Assembly (NCBI RefSeq): GCF_921294215.1 | Contig: NZ_CAKLDM010000002.1 | Location: 930,001 to 994,000 of the forward strand | Length of the DNA: 64,000 nt | From: Vibrio marisflavi CECT 7928 | GTDB taxonomy: Bacteria > Pseudomonadota > Gammaproteobacteria > Enterobacterales > Vibrionaceae | Direction: 5' to 3' | Shown here: piece by piece, positions 1-64,000 of the stretch | Layout of the letters: every line of letters begins with the position of its first letter | How positions within the stretch are numbered: the stretch's first letter is position 1 | Made by a program: the position numbers and the translations under genes | The notes under the pieces: generated by a model | The model's input: the letters and a program-made list of their open reading frames with translations, nothing else | Database searches by the model: none | What the model was told of the DNA's origin: nothing

Positions 1-111
1 TTTGAAGTAGAAGATATGCCAGTAACAGTGGCAGTTGATTCTGATGGCGTCAATGCACACCAAACTGGCCCTGATGTATGGAAGGTTAAAATAGCCGAAG
101 CTGCAAAATAA
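1..111 (+). CDS. C-terminal fragment of an unidentified protein
   Basis: The frame is open from the window edge to a TAA and gives the last 36 residues of a protein, ending in WKVKIAEAAK. A strong intrinsic terminator follows 22 bases later, which supports a real gene end. The fragment is too short to assign a family: it has no recognisable motif apart from an acidic, valine-rich stretch. Confidence 0.6.
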   Translation, partial: FEVEDMPVTVAVDSDGVNAHQTGPDVWKVKIAEAAK

Positions 112-133
112 GGTTCCTGTTTGATCGATTAAC

Positions 134-170
134 GATAAGCCCCTGACTTTAACTCAGGGGCTTATTTTTT
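134..170 (+). terminator. intrinsic terminator
   Basis: A 10-bp GC-rich stem (AAGCCCCTGA paired with TCAGGGGCTT) with a seven-base loop is followed by a run of T. It ends the partial gene at the window edge and isolates it from ycjX. Confidence 0.9.
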
Positions 171-258
171 ACCACGTCTATCATTTTAAACAGCTATTCA
201 TCCACTATTAATGTTGAATTTGGCAGACTATAGATTGTTAACTTTTAGAGAAGCATCA

Positions 259-1635
259 ATGAGAAAGATAAAACAGGAACTAAATGATTTTATTAGTAGA
301 GGTCTAGATTCGAACGTGCGAATTGCTGTCACAGGGCTTTCGAGAGCTGGAAAAACCGCATTTATTACCTCACTAGTTAATCAGCTGCTTCACGCTTCTA
401 CTCATGACAATTTGCCCCTCTTTCTTGCTTCTAGGGATGGAAGGTTAATTGGTGCCAAACGAGTGCCGCAAACTAATATGCTAGTGCCGAGGTTTGGTTA
501 CGATGAGGCGATGGAGTCATTAAACAGTGAGCCTCCTCAGTGGCCAGAGCCAACCCGTGATGTGAGTGAAGTTCGTTTATCATTGAAGTATAAACCGACC
601 AAAAGATACAAAAAGCTCATCAGTCACTCCTCAGTGATGGATATTGATATTATCGATTACCCGGGGGAGTGGCTTCTTGATCTCCCCATGCTTAACATGT
701 CGTTTAAAGAGTGGTCACAAGAGCAATATAAAAGTTTAAAGGGTAAGCGGTTAGAGCTTGCACAAGATTGGTTGAAATCACTTGAATCACTAGACTTAAC
801 CGCTGAGCTTAATGAAAATCACCTCAAAAATGTATCTGCTCTATATACTACATACCTTCATCAGTGCAAAGAAGCTGGGCTGCATTACGTTCAGCCGGGC
901 AGATTTGTTTTGCCGGGAGAGCTTGAAGGCGCGCCAGTACTGCAATTTTTCCCATGTGAATTTCCTGCTGACGGCAAAGTACAAAGTAACAGCAATTTAG
1001 CGATGCTTGCTAAACGCTATGAAGAGTATCAGCAAAAGGTGGTTAAAGTGTTTTATAAGCACCATTTCGCAACTTTTGATAGGCAGATTGTATTGGTGGA
1101 TTGTCTGCAGCCACTAAACGCGGGTTACGAGGCATTTCATGATATGAGGTCGGCTTTGGAGCAAGTAATGAAAAGCTTTAAGTATGGGCATAGCAATGTA
1201 CTTAAGCGTTTATTTTCGCCAAAAATTGACAAGGTTTTGTTCGCAGTAACCAAAGCCGATCACGTTACACCAGAGCAACACAATAACTTAGTTTCCTTAC
1301 TCCGCCAGTTGGTTCATCCTGCTTGGCAAACAACGTCATACGACAACATAGACATGAGCTGCATTAGCCTAGCTTCGATCAAAGCGACGCAATCGGGCTT
1401 CATTGAAGCAAATGGTGAAGCTTGTCCAGCTATTCAGGGAATCAATATTGAAGGAAGCCCACTGACGGTTTTTCCGGGAGAAGTCCCGCAAAAGTTGCCG
1501 AATGAATCGTATTGGAAGCAGCAAGGTTTTGAGTTTACTTCTTTTAGGCCAGCAGCTCACGATCCTGATAGCCCTGTAGAGCATATTCGCATAGACAAAG
1601 CTTTGGAATACCTCATCGGAGACAAGTTGAAATGA
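259..1635 (+). CDS. ycjX: YcjX family P-loop stress protein
   Basis: This is a DUF463/COG3106 P-loop protein of 458 residues. A Walker A motif GLSRAGKT lies at about residues 26-33 and DYPGEW resembles a DxxG switch motif. In Escherichia coli ycjX is co-regulated with the phage-shock response, but its biochemical role is not settled. I take the ATG at 259 because family members start just before the region RGLDSNVRIAVTG and it follows an AGAGAAG ribosome-binding site. An in-frame upstream ATG at 211 would add 16 unconserved residues. The stop overlaps ycjF by four bases (ATGA), so the two are translationally coupled. No sigma-54 promoter was visible upstream. Confidence 0.9.
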   Translation: MRKIKQELNDFISRGLDSNVRIAVTGLSRAGKTAFITSLVNQLLHASTHDNLPLFLASRDGRLIGAKRVPQTNMLVPRFGYDEAMESLNSEPPQWPEPTRDVSEVRLSLKYKPTKRYKKLISHSSVMDIDIIDYPGEWLLDLPMLNMSFKEWSQEQYKSLKGKRLELAQDWLKSLESLDLTAELNENHLKNVSALYTTYLHQCKEAGLHYVQPGRFVLPGELEGAPVLQFFPCEFPADGKVQSNSNLAMLAKRYEEYQQKVVKVFYKHHFATFDRQIVLVDCLQPLNAGYEAFHDMRSALEQVMKSFKYGHSNVLKRLFSPKIDKVLFAVTKADHVTPEQHNNLVSLLRQLVHPAWQTTSYDNIDMSCISLASIKATQSGFIEANGEACPAIQGINIEGSPLTVFPGEVPQKLPNESYWKQQGFEFTSFRPAAHDPDSPVEHIRIDKALEYLIGDKLK

Positions 1636-2666
1636 GTGATTTAAAAAGTAAAAAGGTGTTTGATGCGCCGCTAAACGAGTCAAAATCAGAGCCCGAAGAG
1701 TTGACTGTAAAGCAAGTCTTCAACGGAGATGAAAACTTTGTTGTTCAGGAAGTTGATGAAAGCCAAGATATCAGTAAAGCGGAGCAAGATGTCGAGCTTG
1801 TTATCCGTCCGAAGAAAGGACGAAAGTGGTTGGTGAGTGGAATCGTTGTGACGTTTGCTGGATTGGTTGGTTGGCAAGCTGTGGATTCATTTATTACCGC
1901 GATACAAGCAGGTGATTGGCTAGCATTTGCCTGGGCTGCATTCATTGCAGGGATAGCTTCACTTGGAATTGGCGCTATTTTCCGAGAGCTTTGGAAGTTG
2001 CGCTCGCTTCGCTGCCACTTCGATATTCAAGAATATGGTGAACAGCTGCTCAACAGCGATAGTATTGGTAAGGGTGTAGAGTTCTGTGAATCAGTAGTCA
2101 GCCATAGTAGTATCAACAAAAAATCGGCTAGCTACCAGCGTTGGCAAGAATGTGTTAACCCGAACCACAGTGATGCTGAAGTAGTTGATATGTTTGATTC
2201 AATGGTCGTGTGTGAGCAAGATAAAATTGCATCTAAATTAGTATCTAAATACGCGACAGAAGCTGCGACTTTGGTGGCTGTCAGCCCATTAGCAATTGCC
2301 GATATGTTGCTGGTGGCTTGGCGTAATTTTAAAATGATTGATTCACTGGCAGAAGTTTATGGCGTTGAACTTGGTTATTGGTCGCGGTTAAAACTATTTA
2401 AGTCTGTGCTCGTCAACATGGCGGCAATCGGCGCGACAGACCTAGTGATTGATGCAAGTATGGATTTGATGTCGATGGATCTAGCTAAAAGAGTATCAGC
2501 GCGAGCGGGACAGGGTATTGGTATAGGTATTCTTACCGCGAGATTAGGAATAAAAGCCATGTCTTTATTGAGACCGATACCTTGGCGAAAAGAAAAGGCT
2601 GTCAAACTTAGTACAATTCGTAAACAAATAGCGCAGAAAATTGCATCAATCAGCATAAAGTCGTAA
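1632..2666 (+). CDS. ycjF: YcjF family membrane protein (DUF697)
   Basis: This 344-residue inner-membrane protein has an acidic, charged N-terminus (about residues 1-60), then two hydrophobic segments at about 66-85 and 95-115, then a DUF697-type C-terminal half (LVAVSPLAIADMLLVAWRN, then GYWSRLKLFK). It is the constant partner of YcjX and its start overlaps the ycjX stop. The pair is tied to the envelope phage-shock response in relatives; its exact function is unknown. Length is close to E. coli YcjF (353 residues). Confidence 0.9.
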   Translation: MSDLKSKKVFDAPLNESKSEPEELTVKQVFNGDENFVVQEVDESQDISKAEQDVELVIRPKKGRKWLVSGIVVTFAGLVGWQAVDSFITAIQAGDWLAFAWAAFIAGIASLGIGAIFRELWKLRSLRCHFDIQEYGEQLLNSDSIGKGVEFCESVVSHSSINKKSASYQRWQECVNPNHSDAEVVDMFDSMVVCEQDKIASKLVSKYATEAATLVAVSPLAIADMLLVAWRNFKMIDSLAEVYGVELGYWSRLKLFKSVLVNMAAIGATDLVIDASMDLMSMDLAKRVSARAGQGIGIGILTARLGIKAMSLLRPIPWRKEKAVKLSTIRKQIAQKIASISIKS

Positions 2667-2754
2667 GTATTGTGTCGTTAGTTACCTTGACGCATAACCA
2701 AGCTTGGGCGACACTACTGTCAACTTTTCCTGACACTTTGACTAGGATTGAACT

Positions 2755-4299
2755 GTGCGTTTAGAAGTCTTATGTGAAGATAGACTGGGTTTAACTCGTG
2801 AACTCTTGGATATTCTCGTTTCTCGCAACATCGACCTTCGAGGAATCGAGATTGATGTTACAGGGATTATTTACCTTAACTGTCCAGATATCGATTTTGA
2901 AACTTTCAGTGACCTAATGGCAGGTATTCGCTTAATTCCTGGCGTGAAAGATGTTCGGAAAATTCAATTCATGCCGATGGAACGTCACAATACTGAGCTC
3001 ATCTCTCTACTCAATAACTTACCTGAGCCCGTATTGGCAATTGATCTTAAAGGATCAATTGATATGGCCAACCATGCAGCGCTAAGCCTTTTCAACACTA
3101 CAGAAGCGGAAATTATAGGCGAGCAAATTTCAGTTTTACTGCCTTCGAATAATTTAACGAAATGGGCTGAAGGTAAGGTGACTCGTCATCGAGAACAGCT
3201 TGTGATCGATGGCTTGGACTATTCTATGGAAGTCACGCCTGTCTATATACCTGGAGAGTCAAATGAACCGACTTTAGCGAGTATGGTTATGATCATTCGC
3301 TCAATTCAGGGTAAAGGCGAATTTGAAGACTCGTTGCCTTTGCAACACAAGCTTGGCTTCGAACATTTTGTTGGAGCTTCAAACAGGCACAAGACGCTGA
3401 TAAGCCAAGCCAAAAAGCTTTCGATGTTAGATCAGCCTTTATTGATTGAAGGGGAAACAGGTACTGGTAAAGAGATGCTTGCTAGAGCTTGCCACAATCG
3501 ATCTCACCGAGGTTCCAAACCGTTCTTAATCCTTAGCTGTGCTTCTATGCCCGATGATGTTGCTGAAACGGAACTGTTTGGTCATGCTCCTGGCTCGTTT
3601 AATCACGAATCTGGTTACACAGGAATCTTTGAACAAGCCGATGGCGGTACAGTATTCCTAGACGAAATTGGCGAAATGAGTCCACATTTGCAGATCAAAC
3701 TGTTGCGATTCTTGCAGGACGGAACATTCCGACGAGTAGGGGAAGAGCATGAAGTGCATGTTGACGTACGCGTGATTGCCTCAACACGCCACCAATTGGC
3801 GACGTTAGCTGAGTCGGGTGAATTTAGGGAGGACTTGTTCTACAGACTCAACGTATTAACGCTAAGAATTCCCCCGTTGAGAGATAGACCAAATGATATT
3901 GGCCCACTGCTTGATCTTTTCCTGACTAAGTATGTGAAACAACTCGGAATAGCAAAACCGTCACTTAGCGAAAAGCTACTTGAACAGCTTGCTGAGTATC
4001 AATGGCCGGGTAATATGCGCCAGCTAGACAATATGGCATTGAGAGCGCTGACTGAGCTGCAAGATGGTCAATTGTCCGTTGAACAATTTCATTTGCCTCA
4101 GTATGAGAATGTTTCAACAGGTGGGTTGAACATTAACTTGGATGGTTCGCTTGATGAAATTATGAAAGGTTATGAATCTCAGATCCTTGAGCATCTTTAT
4201 CAGTCATTCCCGTCAAGTCGCAAGTTGGCCAAACGTTTGAATGTTTCCCATACCTCTATTGCAAATAAACTGCGTGACTACGGAATTAGAAAGAATTGA
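2755..4299 (+). CDS. tyrR: Transcriptional regulator TyrR
   Basis: TyrR controls aromatic amino-acid biosynthesis and transport genes in response to tyrosine, phenylalanine and tryptophan. At 514 residues it matches E. coli TyrR (513). An N-terminal ACT domain begins MRLEVLCEDRLGLTREL, a PAS domain spans about 80-190, the AAA+ domain has Walker A GETGTGKE at 233-240 and Walker B FLDEIGEM near 300, and a C-terminal helix-turn-helix carries LAKRLNVSHTSIANKL. Where sigma-54 activators have GAFTGA this protein has GHAPGSF, as expected because TyrR works with sigma-70. Translation starts at GTG. The stop shares its last base with the rimJ start. Confidence 0.95.
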   Translation: MRLEVLCEDRLGLTRELLDILVSRNIDLRGIEIDVTGIIYLNCPDIDFETFSDLMAGIRLIPGVKDVRKIQFMPMERHNTELISLLNNLPEPVLAIDLKGSIDMANHAALSLFNTTEAEIIGEQISVLLPSNNLTKWAEGKVTRHREQLVIDGLDYSMEVTPVYIPGESNEPTLASMVMIIRSIQGKGEFEDSLPLQHKLGFEHFVGASNRHKTLISQAKKLSMLDQPLLIEGETGTGKEMLARACHNRSHRGSKPFLILSCASMPDDVAETELFGHAPGSFNHESGYTGIFEQADGGTVFLDEIGEMSPHLQIKLLRFLQDGTFRRVGEEHEVHVDVRVIASTRHQLATLAESGEFREDLFYRLNVLTLRIPPLRDRPNDIGPLLDLFLTKYVKQLGIAKPSLSEKLLEQLAEYQWPGNMRQLDNMALRALTELQDGQLSVEQFHLPQYENVSTGGLNINLDGSLDEIMKGYESQILEHLYQSFPSSRKLAKRLNVSHTSIANKLRDYGIRKN

Positions 4300-4883
4300 T
4301 GAATAAAATCAGTACGCCGACTCAAGTTTATGAAGTCGATGGTGAAATATTGTTGCGTACGGCGCAAGTGTTTGATGCAGAGTTAATCTCTCAATACTTT
4401 TGCACAAACAAAGCCTTTTTGCAGCCTTGGGAGCCCAAGCGTGAAGACGCTTTTTATACCATTGCTGGATGGAGCAAGAAGCTGATCAAATTGAATGAGC
4501 TGCACAAACTCGGCATCGGTTTTTACTTGCTAATTATTGATAGAAATACCCAAGAAATGTTGGGGACTATTTCATTTAGCAACCTATCTAGGTTCCCTAT
4601 GTATTCATGTACTGTCGGCTACTCTGTGGCTGAGCATGCACAAGGCAAAGGTATTATGAGTCGTGCGTTACCTATGGCTGTAAACTACATGTTTTCTATT
4701 CAAAATATGCACAGGATTGGCGCGGGATATCTGCCATGCAATGAGCGCAGTGCTGCCGTGTTGAAAAAATTGGGCTTTAAGAAAGAAGGTTATGCAGAAG
4801 AGTACTTGCTAATTAATGGTAAATGGCAAGATCATGTCCTTACTGCATTGACGAATCCAAACTGGAAAAATGAGAAAAGATGA
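4299..4883 (+). CDS. rimJ: RimJ-like ribosomal protein S5 N-acetyltransferase
   Basis: This is a GNAT-fold acetyltransferase of 194 residues, very like E. coli RimJ: LQPWEPKRED near the N-terminus, the acetyl-CoA loop AQGKGIMSRAL, then HRIGAGYLPCNERSAAVLKKLGF and the C-terminal WQDHVLTALTNPNW. RimJ acetylates the N-terminal alanine of ribosomal protein S5. I choose ATG 4299, which overlaps the tyrR stop as TGATG, rather than the in-frame TTG three bases upstream. The tyrR-rimJ-HD hydrolase trio overlaps end to end and is probably one transcript. Confidence 0.9.
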   Translation: MNKISTPTQVYEVDGEILLRTAQVFDAELISQYFCTNKAFLQPWEPKREDAFYTIAGWSKKLIKLNELHKLGIGFYLLIIDRNTQEMLGTISFSNLSRFPMYSCTVGYSVAEHAQGKGIMSRALPMAVNYMFSIQNMHRIGAGYLPCNERSAAVLKKLGFKKEGYAEEYLLINGKWQDHVLTALTNPNWKNEKR

Positions 4884-5470
4884 ACGATAGATTGAGCCAG
4901 CAGTTAGAACTGTTGATTGAGTTGGACAAGCTAAAAACTGTTCTGAGAAGAACTAAAGTAAAGTCTGCGCAAGGGCGTTACGAGAACAGTGCAGAGCATA
5001 GTTGGCATGTTTGCATGATGGCAATGCTGCTTGAAGAACATGCCAATCAACCTGTCGATTTAGCCAAAGTCATTAAGATGTTATTGTTGCATGATATCGT
5101 TGAAATTGATGCAGGTGATACGTTTGTCTATGACACTCAGGCTGCTGAACAGCAATATCAAAATGAACTAAAAGCAGCCAAAAGATTGTTCGGTATGTTG
5201 CCAGAAGAACAATGCCAGGATCTAATGGATGTTTGGCTAGAGTTCGAGCAAGCAGAAAGTGCTGAAGCTCAATATGCCAAAGCGCTCGATCGTATGCTGC
5301 CTATGTTGCTTAATAGCCACAATGAAGGGCAATCTTGGGTTGAAAATGGCGTGAAACGTGAACAAGTTTTACAAGTAAACAGTAAAATCGAATCGGGCTC
5401 TTCTATCTTGTGGCAGAAAGCGAAACAAGTGATAGATGAAGCTACCGAGAAAGGCTGGCTTAAACGTTAA
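4880..5470 (+). CDS. HD-domain hydrolase, HDDC2/YfbR-like
   Basis: The protein has 196 residues and a single HD metal-binding domain. NSAEHSWHVCMMAMLL supplies the first histidine, LLLHDIVEIDAGD the HD pair, and YAKALDRMLPMLLN the later aspartate. Relatives (HDDC2, YfbR) are 5'-deoxynucleotidases that remove phosphate from dNMPs. That substrate is inferred from family, not proven by sequence. The start overlaps the rimJ stop by four bases (ATGA). Confidence 0.85.
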   Translation: MNDRLSQQLELLIELDKLKTVLRRTKVKSAQGRYENSAEHSWHVCMMAMLLEEHANQPVDLAKVIKMLLLHDIVEIDAGDTFVYDTQAAEQQYQNELKAAKRLFGMLPEEQCQDLMDVWLEFEQAESAEAQYAKALDRMLPMLLNSHNEGQSWVENGVKREQVLQVNSKIESGSSILWQKAKQVIDEATEKGWLKR

Positions 5471-5479
5471 AGATTATAT

Positions 5480-5950
5480 ATGTCGTATTTATCTCTACAA
5501 GAATATTCAAGAAAGTGGATTTTCACTCATCAATCCATGCCAGTTCCAGAGCAAGATTTGGAAATGATCAAACCGATGTCGGCGCAAAGATCTGCCCAGT
5601 TTTGGAAAGAAAACATTAGCCCACAGAGCCCAGACGCTGAGCGCCTAAGTTCTCAGGACTGGCCGAGCAAAGATGCTAATTGGTCAGGTGAAGTTGATTG
5701 GATGCACAATTGGGAGGAGGATGAGTTGGGCTTGCCAGAAGAAGTATTAGAACATATTGATTGGCAAGACGATGTTACTGTGTATTTCTGTTACGAGAAA
5801 TACAACGTTATCGAAACTAAGTGGTTGATTTTTAAGAATAACTGGAAAAACTTTTTGTTTTATGACGATGGCCCAATACTGTTGGCTAGGCGAAGAAAGC
5901 AAGCTTTGTGGTTTAATTCTGAAGGTAAAGTTAAACTCGGAAATCGATAG
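5480..5950 (+). CDS. DUF2947-type conserved protein
   Basis: A 156-residue soluble protein without signal or membrane segments, rich in tryptophan (RKWIFTHQSMPVPE near the N-terminus, WMHNWEEDELGLPEEV centrally). It resembles the DUF2947 family seen in Vibrio and relatives, which has no assigned function. It starts nine bases after the HD hydrolase and is probably the last gene of the tyrR transcript. The family call is from memory of sequence features. Confidence 0.75.
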   Translation: MSYLSLQEYSRKWIFTHQSMPVPEQDLEMIKPMSAQRSAQFWKENISPQSPDAERLSSQDWPSKDANWSGEVDWMHNWEEDELGLPEEVLEHIDWQDDVTVYFCYEKYNVIETKWLIFKNNWKNFLFYDDGPILLARRRKQALWFNSEGKVKLGNR

Positions 5951-6343
5951 TTTGGATATTTTCGAATCGTTGTAATTCTAAGGAATTTAGTATTTTTGCT
6001 CCGTTGGAATGTTCAAGAAATGTTTTGCCCATCTATTTGGTTATTTCTTGGTATAAATGAAAAGATCATTGTTGGCTAATTTTCTCTAGGGATGTAAAAA
6101 CTTGCGAATATTCTAATGGGATTAGCGAAGATTTTGGTGATTCATGTAGGGTCTTCATTCATAGGAAAAATCTATATTCGCTATAAAAACTGGACTTGGT
6201 TTCTATTTCTTATATTAGCGAACCACATTTGTTTGTGATTATTATCTTATCACCTATACTAGTGGTTGTACGAATAGTGACCTGAGTTATTGTTTGTACC
6301 AATATAAATAAAAAATATTAGGATTAGCTTTTAGGACAAAGCG
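5951..6343. other. gene-free AT-rich interval
   Basis: These 393 bases have stops in all frames at short intervals. No convincing hairpin with a T-run closes the upstream gene. The region presumably holds the promoter of the small gene at 6344, but no clear sigma-70 pair was picked out. Confidence 0.5.
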
Positions 6344-6523
6344 GTGGAAACCCTAGAATTGCAATTACGGAAAGATTTCTACGCACAGATAGATTCGTTA
6401 CAAGTGCATGACCCCAATCAGTCTTGGCCGACTCTCACTTTGCTAACTAAAGAAGAGTTGCACGAGCTAGAGACAATGTGGGTTGAGTTGCGTATTTGGA
6501 AGCAGAAGCAGTCACGTCTTTAA
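6344..6523 (+). CDS. small conserved-looking protein, 59 residues
   Basis: A GTG-initiated frame of 59 residues follows an AGGA ribosome-binding site seven bases upstream. The product is charged, helical-looking and tryptophan-containing (LRKDFYAQIDSLQVHD, then LTKEELHELETMWVELRIWK). It has no signal peptide or membrane segment. Codon use matches its neighbours and the frame is followed by an imperfect hairpin at 6543-6564. I do not recognise the family. Confidence 0.6.
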   Translation: METLELQLRKDFYAQIDSLQVHDPNQSWPTLTLLTKEELHELETMWVELRIWKQKQSRL

Positions 6524-6626
6524 CTGTGCTAGAATGCCGGCAGGTATGCTGTTAAGAGCATACCGACATTGGGACTAATCAGTACCAACAATTAATGTTA
6601 ACCCACAATAATTTGTGGTTATTAGT

Positions 6627-6657
6627 TTGTTTTATTTCTTATAAACATCGTTATAAT
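6627..6657 (+). promoter_or_regulatory. likely sigma-70 promoter of ribA
   Basis: A perfect TATAAT lies at 6652-6657 with a TTGTTT 19 bases upstream. It would give a leader of about 110 bases before the ribA ATG at 6777. Spacing is longer than ideal, so the -35 assignment is tentative. Confidence 0.4.
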
Positions 6658-6776
6658 GTAACAATTCTAACCATTTGCACTTACACATTGAAAATCGAGT
6701 ATTTGCCCTCATATCGAATCAACAGTATAAAGCAGATGTGCCTTTCAGCATAAGTAATATCCAAGTGAGTAATATT

Positions 6777-7373
6777 ATGGCGGAAGTTCGAGCCAGAGTG
6801 GACTTTAAAGTGGGTCCTAAAAGTAACATTGACGCAGAGCTACTTTCATTTAACGGTTTAACAACAGATAAAGAGCACGTAGCAGTCATTTTTAAAAGCG
6901 CTGACAAAATCGATGAACCACCATTAGTACGCATGCACTCAGAATGTTTGACCGGTGATGTGTTCCATTCTTCTCGCTGCGATTGTGGAGAGCAACTCGA
7001 AGAGACGATAAAAGTGATGGGCGAGAAAGGAGGCGTGTTGCTTTACCTTCGTCAGGAAGGGAGAGGTATTGGTTTATACAACAAGATTGATGCGTATAAA
7101 CTACAAAGTGAAGGCCTAAATACCTATGAAGCGAATAATCATCTTGGCTTTGGTGATGATTTACGAGACTTCACAGAAGCTGCGCAAATGTTAACGGCAC
7201 TCAATATTGGTAAGATTCGATTAATCACCAATAATCCGAAAAAAATCAATGATCTTGAAGGAAAGGGCATTGAAATTATGGAAGTGATTAATACCTCTGC
7301 TTACTTAAAGTCTGGTAATGAAAATTACTTGAAAGCAAAAATATCTCACGGTAAGCACAACCTTAAGCTTTAA
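6777..7373 (+). CDS. ribA: GTP cyclohydrolase II
   Basis: RibA opens the GTP imidazole ring in the first committed step of riboflavin synthesis. The 198-residue product has the zinc-binding pattern C-x10-C-x-C in [19 protein letters not shown], the catalytic [13 protein letters not shown], and the C-terminal ITNNPKK signature. An upstream TTG at 6675 would add 34 unconserved residues, and the ATG before [12 protein letters not shown] fits known family starts. No FMN riboswitch is visible here, unlike ribB at 46049. Confidence 0.95.
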
Positions 7374-7412
7374 GATTCTTAATAGCATAACAGTATAATG
7401 TCGCTTAAATGG

Positions 7413-7450
7413 TACCCAAACTTCTACAAAGTTTGGGTATTAATAAATCT
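7413..7450 (+). terminator. probable terminator after ribA
   Basis: An 11-bp perfect inverted repeat (TACCCAAACTT paired with AAGTTTGGGTA) with a five-base loop sits 39 bases after the ribA stop. The following bases are AT-rich but not a clean T-run. Confidence 0.6.
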
Positions 7451-7610
7451 TGCTTGTTTTTTACTTAAGTATTAATCGTTATATTATTGATTAATATATT
7501 TTTTGTAGCACTTCTCAATTTTCTAAGTTTTTCGACCTTCTTTTAAACACTACGAACTAATCATTTCTCTGCCATAATTAATCTAATTCTTATTAGATGA
7601 ATCAGAGGCT

Positions 7611-9164
7611 ATGGTAAAGGTACGTTTCCTTCTCATATTTTTCTTAACTATTGTTTCCATACCAAGTGTGGGGATGGAGCGTTTTGTTAAAATAAATTGG
7701 ATTAGCCCAGACTCATCAGTAATCGATTTAATTCAATACCCTCAATTAGTTGAGCGCGTATACCGTGAAAATAACGACGATCTCATATGGTTTGACTTAA
7801 ACCAAGCATTGCGTTTTGAATTCCAACTAGAACTTATTAAGAGAGCAAGAATTAGCCCATTGTTTTCTAGTCAGCTCAGCTATTTGCAATTTTATAGGAA
7901 AGCAAATCGCTGGTTTGAATATGATCTCCTTGCTACTGATACCATGCTGTTATACATGAGTTATGCAGAGCAAGCTCCACTTCATGGAGAAAGTTGGTTT
8001 TTCGAAAAGCAGTTCGCGAGTTACTTACCACAGCCTAGCGAAAATGCGGTTTTATCGCTTTACGTCGCGGTGAACATCAATCAACTTGACGACATAATTA
8101 ATACTTATACGCCAACGATTGGAGGCTACAAAGAGTTACTTAAATCCTATGCTCATTTGAAGGAGTACGAAGAAGCGAATATTGCTTTGTATAAGCAGGT
8201 AGGAATAAAAAAAGTGGGTGATAGTTTGCCCGAAAAGGCCAATTTATTAGCAAGACTTAAACTATTAGGTATCAAAGTGGATAAAAGAAGTCTTAAAAAT
8301 GATATCTATGATCGCCACTTAGCTAAATCTGTACGAGAGTTCCAGAAAGCCCATGGTCTAAAAGACGACGGAAAGATTGATCCGGTTACCGTTAAATGGC
8401 TCAACGTGCCAGCGAAAGAAAGGCTTTCAATGATTGCACTCAATGCCGAAAGGCTCAGAATTTGGCCTGAGCAAAAAGACAGCTTAATCATTGTTAACGT
8501 GCCAAACTTCGCGATGAAATATTGGAAATCTGGAAAAGAGGTGTTTGAGTCGAAAGTTGTTGTTGGAAGAAAAAGTCGTAAGACGCCAGTTATGGAGACG
8601 AACTTAGATTCGTTAGTTCTAAATCCAATATGGAATGTGCCATGGAAAATAATGGTTGCGGATATCATTCCCAAGGTAAAAAAGGATGCGACCTATTTAG
8701 TAGAGAATGGGATTGAGATTGTTCAAGAGTGGAAGGATGAAGAAACCATTAACCCAGAAGAAATCCAGTGGGAGACCGTAAATCCTTATAAATTCCCGTA
8801 TAAAATGCGTCAACGTCCCGGAAATATCAACGCCCTTGGCTTATATAAATTTAATACTCCAAATCCACGCGCTATCTTTTTGCATGATACGCCGAGTAAG
8901 GATTTATTTAATCGGGATATAAGAGCTTTTAGCTCTGGTTGCGTACGAATAGAAAAAGCTGGGAAATTTGCAGATTTACTTCTTAAGACTCAGGTTGGTG
9001 AAGTGATATCAAAACAAAATACTGATACAGAAACCCGTTCAATACCTCTAAAAAAATCGATCCCTGTACATATCATTTATCAAACAGTATGGTTTGAATC
9101 TGGGCAAGTTCAGTATCGTGATGACGTGTACAATTATGATAGCTTTAGCTACAACAAAGGCTAG
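7611..9164 (+). CDS. Murein L,D-transpeptidase, YcbB/LdtD type
   Basis: This periplasmic enzyme forms 3-3 (mDAP-mDAP) crosslinks in peptidoglycan and is insensitive to most beta-lactams. An N-terminal signal peptide (about residues 1-21) precedes a scaffold region. A peptidoglycan-binding helix set (VREFQKAHGLKDDGKID, about 241-257) and the YkuD catalytic domain follow. The catalytic site is seen as His425 in FLHDTPSK and Cys444 in SSGCVRIE. It is about 100 residues shorter than E. coli YcbB (615), mainly N-terminally. The next genes are homologues of ycbK (mepK) and ycbL (gloC), reproducing the E. coli order. Confidence 0.93.
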   Translation: MVKVRFLLIFFLTIVSIPSVGMERFVKINWISPDSSVIDLIQYPQLVERVYRENNDDLIWFDLNQALRFEFQLELIKRARISPLFSSQLSYLQFYRKANRWFEYDLLATDTMLLYMSYAEQAPLHGESWFFEKQFASYLPQPSENAVLSLYVAVNINQLDDIINTYTPTIGGYKELLKSYAHLKEYEEANIALYKQVGIKKVGDSLPEKANLLARLKLLGIKVDKRSLKNDIYDRHLAKSVREFQKAHGLKDDGKIDPVTVKWLNVPAKERLSMIALNAERLRIWPEQKDSLIIVNVPNFAMKYWKSGKEVFESKVVVGRKSRKTPVMETNLDSLVLNPIWNVPWKIMVADIIPKVKKDATYLVENGIEIVQEWKDEETINPEEIQWETVNPYKFPYKMRQRPGNINALGLYKFNTPNPRAIFLHDTPSKDLFNRDIRAFSSGCVRIEKAGKFADLLLKTQVGEVISKQNTDTETRSIPLKKSIPVHIIYQTVWFESGQVQYRDDVYNYDSFSYNKG

Positions 9165-9344
9165 TTTTCTTATTTAGTGCAATAAATAAACAGTTTAACA
9201 AATTCAAAATTCTTTATGTTGTTCAAATATTAATCGAAAATCTGCAGTTTTTTACAGTGTTTTATATGCAACCAAGATAATTGACCGGTTATTTTTGCTT
9301 CTGTATCTTCTCGACCAGTTTCATGAATTAGCATAGGTAGAATA

Positions 9345-9914
9345 TTGGTTTTTTCTCGTCGTCAATTTTTAAAGTTATCGGCTGGTGGATTACTTCTTGC
9401 GACGGGATTGCCGCGTTTAGTTCAAGCTCAGGCTTTACCTGTAGCTAAGTGTCCGACCGATCCTCGCTCACTCACTTTCAATAATCTTCATACCAATGAG
9501 AGATTAGATTGCTGCTATTTTGATGGAAGCGATTATGTCGAAAGTGTTCTCACCAACCTAAATCACTTTTGTAGAGATTTCCGCCGCAACGAAGTTCACG
9601 TGATGGATAGAAAGCTTTTTGATCTCCTCTATCAAATCAAGTTACTGCTAGCGACCGATGCAGAAGTGGAACTTGTCTCAGGCTATCGCTCGCTTGCGAC
9701 TAACAACGCATTAAGGAAGCACTCGCATGGAGTGGCAAAACACAGCTATCATACCAAAGGTCAAGCAATCGACTTTAGACTCAAAGGAGTTCCTCTCAAT
9801 GAGGTTCATGAAGCTGCCTTGGCATTAGAGCAGGGAGGGGTGGGATATTACCCTAGAAGCAATTTTGTTCATATAGATACCGGGCCAGTTCGGCACTGGT
9901 CTCAGTCAGTTTAG
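9345..9914 (+). CDS. mepK: Tat-exported murein endopeptidase, MepK/YcbK family (DUF882)
   Basis: The 189-residue protein starts at TTG and carries a twin-arginine signal (SRRQFLK, then a hydrophobic stretch and VQAQA). The LAS-type zinc site is visible as His136 and Asp143 in HTKGQAIDF and His176 in NFVHIDTG. These have the same spacing (7 and 33) as the metal ligands of E. coli MepK. MepK cleaves mDAP-mDAP crosslinks, so it undoes the bonds made by the upstream transpeptidase. The TTG is accepted because an upstream ATG is stopped at once and an AGGT precedes it. Confidence 0.9.
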   Translation: MVFSRRQFLKLSAGGLLLATGLPRLVQAQALPVAKCPTDPRSLTFNNLHTNERLDCCYFDGSDYVESVLTNLNHFCRDFRRNEVHVMDRKLFDLLYQIKLLLATDAEVELVSGYRSLATNNALRKHSHGVAKHSYHTKGQAIDFRLKGVPLNEVHEAALALEQGGVGYYPRSNFVHIDTGPVRHWSQSV

Positions 9915-9994
9915 ATTTGCTATACGCGAGTTGTAAATTCGTGTCAGTGGTGTCATAGTTCTCCCAGTATATAAGCGTAGCTAAAGAGTTTTGT

Positions 9995-10651
9995 ATGTCC
10001 CTTAAATATCAGGTTGTTCCCGTTACTTCGTTTGCTCAAAATTGCTCCATCGTTTGGTGCGATGAAACAATGAAAGGCATCGTTATCGATCCCGGTGGCG
10101 ATGTTGAAACACTAAAACAAACTATCGAGAGCAATGGAATTCAAGTTGTGAACCTCGTCCTCACTCACGGTCACCTTGACCATGTTGGTGGAACAGAGCC
10201 ACTCGCTGAGTTGTTAGGCGGTATTGATATTGTTGGGCCACATGAAGATGATAGCTTCTGGCTTCAAAGCCTAAACGGTCAAAGTCAGATGTTTGGTTTT
10301 CCTCCAACTCAAGCATTTGAACCAAATCAGTGGCTCAACGAAGGTGACACCATCTCATTTGGTAATGAGACTCTGGACGTTATTCACACTCCCGGCCATA
10401 CACCAGGCCATGTTGTTCTGCACAGTCAATCAGCCCAGTTAGCCTTTGTTGGCGACGTGTTGTTTAGTGGTGGTATTGGTCGTACCGACTTTCCTAAGGG
10501 AGATTTCGATACTTTGATTTCCTCAATCAAAACGAAACTTTGGCCATTGGGAAATGAAGTACGATTTGTACCAGGCCATGGCCCCGAATCCACATTTGGC
10601 CGTGAGAGAGCTTCGAATCCATTTGTTGCTGATGAAATGCCGCTTTATTGA
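9995..10651 (+). CDS. gloC: Metallo-beta-lactamase-fold hydrolase, GloC/YcbL type
   Basis: A 218-residue cytoplasmic metallohydrolase with the binuclear zinc motif THGHLDHVGG, then HTPGHTPGH and a final histidine in VPGHGPE. E. coli YcbL/GloC is a type II glyoxalase that hydrolyses S-lactoylglutathione. It follows mepK by 80 bases, as in E. coli. Its stop lies only four bases from the stop of the convergent minus-strand gene, with no room for a separate terminator. Confidence 0.9.
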   Translation: MSLKYQVVPVTSFAQNCSIVWCDETMKGIVIDPGGDVETLKQTIESNGIQVVNLVLTHGHLDHVGGTEPLAELLGGIDIVGPHEDDSFWLQSLNGQSQMFGFPPTQAFEPNQWLNEGDTISFGNETLDVIHTPGHTPGHVVLHSQSAQLAFVGDVLFSGGIGRTDFPKGDFDTLISSIKTKLWPLGNEVRFVPGHGPESTFGRERASNPFVADEMPLY

Positions 10652-10655
10652 TTCG

Positions 10656-11357
10656 CTAACTTTCACATTTCGTATTTGACTCTGGCTCGGCGGCGGCTAA
10701 ATAGCGCCGAGCTAAACCTACAAACTCCTCTCCACTTCTATCCAAATCTGATACTGCGATAAATATATCGTACTCATGAAACTCTCGTTGATGTTGCATT
10801 CTGTTGGCTAGCATAGCTAACAGGCCACGATATTTTTTACCATCTTCGCTCTTATATGGGTCTGAATCTAAGACTATGTCCTCGAATATACCTTCGCGCC
10901 CGTGTTGTCTTGCACCTAAATATAGTAGGGTACGTTGAGTCATCAGTATCTCAGTAACAATGCGTGGGCAGATGCTATCAATGTAGGGCGAGTATTGCTT
11001 AAGTTTTATCCCAATCCATGGCAGTGGCTGCAACCAACCATCTTGGTTATAGGTACATAAGCCGATATTGCTGATGTTGTTCCATTTGATGACCCATCCA
11101 CCTTTAAATAAGTGTTGTTGGAAATGACTTGCAGTCAGGGTATAAGACACTTTGCTTTTTAGGATCAGGTAATAACCATACATACCCACAGCAACGACAG
11201 CAATAATAGAAAGAACAGCGGTTTGTGTACTTGGAGACATCAAGATCAGAGTAAATGCGGCGAGTGCTGACGCTCCCATGATAAGCTTGCTCGTCGAAGA
11301 GCCCACATGAAAATGATGGTTGGTTAGGTGTAGTGTATCGAGCTTATACGTGGCCAT
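10656..11357 (-). CDS. DUF2982-type membrane-anchored protein
   Basis: A 233-residue protein with two hydrophobic segments near residues 27-65 and a soluble C-terminal domain (GYYLILKSKVSYTLTASHF, then WVIKWNNISNIGLC; C-terminal DIFIAVSDLDRSGEEFV). It looks like the DUF2982 family of Vibrio and Shewanella, function unknown. I take the ATG at 11357; a GTG two codons upstream (11363) lies at better distance from an AGAGG site, so the start is uncertain by two residues. Confidence 0.75.
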   Translation of the reverse strand: MATYKLDTLHLTNHHFHVGSSTSKLIMGASALAAFTLILMSPSTQTAVLSIIAVVAVGMYGYYLILKSKVSYTLTASHFQQHLFKGGWVIKWNNISNIGLCTYNQDGWLQPLPWIGIKLKQYSPYIDSICPRIVTEILMTQRTLLYLGARQHGREGIFEDIVLDSDPYKSEDGKKYRGLLAMLANRMQHQREFHEYDIFIAVSDLDRSGEEFVGLARRYLAAAEPESNTKCES

Positions 11358-11415
11358 CAGCACTTAAACCTCTATTGCAGAGTTATCGTTTAAGTTTATA
11401 TCTAAATTGGCACTG

Positions 11416-11446
11416 GTTGAAAATAAGGCAGCGATTAAGCTGCCTT
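11416..11446 (-). terminator. intrinsic terminator of the downstream-ending minus gene
   Basis: On the minus strand an AAGGCAGC/GCTGCCTT stem with a short loop is followed by TATTTT. It lies 15 bases beyond the stop of the 11462-12067 gene. Confidence 0.75.
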
Positions 11447-11461
11447 ATAAATGAGAAAAGT

Positions 11462-12067
11462 TTAGAATCTAGCGTTGATAATAGGGAATACCGGTACATC
11501 TTTACCTACAAATGTACCAGATTTATCGTAGTTGATTAGGCCAATTTGAACACCTTCATCTATGCGATTGGTGGCGTTAACAAAACCAAACTGCAAACCA
11601 GTTAGATCACCAGCAAAGTTAACAAAGCCAAATTGAGCGCCTTCCATTGAGCCTTTGTTGAAATTCGCCAAACCAAATTGTGCACCCGTATATTTGCCGC
11701 CAGTGTAGTTGAGTAAGCCAAAACTAGCGCCTAGAGCCGAGTTGTCGTTCCAGTTAACCAGGCCAAACTGAGCACCCTGCATATCATCACGGTTTCTGTT
11801 CGCACCAAAGAATGCAAACTGTGCACCTTTAAATTCGTTAATGTCTGATAAACCCAAGATTGTTACGTTTACACCTGTAACTTTATCTGTTTGGCCGTAA
11901 AGAAGCGCTAATCGGCCGCCATTTACATTGCCTGCTGGTAGGTTATTGTTGGGTACAGATAACTGAACAGTTTGTGTCTCTGTGGACTTAGGTGATGTTT
12001 CCGTTGCAGCCATAGCTGTAGCTGAAAGTGAAGCAAGTGCTACGGTTAACACAAATCGAAGTTTCAT
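11462..12067 (-). CDS. Exported GAQFG-repeat protein (VC2662-like)
   Basis: A 201-residue protein with a signal peptide cleaved after about residue 20 (SATAMA). The mature part is built from six or more degenerate repeats of about 20 residues with the core GAQFGLVNW: variants GASFGLLNY, GAQFGLANF, GAQFGFVNF, GLQFGFVNA, GVQIGLINY. The regular alternation of small and aromatic residues suggests a repetitive beta structure at the cell surface or in the periplasm. It resembles proteins annotated as the VC2662 family in Vibrio; no activity is known to me. Confidence 0.8.
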   Translation of the reverse strand: MKLRFVLTVALASLSATAMAATETSPKSTETQTVQLSVPNNNLPAGNVNGGRLALLYGQTDKVTGVNVTILGLSDINEFKGAQFAFFGANRNRDDMQGAQFGLVNWNDNSALGASFGLLNYTGGKYTGAQFGLANFNKGSMEGAQFGFVNFAGDLTGLQFGFVNATNRIDEGVQIGLINYDKSGTFVGKDVPVFPIINARF

Positions 12068-12284
12068 GTTTATTTCCTATATCGTAACTAAATAGTTGGC
12101 GTTGTATTTAATAGCAAACTCAACTTAGGTGAATGTCAGGGTTAGAACATATCTTTGCTTTATAAAGACAAATTACGCCTTTCTTATTATTAATATAATT
12201 TATAAAACTATTTCTTGGGTTTGTACCGTTGGAAAGTATTCGATTTCAAAACCAAACTCCTATATTTAATGAAATCTTAATTAA

Positions 12285-12416
12285 AGTGAACGACATTTCA
12301 GCCTGCAAAGCACTTACACACACTACTTTGGTACAACTTCTAGCAATGCAAGTGGGGACCATTCAGTACCAGTAGCAGATAGTTTCCTAGTAGGTGCTCG
12401 CTACTCATTTAAGTAA
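12285..12416 (+). pseudogene. 3' remnant of an outer-membrane protein gene
   Basis: An in-frame stretch of 43 codons after a stop at 12282 encodes HFSLQSTYTHYFGTT, then DSFLVGARYSFK and a stop. Alternating residues and the closing GARYSF are typical of the last beta-strand of a porin-like barrel. There is no start codon, signal peptide or preceding strands, so the gene body has been lost. The original terminator at 12430 is still intact. The original family cannot be told from this length. Confidence 0.6.
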
Positions 12417-12429
12417 CTTAACATCATGT

Positions 12430-12468
12430 AAGAGCTTACCTCTAATATTCGGTGAGCTCTTATTTTTT
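12430..12468 (+). terminator. intrinsic terminator retained after the porin remnant
   Basis: An 11-bp stem AAGAGCTTACC/GGTGAGCTCTT (one wobble) with a 10-base loop is followed by TATTTTTTAT. No intact plus-strand gene precedes it, so it probably belonged to the degraded outer-membrane gene. Confidence 0.8.
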
Positions 12469-12649
12469 ATTCAATTAAAATGCGTGGAATTTGTCTGATT
12501 TTACGCCAATAAATATAGCCATGATCAATTGTTAAAATCCCTTTAGTTGTTCATGTTTATCGACAGAAAGTCACGCAAATATTCCTTATAGAATTATTCA
12601 TATTCTGCTGATACACTGCCGCAAAAATTTGCCACATTAGGCTGTCATC

Positions 12650-13717
12650 ATGCCCTTAAATACATTTCGAAGATACTTAAAAAATAGCCTCTTAGTAGCG
12701 CTTGTCGCTTCTTCCTCTCTATTGTTATCTAGCTGTAGTAAACCGCCGAAAATTGAAAAGTTATCCGGTTTTGCTGAAGGTACAAGCTACCACGTGAGTT
12801 GGTGGTCAAATAAAGCTGTGCCAGTTGAAAAAGTTCAGCAGCAGTTTAATCAGACTCTAGCGAAGATCGATCTCGAGTTTTCCACTTATCGTGATGACTC
12901 CTATATATCCAAGTTCAACCGCAGTACTTCAACTGATTGGCAACCGGCTTCAAAAGATTTTATCGATATGCTGCTGATAGCCAAGAAAGTTCATCGCGAT
13001 AGCAATGGATGTTATGACCCGACAATTGAGCCGCTCTTTGCTCTATGGGGCTTCCAGAAAGACAGTTTGCATGTCCCAACAGCTGAGCAAATTGCGACTG
13101 TTAAAGCTGAAATGGGTATCGACAAAATAGAGATAGATACTAAGCAGATGAAAATTCGCAAAACAATACCTCAGCTGCAGCTTGATTTGTCTTCAATGGG
13201 AGAGGGTTATGCAATCACCAAACTGAGTCAAGTTTTAGAATCTGATGGTGTAAAAAACTACCTTGTAGAGTTTGGCGGTGATATGAAGATTCAAGGGCGT
13301 AAGCCCGAAGGGGAGAAATGGCGAATTGCTATTGAAGATCCTATTCCGCTAAAAGATGGTGTAAAACCTTATCGTATAGTGACCATCAATGATGAATCAG
13401 GCGTGTCACTGAATACCTCGGGTACGTATCATCACTATTTTGATGACAAAGGAAAAGAATACTCGCACATATTAGATCCGCGAACAGGTGCTCCTGTCAC
13501 TCACCATCTAGTGTCTGCTTCGGTATTTGGAACAAACCCGATTGTCAGCGATGCTTGGGCGACGACTATGCTTTGTTTGGGTCCAAAAGAAGGTAAAGAG
13601 GTTGCTCAAAAGCAGCACTTAGAAGTGTTCTTTATTAAAGGTCAAAACAAGTCATTTAGTAGTTTTGAAAGTACTGCGCTGGCTAAGACTCAGCGCGTGA
13701 CACTTAACGAAGGCTAA
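12650..13717 (+). CDS. apbE: FAD:protein FMN transferase (ApbE family) lipoprotein
   Basis: ApbE transfers FMN from FAD onto threonine residues of target proteins such as NqrB, NqrC and RnfG, in the periplasm. The 355-residue product has a lipoprotein signal with lipobox LSSC at about residue 29. Family motifs include CYDPTIEPLFALWGF, DLSSMGEGYAITKL and HILDPRTGAP. No nqr or rnf genes are nearby, so its target must be encoded elsewhere. A chromosome of this type usually has another apbE next to nqr, which would make this a second copy (inference). Confidence 0.92.
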   Translation: MPLNTFRRYLKNSLLVALVASSSLLLSSCSKPPKIEKLSGFAEGTSYHVSWWSNKAVPVEKVQQQFNQTLAKIDLEFSTYRDDSYISKFNRSTSTDWQPASKDFIDMLLIAKKVHRDSNGCYDPTIEPLFALWGFQKDSLHVPTAEQIATVKAEMGIDKIEIDTKQMKIRKTIPQLQLDLSSMGEGYAITKLSQVLESDGVKNYLVEFGGDMKIQGRKPEGEKWRIAIEDPIPLKDGVKPYRIVTINDESGVSLNTSGTYHHYFDDKGKEYSHILDPRTGAPVTHHLVSASVFGTNPIVSDAWATTMLCLGPKEGKEVAQKQHLEVFFIKGQNKSFSSFESTALAKTQRVTLNEG

Positions 13718-13750
13718 TTGCTATTCAAATCTAACGTCTTGCTAGAAATG

Positions 13751-13783
13751 GAGCAGACATTGACTCAGATTCTGCTCTATTGA
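13751..13783 (+). terminator. possible terminator after apbE
   Basis: GAGCAGA and TCTGCTC form a seven-base-pair stem around a 13-base loop, followed by TATTGATT. The stem is short and the T-run broken, so the call is moderate. Confidence 0.4.
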
Positions 13784-13984
13784 TTGCAATGTGGGTGAAG
13801 TGAACTAATTGTTTGAAAAGTAGTATTTATTTCTACACTTTACCGCAAGTAGTAGGTTACCTAGCTAAAGCTTAGGTAAAAAAACGGTGTTCATTTCTTC
13901 AAGTTTTGGTCAAGATTACCGTATGGCGATTCCTTTTTCATAGGATAGTGAATAAACTACAGCCTCTTGAACTGGTAAGGCAAG

Positions 13985-14203
13985 ATGAAGAAAATGAAAA
14001 AAACAATCCTAAGTGCAGTGACATTAGCAGCAAGCATGATGTTTGGTATGACCTATGCGAATGCTGCAGTCGTTGTGGTAAACCCAAGACCTGTCGTTGT
14101 TGAACCTGCGCCAGTAGTGGTAGTGAAGCCCCGTCCAAGACATGTTGTAGTGGTTGAGCGCAGACCTGTTGTCGTGGTTCACCCACATCACAGAGTTTAC
14201 TAG
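13985..14203 (+). CDS. small exported Val/Pro/Arg-rich protein
   Basis: A 72-residue product with a clear signal peptide (MKKMKKTILSAVTLAASMMF, cleavage after NA near residue 27). A mature tail of only about 45 residues follows, composed of repeats such as PRPVVVV, APVVVVKPRPR and RRPVVVVHPHH. The ribosome-binding site TAAGGCAAG precedes the ATG. The tail is basic, histidine-ending and low in complexity. The function is unknown. An overlapping frame from 13906 is rejected because it lacks a signal and any composition typical of protein. Confidence 0.75.
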   Translation: MKKMKKTILSAVTLAASMMFGMTYANAAVVVVNPRPVVVEPAPVVVVKPRPRHVVVVERRPVVVVHPHHRVY

Positions 14204-14224
14204 TCGGCTCATAAAGTGATTTAT

Positions 14225-14250
14225 AAAAACCCGCTTAGGCGGGTTTTTTT
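14225..14250 (+). terminator. strong intrinsic terminator, read-through into the opposite gene's end
   Basis: AAACCCGC and GCGGGTTT pair across a TTAG loop and are followed by a T-run. The minus-strand gene 14235-14480 has its stop codon inside the loop, so the hairpin arm encodes its last residues. Confidence 0.9.
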
Positions 14251-14480
14251 GATATCACGATGCTGAACTTTTCTGGTTCTTCGTCTTTAATTTCGATGAG
14301 ATAGCCTTTGTCTTCAAAATAGGCTTTTAGCGCCGACTGGGTGCTATTCATATCGTCAGGTGAGTTTGTTCCGATGGGTATTGCGATATTGTGCCTAACA
14401 ATATCTCCTCCAAGCGGTTTCTCTTTTAGTCCCCAATCAATTTGCTGTTTCCATTCTTCAATATCTTCAAGTATTGGCAT
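14235..14480 (-). CDS. small acidic protein of unknown function
   Basis: An 81-residue soluble protein (MPILEDIEEWKQQIDWGLKE, then KAYFEDKGYLIEIKDEEPEKF, ending SIVISKKPA). It is acidic, with alternating charged and hydrophobic residues that suggest a compact alpha/beta fold. An AGGA lies about 11 bases before the ATG. The final codons and stop overlap the terminator of the convergent gene. No family was recognised. Confidence 0.6.
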   Translation of the reverse strand: MPILEDIEEWKQQIDWGLKEKPLGGDIVRHNIAIPIGTNSPDDMNSTQSALKAYFEDKGYLIEIKDEEPEKFSIVISKKPA

Positions 14481-14893
14481 TGTATGTGTTGTCCTTGTTT
14501 AGCTATGCCTAGTAGTATCTGTCGAACGACCAACTAGGTTAAGTATTCGCTGCACACTAACTATAGGATAGGTTAGCTGAGTGTCACGATAGATTTTGTT
14601 CTAAAAACATATGAAAACCTAAAAAATGGATGAAATCAGTGATGGTGTATACGATTTCTAAGATTTGCAATATTCGGCATTTATTCAATCGCTTATGTCC
14701 TGCAATTGTAGTGAGCTGCGCCAAAATTTATGGTTGATTACCCATTTTTAAAACATGTTCTAAAAGGGTGTCAAAATCCCCCCAATTGTCATTACTTTTG
14801 CATTATGATTCGCCTCGGCTTAGGCGCTGTACATTTCTTACGTATAGCAGTGAAACAAAAAGAAAAACTTATAAATAAATGAGAAGGGAAATG
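14481..14893. other. intergenic region with divergent promoters
   Basis: About 410 bases between a minus gene and a plus gene. It holds short AT-rich tracts and a small hairpin CGCCTCGGCTTAGGCG at 14811-14826 just upstream of the DUF1496-like gene. The longest frame found here was about 38 codons and had no ribosome-binding site. Confidence 0.45.
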
Positions 14894-15112
14894 ATGAAGT
14901 ACTTGTTGATGTTGGTTGGTTTTTGTATTGCATTTCAATCCTACGCTACCACTAGCGTGAATGCCCCCAAAGGAGCAAGCTATTGTGAAAATGGCGGGGA
15001 TTGGTATGAAGTTGGCACAGTAATAGATAAAGGAGAGCAGCAGTTTGTATGCCACAGGAGTGTGAAAAATCAAACTGCTAGGTGGCAACCATTCAAATTG
15101 TTAAAAGAATAG
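14894..15112 (+). CDS. DUF1496/YnjH-like small exported protein
   Basis: A 72-residue protein with a signal peptide (MKYLLMLVGFCIAFQSYA) and a small cysteine pair domain: YCENGGDWYEVGTVIDKG, then FVCHRS and a final W. The C-x-NGG, Y, G-x-VI and second C pattern resembles E. coli YnjH (DUF1496), of unknown function. I place the start at the second of two adjacent ATGs, five bases after AAGGG. Earlier ATGs at 14879 and 14891 would add one to five residues. Confidence 0.65.
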   Translation: MKYLLMLVGFCIAFQSYATTSVNAPKGASYCENGGDWYEVGTVIDKGEQQFVCHRSVKNQTARWQPFKLLKE

Positions 15113-15124
15113 TATTTGACTTAA

Positions 15125-15148
15125 GTATGAGGGCAGTTGCCCTCATAC
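15125..15148. terminator. bidirectional hairpin between convergent genes
   Basis: An 11-bp perfect repeat (GTATGAGGGCA and TGCCCTCATAC) with a two-base gap lies between the two convergent stops. T-runs are absent on both sides, so termination strength is uncertain. Confidence 0.5.
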
Positions 15149-15160
15149 GTATACCTGTAT

Positions 15161-16822
15161 CTACTCGTGCTCTTTCACGTGTAAGTTTTTGTTGAGGGTT
15201 TGCTCTAGCATCGGTGTGACCCAAGCACTGTTAACCCCCCAGTAATAGAAGATCAACGCAGCAATAGCGACGATTACCATATCCCATCCATACGGAAGCA
15301 AATTCAGACCACCAAATTGGCTGCTTCCTACGTAAGAAATTAGGGTCATGGTCGCAAACATAGTGACAATCCAAATTGAAGAGCGAATATGTTGGCCAAA
15401 GCCATTTAAACCTTTTTTCATTTGAAAGTAACCGAACAGCAAAAAGCCAATCAGGATAACGAAGATTACTTTTCCTGTGAGTGGCCAAGTTGACCAATAA
15501 AAGAGCTCTGAAGAAATAACAAAACTGAGTGGCGAGATTAAATGTCCCCACTTAAGATACACCGGACGTTTAAGATCTGGTGCTACTTTCCTCAAAGAGC
15601 CAAGTGTTAGTGGACCGACCATAAAAGAGATAACTGTTGCTACTGAAATAACAGCCGCCAGTTGCCCCCAGCCTCTAAACATGTCTAAAAAGATAAGCCC
15701 TACAATGAAATTAATGACCATTGCAGTACGTGGAACTCCATATTTTTTGTCTAGTTTTTTGCAACTTTTAGGCATATAGCCATTTTCGCTCATGCCGAAA
15801 AGTTGGCGCGAGACTGTACCCATGTAACCAATTCCTGTGCCGGAAGGGGAGATAAATGCGTCAATAAAGAGGAGTAGTGTTAAGAAGTGCAGCCCAAGGA
15901 TGAGCGCTAACTGCGCAAATGGAGAGCTAAAGTTTAAATGCCAGCCATGCTTTGCGAGATTATCCGGACTCACCCCACCAATAAATGCGATCTGTAAACC
16001 GACATAAAGAATTGCACAGAAGGCTATCGAATAGATCAGAGCTTTTGGTATGTTTTTGGACGGGTTTTTTGCTTCTCCAGAGAAAAACAGCGCAGCTTGA
16101 AAACCATTGTACGCGAAAACAATACCTGAGATTGCTACAGCGGTAAAAACGCTTGACCAACCAAAGGGAGCAAGTGTGTTATTGACTGATTCGAAGTTTC
16201 CCGGGTGAAAACCAGCATAGATGATTAATCCAACCGTTAACACAGGCACCACCAATTTATATGTGGTAATAGCGTTGACGCTTTTGGTAAACAAATTGAT
16301 GCTCCAAAAGTTTAAGAAGAAATACACCAACATAAGTATGACAGCTATGCTTAACCCTACCCAAGTTAGCGCCCCAGAAGCTGGGTTAAATAGCTGTGAT
16401 GTTAAAGGTTTTACCCATTCCCAAGGCCACGAAGCCATATATTGTACTGATGCCTCTGCTTCGACGGGTATGACGCTAACAAATGAAAGCCATATTGCCC
16501 AAGAAGCCAGAAAGCCGACTACAGAACCATGTGTTTTCTCTAAATATTTTACAGGCCCCCCTGAAACGGGCAGAGCAGTTGCTACCTCCATAAAAGTGAG
16601 TGCAGTAAATAAAACGGCAATGGCACCTATTATCCATGCAAAAATAGCGGCTGGACCGGCTATTTCGCTTGCTCGATAAGCACCAAAAAGCCATCCAGAA
16701 CCAACCATTGATCCCACAGAAATCATAGTTAAACTCGTAAGTCCAACCATTCTTCTAGGTGTTGAATTTGACGTGTTGCTTGAAGCGGGAGCTTCTTGTG
16801 TGTTTGCTGATATAGTTGACAT
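15161..16822 (-). CDS. APC-superfamily amino acid permease
   Basis: A 553-residue inner-membrane transporter with about 12-14 hydrophobic segments. The first segment carries the APC substrate-binding signature (MISVGSMVGSGWLFG). Later features are FAYNGFQAALFFSGEAKNP and PSGTGIGYMGTVSRQLFGM. The overall pattern resembles the aspartate:proton symporter branch (Bacillus YveA); the substrate is an inference. AGGAAG lies five bases before the ATG. It is transcribed alone and faces a long gene-free region. Confidence 0.85.
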   Translation of the reverse strand: MSTISANTQEAPASSNTSNSTPRRMVGLTSLTMISVGSMVGSGWLFGAYRASEIAGPAAIFAWIIGAIAVLFTALTFMEVATALPVSGGPVKYLEKTHGSVVGFLASWAIWLSFVSVIPVEAEASVQYMASWPWEWVKPLTSQLFNPASGALTWVGLSIAVILMLVYFFLNFWSINLFTKSVNAITTYKLVVPVLTVGLIIYAGFHPGNFESVNNTLAPFGWSSVFTAVAISGIVFAYNGFQAALFFSGEAKNPSKNIPKALIYSIAFCAILYVGLQIAFIGGVSPDNLAKHGWHLNFSSPFAQLALILGLHFLTLLLFIDAFISPSGTGIGYMGTVSRQLFGMSENGYMPKSCKKLDKKYGVPRTAMVINFIVGLIFLDMFRGWGQLAAVISVATVISFMVGPLTLGSLRKVAPDLKRPVYLKWGHLISPLSFVISSELFYWSTWPLTGKVIFVILIGFLLFGYFQMKKGLNGFGQHIRSSIWIVTMFATMTLISYVGSSQFGGLNLLPYGWDMVIVAIAALIFYYWGVNSAWVTPMLEQTLNKNLHVKEHE

Positions 16823-17592
16823 AAAACTTCCTAATTTAGTTTATATCTAACGCTATTCGGCAGTTTAATATTTTGTTTGCTTTGCCAAGCGTTGTTATAT
16901 GTCTCCATACTTGATGCGGATAAATGACTGATGTTTTATTTGTTGTCATTTATAAATGCTCAAAAACTCTAAGGTAGAAATGCTAGAACGGTATTAGATT
17001 TCTTTCATTCAAGTAATAGTCTTACCTGCTTATGTAAGTAATTTCTGGGCTCAATTAAATCCTTTGTAATTGTTCAACAAAAGAGTGTTTCTTGTTGCCG
17101 CTCGATAAACGCTATATTAATTTTATTGTTCATTCAATATACATTTACAGTGTTTATATAGAGCACCATTCTGCAACAAATAACTACCAAATTGGTGATC
17201 AAATGATAGTGGTTTAAAATCACTTCTCTAGAAATGTTCAGGTCATTGATTATTTTGAAGTTATAACTAGTTGAATAGATTGCTTTAGGTGGCATTAATC
17301 CGAGAGGGTAGTGCAGTATTCTAATTAACCATGACTTTATTTTTTACTAGAAATGAGAAGTAAGTAGAAGTCATTTTTTACCGATTAATGTTCGTGATTG
17401 CACAGTTATGGGGAAGATTCAATTATGATCTTTGAATTAGCTAACTGAATTATATTTTTTATATCAATGAATCATTGGGTGACTCATTTCAAGTTATGAT
17501 GTATTTAAGGGCAATATTAAATAGATGTTTGCACCAAACTAGTTATTGGCTAAAGCCACCTAGAAGTTTGAGGGGCTTTTATTAAAGTGTTC
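16823..17592. other. 770-base gene-free AT-rich region
   Basis: No frame with a credible start was found on either strand. The left end must contain the permease promoter. At 17549-17580 an imperfect hairpin AAAGCC-ACC/GG-GGCTTT is followed by TTTATT, oriented as a plus-strand terminator with no known plus gene before it. Confidence 0.4.
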
Positions 17593-18717
17593 TTACATTT
17601 GCGTTGTACGATTTCGACCATTTTGTTTTGATCTATAAAGTGCTTCGTCTGTTATGGCGATATTATTATCCACATCCAAATCAAATTCATAGCTAGACGC
17701 CCCAAAGCTTGCCGTAGATACGATCTCTTTTTTTGCGTAACTCATACTACTTTGTGCAAAAGTAGTTCTCGCCTTTTCAGCTAACTGAAAAGCTTGTTGA
17801 GTATCAGTGTTGGGTAAAAAGACTAGGAATTCTTCACCACCATATCTCGATATTATCGCGTCATTTATGTCGAAGGACTGAGATAATATGGCAGAGAATT
17901 GTTTGATAACCAAGTCACCTGCTTCATGTCCGTATGTGTCGTTTATGTTCTTAAAGTGGTCAATATCGGCCAATACGATAGCAGCGGAGGGATTGTCAGT
18001 AAGTTTGGGGCTGGCTATAAGAAATGAGGATATCTTTTCAAACAGCGCTCTACGATTGTAGAGGTTTGTCATGGGATCTCTAGTTGCTAAATTTTCTAAA
18101 TACGAATTATTGTCCATTAAGTAACTGGTTAATATGAAAATGCTAATACCACTTAGAAAGGCTGGTAGTGGAATAATCTCAATCAGCATTTTGTTCTCAA
18201 TGTAGTATTTAAGATCAGAGTAATGGCTAGCAGAAGTCACATCCACAGACATAAAGCAGAGAAAGCCAATTAGAGTGATAATAAAACCGAAATCTGCTTT
18301 ATTTGGCCCTGTATCGCGGTGAAGTAATGCCCAGCAACAGATAAAAAAGTTTGATGCTAGAAAGATAAAGTTCAACATATCTGGGGAGTAGTCAAACACC
18401 AAAAGCATGAGATAGAGAAAAGCAAGTGCATAGGCGATTTTCTCCCATCCATGAGCTTTGCACCGAATACAGACACCTAAAGTGAGCGAAGCAACACAAG
18501 CACCCAGAATCAAATCGAGTTTGATTAAGCTACTTGGATCATCTTGTTTTGAAATACTAGCAATAATATAGAGTAGCAAAGCGGACAGGAGGTAGAAGCT
18601 GATATAAAAGGGCTTAGCTTTTCTTTTATTATTTGATTCATTGATAAAAAGTGATGAAAAAATACCAAAGATAGCCACCATCATTGTGGTTATAGATAGT
18701 GCATATTGTGGAGTCAT
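17593..18717 (-). CDS. membrane diguanylate cyclase (GGDEF)
   Basis: A 374-residue protein. Six to eight hydrophobic segments fill residues 1-200, followed by a GGDEF domain (about 205-370) that makes cyclic di-GMP from GTP. The active-site loop is GGEEF at 293-297, preceded by DIDHFKNINDTYGHEAGD with the metal-binding aspartate. The RxxD inhibitory site normally five residues before the loop is absent (INDA there), so product inhibition at that site is unlikely. The membrane region is not an obvious known sensor. It is monocistronic. Confidence 0.9.
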   Translation of the reverse strand: MTPQYALSITTMMVAIFGIFSSLFINESNNKRKAKPFYISFYLLSALLLYIIASISKQDDPSSLIKLDLILGACVASLTLGVCIRCKAHGWEKIAYALAFLYLMLLVFDYSPDMLNFIFLASNFFICCWALLHRDTGPNKADFGFIITLIGFLCFMSVDVTSASHYSDLKYYIENKMLIEIIPLPAFLSGISIFILTSYLMDNNSYLENLATRDPMTNLYNRRALFEKISSFLIASPKLTDNPSAAIVLADIDHFKNINDTYGHEAGDLVIKQFSAILSQSFDINDAIISRYGGEEFLVFLPNTDTQQAFQLAEKARTTFAQSSMSYAKKEIVSTASFGASSYEFDLDVDNNIAITDEALYRSKQNGRNRTTQM

Positions 18718-19013
18718 TCATTTTTACCTAATTCGTTGGATATTTTGTTCTTTATATAAAGCAGTGACATCAAGGCAAGACTTAATTATTGTTGCCCGCA
18801 ACTTTAACATACGTGTTGCATATCTTGTATCAATGAATGAGCGATTAAGTCACAGGTTTATAGAAAACAACGAATGATATTAGAAAATGTACATTGTGTT
18901 AATTAATCGATTGCCTTCTTAATATAACAAAAACCTAATGGGTTGGTTATAGAATGAACTGGTCTTACATGTAATACTACGCCGCGAATCTATATCACAC
19001 TAAAGGATTGAAT

Positions 19014-21092
19014 ATGATAGGTTTTCGTACGCTATTTCCTATAGCACTTGGAACGGTTCTTATACCCTCCTTGGCATATGCTGAAGATGTAACCAGTTTT
19101 ATCTGCCCTACTGAGGATAGTGCGTTTACTTCTATTCCGGCGATACAAGGTAGTGGTGAGAAAAGTCCATTCGCAACTATTCCTACAAATTCTGGCTATA
19201 TAAGTTCCGATGAGTTTTATGTAAAGGCAACAGTGAGCCAAATTGGTGAAAGCTTGAACAAAGGCTTTTATTTGCTAGATACAAAAGGCGATAGGAATAG
19301 AAGCACGTCAGATGGCGTTTTCGTCTATATGAAGGACTTAAATTCCAAGTTCCCCACCTTAAAGCCCGGCTCTATAGTTTGTTTGCAGGCCAAAGTAGAA
19401 GAGTATTACGGTAACACCCAGCTTGCGTTAGATTATTCTTCTCCAAAATTAGAAGTACTTGGTCAAGGGAAAGTTCCAAAGCCAGAGCGTTTTAGAGTAG
19501 AAAGAAATGAAACACTAGCGCATGCGTTACGTCGTTATGAAAGCATGCCTGTGGTGTTGGATCGACTTAGCGACTTAAAAGTCACTAGAAACTTTAGTTT
19601 TGACTACGATCGATATAGAAATAATTTAGTGCTTTCCTATGGAGAACCATTAACTAAATCTACTCAGTTGCAACCAGCCGGTTCTGCGGAAGCGAATATT
19701 ATAGAAGAAGCGAACTCTACCAATAGATTAGTGGTTGAATCTGATTACAAAGCGTCAGCAGGTGTTTTGCCTTGGCTTCCTGATTGGGATGCATCAGCAG
19801 GGTATATCCGAATTGGAGATGAGCTCGTTAACCTCCAAGGTATGGTGTCGTATAGTCACGATCAGTTCCGCCTAGTTGTGCCTCAGGAAAATACTATTTC
19901 ACTTGGTGACATAGTTCGTAAGAGAGACAATGACCGTAAAGAAGCGCCGAAGCGTACTCGAGGTACAGATTTAAGGATCAGCAGTTTCAACGTATTGAAC
20001 TTTTTCAATAGTTACCCTTCGATAGGCGGAACACTAAATATCACGTGTGACGGTACTTATAGTGATAGTTGTAATCGTGGAGCGAAAAGCGAAGCTGATT
20101 TTGCAATGCAACGCGAGAAAATTGTGTCTGCGATTACACAGCTAGATGCTGATGTGTTGGGTCTAATGGAATTGGAAAACAATGGCTTTGGTGAGAATTC
20201 CGCTATAGCAAATCTAGTTGATGCCTTGAACCAACACGAGTCTCCTGACAAGCAGTATGCCTTCATCACACTGCCAACCGAAGAAATGACTGATGGCCAA
20301 TACCTAGGCAGTGACGCTATTACTGTGGGGATCATCTATAGAACTGAAGTAGTTAAGCCAATTGGCGATGCAAATGTAATTGTGATGCCGAATCAACAAT
20401 ACATCAGTAGCCAAGGTGAGGCTAAATCTGCGCATCAAAGAAATTCCTTGGCACAAACCTTTGAAGTAAAAGGAGCCGAGAAAGCCTTTACTCTTATTGT
20501 TAATCACTTGAAGTCCAAAGGTTCTGGCTGTTTAGAGGATGAAAATAGCACTACGGAAAATGTACAAGGTAGTTGTAATGATTTCCGAGTTTCAGCCGCG
20601 ACAGTTCTGGGAGATACAGTAAGTAAGCTCTCTGGAATGGTACTGATGGTGGGAGATTTCAACTCATACGCGAAGGAAGATCCAATACGTGTTCTAACAG
20701 ACTACACTCCAAGTGAAGGGGCTCGCCCAATTATGACTGCATCAAATACTTATATTGGTGATGATCTTTATCAGGAACAGGCTTCTGTTGTAACGAATAG
20801 CTATGGATTTATCGATACCAACGCTGATCGCAATGGAAGAGAAGCCATTTCATATGGTTACAATGGTGAGTTGGGAACACTTGATTATGCATTAGCCAAC
20901 CAAGAAATGAACAATTATATTTTGCAGGTGGCCGATTGGCATATTAACTCATTTGAAAGCGACTTCTTTGAATACGGTAGTAAGTACACAGGTGACTTAC
21001 AGAAGTACCCTAATGCATATGCTTCATCTGATCACGATCCTGTTATCGTTGACGTTGGGTTTGGAATGCCAAGACATTATCAGAGTCATTAG
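19014..21092 (+). CDS. ExeM/NucH family secreted endonuclease
   Basis: A 692-residue exported nuclease. The signal peptide ends near SLAYA, an N-terminal OB-like region (about 40-150) follows, and an endonuclease/exonuclease/phosphatase domain occupies the C-terminal half. Active-site motifs are SSFNVLNFF, GLMELENNG, NHLKSKGSGC, MVGDFNSY and the closing SSDHDP. Relatives are extracellular DNases used for nutrient acquisition and biofilm release. There is no C-terminal GlyGly-CTERM or membrane anchor, and the protein ends 12 residues after the DHDP motif. I use ATG 19014 with AAAGGA six bases before, not TTG 19008. Confidence 0.88.
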   Translation: MIGFRTLFPIALGTVLIPSLAYAEDVTSFICPTEDSAFTSIPAIQGSGEKSPFATIPTNSGYISSDEFYVKATVSQIGESLNKGFYLLDTKGDRNRSTSDGVFVYMKDLNSKFPTLKPGSIVCLQAKVEEYYGNTQLALDYSSPKLEVLGQGKVPKPERFRVERNETLAHALRRYESMPVVLDRLSDLKVTRNFSFDYDRYRNNLVLSYGEPLTKSTQLQPAGSAEANIIEEANSTNRLVVESDYKASAGVLPWLPDWDASAGYIRIGDELVNLQGMVSYSHDQFRLVVPQENTISLGDIVRKRDNDRKEAPKRTRGTDLRISSFNVLNFFNSYPSIGGTLNITCDGTYSDSCNRGAKSEADFAMQREKIVSAITQLDADVLGLMELENNGFGENSAIANLVDALNQHESPDKQYAFITLPTEEMTDGQYLGSDAITVGIIYRTEVVKPIGDANVIVMPNQQYISSQGEAKSAHQRNSLAQTFEVKGAEKAFTLIVNHLKSKGSGCLEDENSTTENVQGSCNDFRVSAATVLGDTVSKLSGMVLMVGDFNSYAKEDPIRVLTDYTPSEGARPIMTASNTYIGDDLYQEQASVVTNSYGFIDTNADRNGREAISYGYNGELGTLDYALANQEMNNYILQVADWHINSFESDFFEYGSKYTGDLQKYPNAYASSDHDPVIVDVGFGMPRHYQSH

Positions 21093-21115
21093 TATCTGAT
21101 GGAGTAATCTAAATA

Positions 21116-21158
21116 TTGACAATATTGCCTCTCGGATATACTGTATAAATATACAGTA
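21116..21158 (+). promoter_or_regulatory. SOS promoter with LexA box
   Basis: TTGACA at 21116 is a perfect -35 element. TACTGTATAAATATACAGTA at 21139-21158 matches the gamma-proteobacterial LexA operator (CTGT-N8-ACAG with AT-rich centre) and overlaps the -10 region, so LexA binding should block initiation. The ATG of the next gene is 18 bases downstream. Confidence 0.9.
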
Positions 21159-21176
21159 TATCGCGGGAGGTTTTCT

Positions 21177-21401
21177 ATGTTGTGGGATACGTTAGAGCGA
21201 GTTAATAAATTAAGGAAGCAAGCTATCAAGGATGCAGATTTTCTCGAGTCGGCAAAAAATCATGAGTCCGCAGTGATAGAGCAAGTTAATCATATCTGTA
21301 ACGAATATTATCGAGATAAAAAGGAGCGCAGACGTAAGGCATTTGCTAATGCTTATCAAAACGCCCATTTCGAACTAGATCCCACAGGAGAGAAGCACTG
21401 A
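21177..21401 (+). CDS. SOS-regulated small protein of unknown function
   Basis: A 74-residue, highly charged protein with no signal or membrane segment, probably helical (LERVNKLRKQAIKDADFLES, then YYRDKKERRRKAFANAYQNA). GGGAGG lies six bases before the ATG, an excellent site. The promoter carries a near-ideal LexA box, so the gene should be induced by DNA damage. It is not recognisably SulA, DinI, YebG, or a toxin family that I know. It seems to be transcribed alone. Confidence 0.8.
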   Translation: MLWDTLERVNKLRKQAIKDADFLESAKNHESAVIEQVNHICNEYYRDKKERRRKAFANAYQNAHFELDPTGEKH

Positions 21402-21493
21402 TTTACTCAGAGTTTAACTTTTCTCTGTCAAGCAAGCTTGTAGGTGTGCTTAATATAGTAGCTACTAAGATTGAACCTTATATGGAACAGTAG

Positions 21494-21916
21494 ATGTATA
21501 AGTATTTGATGTTATTTGTGGTAATTCTAGTTTCACAACCTGCTTTCGCGAATGATAATTGTATTGTGACAAGTTATCGATTAGTCGATCAGCCATCTGA
21601 AAGCACAACGGTAATTAAGGATAAGGGAAAAAGCACTGAAGAAGTGGTTGTGGTGCAAAAGCCCCCTATGAGATGCGCACTGGTGAAATTTCACACCCAT
21701 TATTTTCAGCCTAGAGTCGCACAAGCCATGCAAGGCAATTTTATAGCGACCTATATGAATGGAAAAGAAGTGACCGCTCGGAAGATTTCCTTTCCCGGTG
21801 ATCAGGTACACACTGGGTACATTGATATTGGCCCAGATAGCCCAGCCAAAGTTTACGTATGTTTCTCACATTCGAAAGTACCAATTGAATCTATAGAGTG
21901 TACGTTACGCGCATAA
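21494..21916 (+). CDS. exported protein of unknown function, 140 residues
   Basis: The product has a signal peptide (MYKYLMLFVVILVSQPAFA) and a mature domain with four cysteines (DNCIVTSYRLVDQ, MRCALVKFH, VYVCFSH, ESIECTLRA), which suggests two disulfides in the periplasm. No family was recognised. A strong terminator follows within five bases. Whether it shares the SOS promoter 335 bases upstream cannot be decided from sequence. Confidence 0.7.
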   Translation: MYKYLMLFVVILVSQPAFANDNCIVTSYRLVDQPSESTTVIKDKGKSTEEVVVVQKPPMRCALVKFHTHYFQPRVAQAMQGNFIATYMNGKEVTARKISFPGDQVHTGYIDIGPDSPAKVYVCFSHSKVPIESIECTLRA

Positions 21917-21917
21917 A

Positions 21918-21956
21918 AAGAAGCCCAAACATAGTGATTGTTTGGGCTTTCTTTTT
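21918..21956. terminator. intrinsic terminator, plus-strand gene
   Basis: AAGCCCAAACA and TGTTTGGGCTT form an 11-bp stem with a seven-base loop, followed by TCTTTTT. A-rich bases before the stem mean it could also act for the convergent lipoprotein gene at 21982. Confidence 0.9.
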
Positions 21957-21981
21957 AGCGAAACTCTTGCCAAATTTACCT

Positions 21982-22425
21982 TTAGGAAGGTTGAGTCGGC
22001 TGAATTGTCACCGCTTGGGTGCTTTTGTCGATTTTAGCAATCGTACTGCTCGGTGTCGCACCTTTAGAATTTTGCGCGATGACAAAAATTTCCATTGCTG
22101 CTGTAGGTTTGTAATTTCCTAGCCCAACACGCTGATGTGTTTCATTCGTGGTTCCTGTCAGCCTTAAGCAGTGATTCGCAAGAGCAGGATCGAACAAGCA
22201 AACCTGGTAACGACTTGCAGAAGCACTTTTATTCCAGCTAACGTCAAAAGTATCGTGACTAGGAGAGAGTACTTTTAGAGACGTCAGCTGAAAAGAGCCG
22301 GGAAGGTTGTCGTTTTGTTGAGCGGTTGAATTGCTTTGGCAGCCGCTTAGAGCAGCAACCGCACCAAGTACAAAGATGCTAGACAGGAGCTTAGCTTTTT
22401 TTGATTTTAAAATTGTATTTATCAT
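21982..22425 (-). CDS. lipoprotein with fibronectin type III-like domain
   Basis: A 147-residue lipoprotein with lipobox ALSGC near residue 28, followed by one beta-sandwich-like domain (FDVSWNKSASASRYQVCLFDP) that reads like a fibronectin type III module. It contains a second cysteine pair (VCLFDP, NHCLRL). The upstream frame reaches 22482, but the ATG at 22425 puts the signal peptide in the right place. The function is unknown. Confidence 0.75.
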   Translation of the reverse strand: MINTILKSKKAKLLSSIFVLGAVAALSGCQSNSTAQQNDNLPGSFQLTSLKVLSPSHDTFDVSWNKSASASRYQVCLFDPALANHCLRLTGTTNETHQRVGLGNYKPTAAMEIFVIAQNSKGATPSSTIAKIDKSTQAVTIQPTQPS

Positions 22426-22680
22426 AAGTGCCAACTGTAATTTTTGTTTTAATTTTATGAGGGAATGCACGTAAAGTGGCAACCCTTTTTATATGGCTAT
22501 AGAACGGCCAGTGGCGATAAAACTACAGATTAATCTGACAATTATCAAATTCACTTTTCTTGTGAATATTCAGCTTAAGTGCAATTAGTTTCTTATATGA
22601 TTTTCAACAGCTATTTTTTCCCAAAAATTGTTCAAAGAGGTGTAATATGTGCGCCTAGTTTTTAATGTCACAGGTTAATC

Positions 22681-23280
22681 ATGAGAGCATTTGTTGTTAG
22701 GGCTCGCGCGGCTTCGACAAATAAAGAAACATTCTTGGCTTCTGTTGGAAATGAGGCCCATGTCGAAATATTGGCACATGTGCTGATGAACGCGATCTTC
22801 ACAGCTCAGTCGCATCGCGATGATGTAGAAGTTTATCTCGTATTGGAAAGTACCCAAGACTTCTCTCGCACCATTCGTTTTCAATCCAGTCAATTAGTAA
22901 ATATTGGCGGCTTTCACGAACAAGCATTGATAGATAAAATTGCTTTTGCTTTAGATAAGTCGCTAGGCATGTCCAAAGAGCAACTTAGAGAAGTGGAATC
23001 TGGAATCAGTGTTGAAACTACTAGCTTTGAGAAGCTAGTGCAGAGACTGTCAGAAGATTATCAACTTTATTTATTGGATAAAAAGGGTACTGAAGCTAGA
23101 GAAGTTGAGTTTCCTACTAACGTTTGCTTTTTGCTTACTGATCATATTCCTATGCCCAAAAAGTCTTGGAATAGCTTGAAACGTTTAAACACCGAAAAAA
23201 TTAGCTTAGGCCCGAAAATGTTATTTGCGTCCCAGTGCATTACGTTGATCAACAACGAACTAGACGTGCAAGAACTCTAA
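22681..23280 (+). CDS. TrmY-like SPOUT (pseudouridine) methyltransferase, DUF358
   Basis: A 199-residue protein of the SPOUT methyltransferase class (MRAFVVRARAAST start, then AHVLMNAIFTAQSHRDDVEVYLVLE). The C-terminal region holds the knot-forming cofactor site (FLLTDHIPMPKKSW, then KISLGPKMLFASQCITLINNELD). Archaeal TrmY makes N1-methylpseudouridine at tRNA position 54; bacterial members in Vibrio and relatives carry the same fold, but I know of no confirmed target. AGGT precedes the ATG. It appears to be a single-gene unit ending at a terminator. Confidence 0.85.
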   Translation: MRAFVVRARAASTNKETFLASVGNEAHVEILAHVLMNAIFTAQSHRDDVEVYLVLESTQDFSRTIRFQSSQLVNIGGFHEQALIDKIAFALDKSLGMSKEQLREVESGISVETTSFEKLVQRLSEDYQLYLLDKKGTEAREVEFPTNVCFLLTDHIPMPKKSWNSLKRLNTEKISLGPKMLFASQCITLINNELDVQEL

Positions 23281-23316
23281 CTGTCGGGATTGCCCGTAAG
23301 CGCATCACTCGTATGG

Positions 23317-23354
23317 AGTGTCAGTCCTGTAGTGCTGACACTTCCTTCCTTTTT
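23317..23354 (+). terminator. intrinsic terminator after the TrmY-like gene
   Basis: AGTGTCAG and CTGACACT pair across a 10-base loop and are followed by TCCTTCCTTTTT. Confidence 0.7.
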
Positions 23355-23798
23355 ATCTCAAATCAATGATATTTCTCACTTTTGAGAAGCTTTAGTGTTG
23401 TGCCCACCTTTATACTCATGGTTATAAGGGGTACATAAGTTCTATTTGACTCTTTTCCCATACTTTTTCATAGAGTTATTTATTAATTCAACTTTTGATT
23501 AATTAATGTTACACAAGAAAGATATCAATTTAATTTGTTTTATAGCTGTTGAATTCATGGAAAATTAAAAAATTAGCACTATAGTTTAATATGGTAACTA
23601 TTTGATTTTATAGGTTTGTATTTAAGTTTTAGCATGGCTTCGCTCTTAATTTGGTAGTTTTAAGAGCTTTTGCACTAATATTTTTATTATTAGCAATGAT
23701 TTGTGTTACCTATATCAATTTTTAATATAAGAATAGCAAGTCGTCAGTTAAAGCCCACTTTCAGTTGCTAAGGTATTTCTGTATTCAAGGGAATGAAT
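23355..23798 (+). other. AT-rich leader region of the chemoreceptor with an orphan hairpin
   Basis: About 440 bases without a credible gene. A terminator-like hairpin lies at 23642-23671 (GCTCTTAA paired with TTAAGAGC, then TTTT). It is oriented for plus-strand transcription and lies upstream of the chemoreceptor start, so it may end a short transcript or act as a leader attenuator. No promoter was assigned. Confidence 0.4.
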
Positions 23799-26108
23799 AT
23801 GAAGATTGCATCAAAAATTATTGTATCAACAACTGTACTTTGCGTAGCTGGTTTGGTCTTAGCTGGGGTCTTTATTGGTTGGAAAGTCGCGAATTCGTCA
23901 GAAACTGCACTTTATGAACGTACAAAGAACCAACTTATCTCGGTTCGAGAAATAAAGTCGGGAGAGATAGAACGGTATTTTAATCAAATTCGTTTACAGT
24001 TGGAGACACTAGCCGATGATGTTGCAATCCAAAATGCAATGGCGGAATTTCAGCAAGCTTTTTCTTCGTATTCGGCGAATGTGTCGGCTAGTGACAAGAG
24101 AAAACTAGAGGAGTATTACACAAGTCAATTTGGAGGTACTTATGAGAAAGCTAATAATGGTCAGTCTTCCAACTCTATGCGAAGGTTTCAGCAATTAACC
24201 GACAAAGCACAAACATTACAGACACGTTATATCGCTCTTAACCCCAACCCGTTAGGCGAGAAGCACCTTTTGATGTCTGATACTTTAAATACGCCTTATG
24301 ACATCATCCATAAGCAATACCACCCATTTATCAAGCACTTTCTAGAGTCTTTTGGATACTACGATATTTTTCTAGTCGACTTAGAAGGCAATATTGTTTA
24401 TTCAGTTTTTAAAGAGCTAGACTACGCTACGAACCTGAGAAGTGGCCCTTATCAAGGCAGCGGTATCTCGAAAGCTTTCCTTGCCGCTGAAAATAAAAGT
24501 GAAGGCCAGTTTCACCTAGAAGATTTCGCGCCGTATTATCCTTCTTATGAGGCCGCTGCTTCATTCATCGCAACGCCTATTTTTCGCCAAGGAAAGAAGG
24601 TTGGCGTTCTTATCTTCCAGATGCCAGTTGATGAAATTAACTCGATAATGACGTTTAACGAGAATTGGAAAAACGTTGGCTTAGGAGAGAGTGGTGAATC
24701 CTACCTTGTGGGGCAAGATGGCGTATTGCGTAGCCAATCTAGATTCCTGATAGAAGCGCCTGAAGATTATTACAAAGCATTACAGTCTGCTGGTGTTGAC
24801 TCAAATTTAATTCAGCAAATCTCTAATAAAGGCTCAGCGATTGGTCGTCAACCAGTTGATACTATTGCTTCTAGAAAAGCGCTTAAAGGAGAAGAAGGCT
24901 TTCTTGTGACACCAGACTATAGAGAAGTCGATGTGTATTCAGCGTACGGCCCAGTGAATGTTGCAGGCTTAACTTGGGCAATTCTGACCGAAGTTGATGT
25001 TTCTGAAGCGACAGCAGATACCAAAGCGCTCATTAATACTGTTTTTAATACGATTGTAATCATTGTTCTTATTGTCATTATTCTTTGCGTTGTATTTTCT
25101 TATCTAGTCGGCAGCAGTATTTCTAAACCAATTGCTGCGGCTTCGGAAAGGGTGAAGAGAATCAGCAGCAATAACGATTTGACTGAACGTTTAGAAGAAA
25201 CAGGACGAGATGAAATGACTGAACTGTCCGTTTCACTAAACACATTGTTTGCTCAGCTGCAAAACGTCTTTAAGCAGTTTTCCTCAACCTCTAGTACTTT
25301 GCGCCATGACGCGAAAACTATGTCTAGAAGCATGGAAGAAACAAGGGCATCAATTTTAGATCAAAATAGCAGAACGGATTCGGTTGCTACGGCGATTACC
25401 CAAATGAGCGCTTCAATAGCAGAAGTCGCACAGTTTGCGAATAAAGCAGCTGAGCATGTGTCTGGAGCAAGTAAGTCGGGAACGGAAGGGGTGAGTATTG
25501 GGCAAACTCTCGGTCATGAAATGGGGCAACTAAACGAAGAAATGGCCACATCTGTTGAGGCGATTGAAAGGTTGCACAATGAGACAAACTCAATTGCTGA
25601 AGTTCTCGATGTAATACAAGGCATTGCTGAACAAACCAACCTTCTTGCGCTCAATGCGGCCATCGAGGCAGCACGTGCAGGTGAGCAAGGTCGTGGCTTT
25701 GCAGTCGTTGCAGATGAAGTCCGCTCTTTGGCCGGTAGAACTCAGGCTTCGACCGAAGAAATAAGGCAAAAAATAGAAGCCCTTCAAAAAGAGACGAATA
25801 GTGTTTCTAGCGGAATCGAAAATGCCAATGTTACCGTTCAAAAAGGGGTAGAAACCTGTACAAGAAACACAGATATGCTTAGCGAAATAATGTCGATGCT
25901 TGCCGAAATCAATGATATGAATACGCAAGTGGCGGCAGCTACCGATGAGCAGACTTCAGTGACTGAGGAAATCAACGGTAGTGTTACTTCGATTGTCGAT
26001 TCAACATCCTCTGTACGAATTCAGGTAGAAGACGCTGACAAAATGCTCAAAGACTTGTTTAACCAAGCAAATGAACTCACAGAAGAGATTAGTCGATTTA
26101 AGTATTAG
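23799..26108 (+). CDS. methyl-accepting chemotaxis protein
   Basis: A 769-residue transmembrane chemoreceptor. A first membrane segment (about residues 7-30) is followed by a long periplasmic sensor of about 380 residues that resembles a double-Cache fold. A second membrane segment ([19 protein letters not shown]), a HAMP linker ([21 protein letters not shown]) and a cytoplasmic signalling domain follow. The hairpin tip is [37 protein letters not shown] in outline; the protein ends RFKY and has no CheR-binding pentapeptide. I choose ATG 23799, six bases after AAGGGA, over ATG 23793. The ligand is unknown; two solitary binding proteins follow. Confidence 0.93.
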
Positions 26109-26147
26109 CTAACAGAATTTTACTGATTTAAGAGCACCACTCAACAC

Positions 26148-26180
26148 AAAGCCCTTGGCATTTATGCCAAGGGCTTTATA
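26148..26180 (+). terminator. intrinsic terminator after the chemoreceptor
   Basis: A 13-bp perfect stem (AAAGCCCTTGGCA and TGCCAAGGGCTTT) with a four-base loop is followed by an AT-rich tract without a long T-run. Confidence 0.8.
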
Positions 26181-26318
26181 TATAAATTAGATGGTAATTA
26201 GGATGTTAGACTAAAGTAGAGTGAATGCGTTACAGGCAAAATAGACAATAAAAGCTATTGTTTATAGTGGCTTTGCACTAATTTTTGATAACTCGGTTAA
26301 CAACGGATGTTCTGATTT

Positions 26319-27086
26319 ATGAAAATACGTACTTTACTCTGCTTAGTATTCAATTTCATTCTAGTGTCTAGCTCATTCGCAGCCTACGCTCAAAATGAGT
26401 TGAAAATAATGACTGAAGATTGGCCTCCTCTGAACTATCGACAAGGGAGTACAGCGTCAGGCCCAGCAGTGGATATTGTCAGATCGATTCAAAAGAAATT
26501 GGATTCTCGCTCAAATATTGCCATTTTGCCGTGGAAAAGGGCATATGAAGATATCTTGGTTAAGCCCAATACAATGCTCTTCTCCATGGTACGCACAAGA
26601 GAACGAGAACATTTGTTTAAGTGGGTAGGCCCAGTTGCTGAGAAAAAGTACGCTTTTTATGCCAAAAAAGGTGCTGGTATCCATCTGAATAACATAGATG
26701 AGATTCGTCGATATAGTATTGGGGTTCAAAATGGAGGAGCGACACAAGAGTACCTGAGGAAAAACGGGTTTACTAAAGTTGAAGCCATTACAAAGGTTAG
26801 ACAGAATTTGAATAAGCTTCTAAATGGCAGAATTATGCTGTGGTATGAAAGTAGCGAAACTGTACATGATGTATTGAAAAACGAAAATTTACCGGCAGAC
26901 TCGATTTATCAAGCGTACGTGGTTGATAGCAGCTATTTATATTTAGCGTTCCATAAGCAAACACCTGATAGAACAATTGAGCTTTGGCAAAGGGCTTACC
27001 AAGACCTATATGATAGTGGTGTCGCTAAAAGTATTTATCAAAAATATAATGGACTACACCTTATCCCTTCATCATTGAATAGATAA
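26319..27086 (+). CDS. orphan periplasmic solute-binding protein (SBP_bac_3-like)
   Basis: A 255-residue protein with a signal peptide (ending SSFAAYAQ) and a type II periplasmic binding fold: LKIMTEDWPPLNYRQGS, AVDIVRSIQKKL, then WVGPVAEKKYAFYAKKG. It lacks neighbouring ABC permease or ATPase genes, so it may be a sensor or enzyme rather than a transporter part. The next gene encodes a second protein of the same general type 84 bases downstream. Confidence 0.85.
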   Translation: MKIRTLLCLVFNFILVSSSFAAYAQNELKIMTEDWPPLNYRQGSTASGPAVDIVRSIQKKLDSRSNIAILPWKRAYEDILVKPNTMLFSMVRTREREHLFKWVGPVAEKKYAFYAKKGAGIHLNNIDEIRRYSIGVQNGGATQEYLRKNGFTKVEAITKVRQNLNKLLNGRIMLWYESSETVHDVLKNENLPADSIYQAYVVDSSYLYLAFHKQTPDRTIELWQRAYQDLYDSGVAKSIYQKYNGLHLIPSSLNR

Positions 27087-27170
27087 AGCTCTCACTTTTT
27101 GTCATTTGATACTTTATGTTGTTATTTTGTCTACACTAAATATATCTCTATATGGATGTGGGGGACATAA

Positions 27171-27905
27171 ATGAAAAGAGCGGCTTTTCTTGCAGCACTA
27201 TCACTGAGTTTTTCTTTATCTGCGCAAGCTGATGATGTTTGCCAAGATGAAATCACGATGCTCTATCATGAGAGAATTCCCTATGTAATGAAATATAGAA
27301 ATTCAATAGAAGGAGTGACCGGTACGCCAGCAGTTCAAGCATTTGAAAATGCCGGAATTCAAGTTGATTGGCAAGAGACGCCAGTTAAACGTCAGCTGAT
27401 ACATATCAGGAACAATACTGGATGCACGTGCTCTGTTGGTTGGTTTAAAAACAAAGAAAGAGAAGTATTTGCACGTTACAGCAAACCTATCTATCAAGAT
27501 AAGCCACAAGTTGCCATTACGTCATCCAAAGACAAACAGCTAGAGCCCGGTAAAACTTTAGAACATACATTGAAAAATGAAAAGCTAACGCTGCTGGTGA
27601 AAGATGGTTATTCGTATGGCAAATATATTGATGAAAAAGTGCAGCAAGTTAAACCAAATACCTACACCGTTTCCTATGAGAACATAAAAATGTTGTCTCT
27701 AATTTATCACCAAAGGTACGACTACTTTTTCATAGCACCTGAAGAAGTCGACCCTTTGGTAGAGGCATCATCGTTTACGTCAAATGATTTTAAAGTGGTT
27801 AACTTTTCGGACATGCCAGCGGGAGAAAAACGCTATATTCTCTGTAGTATGAAAGTCCCTCAAAGTACGATGAATAGATTGAACTCATATATTCCAGACA
27901 TTTAG
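27171..27905 (+). CDS. second orphan periplasmic solute-binding-like protein
   Basis: A 244-residue protein with a signal peptide (SLSLSAQADD junction) and the general layout of the type II binding fold (VTGTPAVQAFENAGIQVDWQ, then NTGCTCSVGWFKNKEREV, ending with an SYIPDI helix). It is more divergent than its upstream neighbour; four cysteines (DDVCQ, GCTCS, LCSM) may form disulfides. No transport genes adjoin. It ends 64 bases from the convergent glycosylase gene. Confidence 0.75.
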   Translation: MKRAAFLAALSLSFSLSAQADDVCQDEITMLYHERIPYVMKYRNSIEGVTGTPAVQAFENAGIQVDWQETPVKRQLIHIRNNTGCTCSVGWFKNKEREVFARYSKPIYQDKPQVAITSSKDKQLEPGKTLEHTLKNEKLTLLVKDGYSYGKYIDEKVQQVKPNTYTVSYENIKMLSLIYHQRYDYFFIAPEEVDPLVEASSFTSNDFKVVNFSDMPAGEKRYILCSMKVPQSTMNRLNSYIPDI

Positions 27906-27969
27906 ACGCAGTTGATTGTCTGAATATCCTGTTGCTGTTCACCTATGAGGAGCGCAGGGAACAGTACTG

Positions 27970-28650
27970 TTAAGTGCGATTGTCTCCAACGCTATAGGCG
28001 ATAGTTTGGCTGATTTCCGTATAGCTTCGAGAGGATTCGTCTTGCCAAATGTTGAAAGCTTCTTGGGCTGCTTTTAATGCCCTCTGAGTGGCTTTCCCTC
28101 CATCGACAATATTGTGGTTGCGCAAGTAACTCTCCACATCACCTGAAAGGATAAAAGTATCTACACCCATTTGGCGTAGTGTATATGGACCAGTGTTGCC
28201 GCCCAAGCGAGCTCCATGTTTTTTAAGGTATTGCCATAAACCAGTGACGTCATCCTTTGGCCAGTTTGCGACAAATTGAGAAAATGAACCATATTGCAGG
28301 TTGACTTCATGAATCATGCGCGCGTTTTGAGCGATACTCATCACTTTAGTATGATGGCGAATAATCCGAGCATCGCTGGCCTTCTCGTCCCATTTTTCTT
28401 GGGGTAGTAGCAGTAAAGGCTCTATACGAAACTGAAAAAAAAGCTCTTCAAAATTAGGCCATTTGTTACGAACTACTTGCCAAGATATACCACTTTGAAA
28501 TACTTTTTGGGAAAATGCAGACAACCATCTGTCATCTGGGATTTCGGCCAGTGCGTCAAAGCTTATTGGCTTTGACAGCATTGATTCCAGGTTCGCTTCT
28601 CCGCCTTTTCTTTCTGCTGCACGCTGGTAAATCTGTTCAAACTTTTCCAT
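27970..28650 (-). CDS. Tag-like DNA-3-methyladenine glycosylase family protein
   Basis: A 226-residue helix-hairpin-helix glycosylase of the COG2818 class: FQSGISWQVVRNKWPNFEE, DARIIRHHTKVMSIAQNARMI, then YLKKHGARLGGNTGPYTLRQMG align with E. coli Tag. The protein has no cysteine at all, so the zinc-binding snap of classical Tag is absent. Base specificity is therefore uncertain. It starts 17 bases after the stop of the second Hsp70 gene, with AAGGAAC upstream, and so is probably in the same transcript. Confidence 0.8.
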   Translation of the reverse strand: MEKFEQIYQRAAERKGGEANLESMLSKPISFDALAEIPDDRWLSAFSQKVFQSGISWQVVRNKWPNFEELFFQFRIEPLLLLPQEKWDEKASDARIIRHHTKVMSIAQNARMIHEVNLQYGSFSQFVANWPKDDVTGLWQYLKKHGARLGGNTGPYTLRQMGVDTFILSGDVESYLRNHNIVDGGKATQRALKAAQEAFNIWQDESSRSYTEISQTIAYSVGDNRT

Positions 28651-28666
28651 AGTTCGTTCCTTAAAA

Positions 28667-31492
28667 TTATTGCAATAACCTTAGCCCACTCGGTAAAGCT
28701 TCACCAAAGACGCGTTTCGATTCAGCCTCTGAAAGTTCTTTGACTTCTGTGACTAAGTCCAGCCAAGAGTTTGGCATCTTACTTTGCTGTAATTTATCTA
28801 ATAACTTCTCTCGGTACTCGTCGGAAATATCTATGGTTCTATCACCAGTTTTACGGCACATCAAGACAGCGGCAAAACCAATGATAGGTTCATCTTGCCA
28901 GTTTTGATCGAGTAGCTTGGGCAGCCATTGATGAATCTGGTCTTTATCAATCACATTATGCTGGCTTTCATAGAGTGGCGTGCGAGCTGCCAAACGGCCA
29001 AGTGCCCACCAGTGCGCCTGATTAAACTGCTTTTGGTTAAGCGCTTTAGACAAAAACCAAGATGATAATAGCACTTTGTCGTCAACGTGAAGCCTCTCCA
29101 TCGATGCGGCTAAACGCACCATAGCCTCGTAGCCCTTGCTCTGTACATCTTTGGCATTTTTAGCGTTCTTCATGGCTCCAGGGTGCAAGTATTTAGCGAT
29201 ATCAGCCAGAATAGTTTCTTGCTGCTCTTGTGATAAGCCACCAGAAACTCTGCGCCAAAATACCCACCAGTCTGTCCAACTTTGGTGATCTTCAAATTGA
29301 ATCCCTTGTTGGAACAATGGCCAAATGTGTTCTATACGCCACGAATCTGTGGCGTCACCAAAGCCCGGCCTCAATGTATATCCAGCAAGTCTCAGCCAGT
29401 TTTTTTCATGTGATTCAGAACGGCGGCGACGCTTTTTCCCTTGAATCACGGTGTCGAATAGCTGTCTTAAAGTATAAAAATCCCAGACTTCTCGTTTGCC
29501 TAAACGTTTTTCCAAATCGCGGTTTAGGGCTTTTATCGCTTTGCTGTCACTTGCTTTTTTGTTACCACTATAAAGGTTCTGGATGATCTCTTTACACTCT
29601 TTTAGGCGTGGGTGTTCAGAATGTTCTAAATCGTCTTCTTGATTGCTCTGCTTCCTAACTTCGAATTCCAGTGACCAACGATTTGAATCATTGTTAACGT
29701 CTACACATTCAACCTTTAGCGTACCGACCTCAGTCAACTGAGAAGCTAAGATGACTTCCACTCGATGTTTTTCATTGGCAGCTAAGGCTAACTCGGTTTC
29801 ACTCTCTAAGGTAGATATGTAGGGAGGAAGCGCATTGAATTGCTCTGTATTGACGTCGACCACTAAACCATTTTTTACTGAGACCGACAAAGTTGAATTG
29901 TTCTCGCCGATTTCTTCGTGAGTTGAAGTTAGCAGATTAAAGCGAACTGGTTCGCCAAGCGTTAGTGCAAACCTGCGGCCTGTTAAGCGGATTTCTTGTC
30001 CTTCTTCTGTGCCTTTCGCGAGTAAACACAGTGCTTTACTCTTCTTGTTTTTTTCTTGTAGGTGAAGAAAATACGAACGCGCAGCACCGCCACCAATTTT
30101 GATTAGAGCGCCATGTCTGGCTTTACCATACGCCACTGCACCCAAAGCCACAGACCAATCAGGGTGAGGGTTCTGCAAAACACAAATGCTTGAGTCTCGC
30201 CAACCAGAGAGAAGGTTCGTCATTCTCTTTGTTACTAGCTCGCTATTAAATACGCCACCGTTAAAGATCACCCCAACAGGTAGTGCCGGCCTAGACTCGT
30301 CACTTTTTTCAAGAGCACTGCGGCATACTGTTTGATGATTAGTCAGAAACTCCGCGATATGTTTACTAATAGCGGCATCGGCAACATAGGGTAGGCCAAA
30401 TTCAACTACTGCACTTCTACGCTTGTTAGGAAGTTCATCAAATTCAGTTAGAGGGAAAAAGCCTTCAAGCGCAATATCATGAACTTCTTGTTTACTTAAA
30501 AGGGCACTTTTAGCACCTCCAATAAGCTTTGAACCTCCACCAAGCATAGTGATTTTTGCTTCATTTGGAGCTGTTGGCGACAGCAGTGATTCCTTGGCTC
30601 GTCTAGTTTGTTGAATAAGTTTAGACAAATTGGCGGCAGTTAGCTTTTTGCTTGCACTTAGTCGTTGTTCTGCTAGGTGAGCAAGAGCTAAATCTATGTT
30701 GTCCCCACCAAGCATTAGGTGTTCGCCGACGCCAATACGTTTGAGCTCTAAGTCATCGCCATTAATATTGGCGTGAATTAAGCTAAGATCGGTGGTTCCC
30801 CCACCAACATCACAAACCAATACCAGTGGAATTCCGGCTAGTTTCTCATTTGCATTGCTTTTATGCCTATCATACCAGTCATAAAATACTGCTTGAGGTT
30901 CTTCGAGTAGCAAAATGTCATGTAAGCCTGCGAGTTGTGCCGCTTCTAGAGTTAATTTCCTAGCCGTTTCATCAAAAGATGCTGGAATGGTTACAACAAC
31001 TTGCTGTTGATCCATTTTGTCATTTGGGAAGTGATAGTCCCACGATTGTTTTACATGGTTCAAGTAGCTTGCGCTTGCTATTAAAGGCGAGACTTTTTCA
31101 ACCTTTTCACCACCCGTCCAAGGCAAGATTTCAGCTTTTCTGTCAGCATTAGGGTGTGAAAGCCAGCTTTTCGCGCTGGAAACTTGCCTTCCTTCAACCT
31201 TGGCACCTAGTTCTCTTGCCCATTCGCCAACGATCACTGTATCCAGATCACCATCTACTAGTTGTGTTTGCCATGGCAAAGTTAAGTCAGAGGGACTCAC
31301 TTGATTTGGGGTTGGGTGATAGCGAAATGAAGGCAGAAGAGGTTTACGTACAACTTCTCCCGGACCAATTAGCTGGTCTATTTCGAATATTTTAGTCTCG
31401 GAATTATTCAAATCATCTTGAATCTCACTATAAGCGACAACGGTGTTGGTTGTACCTAAGTCTATACCGACGAGATAGCGGGAAGATGCCAT
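28667..31492 (-). CDS. divergent Hsp70 with C-terminal DUF3731-type domain
   Basis: A 941-residue protein with an Hsp70 nucleotide-binding domain over roughly residues 1-450: phosphate loops VGIDLGTTNTVVAY and CDVGGGTTDLSLI, and the adenosine motif FNGGVFNSELV. The C-terminal half (about 600-941) replaces the DnaK lid with a helical domain I take as DUF3731 (RLAGYTLRPGFGDATDSWRI, then LARTPLYESQHNVID). The ATG at 31492 follows AGAGG; the open frame extends 54 codons further, but through a terminator. It is the second Hsp70 of this operon; no DnaJ or GrpE gene is near. Confidence 0.88.
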   Translation of the reverse strand: MASSRYLVGIDLGTTNTVVAYSEIQDDLNNSETKIFEIDQLIGPGEVVRKPLLPSFRYHPTPNQVSPSDLTLPWQTQLVDGDLDTVIVGEWARELGAKVEGRQVSSAKSWLSHPNADRKAEILPWTGGEKVEKVSPLIASASYLNHVKQSWDYHFPNDKMDQQQVVVTIPASFDETARKLTLEAAQLAGLHDILLLEEPQAVFYDWYDRHKSNANEKLAGIPLVLVCDVGGGTTDLSLIHANINGDDLELKRIGVGEHLMLGGDNIDLALAHLAEQRLSASKKLTAANLSKLIQQTRRAKESLLSPTAPNEAKITMLGGGSKLIGGAKSALLSKQEVHDIALEGFFPLTEFDELPNKRRSAVVEFGLPYVADAAISKHIAEFLTNHQTVCRSALEKSDESRPALPVGVIFNGGVFNSELVTKRMTNLLSGWRDSSICVLQNPHPDWSVALGAVAYGKARHGALIKIGGGAARSYFLHLQEKNKKSKALCLLAKGTEEGQEIRLTGRRFALTLGEPVRFNLLTSTHEEIGENNSTLSVSVKNGLVVDVNTEQFNALPPYISTLESETELALAANEKHRVEVILASQLTEVGTLKVECVDVNNDSNRWSLEFEVRKQSNQEDDLEHSEHPRLKECKEIIQNLYSGNKKASDSKAIKALNRDLEKRLGKREVWDFYTLRQLFDTVIQGKKRRRRSESHEKNWLRLAGYTLRPGFGDATDSWRIEHIWPLFQQGIQFEDHQSWTDWWVFWRRVSGGLSQEQQETILADIAKYLHPGAMKNAKNAKDVQSKGYEAMVRLAASMERLHVDDKVLLSSWFLSKALNQKQFNQAHWWALGRLAARTPLYESQHNVIDKDQIHQWLPKLLDQNWQDEPIIGFAAVLMCRKTGDRTIDISDEYREKLLDKLQQSKMPNSWLDLVTEVKELSEAESKRVFGEALPSGLRLLQ

Positions 31493-31534
31493 GTAAACCT
31501 CTAAAAAATCACTAGGCTTGGTTAGATTAAGTGA

Positions 31535-31570
31535 AACAAAAAAGCCGTGTACTTTGAAGTACACGGCTTT
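31535..31570 (-). terminator. terminator between the two Hsp70 genes
   Basis: On the minus strand a perfect 13-14-bp stem AAAGCCGTGTACTT/AAGTACACGGCTTT with a tight loop is followed by TTTTTTG. It lies 11 bases after the first Hsp70 stop and 43 bases before the start of the second. It should lower expression of the second Hsp70 and the glycosylase unless read-through occurs. Confidence 0.88.
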
Positions 31571-31580
31571 AAGCGTTGAT

Positions 31581-33494
31581 TTATACGTGCTCTGGAGTTT
31601 GTTGATCTGCAGAGTCTTCACGTACGTCAAATTCAACATGCCATTTTTGGCCATTGTCCGTCGCGATGGCCTCGAGTTGCAAAGTACCTAATTCAGTCAC
31701 TCGTGAAGCCAGTGTTACTGGAACAATCTCACCCGTGCTGCGCCCTTCAGAAACGGGAAGGCTCAGTTGAATTTCTGGTAGTTCTTCCAGCTCTCCTTCA
31801 CGCCAATGGTCGAGGTGTGTACCGGCTTCATCTTCTCTACGCGTAGTTGAACCATAAAACTGGAAGTGGACCGGTTGGCCGATAACCAAACCAAATTCTT
31901 GGCTAGGTACATCAGCATTTGAGCCTTCTTCCATGCCAAATGGTGCGACACAGATAGCTTCGAGCGGCGGCGCCATTCCCGGGATAGCGGGCATAGAGCT
32001 TTCAATTCCAACATAGTAGCTAGAAGCAATACCGCCGCGAATACGGATACCTTGACCTCGACGCACAGAACCATAGTAAGAAGCACCACGAGAAACGGCT
32101 AAGTCTAGGTCTAGTCCGGTTAAACGTTTTGCAAATTCAGCTTCTGCATCATTTAGCCAAGTATTGATGGTTTCAAATAAGCGGCTGGCGAGTAGATCAG
32201 ATTTCAAAACGCCGCCATTAAACAATACCGCGGTAGGTTTAATGAAGTCTACGGTTTGTTCTTGTCCCGGCATGCCAGGCATATTTGCGAAAGGGTTATG
32301 CTCTTCGGCTGGTGCGTGGCTATTCGCGCTTGCTTGCTTGGATAGAAAAGCAGCAATGTGTCGTGTAATACCTGCATCTTGAGCATAAGGGAGGCCCATT
32401 TGGGTAAGTGCACCGCGGTTTTTTTGTATTGGATGCTCGCCAATTCCGACAAGAGGGAAGAACCCATCAACTAACGTTTGCTGAACTTCTTGCTGGGTCA
32501 ATTCGGTTTTTAGTGTCGAGCCTAGCATTTTCGAGCCACGGCTTGGTACGACAATTGGCACAGACTCTAATTCTGGATCGTTTAGTAGAGCTTCTTTTGC
32601 ATCTCGGCAAGCTTGAGTAATCGCTTGGATTTGCCAAGGAGCGAGATCCTTGCCATCTTGAGCCAATTTCATTTTTAAACGGTAAGCAAGTGCAAGGTCC
32701 ATATTGTCGCCACCGAGAAGAATGTGTTCACCTACGGCAATACGGTTTAGCTCTAGGTTGCCATCATCTTCAGTAACTTCAACTAAAGATAAGTCGGTTG
32801 TACCTCCACCGATATCAACAACCAATACGATATCTCCAGCACTCACTTGATCGCGCCAAGAATCGTTGTTGTTATCAATCCAGCTATACAGAGCGGCTTG
32901 AGGCTCTTCCAACAAGGTTAAATGCTGAAGCCCAAGGTTTCTTGCAGCTTCAACAGTTAGATCTCGCGCAGCTGGATCAAATGAAGCAGGTACAGTAACA
33001 ATGACTTCTTGTTCGCACAGCGGGTTTTCTGGATGCTCTTTATTCCATGCATCTCGCATGTGCTCTAGGTAGAGCTCTGATGCTTTTAGAGGAGAGACTT
33101 TTTCGACTTCCTCCGGGCTACCGTTTGGTAGGAATGCTTCACGGCGGTTAACACCACCATGGCACAGCCAAGACTTCGCGCTTGCTACCAAACGCATTGG
33201 CGTTTTGCTGCCAAGGTTACGTGCAATTGCCCCAACTAAAGCATTTGGTTCGTCTGTCCAAGGCAAAACACGGGAAGACGTATCCATTTCGTGTTCATGT
33301 GGTTGGTACAAGAACGAGCCTAACTGACTTTTAGTTTCAACCGTTCCCGGTGAAGTGAGCTGAGGGATTTCCATCAGCTCTACACTAGGCTCTTCTTGAG
33401 AGTTATCTGTGTACGAAATGACACAGTGAGTTGTACCTAAATCGATACCGACGCTATATCTAGGCAGATGCTCTGCTTGGGTAACATTATCCAT
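31581..33494 (-). CDS. divergent Hsp70 family protein
   Basis: A 637-residue Hsp70-family ATPase with clear phosphate motifs (VGIDLGTTHCVISY, VVDIGGGTTDLSLVEV) and an adenosine motif FNGGVLKSDLL. After the ATPase domain it has a beta-rich region (about 510-637) but no DnaK-type helical lid. An insertion near residues 390-415 is rich in proline, glycine and methionine (NPFANMPGMPGQEQ). Its start overlaps the DUF2760 stop by one base (TAATG), implying coupled translation. Client and function are unknown. Confidence 0.88.
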   Translation of the reverse strand: MDNVTQAEHLPRYSVGIDLGTTHCVISYTDNSQEEPSVELMEIPQLTSPGTVETKSQLGSFLYQPHEHEMDTSSRVLPWTDEPNALVGAIARNLGSKTPMRLVASAKSWLCHGGVNRREAFLPNGSPEEVEKVSPLKASELYLEHMRDAWNKEHPENPLCEQEVIVTVPASFDPAARDLTVEAARNLGLQHLTLLEEPQAALYSWIDNNNDSWRDQVSAGDIVLVVDIGGGTTDLSLVEVTEDDGNLELNRIAVGEHILLGGDNMDLALAYRLKMKLAQDGKDLAPWQIQAITQACRDAKEALLNDPELESVPIVVPSRGSKMLGSTLKTELTQQEVQQTLVDGFFPLVGIGEHPIQKNRGALTQMGLPYAQDAGITRHIAAFLSKQASANSHAPAEEHNPFANMPGMPGQEQTVDFIKPTAVLFNGGVLKSDLLASRLFETINTWLNDAEAEFAKRLTGLDLDLAVSRGASYYGSVRRGQGIRIRGGIASSYYVGIESSMPAIPGMAPPLEAICVAPFGMEEGSNADVPSQEFGLVIGQPVHFQFYGSTTRREDEAGTHLDHWREGELEELPEIQLSLPVSEGRSTGEIVPVTLASRVTELGTLQLEAIATDNGQKWHVEFDVREDSADQQTPEHV

Positions 33495-34126
33495 TACAGT
33501 TCAACCTCCGCTGGTGCAATTACTGAAGCATTGTAATTTTCAGAGACTTTCGGCAGTTTGATTTCGTCAGCTTTCCAGCCCTTGTGAACCAGAATACCTT
33601 TGAATGGTGCACTACCCGTAACGTTGCCCGTCAATCGCACTTCTTGTGGGTTGAAGCCTTCAGCAACAACAATTTGTGATTCTTCATCTTCAGCACGAAC
33701 AGGTGAGAGTGATAGGTATTCCTTCAGTACTTTCTGTCCGCCACTATGGATAACACGTGCAGCTGCACCAACTTCTTCATCAGAGAAAGCAGATACATCT
33801 TCATGAAGGAAATCTACGAGGCGAGCTTCATTTTGAAACAAAGAAAGCAGCTGTAGTGCAGAGTCAGTAGGATTTTTTGCAAGTTTTGATTCAACTTCAA
33901 CGATTTTCTCGACTACTTTTTCAACCTCAACAACTTTTTCAACTTCGACTAATTTCTCGACAGGCTTTTCAACTTCGACAATTTTTTCTACGGGTTTCTC
34001 AACCACTTTTTCCACGACCTTCGCTTTTCGGAAAATTACCATTAGCAAAAGCAAAACAACAACCGCAGCCAAGATGGCGTGAAGCATGTCGAATGTAGTT
34101 GGAAATAGATTTAAATCAACAGTCAT
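33494..34126 (-). CDS. DUF2760 membrane-anchored protein
   Basis: A 210-residue protein. A single N-terminal membrane segment (about 13-33, LHAILAAVVVLLLLMVIF) is followed by a low-complexity coiled linker of VEK/VEVEK repeats (36-79) and a soluble DUF2760-type domain (about 85-210, including ARVIHSGGQKVLKEYLSLSP and VHKGWKADEIKLP). The orientation suggests a membrane tether projecting the domain into the cytoplasm. It is the first gene of an operon with two Hsp70 genes, a combination conserved in other proteobacteria. Confidence 0.85.
   Translation of the reverse strand: MTVDLNLFPTTFDMLHAILAAVVVLLLLMVIFRKAKVVEKVVEKPVEKIVEVEKPVEKLVEVEKVVEVEKVVEKIVEVESKLAKNPTDSALQLLSLFQNEARLVDFLHEDVSAFSDEEVGAAARVIHSGGQKVLKEYLSLSPVRAEDEESQIVVAEGFNPQEVRLTGNVTGSAPFKGILVHKGWKADEIKLPKVSENYNASVIAPAEVEL
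33890..34021 (-). repeat. in-frame VEK repeat tract
   Basis: The DNA encodes residues 36-79 of the DUF2760 protein as about ten imperfect units of four to six residues (VVEK, PVEK, IVEVEK, LVEVEK). Near-identical nine- to eighteen-base units, such as GTTGAAAAAGT on the minus strand, are the kind that change copy number by slippage. Confidence 0.8.
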
Positions 34127-34444
34127 TTTGAATTCTCTCAGGGGATTGTGTGTCGGGTTTTAGAAGAGCTAGCACCACAGACTTCAATAGATTACTAATG
34201 CCGGATACTACCATAGAAAAAGCAAGGATCTTGATGAAAAATGACATTACTCGTTCATTTATATAGATGGTTGGCTAAAATGTGTTCAGATTGTTGTTTT
34301 GTTGACACAAAAGAAAGTAAAAAGTGTCGTTAAATGCTGTGATTGCTGCTGACTTTCCGTTGAAACTGGGGCTTCGAGTTTTTTCACAACTGATGTAGAA
34401 TTGCCGCCAAACGCAGAGTTAAGTTTGAAATTTTTAGGTAAGTA
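34127..34444. other. divergent intergenic region
   Basis: This interval separates the Hsp70 operon (minus) from the exonuclease gene (plus). I looked for the heat-shock sigma-32 pattern (CTTGAAA and CCCATNT) on the minus strand and did not see it. No gene is visible. Confidence 0.45.
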
Positions 34445-34975
34445 ATGAACCACAACCGAATAGTTTGTTTGGATTTAGAGATGTGCTGTTGGAACCAAGA
34501 CGGTGTCGGCACTACAGGGGAAATCATCGAGGTTGGTCTGGCAGAGGTTGATGTACTGAAAGGCGAAATTGTCAAACGGGCTCAATACTACGTTAAGCCT
34601 GAAACTGATGAAGTATCGCTGTTTTGTAGTGAACTCACAGGAATTACGCCTAGAAAAATAGAGAAGCAAGGTAGACCACTTGAAGCTGTCATTCAGTCAA
34701 TGATTAAAAACTTTGGTGGCGCGAACAAAATATACGCTTCATGGGGTAGGGATGATCTGATTCTGCAAAAGGAATGTGAGCAAAAAGGAATTGCTATGCC
34801 TTTTAAAGAGTTTATAAACTTAGCAACACTATATCGTGTGCAAAATAGGGTTAAAGATAAGCGTGTAGGTCATCGAGAAGCGCAAGAAAAAGCAGGAATA
34901 GACTGGGAAGGGCGCCAACATTCCGGATATGTGGACGCCTATAATTTGGCTAAGCTGGCCTTAACTATGCTCTAA
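34445..34975 (+). CDS. DEDDh 3'-5' exonuclease
   Basis: A 176-residue single-domain exonuclease. The DEDD acidic residues are in VCLDLEMCCW (D, E), in WGRDDL, and in the C-terminal HSGYVDAYN, where the His-x4-Asp pattern marks the DEDDh class. It resembles the KapD/Eri1-like exonucleases annotated for RNA or DNA ends. It ends four bases from the convergent TerB-like gene, with no terminator between. Confidence 0.85.
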   Translation: MNHNRIVCLDLEMCCWNQDGVGTTGEIIEVGLAEVDVLKGEIVKRAQYYVKPETDEVSLFCSELTGITPRKIEKQGRPLEAVIQSMIKNFGGANKIYASWGRDDLILQKECEQKGIAMPFKEFINLATLYRVQNRVKDKRVGHREAQEKAGIDWEGRQHSGYVDAYNLAKLALTML

Positions 34976-34979
34976 GGCT

Positions 34980-35423
34980 TTATTTTTCAATCACTGCAAG
35001 TTTCGCACGGATGAATTCACTGTGGTCGACATATAATAACTCGGCCACTTTGCGTACAACAGCTTCTTCCATTGGGTCGATATTGCCATCCGCGTTTGCA
35101 ACTTCCCACATTGCTTTAATCAATTCAAAACGAGCATCTTGAGACAGTTCTCTTAGCTGGGAAGTAAAATCATACAGAGATGCTGATTTTTTAACTTTCT
35201 CTTCTGCTTCTACAATAAGGTTTTGGCTTTCTTCATCGCTTACTCCTAGTAAACGAGTTAAGAGAGCTGACTTTGTTTTCGGTTCGATTGCGGAAGTATG
35301 GTGATCAGCGTCTGCCACCTCGCATAGCAGTGAAGCCATTGCGAGACTTGGGTTGTTTCCTTGCTGTTGATAGTTCGTTCCTTCGATAAGTTGTTTGAAT
35401 ACATTGGTAATTGTATTGAACAT
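34980..35423 (-). CDS. TerB-family (COG4103) helical protein
   Basis: A 147-residue all-helical soluble protein with the TerB acidic metal-binding pattern (MASLLCEVADADHHTSAIEP near residue 30 and MWEVANADGNIDPMEE near 107). Relatives are annotated as tellurite-resistance TerB but most are of unknown role. AGGTGT precedes the ATG. No ter genes are nearby. Confidence 0.85.
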   Translation of the reverse strand: MFNTITNVFKQLIEGTNYQQQGNNPSLAMASLLCEVADADHHTSAIEPKTKSALLTRLLGVSDEESQNLIVEAEEKVKKSASLYDFTSQLRELSQDARFELIKAMWEVANADGNIDPMEEAVVRKVAELLYVDHSEFIRAKLAVIEK

Positions 35424-35635
35424 AAAAGTGACACCTATCAGAAACTATTGCCTCAGTATACCCAAACTTATGATTCACTTCACATCCTACCTTTAGATGA
35501 GGCCAGAGAACGAAATCATAACCTGAAAGCTTGAAGATGCTGTCAGCAACGTTGGGTTCATTGAATCATAAGTATAGAACATCAAAGATTAATGGAATAT
35601 TAACAGATAACTGTGCTTTTCTACGAGGCATGTTG

Positions 35636-37537
35636 CTAACTACGCTCAGGAAATCTGACTGTTTTACCTTCTCCAGTCAGCAGCTGTACACTTACGGGCT
35701 TGCCTTTTTCATCAAGCTTTAACTCCCCAATTGCGCTTTGATTGATGAGACGACGAAACCCAGCAGTATCAGGATCGCGTTTCTTTATTAACAGACGTTT
35801 TCGCTTTGTAAACAAGTTGAGAAAAGAATAGGGAGAATAAAGTAGCCGATCGAGAGTATCACAAACTTTTAGTAATGGTTCTGGGAATTGATTTTTTAAA
35901 CCACTGCAGGTGATCTGGAAAATATTCGGACTACTTTTGCTATGTCGAAGTTTAATGTCATAAGCAAACGAGTAGTGGACGTCACCAGATAATATAACGA
36001 AATTGGTTGGCGTTTTCGTGTGAGTGAAGATGCTCAGTAACGTGTTTGCCGAGCCCGGGTGTGCCATCCAGTTTTCTGCATCGATTAATAATGGTTGACC
36101 TGCCCATGTCATAATACGTTGTAACGTTTCTATAAACTTGACGCCAAACATTGGCGCAGCAGAAACAATGACCACCTTACTTTCATGAAGGAGCTCTTGC
36201 TGTAGCTCAACTAGTGCTTCCCAGTCCATAAGCCCGGACGGTTTGTTCATTTTTGATTCTGACCGCCAGCGCCGTGTGCGTGTATCTAAAACCACAACCT
36301 TAGGCAATGTGGGTATTGTATAGTGCCAGCTTTCAAACTTGTTTAAATGCTGAATAAACGCATTTTGGTTGGTTGTTGAAGGTGATGTGAAGTAGGTTTT
36401 CGCCAAATGAACAAAATGGTCATCAAAGTTGTTAGGCTCATTCCCCCAGCCTTGGCAGAGCCAATAGCTGATTAGTCCATTTCCTATTACCCTTTGAGAT
36501 AGCTTGTTTTCACTCACTGCTTTCTCCCAGCCAACTGTTAAGTTCCAATCATCGGTGACATCATGATCATCAAAAATCATGTAGGTTGGAATATGCGCCA
36601 TGAGCCTGCGGCTATGTGCTAACCCTGAAATGAAACTTTCTAAATGTTCTTTTTCTGATGCCCACTTTTCTAGCCCTTGCTTTACTTGGTTCGATGCTTG
36701 GTTGGTATCAATTTCTAGTGAATTTAAATTGACCCGTGACCAAAGCTCTGGCGACCAAACCAGCAAATACATGGCAAAAAACTCTGAAAATGAAATTAAA
36801 TGGTTAACACAATTTTGCGAGGTGAAAATTGGTTTCGGTGTATTAGAAATAATACGTCTTAACAGCCCATTATGACTTTGGGTGGTAGGTAAAATTGAGT
36901 ATCGGCCGTAAATTGTGTCCGGGTGTCTATATAACTCATCGCTATTGTTAATAGGAGCTTGCTCGAATTCTTCTTTCGGCAACCCGAGTATATCGATAAC
37001 TTGATGGATTGCACAAAGCAAAGGCCCAGTTACATGGTCTGCATATATTTGATCGCCACTCATGATGAGCATATCTGGACGGTTTTCGAATGAAAGCTGA
37101 GCGACTTTTTGATCTGCTGCTATAAGCGCATCTTTTGCGTAGTGATTTGGGTTTCTGCAGGAACCGTGCAAGATATAGTCGGCTTTATTGGTGATTTGAA
37201 ATTCTAGAGCGTCTTCGTTGTCATAAAGTAGTTCGGGAGCAACAGCAGATAGACTACCTGACTGAGTGACAATATCGTACCTCAATGCCGTATTGGTGGG
37301 GAAATCACCGCGAGCTTGGATCAAGCTGACCCAAGCGCTGTCACCTACTTGAAATTGTTGGTATTGTGCAAGATTTTCTTGAAGAACAATTTCTTTTGAT
37401 TCGTTATGTGTCACCTCAAAGCGACCAGAGAGTTGTTGGCTTGTAACGAGCCAGATTATAATATCTTGGCTGGTCGTCTTACGTAGAATGGGGCCGGCTA
37501 ATATTACTGGTAGCGACTGGTACTGCTGTTCACTCAA
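35636..37537 (-). CDS. PhoD-like metallophosphatase without export signal
   Basis: A 633-residue protein with calcineurin-like metal motifs: HGSCRNPNH, MSGDQIYADHV, FDDHDVTDDW and ILSGDVHYSF. This matches the alkaline phosphatase D family. PhoD proteins normally carry a Tat signal; here the N-terminus (SEQQYQSLPVILAGP) has no signal, so the enzyme is likely cytoplasmic. Translation begins at TTG after AAAGGA. The substrate is unknown. It is transcribed alone. Confidence 0.85.
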   Translation of the reverse strand: MSEQQYQSLPVILAGPILRKTTSQDIIIWLVTSQQLSGRFEVTHNESKEIVLQENLAQYQQFQVGDSAWVSLIQARGDFPTNTALRYDIVTQSGSLSAVAPELLYDNEDALEFQITNKADYILHGSCRNPNHYAKDALIAADQKVAQLSFENRPDMLIMSGDQIYADHVTGPLLCAIHQVIDILGLPKEEFEQAPINNSDELYRHPDTIYGRYSILPTTQSHNGLLRRIISNTPKPIFTSQNCVNHLISFSEFFAMYLLVWSPELWSRVNLNSLEIDTNQASNQVKQGLEKWASEKEHLESFISGLAHSRRLMAHIPTYMIFDDHDVTDDWNLTVGWEKAVSENKLSQRVIGNGLISYWLCQGWGNEPNNFDDHFVHLAKTYFTSPSTTNQNAFIQHLNKFESWHYTIPTLPKVVVLDTRTRRWRSESKMNKPSGLMDWEALVELQQELLHESKVVIVSAAPMFGVKFIETLQRIMTWAGQPLLIDAENWMAHPGSANTLLSIFTHTKTPTNFVILSGDVHYSFAYDIKLRHSKSSPNIFQITCSGLKNQFPEPLLKVCDTLDRLLYSPYSFLNLFTKRKRLLIKKRDPDTAGFRRLINQSAIGELKLDEKGKPVSVQLLTGEGKTVRFPERS

Positions 37538-38012
37538 AGATATATCCTTTCTTTCATTTGCTCCAATAGATTAGATAAACGCTAACTTTATCCAATAAAC
37601 ACGATTTTAAACCAGTAAAAGAAATTTCTCTCGGTTGATAGCATAGGTTTTAAGTATTTTACCTAAATTTACAAATGCTTGGGAAGTTGGAGTGATGTGA
37701 GTGTTAGAGTTGTTATTCAAATTTACTGCTCTACCCAAAAAGGACAATTTAAGTCACCATTTGTTTGACGGTGCGTCGAGAGAACATGTATAGCTTGGTG
37801 TTATAGCATATGTGTCGATGTTATATTGTTTCAATTGATTGAGGCTTTTAACATTGAATTCAATACGATAAAGTTAAGATTTTTTGTTTCCAATACGAAA
37901 CTTAGTGATGTTAACTCAGTTTTATGCAAAAAGCTGATATGCAAATTTGATTTCACGCCTGCACGTATTAGTATTTCACATAATAAATATTACAAAAACG
38001 TGTGTTGGCAAA
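37538..38012. other. AT-rich intergenic region
   Basis: These 475 bases lie between a minus gene and plus genes. Short frames (for example 37826-38029) lack a ribosome-binding site and protein-like composition. No terminator or strong promoter was identified. Confidence 0.4.
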
Positions 38013-38252
38013 ATGAAACTACAAGATAGTTACCTACCTATTCTCTCTGCACAAATTCAATGTATTAATGAGCAACTTGACGGAGTAAAAAACGAACGCC
38101 TTTCTCTTATTCCCACTGCTGTCGATTACCGAATCGAAAAAATAGCAAGGGAAATCGAACGCCCACAGCCTGCGGCCATACTATTTCAAGGCCAAGGAGA
38201 TGCTTGTCATGTATTTCTAAATGGCTATCAATCTTTCTTTTTCACGGAGTGA
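38013..38252 (+). CDS. small soluble protein of unknown function
   Basis: A 79-residue frame starting at an internal ATG (MKLQDSYLPILSAQIQCINE), with a helical first half and a beta-like second half (AAILFQGQGDACHVFLNGYQ). The composition is protein-like, but the ribosome-binding site is weak. Upstream extension of the frame to 37947 is not supported. No family was recognised. Confidence 0.5.
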   Translation: MKLQDSYLPILSAQIQCINEQLDGVKNERLSLIPTAVDYRIEKIAREIERPQPAAILFQGQGDACHVFLNGYQSFFFTE

Positions 38253-38337
38253 TTGGGTCACGATTAGAAGAGGCGTACAAAAAAAGTAAACAAAGTGACG
38301 GGCTCTACTTAAAAACTATCTAAGTAACTGATATAAC

Positions 38338-39165
38338 GTGCTTGGCTATTTAAACAAGGCAGGTTATCAAGTGAACTACGATAAAGAGTATGATGTTAAC
38401 GGCATCGTCCAGTTTGACGCAGCAACGGAACTACTAAAACTTATTCCAACTAATGCTAAGCGTGTGCTTGACGTTGGTTGTGGTTCCGGTCGCGTGACTA
38501 GCAGGATTCAAGATTACACTAGCGCTGAAAAGTTACTGGCGATCGATCAATCTCAGCAGATGATCCATGAAGCAAGCCTTGCATATTCGCATACCTCTAT
38601 AAGCTTCACACATTGTCCGATAGAAAGTTTTAATGACGGTTTTCAAGAAAATGGGACTGCGGGTTTTGATTTAGTTACTTCGAACTCTTCGTTTCAGTGG
38701 TTTAGAGACCATACACTAGCACTAAAAAATATTCGCAATTCATTATCTGATAAAGGAAGATTTGTTGTTCAAACACCATGTCGGGAAAACTGGTGTCCGA
38801 CAATTGTGAATATGATCGAACGATTTTTCTCTGAATGCCATCCAGAACTGAAACCGTATCACCATTTTCCGTGTATGCATTTGGAAGACGTTGAGTCATA
38901 CCAACAATTATTCGAAGAAAATGGCTTCGAAGTCACTGATATTTACATGAAAGAGTTTCAGTACAATTTATCGCCGAGTGATTTTGTTCGTGTGTTCAAA
39001 TCGGGCGCTTATAAAGTTTATAGCTATCAAGAGTGGTTCACTACAGAGTTACCTAAAAGATATTCGACCGACTTACTTACCTATGTTGAGAGGTTTGCGA
39101 AAAGCCAAGATCAAATATCAATTACGATGCCAAGGGTGTTTGCTTCTATGGTCAAAGCGTTCTAA
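38338..39165 (+). CDS. class I SAM-dependent methyltransferase
   Basis: A 275-residue Rossmann-fold methyltransferase: motif I VLDVGCGSGRVT near residue 44, motif II LLAIDQSQQM, and a motif IV-like FDLVTSNSSFQWF, which resembles the trans-aconitate methyltransferase and BioC group. The substrate is not certain. GTG 38338 is the longest start; GTG 38371 (before NYDKEYDVNG) is also possible and lies after an AGG. Confidence 0.8.
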   Translation: MLGYLNKAGYQVNYDKEYDVNGIVQFDAATELLKLIPTNAKRVLDVGCGSGRVTSRIQDYTSAEKLLAIDQSQQMIHEASLAYSHTSISFTHCPIESFNDGFQENGTAGFDLVTSNSSFQWFRDHTLALKNIRNSLSDKGRFVVQTPCRENWCPTIVNMIERFFSECHPELKPYHHFPCMHLEDVESYQQLFEENGFEVTDIYMKEFQYNLSPSDFVRVFKSGAYKVYSYQEWFTTELPKRYSTDLLTYVERFAKSQDQISITMPRVFASMVKAF

Positions 39166-39239
39166 ATCAGAAAGCGAATAATGTGCTTGGCTTATGGTAC
39201 AATTCGCGCAGTTTTTTGTAGTTAACAATTGGATAAAGC

Positions 39240-42200
39240 GTGACATCCTCTCAATCAGACAATAATCGCCCGTCTTCTTCAAAGCCAGTCAAGAAAAACA
39301 ATGATATGGCTTCTCTTCGTAGTGCGCTAAATGAATGTATGCTCCGCGACCGCTTTCGTTTGAGTAAACGGATTCAAGGCGCTAGCAAGATTAAAAAGCC
39401 TGAAGCAAAAGCAGCAGTTTTTGATGAAATCGCGTTAGACATAGCTAAATCGATCTCTGAGGCTGAAACTAGAGGTGCGACGAAACATTTCATTGATTAC
39501 CCGGCAATATTACCAGTCAGCCAAAAGAAACAGGATATTGCTGACGCTATCAGCAACAATCAAGTTGTGATCATTGCAGGTGAAACCGGCTCGGGTAAAA
39601 CGACTCAGATCCCTAAGATTTGCGTTGAACTGGGACGTGGGAAATACGGCTTAATTGGCCATACTCAGCCCCGGCGCTTAGCGGCTCGATCGGTTGCTAA
39701 TCGTATTGCAGAAGAAATGAAATGTTCACTTGGTAGTTCGGTTGGTTACAAAGTACGTTTTAACGATCAGGTTTCTGAGTCCACACAAGTCAAATTAATG
39801 ACAGATGGCATACTGTTAGCGGAGATCCAACACGATAGATACTTAAATCAGTATGATACGATTATTATCGATGAGGCTCATGAGCGTAGTTTAAATATTG
39901 ATTTTATTCTAGGTTATCTAAAAGAGCTGATGCCAAGAAGACCAGATCTAAAAATCATCATAACCTCGGCAACCATTGACCCAGAGCGCTTTTCTAAACA
40001 CTTCAAAAATGCGCCCATTATTGAGGTTTCTGGGCGAACTTATCCAGTTGAAACTCGATATAAACCTCTCAAAGGTGAAGATGATTCCGATCGTGATCAA
40101 TTGGAAGGAATTTTTGACGCTGTTGACGAGTTATGTGATGAAGGGCTAGGCGACATCCTGATTTTCATGAACGGAGAGCGTGAGATTCGAGATACAGCAG
40201 ATGCACTGTCAAAACGAAACTTGAGAGATACAGAGATAGTACCTCTATACGCTAGGCTATCTGCGGGTGAGCAAAATAAAATATTTCAGCCTCACTCAGG
40301 GCGTCGTATCGTTCTTGCTACAAACGTTGCCGAAACCTCATTGACAGTACCGGGAATCAAATATGTTATTGACCCGGGGACAGCGCGAATTAGCCGCTAT
40401 AGTTACCGAACTAAAGTTCAGCGATTACCGATAGAGCCTATCTCTCAAGCCAGTGCGAATCAGCGTAAAGGTCGTTGTGGTCGTGTAGAGGAGGGGATCT
40501 GTATCCGCCTCTATTCCGAGGAGGACTTTGAATCTAGGCCAGAATTTACCGATCCTGAAATACTCAGAACTAACTTAGCATCTGTTATTTTACAGATGAC
40601 GTCGATTGGTTTGGGAGATATCCAAGCGTTCCCGTTTGTTGAAGCTCCTGACAACAAAAACATCCAAGATGGTGTGCGTCTACTGGAAGAGCTAGGGGCT
40701 ATTTCTGCAACGAAAGGCTCTGATACAAAGAGTAAATCTCAACATAAGTTAACTTCTACGGGGCGCCAGCTTGCTCGCTTACCGATAGATCCGCGATTAG
40801 CTAGAATGGTCATTGAAGCGCCAAAATATGGCTGCTTAAAAGAAATCATGGTCATCACTTCAGCACTTTCTATACAAGATCCAAGAGAGAGGCCTTCAGA
40901 TAAGCAGCAGTCATCGGACGACAAACATCGTCGCTTTTTCCACGAAGACTCGGATTTTATGACCTTTGTTAACTTGTGGAATTACTTGCAGAAACAACAG
41001 AAAGAGTTGTCTGGAAACCAATTCCGTAAGCAATGTAAACAAGAGTATTTGAACTACCTACGAGTGCGTGAGTGGCAAGATGTGTACTTTCAAATACATC
41101 AGGTTGTCCGCGAACTCAATTTCAAAATGAACGATGAAGCAGGGAGCTACGACGGCATTCATTGCTCGTTACTGGTTGGCCTTTTATCTCATATTGGCCT
41201 AAAAGATCAGGAAAAAAATCACTACCTTGGGGCTAGAAATGCGCGATTCCATATTTTTCCAGCCTCTGGATTGTTTAAAAAACAACCTAAGTGGGTGATG
41301 TCGGCAGAGCTTGTCGAGACATCGAAGTTGTGGGGACGAATTATTGCTAAGATTCAACCAGAGTGGGTTGAGCCTTTGGCAAAGCATTTAATCAAGCGAA
41401 GTCATAGTGAGCCACACTGGTCTAAAAAGCGTGCTGCAGTCATGGCTTATGAAAAAGTGATGCTCTATGGGATCCCGATTGTTGCTAAGAGATTGGTTAA
41501 CTATGGCAACATTGATGCTGCGACCAGCCGCGAAATATTTTTACGCAGTGCGTTAGTAGAAGGGGAGTGGGAAACGAAACACTCTTTTTTCAAACAAAAC
41601 CGTAAGTTGCTACAAGAAGTCGAAGAGTTGGAGCATAAGTCTCGTCGTAGAGACATATTGGTCGATGATGAAGAGTTGTTCCAGTTTTACGATCAACGTG
41701 TTAGCACAGAAGTAGTATCAGGGCGTCATTTTGATACTTGGTGGAAAAAAGCCAGTAAAGAGAACAAGGAGCTGCTGAACTTTGAAAAAGAAATGCTTTT
41801 CAAAGGCGATGCAAGCCACGTTACAGAGCTAGATTATCCAAATTTCTGGCACCAAAATGGTCTCAAACTAAAGCTTAGCTATCAGTTTGAGCCGGGTGAT
41901 GACAGTGACGGCGTCACGGTTCATATTCCATTGCCAATTTTAAACCAAGTAGAACCCGCAGGCTTTGATTGGCAGATCCCCGGTTTACGTCATGAATTGG
42001 TAGTCTGTTTAATTAAATCGTTGCCGAAGCCTGTGCGAAAAAACTTTGTACCAGCGCCAAATTATGCCGATGCTTTTATTGCGAAAGCTACTCCTCTTGA
42101 GGCTCCGCTGTTAGATAGCTTAGAAAAAGAGTTGCGTCGTATGACGGGGGTTGAAGTCATGCGAGAGGACTGGAACTTTGAGCAAGTACCAGAGCATCTA

Positions 42201-43190
42201 AAAGTAACATTTAGAGCTGTTGACCATCGCAATAGAAAGCTTAAAGAGAACAAGGATCTATTTGAGTTAAAAGAAAGCTTGAAAGACAAAGTTCAAGAAA
42301 CATTGTCAAAAGTTGCCGATGACGATATAGAGCAAAAAGGTTTGAGTACATGGAGTTTTGGCGAGCTACCTAAAGTTTATACTCAGAAACGTGGTGGATA
42401 TGACGTAAAAGCTTACCCAGCGATCGTAGATGGAAAAGATAGCGTGGAAGTTAAGCTTTTTGAGACTGAGCATGAGCAGCTTTTAGAAATGAAAGCTGGT
42501 CAAAGAAGGTTGATTCTACTTAACGTTCCATCGCCGATTAAATACCTGCATGCTAACTTGCCGAACAAATCTAAGCTCGGCCTGTACTTTAACCCATATG
42601 GTAAAGTGCTTGATCTTATTGATGATTGTATTGCTTGTGGTATCGACAAGCTGATAGAGGAAAAAGGCGGCCTCGTTTGGTTACCGGAAGAGTTCGAACA
42701 ACTAAAAGAGCATGTTAGAGCAGAGCTGAATGAGACGGTCGTCGACATTGCAAAGCAGGTTGAAACGGTCCTTACCACAGCTTTTCAGATAAACAAAAAG
42801 TTGAAAGGGAAAATCGACTTTACCATGGCGTTTGCGCTTTCTGACATAAAAGCGCAAATAGAAGGGCTGATATTTAAAGGGTTTGCAACTCAATCTGGCT
42901 GGAGAAAACTTCCTGATATTCTTCGCTATTTGAAAGCTGTTGAGAAAAGGATGGAGAAGCTGCCGATTGATCCGAATAAAGATCGCTTACATATGCTCAA
43001 GATTGAAGCTGTGGCAAACGATTACCGCGAGCTACAAAATAAAATTCCTAAAGGAGTCGCGGTTCCTGAAAATGTCAAAGCGATTCGATGGATGTTGGAA
43101 GAACTGAGAGTGAGTTACTTTGCTCAACAGCTGGGTACGCCATATCCAATATCGGATAAACGGATCAAAATCGCAATTGAAGAGTGTTAA
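39240..43190 (+). CDS. hrpA: ATP-dependent RNA helicase HrpA
   Basis: A 1316-residue DEAH-box helicase, matching E. coli HrpA (1300) in length and order. Walker A GETGSGKTT lies near 114-122, followed by DEAH in IIIDEAHERS, SAT in ITSATIDPERF, motif V (ATNVAETSLTVPG) and motif VI (QRKGRCGRVEEG). The helicase-associated and OB-fold regions follow, then the long C-terminal DUF3418 extension. HrpA works on mRNA and stalled ribosomes. Translation starts at GTG 39240. The gene seems to stand alone. Confidence 0.95.
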   Translation: MTSSQSDNNRPSSSKPVKKNNDMASLRSALNECMLRDRFRLSKRIQGASKIKKPEAKAAVFDEIALDIAKSISEAETRGATKHFIDYPAILPVSQKKQDIADAISNNQVVIIAGETGSGKTTQIPKICVELGRGKYGLIGHTQPRRLAARSVANRIAEEMKCSLGSSVGYKVRFNDQVSESTQVKLMTDGILLAEIQHDRYLNQYDTIIIDEAHERSLNIDFILGYLKELMPRRPDLKIIITSATIDPERFSKHFKNAPIIEVSGRTYPVETRYKPLKGEDDSDRDQLEGIFDAVDELCDEGLGDILIFMNGEREIRDTADALSKRNLRDTEIVPLYARLSAGEQNKIFQPHSGRRIVLATNVAETSLTVPGIKYVIDPGTARISRYSYRTKVQRLPIEPISQASANQRKGRCGRVEEGICIRLYSEEDFESRPEFTDPEILRTNLASVILQMTSIGLGDIQAFPFVEAPDNKNIQDGVRLLEELGAISATKGSDTKSKSQHKLTSTGRQLARLPIDPRLARMVIEAPKYGCLKEIMVITSALSIQDPRERPSDKQQSSDDKHRRFFHEDSDFMTFVNLWNYLQKQQKELSGNQFRKQCKQEYLNYLRVREWQDVYFQIHQVVRELNFKMNDEAGSYDGIHCSLLVGLLSHIGLKDQEKNHYLGARNARFHIFPASGLFKKQPKWVMSAELVETSKLWGRIIAKIQPEWVEPLAKHLIKRSHSEPHWSKKRAAVMAYEKVMLYGIPIVAKRLVNYGNIDAATSREIFLRSALVEGEWETKHSFFKQNRKLLQEVEELEHKSRRRDILVDDEELFQFYDQRVSTEVVSGRHFDTWWKKASKENKELLNFEKEMLFKGDASHVTELDYPNFWHQNGLKLKLSYQFEPGDDSDGVTVHIPLPILNQVEPAGFDWQIPGLRHELVVCLIKSLPKPVRKNFVPAPNYADAFIAKATPLEAPLLDSLEKELRRMTGVEVMREDWNFEQVPEHLKVTFRAVDHRNRKLKENKDLFELKESLKDKVQETLSKVADDDIEQKGLSTWSFGELPKVYTQKRGGYDVKAYPAIVDGKDSVEVKLFETEHEQLLEMKAGQRRLILLNVPSPIKYLHANLPNKSKLGLYFNPYGKVLDLIDDCIACGIDKLIEEKGGLVWLPEEFEQLKEHVRAELNETVVDIAKQVETVLTTAFQINKKLKGKIDFTMAFALSDIKAQIEGLIFKGFATQSGWRKLPDILRYLKAVEKRMEKLPIDPNKDRLHMLKIEAVANDYRELQNKIPKGVAVPENVKAIRWMLEELRVSYFAQQLGTPYPISDKRIKIAIEEC

Positions 43191-43313
43191 CCCAATAACA
43201 ACCCTCAAAAGGCATAATATTTGCTTGCTTGACTAGTAGCACTAAATTTTGACGGAAGACGGCAATCACGAATAACCAAAACGTATTGCCCAAAAAATAC
43301 TAGAGGGTTAATT

Positions 43314-43817
43314 ATGAAAAAAACACTTCTTGCATTAGCGTTGCTTGGGTGTTCAGCGACAGCGTCAGCAGAGTCATTAATATATGGTGGGGTCGATGTC
43401 GGTTCTTCCGATTTAGGTGGTGACAGTTCTACATCGTACGGTGTTCATGTTGGTACCAGCTTGAGTATGATCCCATTTCTGGGTTTGGAAGCGGGTTACC
43501 AAGACTTTGGTAAGTTCGATAGCTCTAACTATGACAATACCTCTGGCGAGTTGAAGGCAAACACTAAATATATTGCTCTTCGTCCTAGCTTAGAGTTAGG
43601 GCCACTGCAAGTTTATGCTAAGGCTGGATTGCATGACTATGAAATTGAAGCGACGAGTGGCAGTTACAATCAAAGCGAAGTCGATGGTTTTTATGGAATT
43701 GGGGCGAAATATTCCATTATGGGTCCATTGACTGTTGGGGCGAGTTACAACAACTTCAACTTCAAAAATGCCGATATGAAGTCTTATAACGTCAGCTTGT
43801 CTTTCCATTTCTTATAG
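43314..43817 (+). CDS. small outer-membrane beta-barrel protein
   Basis: A 167-residue protein with a signal peptide (ending SATASAES) and an eight-strand-like barrel (GGVDVGSSDLGG, FLGLEAGYQDFG, VYAKAGLHDYEIE, LTVGASYNNFNF). It ends SLSFHFL with a C-terminal aromatic-rich strand. It resembles OmpA-type or AcfA-like small porin-family proteins. A good GAGGG site precedes the ATG. Confidence 0.85.
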   Translation: MKKTLLALALLGCSATASAESLIYGGVDVGSSDLGGDSSTSYGVHVGTSLSMIPFLGLEAGYQDFGKFDSSNYDNTSGELKANTKYIALRPSLELGPLQVYAKAGLHDYEIEATSGSYNQSEVDGFYGIGAKYSIMGPLTVGASYNNFNFKNADMKSYNVSLSFHFL

Positions 43818-43836
43818 ACTTTAAGTGATAAAACGC

Positions 43837-43876
43837 AAAAACCGCACACCGATTTGATATTGGAGTGCGGTTTTTT
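43837..43876. terminator. bidirectional intrinsic terminator
   Basis: AAAACCGCAC and GTGCGGTTTT form the stem, with T-runs on both strands (TTTTTT after it on plus, TTTTTGCGTTTT on minus). It serves the outer-membrane gene and the convergent PTS gene. Confidence 0.85.
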
Positions 43877-43893
43877 ATTGGCTTCTACGTTGA

Positions 43894-45804
43894 CTAGCTA
43901 GTTGCCAGTACAGGTGTTGATTCAGTGTTTTCTAGCTTAGAAAGAATCAAACTTTCAGCATTGTGCATTGCCTCTTTGGTACCTACATCAATGCTTGGTA
44001 GGTGAGCAAATCGTTCTTTGTCTTTGATGGCGACATCATGGGCAAAGATAACAAATTGCGCGCCAGCAACATCGGCCTTACTAATCTTATTGTTGGTTCC
44101 ATTGGCACCTTGTGTTTCTACCTTTATTTTAACGCCCAGTTGATAAGCTGCTTTTTCAAGGCATTTAGCGGCTAAGAAAGTATGTGCTACGCCGGAAGGA
44201 CATGCTGTAATCGCAAGCACTTGCGCTTCTCCTTCGCCGACATATGAGTCAAACTCAGCTTCATTTACTGTTAGATCATCATCTTCTTCTACATTCTTTT
44301 TAAGTAACGCTACGATAATAGCGGTTGTTAGAGAGCCCGCAATCGTACCAATGATGTAACCCATTTTTCCGTCGACAACGGGTAGCACGATCCAGCCACC
44401 CCATGGAGCGTGGTTGATAACGTTAAACATGAATCCAGTGACGTTACCAACTATGCCACCAGCAACAATCGAAGGAATGACTCGGATTGGATCGGCAGCG
44501 GCGAAAGGTATTGCTCCTTCAGTAATACCAATCATGCCCATGATACCTGCTGCTTTGCCTGCTTCTTTCTCAAACTTTTTGAACTTTTTAGGGAAGAGAA
44601 TCGTTGCTAAGAACATTCCGAGAGGAGGTGTACAAATTGCAATCCCAACACCACCCATAAGCCAAGGTTGAGTGTTAACCTGAGTTTGGGCAAACAAGGT
44701 GGCGACTTTGTTGATAGGTCCACCCATATCAAACGCAGTCATTGCACCAAGAATGGTACCTAGCATGATTTTACCTGCTCCAGCCATGCTGGCTAACCAG
44801 TGGTTTAGCCCAGACATCATTAGAGCTATAGGTTGGCCAAATACCCACATCACCGCTGCACAAACGATAAAAGTACCGACAAGTGGATAGATAAAAATGG
44901 AACCGAGAGATGTCATGGTGTCAGGCAGCTTGATTCTCTTTAGCTGAGAGACGACGAAGCCTGCAAAGAAGCCAACAATAATAGCCCCTAGGAAACCCGT
45001 GTGGTAGTTCTGTACAGCAATCCATGATCCGATCATGCCTGGAGCTAAGCCCGGTTTGTCTGCAATCGAGTAGGATATGTAACCGCCAAGTACTGCGGTA
45101 AATAAGGTTAAGCCAGCAATACCCATGGTTGCGATGTCTTTTAACATTCCGCTATCTGGTACCGCCCCTTTACCTGAAATCATGACTGAAAGTGATAATA
45201 AAACACCACCAGCGACGATAAATGGAATCATATGCGACGTTCCGTAGAGTAGGTGCTCTTTAGTACGGCTCACTCTTGCTTTGAAATCGCTGGTTTTTTG
45301 TGGCTGCTGTTCAATATGTTCAGGCTTTTTATCCTTATGTTGAGTATGTTCGACTTTGTTTGTAGTCAGCAACTGTAGGGCTTCTGCTTGTGTTTTGGCA
45401 GCTTTGAGTTCGTCGATAAAACCATCTTCAACAAGCTTACTGGATATTTGTGCTAAGACTTCAATGTGATGGTTATCTTCACCATTTGGAGATGCAAGCA
45501 TAAAGAAAACACTAGAGGGTTCACCGTCTTCCGCTCCGTATTCAATTCCGTGTCGACTAATTCCTACAGCGACCGCAGGTTGCGCAACATACTCACTTTT
45601 TGCATGGGGGATAGCGATACCATCTTCGAAGCCAGTATTACCAATTTCTTCTCTTTCCCAGACATCTTGTAGATATTTGTTTTTATCTGAGAGCTTACCT
45701 GCTTGATACAAGATATCAGCCATTTCATTCAGCACTTCGCTTTTTGTTTTGGCCGCTAGGTCTAAGCAGATCAAATCTTTGTTTATTAGAGATTGGATTT
45801 CCAT
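43894..45804 (-). CDS. PTS fructose-type transporter, IIA-IIC-IIB fusion
   Basis: A 636-residue transporter that imports a sugar while phosphorylating it. Domain order is IIA (about 1-145, phospho-His67 in GIAIPHAKS), IIC (about 180-510, with MTAFDMGGPINKVA and GITEGAIPFAAADP), and IIB (528-636, phospho-Cys535 in ITACPSGVAHT). E. coli FruA has B'-B-C order without IIA. No fruB/fruK genes lie next to it, so it is a self-contained permease; fructose is the family default, not proven. No regulator gene adjoins. Confidence 0.92.
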   Translation of the reverse strand: MEIQSLINKDLICLDLAAKTKSEVLNEMADILYQAGKLSDKNKYLQDVWEREEIGNTGFEDGIAIPHAKSEYVAQPAVAVGISRHGIEYGAEDGEPSSVFFMLASPNGEDNHHIEVLAQISSKLVEDGFIDELKAAKTQAEALQLLTTNKVEHTQHKDKKPEHIEQQPQKTSDFKARVSRTKEHLLYGTSHMIPFIVAGGVLLSLSVMISGKGAVPDSGMLKDIATMGIAGLTLFTAVLGGYISYSIADKPGLAPGMIGSWIAVQNYHTGFLGAIIVGFFAGFVVSQLKRIKLPDTMTSLGSIFIYPLVGTFIVCAAVMWVFGQPIALMMSGLNHWLASMAGAGKIMLGTILGAMTAFDMGGPINKVATLFAQTQVNTQPWLMGGVGIAICTPPLGMFLATILFPKKFKKFEKEAGKAAGIMGMIGITEGAIPFAAADPIRVIPSIVAGGIVGNVTGFMFNVINHAPWGGWIVLPVVDGKMGYIIGTIAGSLTTAIIVALLKKNVEEDDDLTVNEAEFDSYVGEGEAQVLAITACPSGVAHTFLAAKCLEKAAYQLGVKIKVETQGANGTNNKISKADVAGAQFVIFAHDVAIKDKERFAHLPSIDVGTKEAMHNAESLILSKLENTESTPVLATS

Positions 45805-46002
45805 GATTCACTCACGTATTGGAATAATTGGGCACATTATTCATAGTGGTGATGTAAATAAAAACTAGAGGAGAGAAGCATTTACTGGAGTATTGTATCA
45901 CTTAAGGCTTTTTGTGATTTAGACCAACCAGCAATGACATCTTTTTAGAATTATAGTAATAAAACTATCAATTTATAAAGGGGGTGAAACATTGATGACT
46001 AT

Positions 46003-46040
46003 TGAACAAATAGCCCTTATTGACGTAAAACGATAAGGGC
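46003..46040 (-). terminator. terminator after ribB
   Basis: On the minus strand GCCCTTAT pairs with ATAAGGGC around a 12-base loop, followed by the AT-rich ATTTGTTCAAT. Confidence 0.6.
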
Positions 46041-46048
46041 CGAGAGTC

Positions 46049-46705
46049 TTACGCTAGTTTTAAGTTTACAGTTTGTCGATATTGAACAATGTCTTCGATA
46101 GTGAGAACTGGCATTTTGTGTAGTTTGGCAAACTCTACCACCTCAGGTGTTTTTGCCATGCTGCCATCTGGGTTAGTCAACTCGCAAAGTATTCCTGCAG
46201 GTTGCAACCCTGCCATTTGCATAAGGTCAATGGTACCTTCTGTATGGCCGCGACGAGATAAAACACCTCCAGTTCGGGCACGCAATGGGAATACATGCCC
46301 AGGGTGAGCAAGGTCTTCTGGGCGAGCTTGCTCATTAATTGCAGTTTTAATGGTCGTTACTCTGTCCTTTGCCGACACGCCAGTTGTAACTCCAGTTCTA
46401 GCCTCAATCGATACGGTGAAAGCCGTTTGATTAGCGCTAGTGTTGTTGGACACCATAGGTGGGAGTTTCAGCTTATGTGCTTGCTGATCAGTTAAGCACA
46501 AGCAAACAATGCCGCTACACTCTCGAATCATAAGTGCCATTTGCTCATCGGTAATATACTCGGCTGAATAAATAAGATCGCCTTCGTTTTCTCGATTTTC
46601 GTCATCAAGTAACAAGACACCGTGGCCTTGCTTGATTGCCTGAAGTGCATTTTCGACGCGAGTGATGGGATCGCCGAATATTGAAAGTAGAGATATCTGA
46701 TTCAT
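46049..46705 (-). CDS. ribB: 3,4-dihydroxy-2-butanone-4-phosphate synthase
   Basis: A 218-residue enzyme that converts ribulose 5-phosphate to the four-carbon precursor of riboflavin. The acidic active-site loop is [11 protein letters not shown], followed by [23 protein letters not shown] and [26 protein letters not shown] lies five bases before the ATG. Expression is controlled by the FMN riboswitch and terminator upstream. Confidence 0.96.
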
Positions 46706-46758
46706 GGTTTTTCCTTGGTGACCAGAATCAGGGCATTAATATGAGGGACAATACGCAC

Positions 46759-46798
46759 GAAAAAACACACTAAGTGCCAATAAGGCTACTTAGTGTGT
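46759..46798 (-). terminator. riboswitch expression-platform terminator
   Basis: On the minus strand ACACACTAAGT pairs with ACTTAGTGTGT around a 12-base loop and is followed by TTTTTT. It sits between the FMN aptamer and ribB, the place expected for transcriptional attenuation by FMN. Confidence 0.9.
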
Positions 46799-46805
46799 CT
46801 CTATT

Positions 46806-46936
46806 CTCTCTCATCCGGACTATAACCGTCGGCTCTGGTTTTTCACCAGATCTGCTGACCTCGACAATAATCGAGCGCTCGCGGGCTCATCATTACTGAC
46901 ATACCGCCGGTGGGGAATTTCGCCCCGCCCTGAGAA
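46806..46936 (-). promoter_or_regulatory. FMN riboswitch (RFN element)
   Basis: On the minus strand the conserved blocks AGGGCGGGGCGAAATTCCCC, ACCGGCGGT, GCCCGCGAGCGC and AGCCGACGGTTATAGTC appear in order, followed by CCGGATGAGAGAGAAT. This is the full RFN consensus. The riboswitch senses FMN and shuts off ribB. Confidence 0.97.
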
Positions 46937-47009
46937 TTTTAAAACAATATTAAGTACAGACAGTTACGACTGTGCCAAAGCATAATATTGTTTTCCAGCC
47001 TGTTTTACA

Positions 47010-47041
47010 AACGGTTATGCCTCTATGGTGGCATAACCGTT
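47010..47041. terminator. hairpin between riboswitch leader and M32 gene
   Basis: A 12-bp perfect repeat (AACGGTTATGCC and GGCATAACCGTT) with an eight-base loop lies 22 bases after the carboxypeptidase stop. On the minus strand it is followed by a weak T-rich tract. Confidence 0.65.
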
Positions 47042-47062
47042 ATTACAGCTCAGATAAGTAAT

Positions 47063-48547
47063 CTACCCTAAGTAGCGCTGCGTTAAGTGGCGTTTAAAGT
47101 GGTCGGTATTTAGAGTTTCACCAGTGGCTTGCTTCACAAGTTCGTCTGTAGAATACAAGCTACCTTTTGTCCAAATATTTTCATGTAACCACTCAAAGAT
47201 AGACGTCAGATTGCGTGAATGTATCACTTCGCTTACATCAAGATCTTGCTTCATTGAAGCCATAAACTGTGCCGCATACATCGCCCCTAAGGTATAAGAC
47301 GGGAAATAGCCAAATGCGCCGTCTGTCCAGTGGATATCTTGCATGCAACCGTTCTTGTAGTTTCCTTGAGTTGAAAGCCCCAAATAGTGCTGCATTTTGT
47401 TATCCCACAGTTCAGGTACATCTGAATGAGTGATTTTACCGTTAATTAAGTCGCGCTCTATTTCATAACGGAGGATGACGTGGGCAGGGTAGGTAAGCTC
47501 ATCTGCGTCGACGCGAATAAAGTCCTTTTTAACTCTAGTATAAAGTTTATATAGGTTTTCTTGTGAAAATAGAGGGTTATTGGCACCAGAAAAGTGTGCT
47601 TTAGCTAGCTTAGAAAGATGAGCAATAAATTCGTTGCTACGGCCTAGCTGCATTTCAAAAAATAGGGATTGGGATTCATGAATGCCCATTGAACGAGCTT
47701 CACCACTAGGTAAGCCTGATAAGCTACTTGGTCTTCCTTGTTCGTAACGAGCATGTCCTGTTTCATGTACGATTCCCATCAACGATTGAACGAATTCACT
47801 TTCATCGTAGCGAGTTGTGATACGTACGTCTGTATTCACTCCTCCACAAAAAGGGTGGACACTTTCATCTAGTCTACCGTGGTTAAAGTCGAACTGAAGC
47901 AACTTCATGACTTCTAAACCGAGTGATTTTTGCTTTCGACTGCTAAAGATTCCCTCAGGTTTTATATATTTTTCTGAATTTTGTTTTTCAATAGCTTGGT
48001 CGATTAGGTTTGGTAGCCAGCTTTTAACGTCATCAAAAATGTTATCTAAAGATTTAGAATATGTACCGGGTTCATAGATATCGAGCATTGAGTCATAAGG
48101 ATTTAACCCTGTAGCATCAGAACGGATTTGAGCTTCTTCTTGCGATAGCTTCACTACTTCAGCCCAGTTTTTTTCGAAACCTTGCCAATCATTGTCGTTT
48201 CGCTGGGTGCGCCATGCGTGTTCACATTTTGAACCAGCAAGTGATTTCGCTTGGACAAGATCTTCTGGTAGAACATTGGATTGAAGCCATTGACGTTTCA
48301 TCTCACGGAGTGTTGCGTTGTCTGTGCTCGATTTCACTTCTTCAGACGCCTGTTCAAATAAATCGGATAAATGAGGCTGTGTCATTAAAGAGTGAATATG
48401 CACAGAAAGTTCTGCCATTGCTTCAGAACGTGCTTGATTACCTCCACTTGGCATCATTGCAGCGGCATCCCAGCCACAAATGGCAGATAAGTGGCTAAAA
48501 CGAGAGATCTTTTGAAAATGTTCAATGAGATTTTGAAAAGCTTGCAT
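47063..48547 (-). CDS. M32 carboxypeptidase (Taq family)
   Basis: A 494-residue zinc metallocarboxypeptidase: HPFCGGVNTDVRITTRY (about 231-247) and the catalytic HETGH at 261-265. It cleaves C-terminal residues from peptides; Thermus aquaticus Taq and Pyrococcus PfuCP are the model enzymes. GGAAGGA precedes the ATG. It is a single-gene unit between the ribB riboswitch and the RND operon. Confidence 0.92.
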   Translation of the reverse strand: MQAFQNLIEHFQKISRFSHLSAICGWDAAAMMPSGGNQARSEAMAELSVHIHSLMTQPHLSDLFEQASEEVKSSTDNATLREMKRQWLQSNVLPEDLVQAKSLAGSKCEHAWRTQRNDNDWQGFEKNWAEVVKLSQEEAQIRSDATGLNPYDSMLDIYEPGTYSKSLDNIFDDVKSWLPNLIDQAIEKQNSEKYIKPEGIFSSRKQKSLGLEVMKLLQFDFNHGRLDESVHPFCGGVNTDVRITTRYDESEFVQSLMGIVHETGHARYEQGRPSSLSGLPSGEARSMGIHESQSLFFEMQLGRSNEFIAHLSKLAKAHFSGANNPLFSQENLYKLYTRVKKDFIRVDADELTYPAHVILRYEIERDLINGKITHSDVPELWDNKMQHYLGLSTQGNYKNGCMQDIHWTDGAFGYFPSYTLGAMYAAQFMASMKQDLDVSEVIHSRNLTSIFEWLHENIWTKGSLYSTDELVKQATGETLNTDHFKRHLTQRYLG

Positions 48548-48634
48548 TGACGTCCTTCCGTAGTTGGTGAGATAGAAAAGTCAGTTTATCAGGGAGTTGC
48601 GCTAGAGGCCAAATGTAAACAATACTTTGAAGTC

Positions 48635-48671
48635 GCCCTCTCAAAGTCGTCTAAAGAAACTCTGAGAGGGC
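48635..48671 (-). terminator. possible terminator after the RND operon
   Basis: GCCCTCTCA and TGAGAGGGC form a nine-bp stem around a 19-base loop, with no T-run on the minus strand. Confidence 0.45.
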
Positions 48672-48679
48672 AAGTAGGC

Positions 48680-51600
48680 TTATGCAGGAGTAGTCACTCG
48701 GTGGAACATCTTGTAGAGAACCGGAACTACAATTAACGTCAACACAGTCGCAAAACCTAAACCAAACATTATGGTTACTGCCATTGGTTTAAAGAAGATA
48801 TCTGGTAGGAGTGGAATCATGCCTAGGATCGTTGTGATTGCAGCCATGCAAACTGGGCGCACCCTGCTTAGTGAGGCTTCAACGATTGCATCATAGGCTT
48901 GCTTACCTGATTTTATTTCTATTTCAATTTGATCTAGTAGCACAATACCGTTTTTCAGCAGCATACCTGACAAGCTCAGAAAACCTAGCAGAGCCATGAA
49001 GCCAAATGGAGTATTAAGTACCAATAAACCAATGGTTACACCGATTATGGCAAGCGGAACAGTTAGCCAGACAATGACAGGCTCTTTCACAGTTTTGAAT
49101 AGCAATACAGTGATAATGAACATGAACAAGTAGCCCATCGGCATGGTAGTAAATAAGCTTGCTTGTGCGTCTCTTGAAGATTCATACTCGCCACCCCATT
49201 CAAGCTTGTAACCTGGAGGAAGTTTGATTGCATCAACTAATGGTGTTAGACGCGCTTGCAGGGTTGCGGCCGTTTCATCACCGAGAATATCGGGATCAGC
49301 CATGACTGTTAACATACGCTTTCTGTCTTTACGGATGATGAGTGGGTCTTCCCAGAACAGATCGTAACCCAATGCAACCTGCTGAAGAGGGATATAATCA
49401 CTGATTGCAGGACTCCATATGTTAATACCATCGATATTTCGGATATCGACGCGTTCATCGTCAGGTAGTCTAGCCACAATTGGCATTAGCGTAGTACCGT
49501 CACGATATATACCCACGGTTTTGCCAGAGAAAGACATAGCTAAGAAGTCGTCAACATCTGATTTTGTGATGCCGTAACGCCTTGCTTGGCTTTCGTTAAA
49601 TTGTGGCTCCAGTACTTTCGTACGTTCACGCCAGTCGTGACGTATATTCGTTGCACCGGGGTCATTGTGCATGATTTCACTGACTTGAGCGGCAATTGTT
49701 CTCAATACTGTTGGATCAGAGCCAATTATTCTTGCTTCAATTTTTGAGCCACTAGAAGGGCCAAGCTGAATTTGTTTTAACTTGTAGTCAATTTCTGGGT
49801 AATTTTGTTCTACATACTTTCGGAAATTAGCCATGAGTTTTGGTAGTGATTCATAATTATCCACGCGAGTAATGATCTCACCGTAAGCGGGATAACTTTT
49901 TTCCGATGAATAAGTGAGCATGAAGCGTGGTAAACCTTTGCCAGCTGTTGTAGTGACGTGCTCAACGGACTTTTGTTTGCTCAGCCAAGTTTGCAGTTCT
50001 TTAAGCTTAGTGTTCGTTGCTCGAATATCTGTTCCTTCCGGCATCCACACGTCAACGAGGAACATTGGTGTAGTAGAAGAAGGAAAGAATGACTGTTTGA
50101 TGAAGGTGAATCCGTATAAGCTTGCGACCAATCCGCCAATTAGAACTATTACAGTCAACCATGCACGGCGCATACAAAACTCTAAAAATGCTTTGTAAGT
50201 GGTAAATACGAATCCATTGTACAGCTCAGTTTGCTCGCCCGTTTTTTCATTTTTCATCCCTTTGAAGAACAAATCAGCGAAAAATGGTGTGAGAGAGATA
50301 GCGGTAAACCAGCTGAGCATTAGAGAGATCAGAAGCACGGCAAATAGTGTTCCGCAGTATTCGCCTGTGGAGTCATCAGAAAGCCCAATTGGTGCAAAAG
50401 CGGTTATGGCGATAACTGTTGCGCCCAGAAGGGGCCATTTGGTTTGGGTAACAATATCGGTGGCAGCTTGAAGGCGTGTTCGCCCTTTTTGTGTCCCGAT
50501 GAGTATTCCTTCTACTATGACTATGGCGTTATCTACTAACATACCGAGAGCGATGACCAAAGCGCCAAGGGAAATTCTTTGGAGATCGATGGCAAAGAAC
50601 TTCATAAAGATAAAGGTGCCAAGTACTGTGAGCAACAGTATTAGTCCAATCAGTAAGCCAGATCTAAGCCCCATAAATAAGAGCAACACAACGATTACGA
50701 TTGCGACGGCTTGACCCAGGCTCACAACAAAACCGCTGACCGATTTTTCTACTTCTACTGGTTGGCTATAAATTTTTGAAATATCAATACCTAAAGGTTG
50801 CTGCGCTTTCAACTCCGTTAAGCGTTGCTCTATTTTTTTACCGACGTCGACAACGTTGATACCTGTTGCAAAAGAAATACCTACGTTGATGGCAACTTTA
50901 CCCTTGAAGTTGATAATATTGCTCGGCACTTCTACATAGCCCTGCCTAATATCCGCTACGTCACGAAGGTAGATTAAGCCATCTGTACCACTGTCAGTAA
51001 CAATAAGATTACCTAACTGGGACACATCTTGAAATTCTCCTGTAGGCTGAATTCGAATATATTCGTTACCTATACGTGTAGCGCCAGCGTCACCAACGGC
51101 GTTCTGTGTTGAAAGTAAATTGAAAACAGTATCTGGAGAAATCCCCAAGCTGCTCAGCCTTTTCATTGATGCTTCAATGAAAACCTGTTCTTGTTGCGTA
51201 CCGCTAACTGTGACTTTGCCTACGCCATCTACCAGCTCCAACTCTCGGCGTAAATAGTCGACGTAATCCAATAGCTCTTTGTAGCTGTAGCCATCGCCAG
51301 TCACGGCGAACAAAATGCCATAAACATCCCCAAAGTCATCAACAACTTTAGGTTCTTCAACACCAGGAGGCAGGTATCGCTTCTGGTCATTAACTTTTCG
51401 TCTTAGTTCATCCCAGATTTGAGGCAAAGCGTCTGGACCATAATTGTTTTTCATCGTGACGGTAATTTGAGACAAACCACGGCTCGATATTGAGTTTACC
51501 TCATCAACATAGGGAAGCTGTTGAACTGCTTTTTCAAGAGGGTAGGTGACCTCTTCTTCTACTTGCTGAGGTGTAGCCCCTGGATACGAAGTGACAACCA

Positions 51601-51781
51601 TTGCATCTTTGATTGTGAATGCCGGATCTTCAAGGCGACCTAAGCCAAAAAAGGCCATTAAACCGCCAATCAAGAAGATAAGAGAGATCATCCAACTGAT
51701 GACTTTATTTCGGATGAAATAAGCGGCGATGCCTGTTATTTCACTGTCGGATTGAGGCATGTTATTTTTGTTTTCACTCAT
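48680..51781 (-). CDS. RND efflux pump inner-membrane subunit (VexK-like)
   Basis: A 1033-residue RND transporter with about 12 membrane segments and two large periplasmic loops. Family motifs are FLGLGRLEDPAFTIKDAMV, ATPQQVEEEVTYPLEKAV and VIALGMLVDNAIVIVEG. In place of the DD pair of AcrB it has DN, as in related members. The start at ATG 51781 follows AAGGGA; an in-frame TTG at 51802 is less likely. The gene overlaps the upstream adaptor by eight bases. The operon order (two adaptors, then pump) resembles VexIJK of V. cholerae. No outer-membrane TolC gene is adjacent. Confidence 0.92.
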   Translation of the reverse strand: MSENKNNMPQSDSEITGIAAYFIRNKVISWMISLIFLIGGLMAFFGLGRLEDPAFTIKDAMVVTSYPGATPQQVEEEVTYPLEKAVQQLPYVDEVNSISSRGLSQITVTMKNNYGPDALPQIWDELRRKVNDQKRYLPPGVEEPKVVDDFGDVYGILFAVTGDGYSYKELLDYVDYLRRELELVDGVGKVTVSGTQQEQVFIEASMKRLSSLGISPDTVFNLLSTQNAVGDAGATRIGNEYIRIQPTGEFQDVSQLGNLIVTDSGTDGLIYLRDVADIRQGYVEVPSNIINFKGKVAINVGISFATGINVVDVGKKIEQRLTELKAQQPLGIDISKIYSQPVEVEKSVSGFVVSLGQAVAIVIVVLLLFMGLRSGLLIGLILLLTVLGTFIFMKFFAIDLQRISLGALVIALGMLVDNAIVIVEGILIGTQKGRTRLQAATDIVTQTKWPLLGATVIAITAFAPIGLSDDSTGEYCGTLFAVLLISLMLSWFTAISLTPFFADLFFKGMKNEKTGEQTELYNGFVFTTYKAFLEFCMRRAWLTVIVLIGGLVASLYGFTFIKQSFFPSSTTPMFLVDVWMPEGTDIRATNTKLKELQTWLSKQKSVEHVTTTAGKGLPRFMLTYSSEKSYPAYGEIITRVDNYESLPKLMANFRKYVEQNYPEIDYKLKQIQLGPSSGSKIEARIIGSDPTVLRTIAAQVSEIMHNDPGATNIRHDWRERTKVLEPQFNESQARRYGITKSDVDDFLAMSFSGKTVGIYRDGTTLMPIVARLPDDERVDIRNIDGINIWSPAISDYIPLQQVALGYDLFWEDPLIIRKDRKRMLTVMADPDILGDETAATLQARLTPLVDAIKLPPGYKLEWGGEYESSRDAQASLFTTMPMGYLFMFIITVLLFKTVKEPVIVWLTVPLAIIGVTIGLLVLNTPFGFMALLGFLSLSGMLLKNGIVLLDQIEIEIKSGKQAYDAIVEASLSRVRPVCMAAITTILGMIPLLPDIFFKPMAVTIMFGLGFATVLTLIVVPVLYKMFHRVTTPA

Positions 51782-52853
51782 TGTTATCCCTTCCTGATAC
51801 AACCTGAACCTTCATCCCTTCACGCAGCTTCGTTATTCCTGCAATCACGACTCGATTTTCTGGCGTTAAGCCTTCTAATACTTGAATATGGTTATTGGTA
51901 GCTTTACCAACCTTGATAAGTTGTTTTGAAACTGTGTTGTCTTGATTTATGACCCAAACATATTTAGCGTTGCGCTCCAATGCGTCGCCATCAGCATTGA
52001 AAATCGCTTCGATAGGAACCAAAACTCGAGTATTCAAATTTATATTACTGTTTTCTTTAGCGGCGCGAATTTGTACAGCCATGCCATCAAGTATGATTTC
52101 ATCCTTAGGCATTGGCATATCAAACGTAACGGTAAATGTTTCTGTTGTAGGGTTTGGCTCAGTGGTGAACTCTTTAATTGAAACTGGATACTCTTGCCCA
52201 CTTGGTGTGCGGACAAACGCTTTAAATTGGGCAAGTTTTTCTAGTGTTGGCCGGTTGGTATATAAACGGTCGGGGATTTGAACCAATACATCAAGGTTCG
52301 ATAGGTTTTGGATATTAATAATTTGTTGGCCGAGCTGAATGTTTTCAAACTTTTCTACGTCGACCACAGAAATTATACCGTCATATGGTGCGAGTAGTTT
52401 AGTAAAAGACAGCCGCAATTTTGCTAATTGAAGGTCTGCTAAAGCGATTCCTCTTTCAGCAGCCAATTCATCAAACTGAGATTGAGCAAGTAAGCCTTTT
52501 TTTACCAAAGGTTTCGAGCGTTGGTATTGGTTGTTGATGACTTTATAGCGAGCAGAGGCGTTGTCCACATCAAGTTTATAGTCCGTTGGGTCAAGTAGTG
52601 CAAGAACCTCACCTTTTTTAACTTTGTCGCCACCTCTAACATTAACTTTCACAACTTCACCGGCAACACGAAAGCTTAGCTCAGCTTTGGTGGCAGCGTT
52701 GGCAACTGCTGGAAAGTAGACATTGCCTTTGCTGGCATTTTCTTTTAGCGAGGCAGCTTTTACTTTTGTCTCTTTCAACTGCTGGGTTTGCTGTTTGTCT
52801 CCGCATCCTGCTAAAAACAATAGGGTGCAGAAAATGACTATCCAATGTTTCAT
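51774..52853 (-). CDS. RND periplasmic adaptor lipoprotein (second adaptor)
   Basis: A 359-residue membrane-fusion protein with a lipobox at LAGC, two alpha-helical hairpin segments and lipoyl halves (AELSFRVAGEVVKVNVRGGD; LAPYDGIISVVDVEKFE). It starts one base after the first adaptor's stop and overlaps the pump gene. Its role is to link the RND pump to an outer-membrane channel such as TolC. Confidence 0.9.
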   Translation of the reverse strand: MKHWIVIFCTLLFLAGCGDKQQTQQLKETKVKAASLKENASKGNVYFPAVANAATKAELSFRVAGEVVKVNVRGGDKVKKGEVLALLDPTDYKLDVDNASARYKVINNQYQRSKPLVKKGLLAQSQFDELAAERGIALADLQLAKLRLSFTKLLAPYDGIISVVDVEKFENIQLGQQIINIQNLSNLDVLVQIPDRLYTNRPTLEKLAQFKAFVRTPSGQEYPVSIKEFTTEPNPTTETFTVTFDMPMPKDEIILDGMAVQIRAAKENSNINLNTRVLVPIEAIFNADGDALERNAKYVWVINQDNTVSKQLIKVGKATNNHIQVLEGLTPENRVVIAGITKLREGMKVQVVSGRDNNE

Positions 52854-52854
52854 T

Positions 52855-53895
52855 TTATAACCCTCTTTCCTTAACCCACTCTCTCACTTTTACTTCTGGA
52901 GTTATTGAGTTGACACCAGAAACAATGATGCGGTCGCCATCGTTTAACCCAGAGACGACTTCATTGGAAGCATTGAGCTCAATAATCGACTTTTCAACGC
53001 TGCCATCTTGATTCACTTTCCAAACACTTAAGATGCCATCTTCATTGATGATTGCTGGTGTAGGTAGAGGGGTGGCAGATTTTGAGTGAACAACAACATT
53101 CACGATGCCGGACATGCCCGGTAATATTCCAACATCTTCCGGCCTATTCATAACTAAAGTAACTTTATACGCGCCGGTTTTGGGGTCGGCTTGAGTACTG
53201 ATTTCCTGAAAGGTAAGTGGATACGATTGAGAAGGGAAAGCATCAAATTTAATCGTGATCTTCGGGTGATCGTCGGCGTTGAATTTTGGCAACAAGTAGT
53301 CCGGAAGCTGAAATACTACCTTAAGTAGTTGGTCAGTCTGGATATTCATTAAGCCTTCTTTTGCCGCTATATATTGATAGTCGTCGCCACCTATATACGA
53401 GATAGTTCCATTGTATGGGGCAAGTAACTTGGTATAGCTGAGGTTTGCCTTTGCTTGATCCAAATCTGCTTTCGCTGTCTTCAAGTTGGCGGTAGCTTGG
53501 TCGAAATCCTGATCAGAAACAATCTTGTCATCGTGGAGTTTTTTGTATCTCTTGTACTGTACGTTGGCGAGCTTGTAACTGGCGTTAGCTTTTTTTTCTA
53601 AAAGCGAATACTCGTCAGGGTTAAGCGTCGCTAACAACTGGCCTTTTTCTACTTGCTGTCCAGCATTTACTTGGATAGTTTGAATTTGGCCAGATACGCG
53701 GAACGCTAATGCAGCTTTGTCGCCAGCTTCTGAAATGGCGGGGAAATTTCTGCTAAATTGGCTGTCTCCAACAGAAACCGAGAGCATTTTCGCTGGCCTT
53801 GATTCAGGCTCTGAGTTGGATTGAGGTTCTTGTTCGCATCCGAAGAGGAGCAAGGTGGTTGTGAGTAACACGAGGGTTTTACTCATAAAATTCAT
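52855..53895 (-). CDS. RND periplasmic adaptor lipoprotein (first adaptor)
   Basis: A 346-residue membrane-fusion protein, lipobox near LLFGC, with lipoyl halves AALAFRVSGQIQTIQVNAGQ and LLAPYNGTISYIGGDDYQ and a hairpin rich in lysine and alanine (ANLKTAKADLDQAKANLS). It is the first gene of the efflux operon. Two distinct adaptors per pump are unusual but known from VexIJK. The ribosome-binding site is weak. Confidence 0.9.
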   Translation of the reverse strand: MNFMSKTLVLLTTTLLLFGCEQEPQSNSEPESRPAKMLSVSVGDSQFSRNFPAISEAGDKAALAFRVSGQIQTIQVNAGQQVEKGQLLATLNPDEYSLLEKKANASYKLANVQYKRYKKLHDDKIVSDQDFDQATANLKTAKADLDQAKANLSYTKLLAPYNGTISYIGGDDYQYIAAKEGLMNIQTDQLLKVVFQLPDYLLPKFNADDHPKITIKFDAFPSQSYPLTFQEISTQADPKTGAYKVTLVMNRPEDVGILPGMSGIVNVVVHSKSATPLPTPAIINEDGILSVWKVNQDGSVEKSIIELNASNEVVSGLNDGDRIIVSGVNSITPEVKVREWVKERGL

Positions 53896-54149
53896 CCGTA
53901 AATTTCGTAGTCGAAAGAAATTAAATGACTCTGATATAGGGTCAATTCAGTTGTCTAGATATAACGTAAGTAAATAGTCTAGTTAAGTGTAATTGGTATT
54001 GGTTTGATGTGGTAAGCAGTTATCAATATTTGCGAAATCTACTATAGCCTGCAGCAATAAGGTACATGATAAATGTAACCATTTGATAGATTTTGTTACC
54101 TGTGTCCTGTAATGTGAATGCCCTGTTTTCGCAATCTTACTGAATTGAA

Positions 54150-54794
54150 ATGTCTGTAGAACACTTTGGTGCGTTTCTCGTTGCTATTACTATTTTAACC
54201 CTAACGCCAGGCCTCGATACTGCGCTGGTCATTCGTAATACTACGCGTGGAGGATTCAAAGATGGATTTGTATCCAGCGTTGGAATATGTTCTGGCTTAT
54301 TCGTTCATGCTACGTTTTCGGCTATTGGTATATCAGCCATATTGATGCAATCAGCTGAGCTATTCCATGCGGTAAAGTGGGTAGGGGCTATATATTTGAT
54401 TTGGCTTGGTGTTAATAGCTTGCGTGCGACATTGGCAAATAATCAGAGCCTCGCAGTAGGTAAAGCAGGAGTTGGAAGTGTAGGAGTAAAACGTGCATTT
54501 AGAGAAGGTTTCCTTTCTAATGTGCTTAACCCCAAAACAGCCGTTTTTTATCTCGCCTTTTTGCCACAGTTTATCGATCCGCAAGGCTCTGTCATTACTC
54601 AGTCGCTATTTTTAGCAGGAATTCATTTTGTTATTGCGATGATCTGGCAATGCTCTCTTGCGGCGGCTCTTGGTTACGCCACTACGCTGCTGAAGAGTTC
54701 TACCTTTATGCGTTGGATGGAAGGGACGACTGGAGCTATTTTAGTTTCGTTGGGTCTTGCTTTAATGCTTGAAGAGTCGCCAAACTCTCTATAA
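54150..54794 (+). CDS. LysE/RhtB family amino acid exporter
   Basis: A 214-residue membrane protein with six hydrophobic segments. The signature TPGLDTALVIRNTTRGGFKDG lies in the first loop, followed by the downstream segment LNPKTAVFYLAFLPQFIDP. It exports amino acids or related metabolites; the substrate is unknown. It is divergent from the RND operon and ends at a shared hairpin. Confidence 0.9.
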   Translation: MSVEHFGAFLVAITILTLTPGLDTALVIRNTTRGGFKDGFVSSVGICSGLFVHATFSAIGISAILMQSAELFHAVKWVGAIYLIWLGVNSLRATLANNQSLAVGKAGVGSVGVKRAFREGFLSNVLNPKTAVFYLAFLPQFIDPQGSVITQSLFLAGIHFVIAMIWQCSLAAALGYATTLLKSSTFMRWMEGTTGAILVSLGLALMLEESPNSL

Positions 54795-54800
54795 AAAGAA

Positions 54801-54830
54801 ATACCCGAGTGTTTGTTGCAGCTCGGGTAT
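54801..54830. terminator. hairpin shared by two convergent genes
   Basis: ATACCCGAG and CTCGGGTAT pair around a 12-base loop, between the exporter and the HD-GYP regulator stops. Flanks are AT-rich but without a clean T-run. Confidence 0.6.
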
Positions 54831-54857
54831 CGCTATCTTTTACTATTTATTCGATCG

Positions 54858-56387
54858 TCAGTGAGGACGTGGGCTGAACTTCTCGTTAATGTCCAGCGCA
54901 ACGTCAATATTATCCAATAGAGTATCAACGATGTTAGGGTCTAAATGCGTACCTTTAGAAGCTTTCATCTGCTCGATCACCTCATCTATTGGCCAAGCCG
55001 GCTTATATACACGTTCATGAGTTAGCGCATCAAATACGTCTGCAACGGCTATAATTCTCGCCTCAATGCTAATCTCATCACCCTTTAAGCCTTGAGGATA
55101 GCCTGTACCGTCGACTTTTTCATGGTGTTGATGAGCTATAGTTGCAGCAGTTTGCAGAATGCTGCGCTTTGATCCAGCCAATATTTTGTAGCCGATTTCA
55201 GCATGTGTCTTCATTACCTCCCATTCTTCAGAATCGAGCTTGCCCGGTTTCAGCAATACTGAATCTGGTATTGCGATCTTGCCGACGTCATGCATTGGTG
55301 CGGCTTGTCGTAGTAGGTTAGCTTTCTCTTCTGGGTAACCGAGAAGCTTACATAACTGATATGAAAGCTCAGATAGACGTCTAACGTGGTTTGCGGTTTC
55401 TTCAGAGCGAGACTCAACCACATCGCCCAGCCTATAGATCAGTTCACCTTGGGTATCAATGATCTCTTGGCCCAAAAATAGGTTTTCGAATGCAAGGCTG
55501 ACGCTGTATGAAAAGATGGTCAATAATTGGCTTTCCAACTCGGTAATCTTTCTTGCACCTTTAAGGTATAGTAAGCTGGTGGCACCCGAACTAGTGGAGA
55601 AGTAACCGACAAAAACATCATTTTCTATAATGCTGTTTTTTGCCTCGATAGCTTTTTCCAAATAGTGTTTCACGTCGCCATCTATGTTTTGGTCATTATG
55701 ATCTCCAATACGAGCAAGAATTTGGTAGTCACTATGGGGCTCTCTCAATGTCGTGAGCCCACGAACACTGACTAGCATACTTTGGTCGTTCATTCTCAAT
55801 AGAGATAAGACTTGCTGCAAGATTCCGTCGGAAAAAGCTTTAAGAGTGTGTTGTTGGAAAATAACCGCTGTTGATTGAATGACTCTTTCTAAGCCTTGTC
55901 GGTAGTTTTCTTCTAGCTCTCTTGCTTGTTCGACTTTAACGATGTCGCGATAAGATCGGATTGCGGCATAGACGGTGGTAAACAACTTTTGGCTACTAAG
56001 TTCAGTTTTTTCTTTGTAGTCATTGATATCGTAGTTGGTGATAACTTCTTGCTCTGGGGCTTGGCCTGGTTGACCAGTCCTAAGGACTATTCGAGTGAAG
56101 TGATTACCTAAATCTTCACGAATCCATCGAGCGACCTCTAGGCCAGCATTGTCAGTTTCCATCACGACGTCCAGAAACACCAAAGCAATATCTGGTGTGG
56201 TAGACATTTTTTCTTTGGCTTCTGCACCAGAATAGGCGTGCACAAACTCAAGTGGACGATCATCCAGTCTAAAACGCTTAAGCACCATTACAGATACTTG
56301 GTGTACATCTGGTTCATCGTCAACGATCAAGACTTTCCAAGGAAGCGCGGAAGGCTCTTCAAGTTCTCGAAGCAGTTTTAAAGGCAT
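54858..56387 (-). CDS. HD-GYP response regulator (REC-DUF3369-HD-GYP)
   Basis: A 509-residue regulator. The receiver domain (about 17-145) has phospho-acceptor Asp73 in VFLDVVMET and the conserved IVDDEPD start. A DUF3369-type central region (about 150-310, with TGQPGQAPE just before) leads to the HD-GYP phosphodiesterase domain: HD at 366-367 and HHEKVDGTGYP at 421-431. Such domains hydrolyse c-di-GMP to pGpG and then GMP. It lies 192 bases after the symporter-kinase gene on the same strand, so that kinase is the likely partner. Confidence 0.92.
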   Translation of the reverse strand: MPLKLLRELEEPSALPWKVLIVDDEPDVHQVSVMVLKRFRLDDRPLEFVHAYSGAEAKEKMSTTPDIALVFLDVVMETDNAGLEVARWIREDLGNHFTRIVLRTGQPGQAPEQEVITNYDINDYKEKTELSSQKLFTTVYAAIRSYRDIVKVEQARELEENYRQGLERVIQSTAVIFQQHTLKAFSDGILQQVLSLLRMNDQSMLVSVRGLTTLREPHSDYQILARIGDHNDQNIDGDVKHYLEKAIEAKNSIIENDVFVGYFSTSSGATSLLYLKGARKITELESQLLTIFSYSVSLAFENLFLGQEIIDTQGELIYRLGDVVESRSEETANHVRRLSELSYQLCKLLGYPEEKANLLRQAAPMHDVGKIAIPDSVLLKPGKLDSEEWEVMKTHAEIGYKILAGSKRSILQTAATIAHQHHEKVDGTGYPQGLKGDEISIEARIIAVADVFDALTHERVYKPAWPIDEVIEQMKASKGTHLDPNIVDTLLDNIDVALDINEKFSPRPH

Positions 56388-56579
56388 AAATTAGTCCCTA
56401 AATCGCTAGTATGCATCCAAGCCAAGATGCCGTAAATTATCGTTTTATATTAGTGTTTCCTCTTATTGGTATAGATAAAAATCGCAATATCTACAAGTTG
56501 ATGTCATACAATTCTGCGTGAGCAAGGTCAAAGTGATATCTGCTGCACAATTAAAAAGGCACTGACTCATAAATCGTGT

Positions 56580-59438
56580 TTAGCTCTCAAAATTATCTTG
56601 ATTTTCAGGCGGTTCTTCACTGTTTGTTCGTTTCAATGGGAAGGATATGTGGTAAGTGAGTCCTTCCCCGGGTGCTGTCTCAAAGTTAATACTTCCGAGC
56701 AGTTTTTGTGTCACGATGGTATGAATAAGATGAGCACCTAGGCCACTGCCTCCTTCATCTCGTTTGGTTGTAAAAAACGGGTCAAATAGGCTTTTAGCAT
56801 GTTCTTCAATTAGCCCTTCACCATCGTCTTTATAGGTGATGTAAAGGTGTTTCTCCTTTTCAAACACTTGAATATCAATATTGCCCACTTGATCTGCTTT
56901 GAAGGCATGAATCACGCTGTTCATAATTAAGTTGGTAAACAGCTGTGAAATAGCACCAGCATAGCTGGTAAAGGATATTGTTTGATCGCAGGATATATTT
57001 ATCTTGTGTTTTGCCTTTTGCAGTACTGGCTTCAATGAGAGGGTTATTTCATCCAAGTATTGAGAAATGTCAATCGTTCTCAATTCATCGGCCGATTGAT
57101 CCACAGCAACTTGTTTGAAACTACGGATTAAATTTGATGCGCGCTCACTATTTTTGGTGATGATATCAACAGATTCAGTACATAACTCAAAGTAATCGAA
57201 CAGTGCTTGTTCTGTGAGCTTCTCTTGTCGGTAAGTCCGACATACGTCGCTAGTTTGATGTTTAAGGTTCGTAGAAGCCGTGACACATATTCCCACTGGT
57301 GTATTGATCTCATGGGCTATACCTGCAACCAGTTTACCTAATGATGCCTGCTTTTCGGTCTCTATTAGTTGAGCTTGGGTACTGTTAAGTTTTGCAATCA
57401 CACCCTGAAGCTCTTTTGTGCGAGTATCGACAAGTCCTTCAAGTTGCTTGTTGTATTGTGCTGCGAGCTTTTCTTTTTCCTTGGCGTAATTCAGCTGCAT
57501 TCGAAGTTGCACCGGGCTTATTTTCAGTTGGCTGAGCAAAGACGCATAACTTTTTTCTAGCTCTTTGATTTCTGAATCAGTGAACAACTTGGATTCTTTG
57601 ATAAGAACATGAGCCATTGCGGCGCCAGTGGCACCGCTTAGTAAACGCTCAGCGGTTTTCTCGATATTGGCTAGTTCTTGGGTATTGATTTGTGTATTGC
57701 GGTCTAACTTGTGTAGCTCTAGGACCACGTCTACCTTGTCGCGAGCTCCCTCTTCAGGGAAGTAACGCTCAAACAGGTTAAGCAATATCGACACTTTTTC
57801 TCGTAGGTTTATGTTTTTTGGTAAGTCGAGGACAGTTTCATCGGCTTCCTGCTGCCTTTGGTGCATGATGTCTAGAAACTCAGCATTATGCTTGGCTTCT
57901 TTGTCCGATTCATTGGTTACCATGCTACCAATGACGAGCCCGGAAATATTAAACACTAAAGTCCAGAAGGCTCCGTGACTCACTTTATCTATGTTTGAGC
58001 CAAATAAGTGCTCTGGCCTTAGTAGCTCAATGCCAAACAACCCAGTTTGAAGTATCGTATCATCCACCCAGCCACTTTTTGTGATTGCAGGGAATAACAT
58101 GGTGTATGTCCATACTATGAAGCCAGCCGACAAACCAATTAGCGCGCCTTTGGAATTGACTTGCTCCCAGTACAGCCCTGCGATTATGACAGGGAAAAAC
58201 TGTAGTACAGCGCAGAATGAGATTAGCCCAATGTTGACTAGTAAATAGGTTTCACCCAAGAACAAATAGAACATTTGTCCCGCGGCTAGAACTAGAAATA
58301 CTCCTAACCAACGAATTTGAAGCAAATATTGACCAAAGTTTTTTGTTGGAAAAAATTTACGCAATGTGGGGAGAGCTAGGTGGTTACTAAACATATTCGA
58401 TAGTGTCATACCCGATACCATTAACATTGCCATTGAGGCTGAAAATCCACCCACAAATACAATTACAGAAAGTGCTATCTGCTTTTCGCTTTGAGGTAAG
58501 GTGAGCATGTACATGTCTGGCTTATCTGGGCCAATAACTAATGCGCCAGCTGATGCAATTGGGATAACAAATATCGTGATGAGAAATAGATACAGTGGTA
58601 GCAGCCATTGAGCTTTCTTGATATAGCTCGATTGCGAGTTTTCGACAACCATAACGTGGAATTGTCGCGGCAACATAAAAAATGCAGAAGCAGCTAGAAT
58701 GAGGAAGCTAACCCAGGTAATCGGGTTGGGCATTTTCGTAATGGCTTCAGCTTGTTCGGGCTTCAATTGAACTAATTGATTAAATATTGAAACAGGCCCA
58801 TCAAACATAATAAAACAGACAAATACACCAACTAATATCATGGCTACCAGTTTAACCATGCTTTCAGCAGCGAGGGCTAGCATCATTCCGGGATGTCTTT
58901 CAGTAGGGTCTACATGACGCACGCCGAATGCAATGGTAAATAAAGCCACGCCCAACCAGATAAGCCAAGTAAAGCCTGAAGTCGACTGGTTTCCTGCTGT
59001 CATTATTTCAAAAGATGAGTTTATAGCTTTGAGCTGCAATGCAAGGTATGGAACGATGCCGACCATTGCGACAACAGTAGCTAGCCCAGCTAAAGCAAAA
59101 CTTTGATTGAAGCGAGCGGAGATAAAGTCGGCAATGCTGTTTACGTGATAGGCTTGTTTGATGCGTAGCATACGCCTTAGCATTGGCCACATCATGAATA
59201 TGAGGATCGTTGGCCCCAAGTATATTGTGTAGACGAGGATACCTGCACGCGAGGCTAATCCGACACTGCCGTAAAAGGTCCAACTCGTGCAGTAAACGGC
59301 TAAGGATAAAATATAGACAAATGCACTCGAAGAAACGTTCTTGGCTAATTTACTATCTGCTTCACCCCAGCGCGCAATGAGGTAGAGCATGCCAACATAG
59401 ACAATGATGATTGCGATTAATAGATATGGACTCATCAT
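56580..59438 (-). CDS. sodium/solute symporter-histidine kinase fusion (CbrA/CrbS type)
   Basis: A 952-residue protein. Residues 1-510 form an SSS-like transporter domain with about 13 membrane segments (FVGGFSASMAMLMVSGMTLS, ESMVKLVAMILVGVFVCFIMF). A helical linker (about 520-700) leads to a HisKA domain with phospho-His709 in GIAHEINTPVG and an ATPase domain (N box near 835-846, DDGEGLIEEHAKSLFDPFFTTK, GGSGLGAHLIHTIV). There is no PAS domain and no receiver domain, so the kinase must phosphorylate a separate protein. Coupling of substrate transport to signalling is known for CbrA and CrbS; the ligand here is unknown. Confidence 0.92.
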   Translation of the reverse strand: MMSPYLLIAIIIVYVGMLYLIARWGEADSKLAKNVSSSAFVYILSLAVYCTSWTFYGSVGLASRAGILVYTIYLGPTILIFMMWPMLRRMLRIKQAYHVNSIADFISARFNQSFALAGLATVVAMVGIVPYLALQLKAINSSFEIMTAGNQSTSGFTWLIWLGVALFTIAFGVRHVDPTERHPGMMLALAAESMVKLVAMILVGVFVCFIMFDGPVSIFNQLVQLKPEQAEAITKMPNPITWVSFLILAASAFFMLPRQFHVMVVENSQSSYIKKAQWLLPLYLFLITIFVIPIASAGALVIGPDKPDMYMLTLPQSEKQIALSVIVFVGGFSASMAMLMVSGMTLSNMFSNHLALPTLRKFFPTKNFGQYLLQIRWLGVFLVLAAGQMFYLFLGETYLLVNIGLISFCAVLQFFPVIIAGLYWEQVNSKGALIGLSAGFIVWTYTMLFPAITKSGWVDDTILQTGLFGIELLRPEHLFGSNIDKVSHGAFWTLVFNISGLVIGSMVTNESDKEAKHNAEFLDIMHQRQQEADETVLDLPKNINLREKVSILLNLFERYFPEEGARDKVDVVLELHKLDRNTQINTQELANIEKTAERLLSGATGAAMAHVLIKESKLFTDSEIKELEKSYASLLSQLKISPVQLRMQLNYAKEKEKLAAQYNKQLEGLVDTRTKELQGVIAKLNSTQAQLIETEKQASLGKLVAGIAHEINTPVGICVTASTNLKHQTSDVCRTYRQEKLTEQALFDYFELCTESVDIITKNSERASNLIRSFKQVAVDQSADELRTIDISQYLDEITLSLKPVLQKAKHKINISCDQTISFTSYAGAISQLFTNLIMNSVIHAFKADQVGNIDIQVFEKEKHLYITYKDDGEGLIEEHAKSLFDPFFTTKRDEGGSGLGAHLIHTIVTQKLLGSINFETAPGEGLTYHISFPLKRTNSEEPPENQDNFES

Positions 59439-59445
59439 GTGCTAG

Positions 59446-59622
59446 TTACCTAGAAAGTAAGTAAAGCAATGAAATAAGTATTCCCCAGCAAATAGCTATG
59501 CCCGCAACTAATTCACCAAGTGAAAACTGGCTTTCGATCATGACTGGCCAAGAAACAAATATGATGGCTAGTATTAGTAGTAAAAGTCTTAGGGCAATAT
59601 ATTCTGATTTTTTCTCATTCAT
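59446..59622 (-). CDS. small membrane protein upstream of the symporter-kinase
   Basis: A 58-residue protein with two hydrophobic segments (LRLLLLILAIIFVSWPVMI and LVAGIAICWGILISLLYLL). It ends seven bases before the kinase ATG. Similar small membrane proteins precede CbrA in Pseudomonas (CbrX), and this placement suggests an analogous partner, though no sequence proof is available. The frame extends to 59658, but the start at 59622 avoids an unconserved leader. The ribosome-binding site is weak. Confidence 0.65.
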   Translation of the reverse strand: MNEKKSEYIALRLLLLILAIIFVSWPVMIESQFSLGELVAGIAICWGILISLLYLLSR

Positions 59623-59684
59623 CCATATAGCATCCGTGCCAACCCCTTGTATTAGCATAGAACATTTCTGGTGGTGCAGAGCAA

Positions 59685-59724
59685 ATAAACGAGAGCCTGT
59701 TTGATATACAATTCAACAGGCTCT
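59685..59724 (-). terminator. terminator after the AGCS symporter
   Basis: AGAGCCTGTT and AACAGGCTCT form a 10-bp stem around a 13-base loop. On the minus strand it is followed by CGTTTATTTGC. Confidence 0.75.
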
Positions 59725-59765
59725 TGAGGTCTTAAAATTGGGAAGAGTATTGCTATCGAGGTGAT

Positions 59766-61148
59766 TTAAGAAGCAGAAGGAATTTCTTTTGATACTCTCA
59801 CTTTTCTTCTACTTGTGAAATATTGAGCAGTTTCGTCAGCGACGACGTGGCGAAGTGCGATTAGACCAATAAGGTTTGGTATTGCCATTAACCCATTCAC
59901 GATGTCTGCAATTACCCATATCATATCAAGATGCAGGAAAGCGCCTGAGGCAACTAAAGCGATGAATATGTATTTATATAACCTGATGCCCTTCGTACCG
60001 AATAGGTAAACAACACAGCGTTCACCATAATAATTCCAACCCAAAATAGTGGTAAAAGCGAAAAACATCAGTCCAATCGAAACAAGCATTGGGCCAAATG
60101 TGTGACTTGGTAAGCCGACAGCAAACGCGTGAGTGGTCATGGCCGCACCAGCAAAATCACTGTTCCAAGCTCCCGTTATAATTAATGCAAGCCCAGTCAT
60201 GGTACAAATGATGATGGTATCGAAAAAAGTGCCCGTCATGGAAACAAGCCCTTGTTTCGCTGGTGAATCAGTTTGCGCAGCAGCTGCTGCCATTGGCGCA
60301 CTGCCTAATCCAGACTCATTGGAGAATACTCCTCGAGCGACACCAGATTGGATAGCGAGCATAATCGTTGCGCCTAGGAACCCACCACTTGCTGCGGTTG
60401 AGTTAAATGCTGAAGTAATGACTAAGTGAAAAGCATCACCTAGCTTGTCGAGGTTCGCGAGGATTAAGCCAAAGCAAGTTGCGACATAAAATATCGCCAT
60501 AGCTGGAACGACTTTTTCTGCTACTTTCGAGATGGACTGAATACCGCCTAGGGTAACGAAAGCAACCAAAAGGGTAAGTACTGCTGCGGTAACGTATTTT
60601 GATATACCAAAGGATAGGGCACCAGCTTCGACAATCGCATTGACTTGCGGAAATGTGCCGATACCAAAGCAGGCAACACCCAACGCGAAAACGGCAAACA
60701 TCGTTGCAAGGATTTTAGAATTAACGCCATTTTTTAGGTAGTACATCGGGCCGCCGACCATTTGTCCATTTTCGTCTACTTGACGAAACTTAACTGCTAG
60801 TAAGCATTCGGAGTACTTAGTTGCCATTCCAAACAAAGCAGCAAGCCACATCCAAAATAGCGCACCAGGGCCACCTAGTTTGATTGCAGTTGCAACGCCA
60901 ACGATATTCCCTGTGCCAATAGTCGCAGATAGAGCAGTACACAAAGCTGAAAAGCTTGATATATCGCCTTCGCCTTTGGCTCCTTCCCCTTTACTAAACA
61001 CCATTTTTAAAGCGGTGGGTAAATGCCTGATTTGCAAGGCACCTAGTCGGAAAGTGAAGTAAATACCAGTACCAACAAGTAGGACTAAAAGTGGTGGTCC
61101 CCAAATAAACTTATCAATACTTTGTAAAATGGGTTGGATGTTGCTCAT
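59766..61148 (-). CDS. AGCS sodium:alanine/glycine symporter
   Basis: A 460-residue symporter with about 10-11 membrane segments and the AGCS signatures GTGNIVGVATAIKLGGPGALFWMW and ARGVFSNESGLGSAPMAAAA in outline. The leader is a tandem glycine riboswitch, which points to glycine or alanine as substrate. AGGGG lies six bases before the ATG. This is the same gene arrangement as VC1422 in V. cholerae. Confidence 0.94.
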   Translation of the reverse strand: MSNIQPILQSIDKFIWGPPLLVLLVGTGIYFTFRLGALQIRHLPTALKMVFSKGEGAKGEGDISSFSALCTALSATIGTGNIVGVATAIKLGGPGALFWMWLAALFGMATKYSECLLAVKFRQVDENGQMVGGPMYYLKNGVNSKILATMFAVFALGVACFGIGTFPQVNAIVEAGALSFGISKYVTAAVLTLLVAFVTLGGIQSISKVAEKVVPAMAIFYVATCFGLILANLDKLGDAFHLVITSAFNSTAASGGFLGATIMLAIQSGVARGVFSNESGLGSAPMAAAAAQTDSPAKQGLVSMTGTFFDTIIICTMTGLALIITGAWNSDFAGAAMTTHAFAVGLPSHTFGPMLVSIGLMFFAFTTILGWNYYGERCVVYLFGTKGIRLYKYIFIALVASGAFLHLDMIWVIADIVNGLMAIPNLIGLIALRHVVADETAQYFTSRRKVRVSKEIPSAS

Positions 61149-61257
61149 TGATTCCCCTTAAATGAAACATAAAAATTAAGGAGAAGAGGGAAAAGATGAT
61201 AGATTGGTCTACGGCAGGCAATAGTGCTGCTAAGAGACGTTTACTTAAACAATATAT

Positions 61258-61462
61258 TTTCCACTCCTCTGTCCTTTTGCCTGAGAGTTTCACTTCGATA
61301 CAGAAGCTTGCTCCTTCGGCGACCGACTTAACGGTTCTCTCCAGAGAGTCCTCCAACTGCAGTCCACGCTTCAAATATTAAGCACCTGAAAGATTTACTT
61401 CTTCGGTGGGCTATGCTGAATGTTTCCCAGCAACTTGCCTCTCTCCTGCAGTCTTCATAGGA
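61258..61462 (-). promoter_or_regulatory. tandem glycine riboswitch
   Basis: On the minus strand two glycine aptamers follow one another. The first runs from TGCAGGAGAGAGGCAAG past CACCGAAGAAGTAAATC and CTTTCAGGTGC. The second runs from GGAGGACTCTCTGGAGAG past GCCGAAGGAGCAAG and AAACTCTCAGGCAAAAGG to ACAGAG. The layout matches the V. cholerae tandem switch. A small hairpin CGTGAGC/GCTCACG at 61463-61481 precedes it. Glycine binding should turn the symporter on. Confidence 0.95.
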
Positions 61463-61657
61463 CGTGAGCTTTTGGCTCACGATTCAACTCACATGGTGAA
61501 TTGAATTTGTGAACTCTATCAGCTTTTTTTGCTAATTCAATCTTTAACTGGTTAATTATTTCTGTGTGGTTGTTTTATGTTCAATTATGCGATAAAAGTT
61601 TCTTGTAAGAAGCTTTGTGCAAAGGGGTAGTTGCGCGATTCGTTGTTAAATACTCAT

Positions 61658-62509
61658 CTAGGCTTTTACTACGGTTTGGTGTTGTGTACCTAAGCCTTCG
61701 ATATGGAAGCTGACGGTATCGCCCGGCTGTAAATACTGCTCGTTCCAATGCTGAGCGTTGCCCGGCCCGGAACCCAAAGCAATAATATCTCCAGGGTTTA
61801 AAGTCATAAAGCGACTCAATTGGCTAACGCACTCGGTAACACCGCGAATATAGTCGCTTGAGTTGAAATCTTGCCTAATCTCTCCATTTACTTTTAAGGT
61901 CATTTGCAGGTTTTCAGGGTCATCTATTTCGTCTTTTGTTACTAACGTAGGGCCAAGTGGTGCGAAACCATCAAAGCATTTGGCCATACACGTTTGACCT
62001 CCAATTTCCGCACCACCATCTTTAAACTGCCAGTATCTGTCTGAAAGATCGTTAAAGCATGCGTAGCCAAACACATACTCCATCGCATTTGCTGCTGAGA
62101 TATTTTTGCCTTGCTTACCAATTACCACGGCGAGCTCACCTTCCCAGTCCACTTTTTGGTTCATCTCAGTATATGGAATAGGGTCCATAGCTCCCCATAT
62201 GGCAGAGCGAGGTTTAAAGAAAAACATTGGCTCTTTGAGTTCTACTCCAATCTCTTGGTTGTGAGTGCTTGAGTTCGCACCGATGCAAATAATTTTGCCG
62301 ATATCAGCGACGCACTCTAAGACGCGATCTATGTCGCCAAGTGGCAGTGCGACTAGATGAGCTTTGTTCAATTGCTTTAATTGATCAGTGTGAGCTTTTA
62401 ACGTTGAAATATCTTGAGATGTGACTTGCTCAGTAATATCGTAAATTATTGAACCTTCGAGTAAGCCGAGCCTTGTTGAGGCGTTTTTAACGAAGCGAAT
62501 AAATTTCAT
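61658..62509 (-). CDS. fumarylacetoacetate hydrolase family protein
   Basis: A 283-residue protein of the FAH fold. The N-terminal beta region leads to the metal-binding part: EPMFFFKPRSAIWGAMDPIP, DWEGELAVVIGKQG (ExE-type ligands) and FNDLSDRYWQFKD. Members hydrolyse or decarboxylate acylpyruvates and related C-C bonds. The exact substrate is unknown. It is divergent from a LysR regulator 105 bases away, which may control it. Confidence 0.88.
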   Translation of the reverse strand: MKFIRFVKNASTRLGLLEGSIIYDITEQVTSQDISTLKAHTDQLKQLNKAHLVALPLGDIDRVLECVADIGKIICIGANSSTHNQEIGVELKEPMFFFKPRSAIWGAMDPIPYTEMNQKVDWEGELAVVIGKQGKNISAANAMEYVFGYACFNDLSDRYWQFKDGGAEIGGQTCMAKCFDGFAPLGPTLVTKDEIDDPENLQMTLKVNGEIRQDFNSSDYIRGVTECVSQLSRFMTLNPGDIIALGSGPGNAQHWNEQYLQPGDTVSFHIEGLGTQHQTVVKA

Positions 62510-62614
62510 AATTAGTCAGACTTTTGTGTAATAAGTGGTAGAACCGATATTAGCTAATTGGTAATGTTTGCGTAATGAGCAATAATAGAATTGTCTTTTC
62601 GAAAAATTAGAATA

Positions 62615-63526
62615 ATGAAATCTATCGAACCATTACGCTGTTTCGTTAAAGTTGTCGAACAAGGCAGTTTTTCTGGAGCAGCGAAAGAAATGAACATGGC
62701 GATATCTTCTGTCTCTCGCTATGTTCAGCTGCTTGAAAGTGAATTGAACAGCTCACTGTTTATCCGTAATACACGTCATATCACCCTTACTGAAATGGGG
62801 AGCATGGTTTACCGCCGAGGACTTGAAATCTGCACACAGATTGACAGGTTAGGTGAGTCGGTGGCCGAAAAGCGTCATCAAGTGCAAGGGAAAGTAAAGC
62901 TGACAGCACCACTTTGGTTTGGCTCTCATATGATTAGCCCCATTTTAGTAAAACTGAGGCGACAATGGCCCGAATTGTTAGTGCAGATTGACTACAATGA
63001 CAAGGCACGAGATCCGTATGACCAAGAATATGACTTGTATGTGCAAATTACTAACCCCAAAAGCTCATTGCTCATTGCTAGACCCTTAAAATCAGTAGAG
63101 TATTGGCTTTGTGCGAGCCCTGAATATATTTGTGAGCATGGGACAGTGAATGAAATACACAGTTTAACTTCTCATCAATTGCTAAAACAAAGTGCGCCAA
63201 CAGGTTACCAAGGGTGGTATTTCTACGACGAAAAAAATAGATGTGTGCAAATAGATACATCAAAAGGGGAGTTCTCTAGCAATGCATCGATTTCGTTATG
63301 GCAAGCAGCTCTACATCATGCTGGCATCGTTATGTTAGCAAGGAAAATGATCGAAGAAGATGTGGCTAACGGGAAGTTGGTGAGGCTGCTAGAGTCATAC
63401 CGTTGTATACCTTACCCGCAAGACTCTTTTCTTCACTTAGTGTATGCCAAAGGCAAAACACAGGAGCCAAAATGTAAGGTTGTCGTAGACGCGATATTAT
63501 CGGAATTGGGCGCACACTCGCGCTAA
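62615..63526 (+). CDS. LysR-family transcriptional regulator
   Basis: A 303-residue regulator: N-terminal winged helix-turn-helix (FVKVVEQGSFSGAAKEMNMA, ISSVSRYVQLLESELNSSLF) and a C-terminal effector-binding domain (GKVKLTAPLWFGSHMISPI). I choose ATG 62615, directly before KSIEPLRCFVKV, over a TTG eight codons upstream. It is divergently placed with the FAH-family gene and probably senses a metabolite of that pathway (inference). Confidence 0.9.
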   Translation: MKSIEPLRCFVKVVEQGSFSGAAKEMNMAISSVSRYVQLLESELNSSLFIRNTRHITLTEMGSMVYRRGLEICTQIDRLGESVAEKRHQVQGKVKLTAPLWFGSHMISPILVKLRRQWPELLVQIDYNDKARDPYDQEYDLYVQITNPKSSLLIARPLKSVEYWLCASPEYICEHGTVNEIHSLTSHQLLKQSAPTGYQGWYFYDEKNRCVQIDTSKGEFSSNASISLWQAALHHAGIVMLARKMIEEDVANGKLVRLLESYRCIPYPQDSFLHLVYAKGKTQEPKCKVVVDAILSELGAHSR

Positions 63527-63646
63527 AGAGGCCGGGTTTAATTTGGTTAAGTTATTGCAAAACCCTGAACTTTAAATCTTATTCGTTTCAACAAAGTAGT
63601 ATATTATCTTTAACAGTGCCGGAAGACATGTCGCGAGGGAGCAGCC

Positions 63647-63805
63647 ATGACTAGATTGATTGCAATTGTTTTATTGTCGGCGTTAGCCTATTTGTTATTT
63701 CGTTATCGAACCAATGAAAAGCTGCAAAAAGGAGCAGTTATCGTTTTAGGCTCAGCTCTCCTTATCTATATCGCGTCCATCGTAATCTCAGAGTTGTCCC
63801 GCTAA
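63647..63805 (+). CDS. 52-residue membrane protein
   Basis: A short frame with two hydrophobic segments (LIAIVLLSALAYLLF and AVIVLGSALLIYIASIVI) separated by a basic loop. AGGGA lies seven bases before the ATG. The frame begins 22 bases before the next small membrane gene and may be co-transcribed with it. The function is unknown. Confidence 0.6.
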   Translation: MTRLIAIVLLSALAYLLFRYRTNEKLQKGAVIVLGSALLIYIASIVISELSR

Positions 63806-63826
63806 AGGGTATGAGGAGTAATAAGA

Positions 63827-64000
63827 TTGAACACTCAAAATGAATTGGATGATCAAGAAGACGTTGTGGTTATCGAACAACGTGATAAACGCACTTATGT
63901 ATACATAATTATTGCTTTAATTGTTGGTCTTGCAGTTGGTGGCTTAATTGGATCTACCATGACGGCAAATAAGTGGAAAGCTACCCTTAGCAGAATTGAA
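63827..64000 (+). CDS. membrane protein, N-terminal part, cut by the window edge
   Basis: A TTG-started frame follows AGGAG and runs in frame to the window end. It gives an acidic N-terminus (NELDDQEDVVVIEQRDK), one hydrophobic segment with a glycine-rich patch (IIIALIVGLAVGGLIGSTM), and then a basic region. The remainder lies outside the window and the family is unknown. Confidence 0.55.
   Translation, partial: MNTQNELDDQEDVVVIEQRDKRTYVYIIIALIVGLAVGGLIGSTMTANKWKATLSRIE

Follow-up and report, generated by a model that had tools for sequence, protein, structure and literature searches.

The question raised by this locus of Vibrio marisflavi CECT 7928 is whether two divergent Hsp70 genes, encoded together with a DUF2760 protein and a Tag-like glycosylase-family protein, belong to an undescribed machine and, if so, which of the four genes are part of it. 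An Hsp70 cycle is generally regarded as dependent on a J-protein and, in most cases, on an exchange factor too; a co-occurring pair of altered Hsp70s with a membrane-anchored partner and no J-protein gene nearby would, if the reading proposed below is true, represent a different way to run the Hsp70 engine. Two domains of unknown function (DUF2760 and DUF3731) gain a concrete proposed function that can be tested, and a real three-gene module is told apart from a misleading glycosylase neighbour. The original prediction had put the system forward as a candidate for an undescribed one, and keyword searches of open-licence papers agree with this, returning passing mentions of these genes only and no study of the system.

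Organization of the Locus

In the window (the whole stretch of 64,000 nucleotides that was analysed), four open reading frames encoding DUF2760, HspA, HspB, and the glycosylase were found on one strand, as predicted, together with the following features:

33494..34126, minus strand: DUF2760 protein, 210 aa, with an N-terminal TM segment, a VEK-rich linker, a helix plus beta domain, and a conserved APAEVEL end (PF10816, AF2 model, 80 named loci)
34031..34087, minus strand: membrane helix predicted at residues 14-32, with FRKAK after it (model helix; TM-like in 96/113)
31581..33494, minus strand: HspA, 637 aa, with an Hsp70 NBD and an SBD-beta-like region, apparently without a lid (Pfam HSP70 67.3 bits; 600 columns aligned to HspB)
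31541..31570, minus strand: intrinsic-terminator-like hairpin in the HspA-HspB gap (13 bp stem, 4-nt loop, T-rich tail)
28667..31492, minus strand: HspB, 941 aa, with an Hsp70 NBD, an SBD-beta-like region, and a predicted helical C-terminal domain at the place of the lid
28676..29419, minus strand: DUF3731 domain of HspB (PF12531 327.1 bits; all-helical in the model)
27970..28650, minus strand: Tag-like glycosylase-family gene, a neighbour judged to lie outside the module (comparison of loci)

The first two genes overlap by one base (DUF2760 34126-33494, HspA 33494-31581) and the last two are separated by 16 bases (HspB ends at 28667, the glycosylase gene starts at 28650), both as originally described. 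The most likely start of HspB is the ATG at 31492, preceded by GAGG, and not the open reading frame start at 31654, which gives a protein of 941 aa; the gap between HspA and HspB is 88 bases. The expectation that no DnaJ or GrpE partner is encoded nearby was likewise borne out, in that no J-domain or GrpE gene scored above the cut-off near the locus; the canonical grpE and one dnaJ are found about 600 kb off on the same contig, and a J-domain match below the cut-off about 400 kb off. Among the PADLOC profiles for anti-phage defence, only PDC-M61B gave matches, which were weak (24.5 and 22.3 bits) and confined to the ATPase domains.

Conservation of a Three-Gene Module

Among the 274 genomes of the class sample, DUF2760 was found in 10 and DUF3731 in 11, with 10 common to both (Fisher p 2e-17), and among the 398 genomes of the phylum sample in 28 and 27, respectively, with 27 common to both (Fisher p 5e-41); relatedness among the genomes is not taken into account in these p values, and some genomes belong to both samples. 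For every mismatch between the two families, the neighbour lies at a contig end. Hsp70s of the HspA/HspB type were present in 11 of 252 class genomes, with two copies in each, and these are the same 11 that carry DUF3731. Gene order was compared across 80 named loci, retained from 546 confirmed genome loci. DUF2760 directly precedes HspA on the same strand in all 80, and the DUF2760 stop overlaps the first in-frame HspA start codon in 73 of the 75 loci measured. HspB follows at 260 nt or less from HspA in 56 of the 80, and where the locus is without HspB, nine of the ten genomes checked carry DUF3731 in another place. DUF2760, HspA, and HspB constitute a recurrent module, which shows near-perfect co-occurrence in the sampled genomes and is usually contiguous. 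Its range covers Vibrio, methanotrophs, relatives of Duganella, and Magnetococcales, as well as Verrucomicrobiota by DUF2760 alone, and among the species listed with a DUF2760 relative is Vibrio natriegens; on viral contigs, 62 stretches with the pattern were found, none encoding a relative. That these genes tend to be passed on jointly in distantly related bacteria suggests a chaperone machine that has not been studied and that probably works at the cell membrane.

The predicted co-occurrence of four genes holds for these three, but the glycosylase falls outside the recurrent set. Its product matches Pfam Adenine_glyco at 57.7 bits (cut-off 25) and NCBIfam TIGR00624 at only 39.1 bits, far below the cut-off of 232.5. 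A single operon of all four genes, acting in DNA damage by way of the glycosylase, would agree with the 16-base gap in this genome. However, of 47 Vibrionaceae loci, only 9 have a glycosylase within the flanks and none has it adjoining, although L039, L041, and L044 extend little or not at all past HspB. No glycosylase is found in the remaining 33 loci, of which many are short, and in five relatives where it is close by, it is separated from the module by a hairpin and a frame on the opposite strand. The glycosylase was rejected as a member of the module or operon on these grounds, thereby depriving the DNA-damage idea of its main prop; the four-gene explanation is already largely refuted and retains next to no probability.

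The set also departs from a single simple transcription unit, in that a recurrent terminator-like hairpin follows HspA. Such hairpins were found in 38 of 46 HspA-HspB gaps of Vibrionaceae and Moritella, the one in the window included, where 0.28 would be expected in shuffles. The hairpin is a probable attenuator, and its recurrence suggests that the dosage of HspB is controlled by read-through.

Two Divergent Hsp70s

HspA and HspB match Pfam HSP70 at 67.3 and 59.0 bits, respectively (cut-off 20.6), whereas DnaK from the same genome reaches 876 bits. Both keep the ATPase motifs, as predicted: the catalytic equivalents of Lys70, Glu171, Asp194, and Thr199 (DnaK numbering) are invariant in 40 HspA and 33 HspB sequences (73/73). 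Two further positions correspond to the J-domain contact residues of DnaK, Arg167 and Asn170. At the latter, all 73 sequences (40 HspA, 33 HspB) have Glu; at the former, 39 of the 40 HspA have Thr, Ile, Val, or Asn, and 8 of the 33 HspB have Arg. Since some residues of Hsp70 allostery (the Pro143 and Arg151 equivalents) are kept, independence from J-proteins is no more than an inference. The hydrophobic interdomain linker of DnaK (LLLDVTP) is gapped in 40/40 HspA and 33/33 HspB, an alignment-dependent result in which part of the mismatch could be an alignment gap.

When the HspB model was compared with structures using Foldseek, the top matches were to DnaK, and the model matched the NBD and SBD-beta of DnaK and BiP, the predicted SBD-beta-like substrate-binding region being aligned through residue 612. 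The statement that a DnaK-type lid is missing was right in substance: HspA, aligned to HspB over 600 columns, appears from its sequence to stop where the SBD-beta-like region ends, whereas HspB is predicted to have the DUF3731 helices at the position of the lid. This is the DUF3731-type domain foreseen at the end of one Hsp70 (PF12531, 327.1 bits); it is all-helical in the model, and a search by sequence gave no credible solved relative. The same alignment with DnaK and BiP argues against reading HspA and HspB as cytoskeletal or regulatory actin-fold ATPases instead of chaperones, an explanation that draws on weak Pfam MreB_Mbl matches (30.4 and 22.9 bits, cut-off 27) and is highly improbable, HSP70 scoring higher on both proteins.

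It is possible, though tentatively so, that HspB is an Hsp110-like exchange factor for HspA, with the Hsp70s forming a pair and DUF2760 serving only as an anchor. The presence of two paralogues, 36% identical, in each of the 11 genomes having any would suit such a division of labour, as would the large helical C-terminal domain of HspB and the Hsp110 structures among the matches of its model (6gfa, 3c7n_A, and 2qxl_A). However, these matches rank below DnaK and BiP and are expected because the Hsp70 fold is shared; moreover, both paralogues keep the ATPase residues.

The DUF2760 Protein

The DUF2760 protein (PF10816, 178.6 bits) had been described as a membrane segment, a VEK-repeat linker, and a soluble domain, and this architecture matches the AF2 model, in which a helix (residues 14-32) is followed by a low-confidence linker with VEK repeats (37-79) and a mostly confident C-terminal domain (pLDDT 86-94 in blocks from residue 91 on, except one block of 64). 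Using a hydropathy cut-off, a TM-like segment was detected in 96 of 113 DUF2760 sequences; the other 17 have none at this cut-off, and several of them have an amphipathic-looking helix. A tether appears to be present in most, but not all, members of the family. Because FRKAK follows helix 14-32, the positive-inside rule would place the N-terminus outside and the C-terminus inside.

The folds nearest to the DUF2760 model are those of GrpE, although as weak matches, which opens the doubtful reading that DUF2760, anchored in the membrane, exchanges nucleotides on HspA (and HspB) in the manner of GrpE; its TM segment and linker would stand in for the long stalk of GrpE, and its beta domain would serve as the wing, opening the ATPase domain. 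A divergent Magnetococcales subset, picked post hoc, gave a weak in-register GrpE match (5 of 100 for the wing). For the whole family, GrpE homology by sequence is unsupported, with profile scores no better than shuffles and GrpE (PF01025) absent among the Pfam matches at E <= 0.001. At the same threshold, neither the Pfam J domain (PF00226) nor a viral fold library gave a match to DUF2760, and no solved relative credible by sequence was found.

Proposed Mechanism and Known Systems

The reading preferred here, with a probability of roughly one half, is a pair of Hsp70s that is tethered to the membrane, works independently of J-proteins, and takes part in the quality control of envelope proteins, with DUF2760 as its anchor and co-chaperone. 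It agrees with the original idea of a membrane-tethered ATP-driven machine, which fits the TM-like segment in most DUF2760 members and the kept ATPase residues. The three proteins would form a dedicated Hsp70 machine on the cytoplasmic side of the inner membrane. In it, DUF2760 would be an anchored co-chaperone whose synthesis is tightly coupled to that of HspA, and would hold this lidless Hsp70 at the membrane in a putative physical complex. HspB, with the helical DUF3731 in the place of the lid, would be the Hsp70 partner of HspA and, in Vibrionaceae, may be made at a lower or regulated dose via the read-through terminator. Instead of a J-protein, DUF2760 and the respective other Hsp70 would drive each of the two ATPases, and the machine would serve the quality control of envelope or membrane proteins. 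An elaborated version, unlikely as a whole, is a J-protein-independent motor in which DUF2760, as an anchored exchange factor resembling GrpE, drives the lidless Hsp70, the DUF3731 Hsp70 is the Hsp110-like member of the pair, and there is a periplasmic partner linked across the membrane in some lineages and read-through terminator dosing in others.

The module resembles DnaK-DnaJ-GrpE in its Hsp70 ATPase domain with invariant catalytic residues, its SBD-beta-like region, and DnaK as the top match of HspB, but differs in having two divergent paralogues, no J-domain or GrpE gene nearby, changed J-contact residues, a lid that is apparently missing (HspA) or replaced (HspB), and a partner that is probably membrane-anchored. 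HscA-HscB likewise involves a specialised Hsp70, and HscA is the best-scoring NCBIfam model; however, HspA and HspB reach only 80-85 bits, far below the HscA cut-offs of 620-709, and a separate HscA is encoded elsewhere in the genome, recognised by its profile match and a neighbouring J-domain gene. HscC and YegD are divergent bacterial Hsp70s and, similarly, non-canonical ones outside the heat-shock operon, but the YegD model PRK11678 scores 23-29 bits on the module's Hsp70s (cut-off 331). The mitochondrial import motor Tim44-mtHsp70-Mge1 combines an Hsp70 at the membrane with a dedicated anchor and an exchange factor, and the module may be likened to it, by analogy only, in keeping an Hsp70 at the membrane through a dedicated anchor. 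Eukaryote Hsp110-Hsp70 and RAC (Ssz1-zuotin) each bring two divergent Hsp70s together, a cooperation that the module may share by analogy; unlike them, it contains DUF3731, which is without a credible solved sequence relative, and has no zuotin-like J-protein nearby.

Upstream Genes and Expression

The suggested link to envelope stress is plausible through a secreted two-Cys gene and HtpX upstream, but it is indirect and comes mainly from Methylococcales. The secreted two-Cys gene lies upstream in 23 of 80 loci, mainly in Methylococcales, and one genome has it in the same frame as DUF2760; HtpX lies just upstream in 7 loci, all of them of the Methylococcales type. The secreted protein was rejected as a dedicated partner because its family occurs in 11 of 274 class genomes, 2 with DUF2760 and 9 without, and because the window genome has no member of it (best E 0.083). 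Its 13 members share no Pfam match common to more than one of them, and a search by sequence gave no credible solved relative.

Published expression data for V. cholerae record HapR activation and in-biofilm repression and name no client. HapR control was rejected as a general feature: of 43 upstream regions, only two have a HapR-like site at p <= 0.05. When up to 5 mismatches were allowed, the V. cholerae site was not found in the locus of V. mimicus (L039), and that of V. metoecus (L047) gave a single match, with 5 mismatches, near 9614.

Gene Organization in the Window

The original prediction described four genes on one strand, the first two overlapping by one base and the last two 16 bases apart, and this geometry is as observed:

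34126-33494, reverse strand: DUF2760 gene (Pfam DUF2760, 178.6 bits)
33494-31581, reverse strand: HspA gene, a lidless divergent Hsp70 (Pfam HSP70, 67.3 bits)
31492 (likely start)-28667, reverse strand: HspB gene, 941 aa, a second divergent Hsp70 with DUF3731 in the lid's place (Pfam HSP70, 59.0 bits; DUF3731, 327.1 bits)
28650-27970, reverse strand: Tag-like glycosylase gene (Pfam Adenine_glyco, 57.7 bits)

The nearest named relatives of the DUF2760 protein are from Vibrio, the best few being 74-78% identical. The claimed absence of a nearby DnaJ or GrpE partner is likewise confirmed, as the canonical grpE and a dnaJ sit about 600 kb off.

A Recurrent Three-Gene Module

Co-occurrence across genomes was borne out for DUF2760, DUF3731, and the Hsp70 pair. 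In the class sample of 274 genomes, DUF2760 is present in 10 and DUF3731 in 11, with 10 in common; in the phylum sample of 398, which overlaps the former in some genomes, the corresponding counts are 28, 27, and 27. An HspA search of the class genomes (E ≤ 1e-30, up to four candidates scored per genome) gave matches in 11 of 252, two copies each, and these are the same 11 that carry DUF3731. Two genomes are mismatched: HspA runs off the contig at the expected place of DUF2760 in G174, and the contig stops 84 bases past HspA, at the expected place of HspB, in G294; because the neighboring gene meets a contig end in both, the missing gene is likely unassembled. DUF2760 was present in 10/10 listed genomes of the window's genus and was not found in at least 20 phylum-sample genomes from other families of its order; its distribution is patchy, yet it is retained wherever present. 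Named DUF2760 proteins also come from Magnetococcales, Rhodospirillales, Chthoniobacteraceae, and Terrimicrobiaceae, the last two belonging to Verrucomicrobiota.

Gene order was surveyed in the best 80 of 546 confirmed places, in all of which HspA lies no more than 100 nt downstream of DUF2760, in the same orientation. HspB follows HspA within 260 nt in 56 of these loci and 635-1056 nt on in three more; the other 21 are without a nearby copy, with less than 1.3 kb of DNA remaining in 10, 4.4 kb in one (L063), and about 8 kb in 10. Among the loci without HspB, the contig of L062 simply stops past HspA, and DUF3731 occurs elsewhere in 9 of 10 genomes checked. Among 75 loci (five with HspA partial, broken, or missing the motif used being set aside), the DUF2760 stop and the first in-frame HspA start codon share one base in 43 and four bases in 30; in the remaining two, 2 and 55 bases lie between the genes. 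The order DUF2760, HspA, HspB recurs in 20 additional regions outside the 80, including L180 and L187, in which overlapping frames masked one label at first. Variations comprise two unrelated-looking frames inserted between HspA and HspB in one genome (L174, 9287-11833), a DUF2760-HspA spacing of about 500 nt in a Magnetococcales locus (L185), and four Duganella-type loci in which the HspA-HspB junction is either a 2-base gap or a four-base overlap. DUF2760, HspA, and HspB form a recurrent three-gene module, which is a variant of the Hsp70 kind.

HspA is split over two reading frames in three draft genomes, namely V. mimicus (L039, 10633-12527), V. sonorensis (L042, 10549-12503), and a Methyloprofundus MAG (L068, 3867-5292), which may reflect sequencing error or decay. 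Several Methylococcales-type loci carry an N-terminal HspA extension (one, L062 6677-8827, begins MSFFDQMKKKAADAV) that could provide a second membrane or partner contact.

The Tag-Like Glycosylase

Membership of the glycosylase in the set, as originally predicted, was rejected: its gene is within the flanks of 9/47 Vibrionaceae loci, three of which 47 (L039, L041, L044) have little or no DNA past HspB, and directly adjoins in none. By eye, five loci with a close glycosylase (L013, L016, L022, L035, L043) have a hairpin after HspB and an apparent short opposite-strand frame ahead of the glycosylase, which is a neighbor of the module. The Adenine_glyco match of the window's protein (27970-28650) is confined to residues 49-132, and the protein falls far under the NCBIfam Tag cut-off; perhaps it represents a divergent glycosylase family in its own right.

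A Hairpin between HspA and HspB

The single-operon claim held in part: DUF2760, HspA, and HspB are contiguous, but a terminator-like hairpin parts HspA from HspB, and the glycosylase stands outside the recurrent set. Defined by a stem of 7 or more pairs, 4 or more of them G-C, and a T-rich tail, such a hairpin was found in 38 of 46 HspA-HspB gaps from Vibrionaceae and Moritella, including the window, against 0.28 expected from shuffles (L039, L041, and L042, with HspA or HspB cut or broken, were excluded). Eight gaps gave none (L011, L012, L018, L044, L045, L046, L049, L061); that of L011 is 12 bases, L045 has no gap, and L046, L049, and L061 have, by eye, a stem with a loop beyond the scan's allowed length. 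Because stem sequences vary between groups, the hairpin itself, not its stem sequence, is what is conserved. The stem lies within 30 bases of the predicted HspB start in 20 of 38 loci (48 bases in the window), which leaves little space for a promoter; we infer that HspB is made by read-through at a reduced level, whereby the hairpin would lower the HspB dose.

Upstream Neighbors and the Proposed Mechanism

Directly upstream of DUF2760, a secreted or lipoprotein-like protein is encoded in 23 of the best 80 of 546 loci, mainly Methylococcales, with two cysteines invariant in 13/13 aligned members; in one genome (G136) its frame continues into DUF2760 with no stop between, and an internal start may be used. 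HtpX is a membrane quality-control protease, and htpX lies just upstream of the secreted-protein gene in 7 of those loci (with one short frame between in L067); the two scanned are HtpX (NF003965, 425.6 and 422.1 bits, cut-off 245). Weighing against this envelope hint, 9 class genomes carry the secreted two-cysteine family but lack DUF2760. A membrane-tethered, J-independent Hsp70 pair for envelope quality control is given about an even chance (roughly 0.5).

Next to the module (34445-35423) is a pair of genes pointing toward each other, one for an RNase T-type exonuclease and one for TerB; among the best 80 of 546 loci, they are near the module in 41 and 31, respectively. Between the exonuclease gene and DUF2760, 23 of these 80 loci have a divergent gene of one family (e.g., L012, 7962-9605), CHASE-GGDEF in the member scanned, and not at the same place in the window.

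Literature and Other Chaperone Genes

The module is real, recurrent, and unstudied in the open-licence papers searched, where DUF2760, DUF3731, and their Pfam numbers gave no match. The V. cholerae orthologues are inferred from gene names and order to be VC1373-VC1375. HapR activates the VC1375 promoter in vivo and in vitro (PMC10328515); VC1374 is one hit within in-biofilm repressed genes, outside the nine followed up (PMC9201469), and one polymyxin B table (PMC5636140) gives it a log2 value of -2.68; for VC1373, a riboflavin/iron table (PMC5816637) has -1.039. A DnaK-related protein is carbonylated after UVB in Photobacterium (PMC3706606), and another is on a list of differentially expressed proteins from Thiodictyon (PMC6413534); in PMC9608740, VC1374 is a strain name, not the gene.

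The window's genome has two DnaK-like genes, each above 860 bits. A third Hsp70 (655 bits) adjoins a J-domain gene and, by that pattern, is presumably HscA; a further one is taken for YegD. Immediately downstream of the second full-length DnaK-like gene (G000:C1:53524-55732, 863.9 bits) lies a second strong J-domain gene, and this pair on contig C1 is additional to the canonical grpE-dnaK-dnaJ region on C2.
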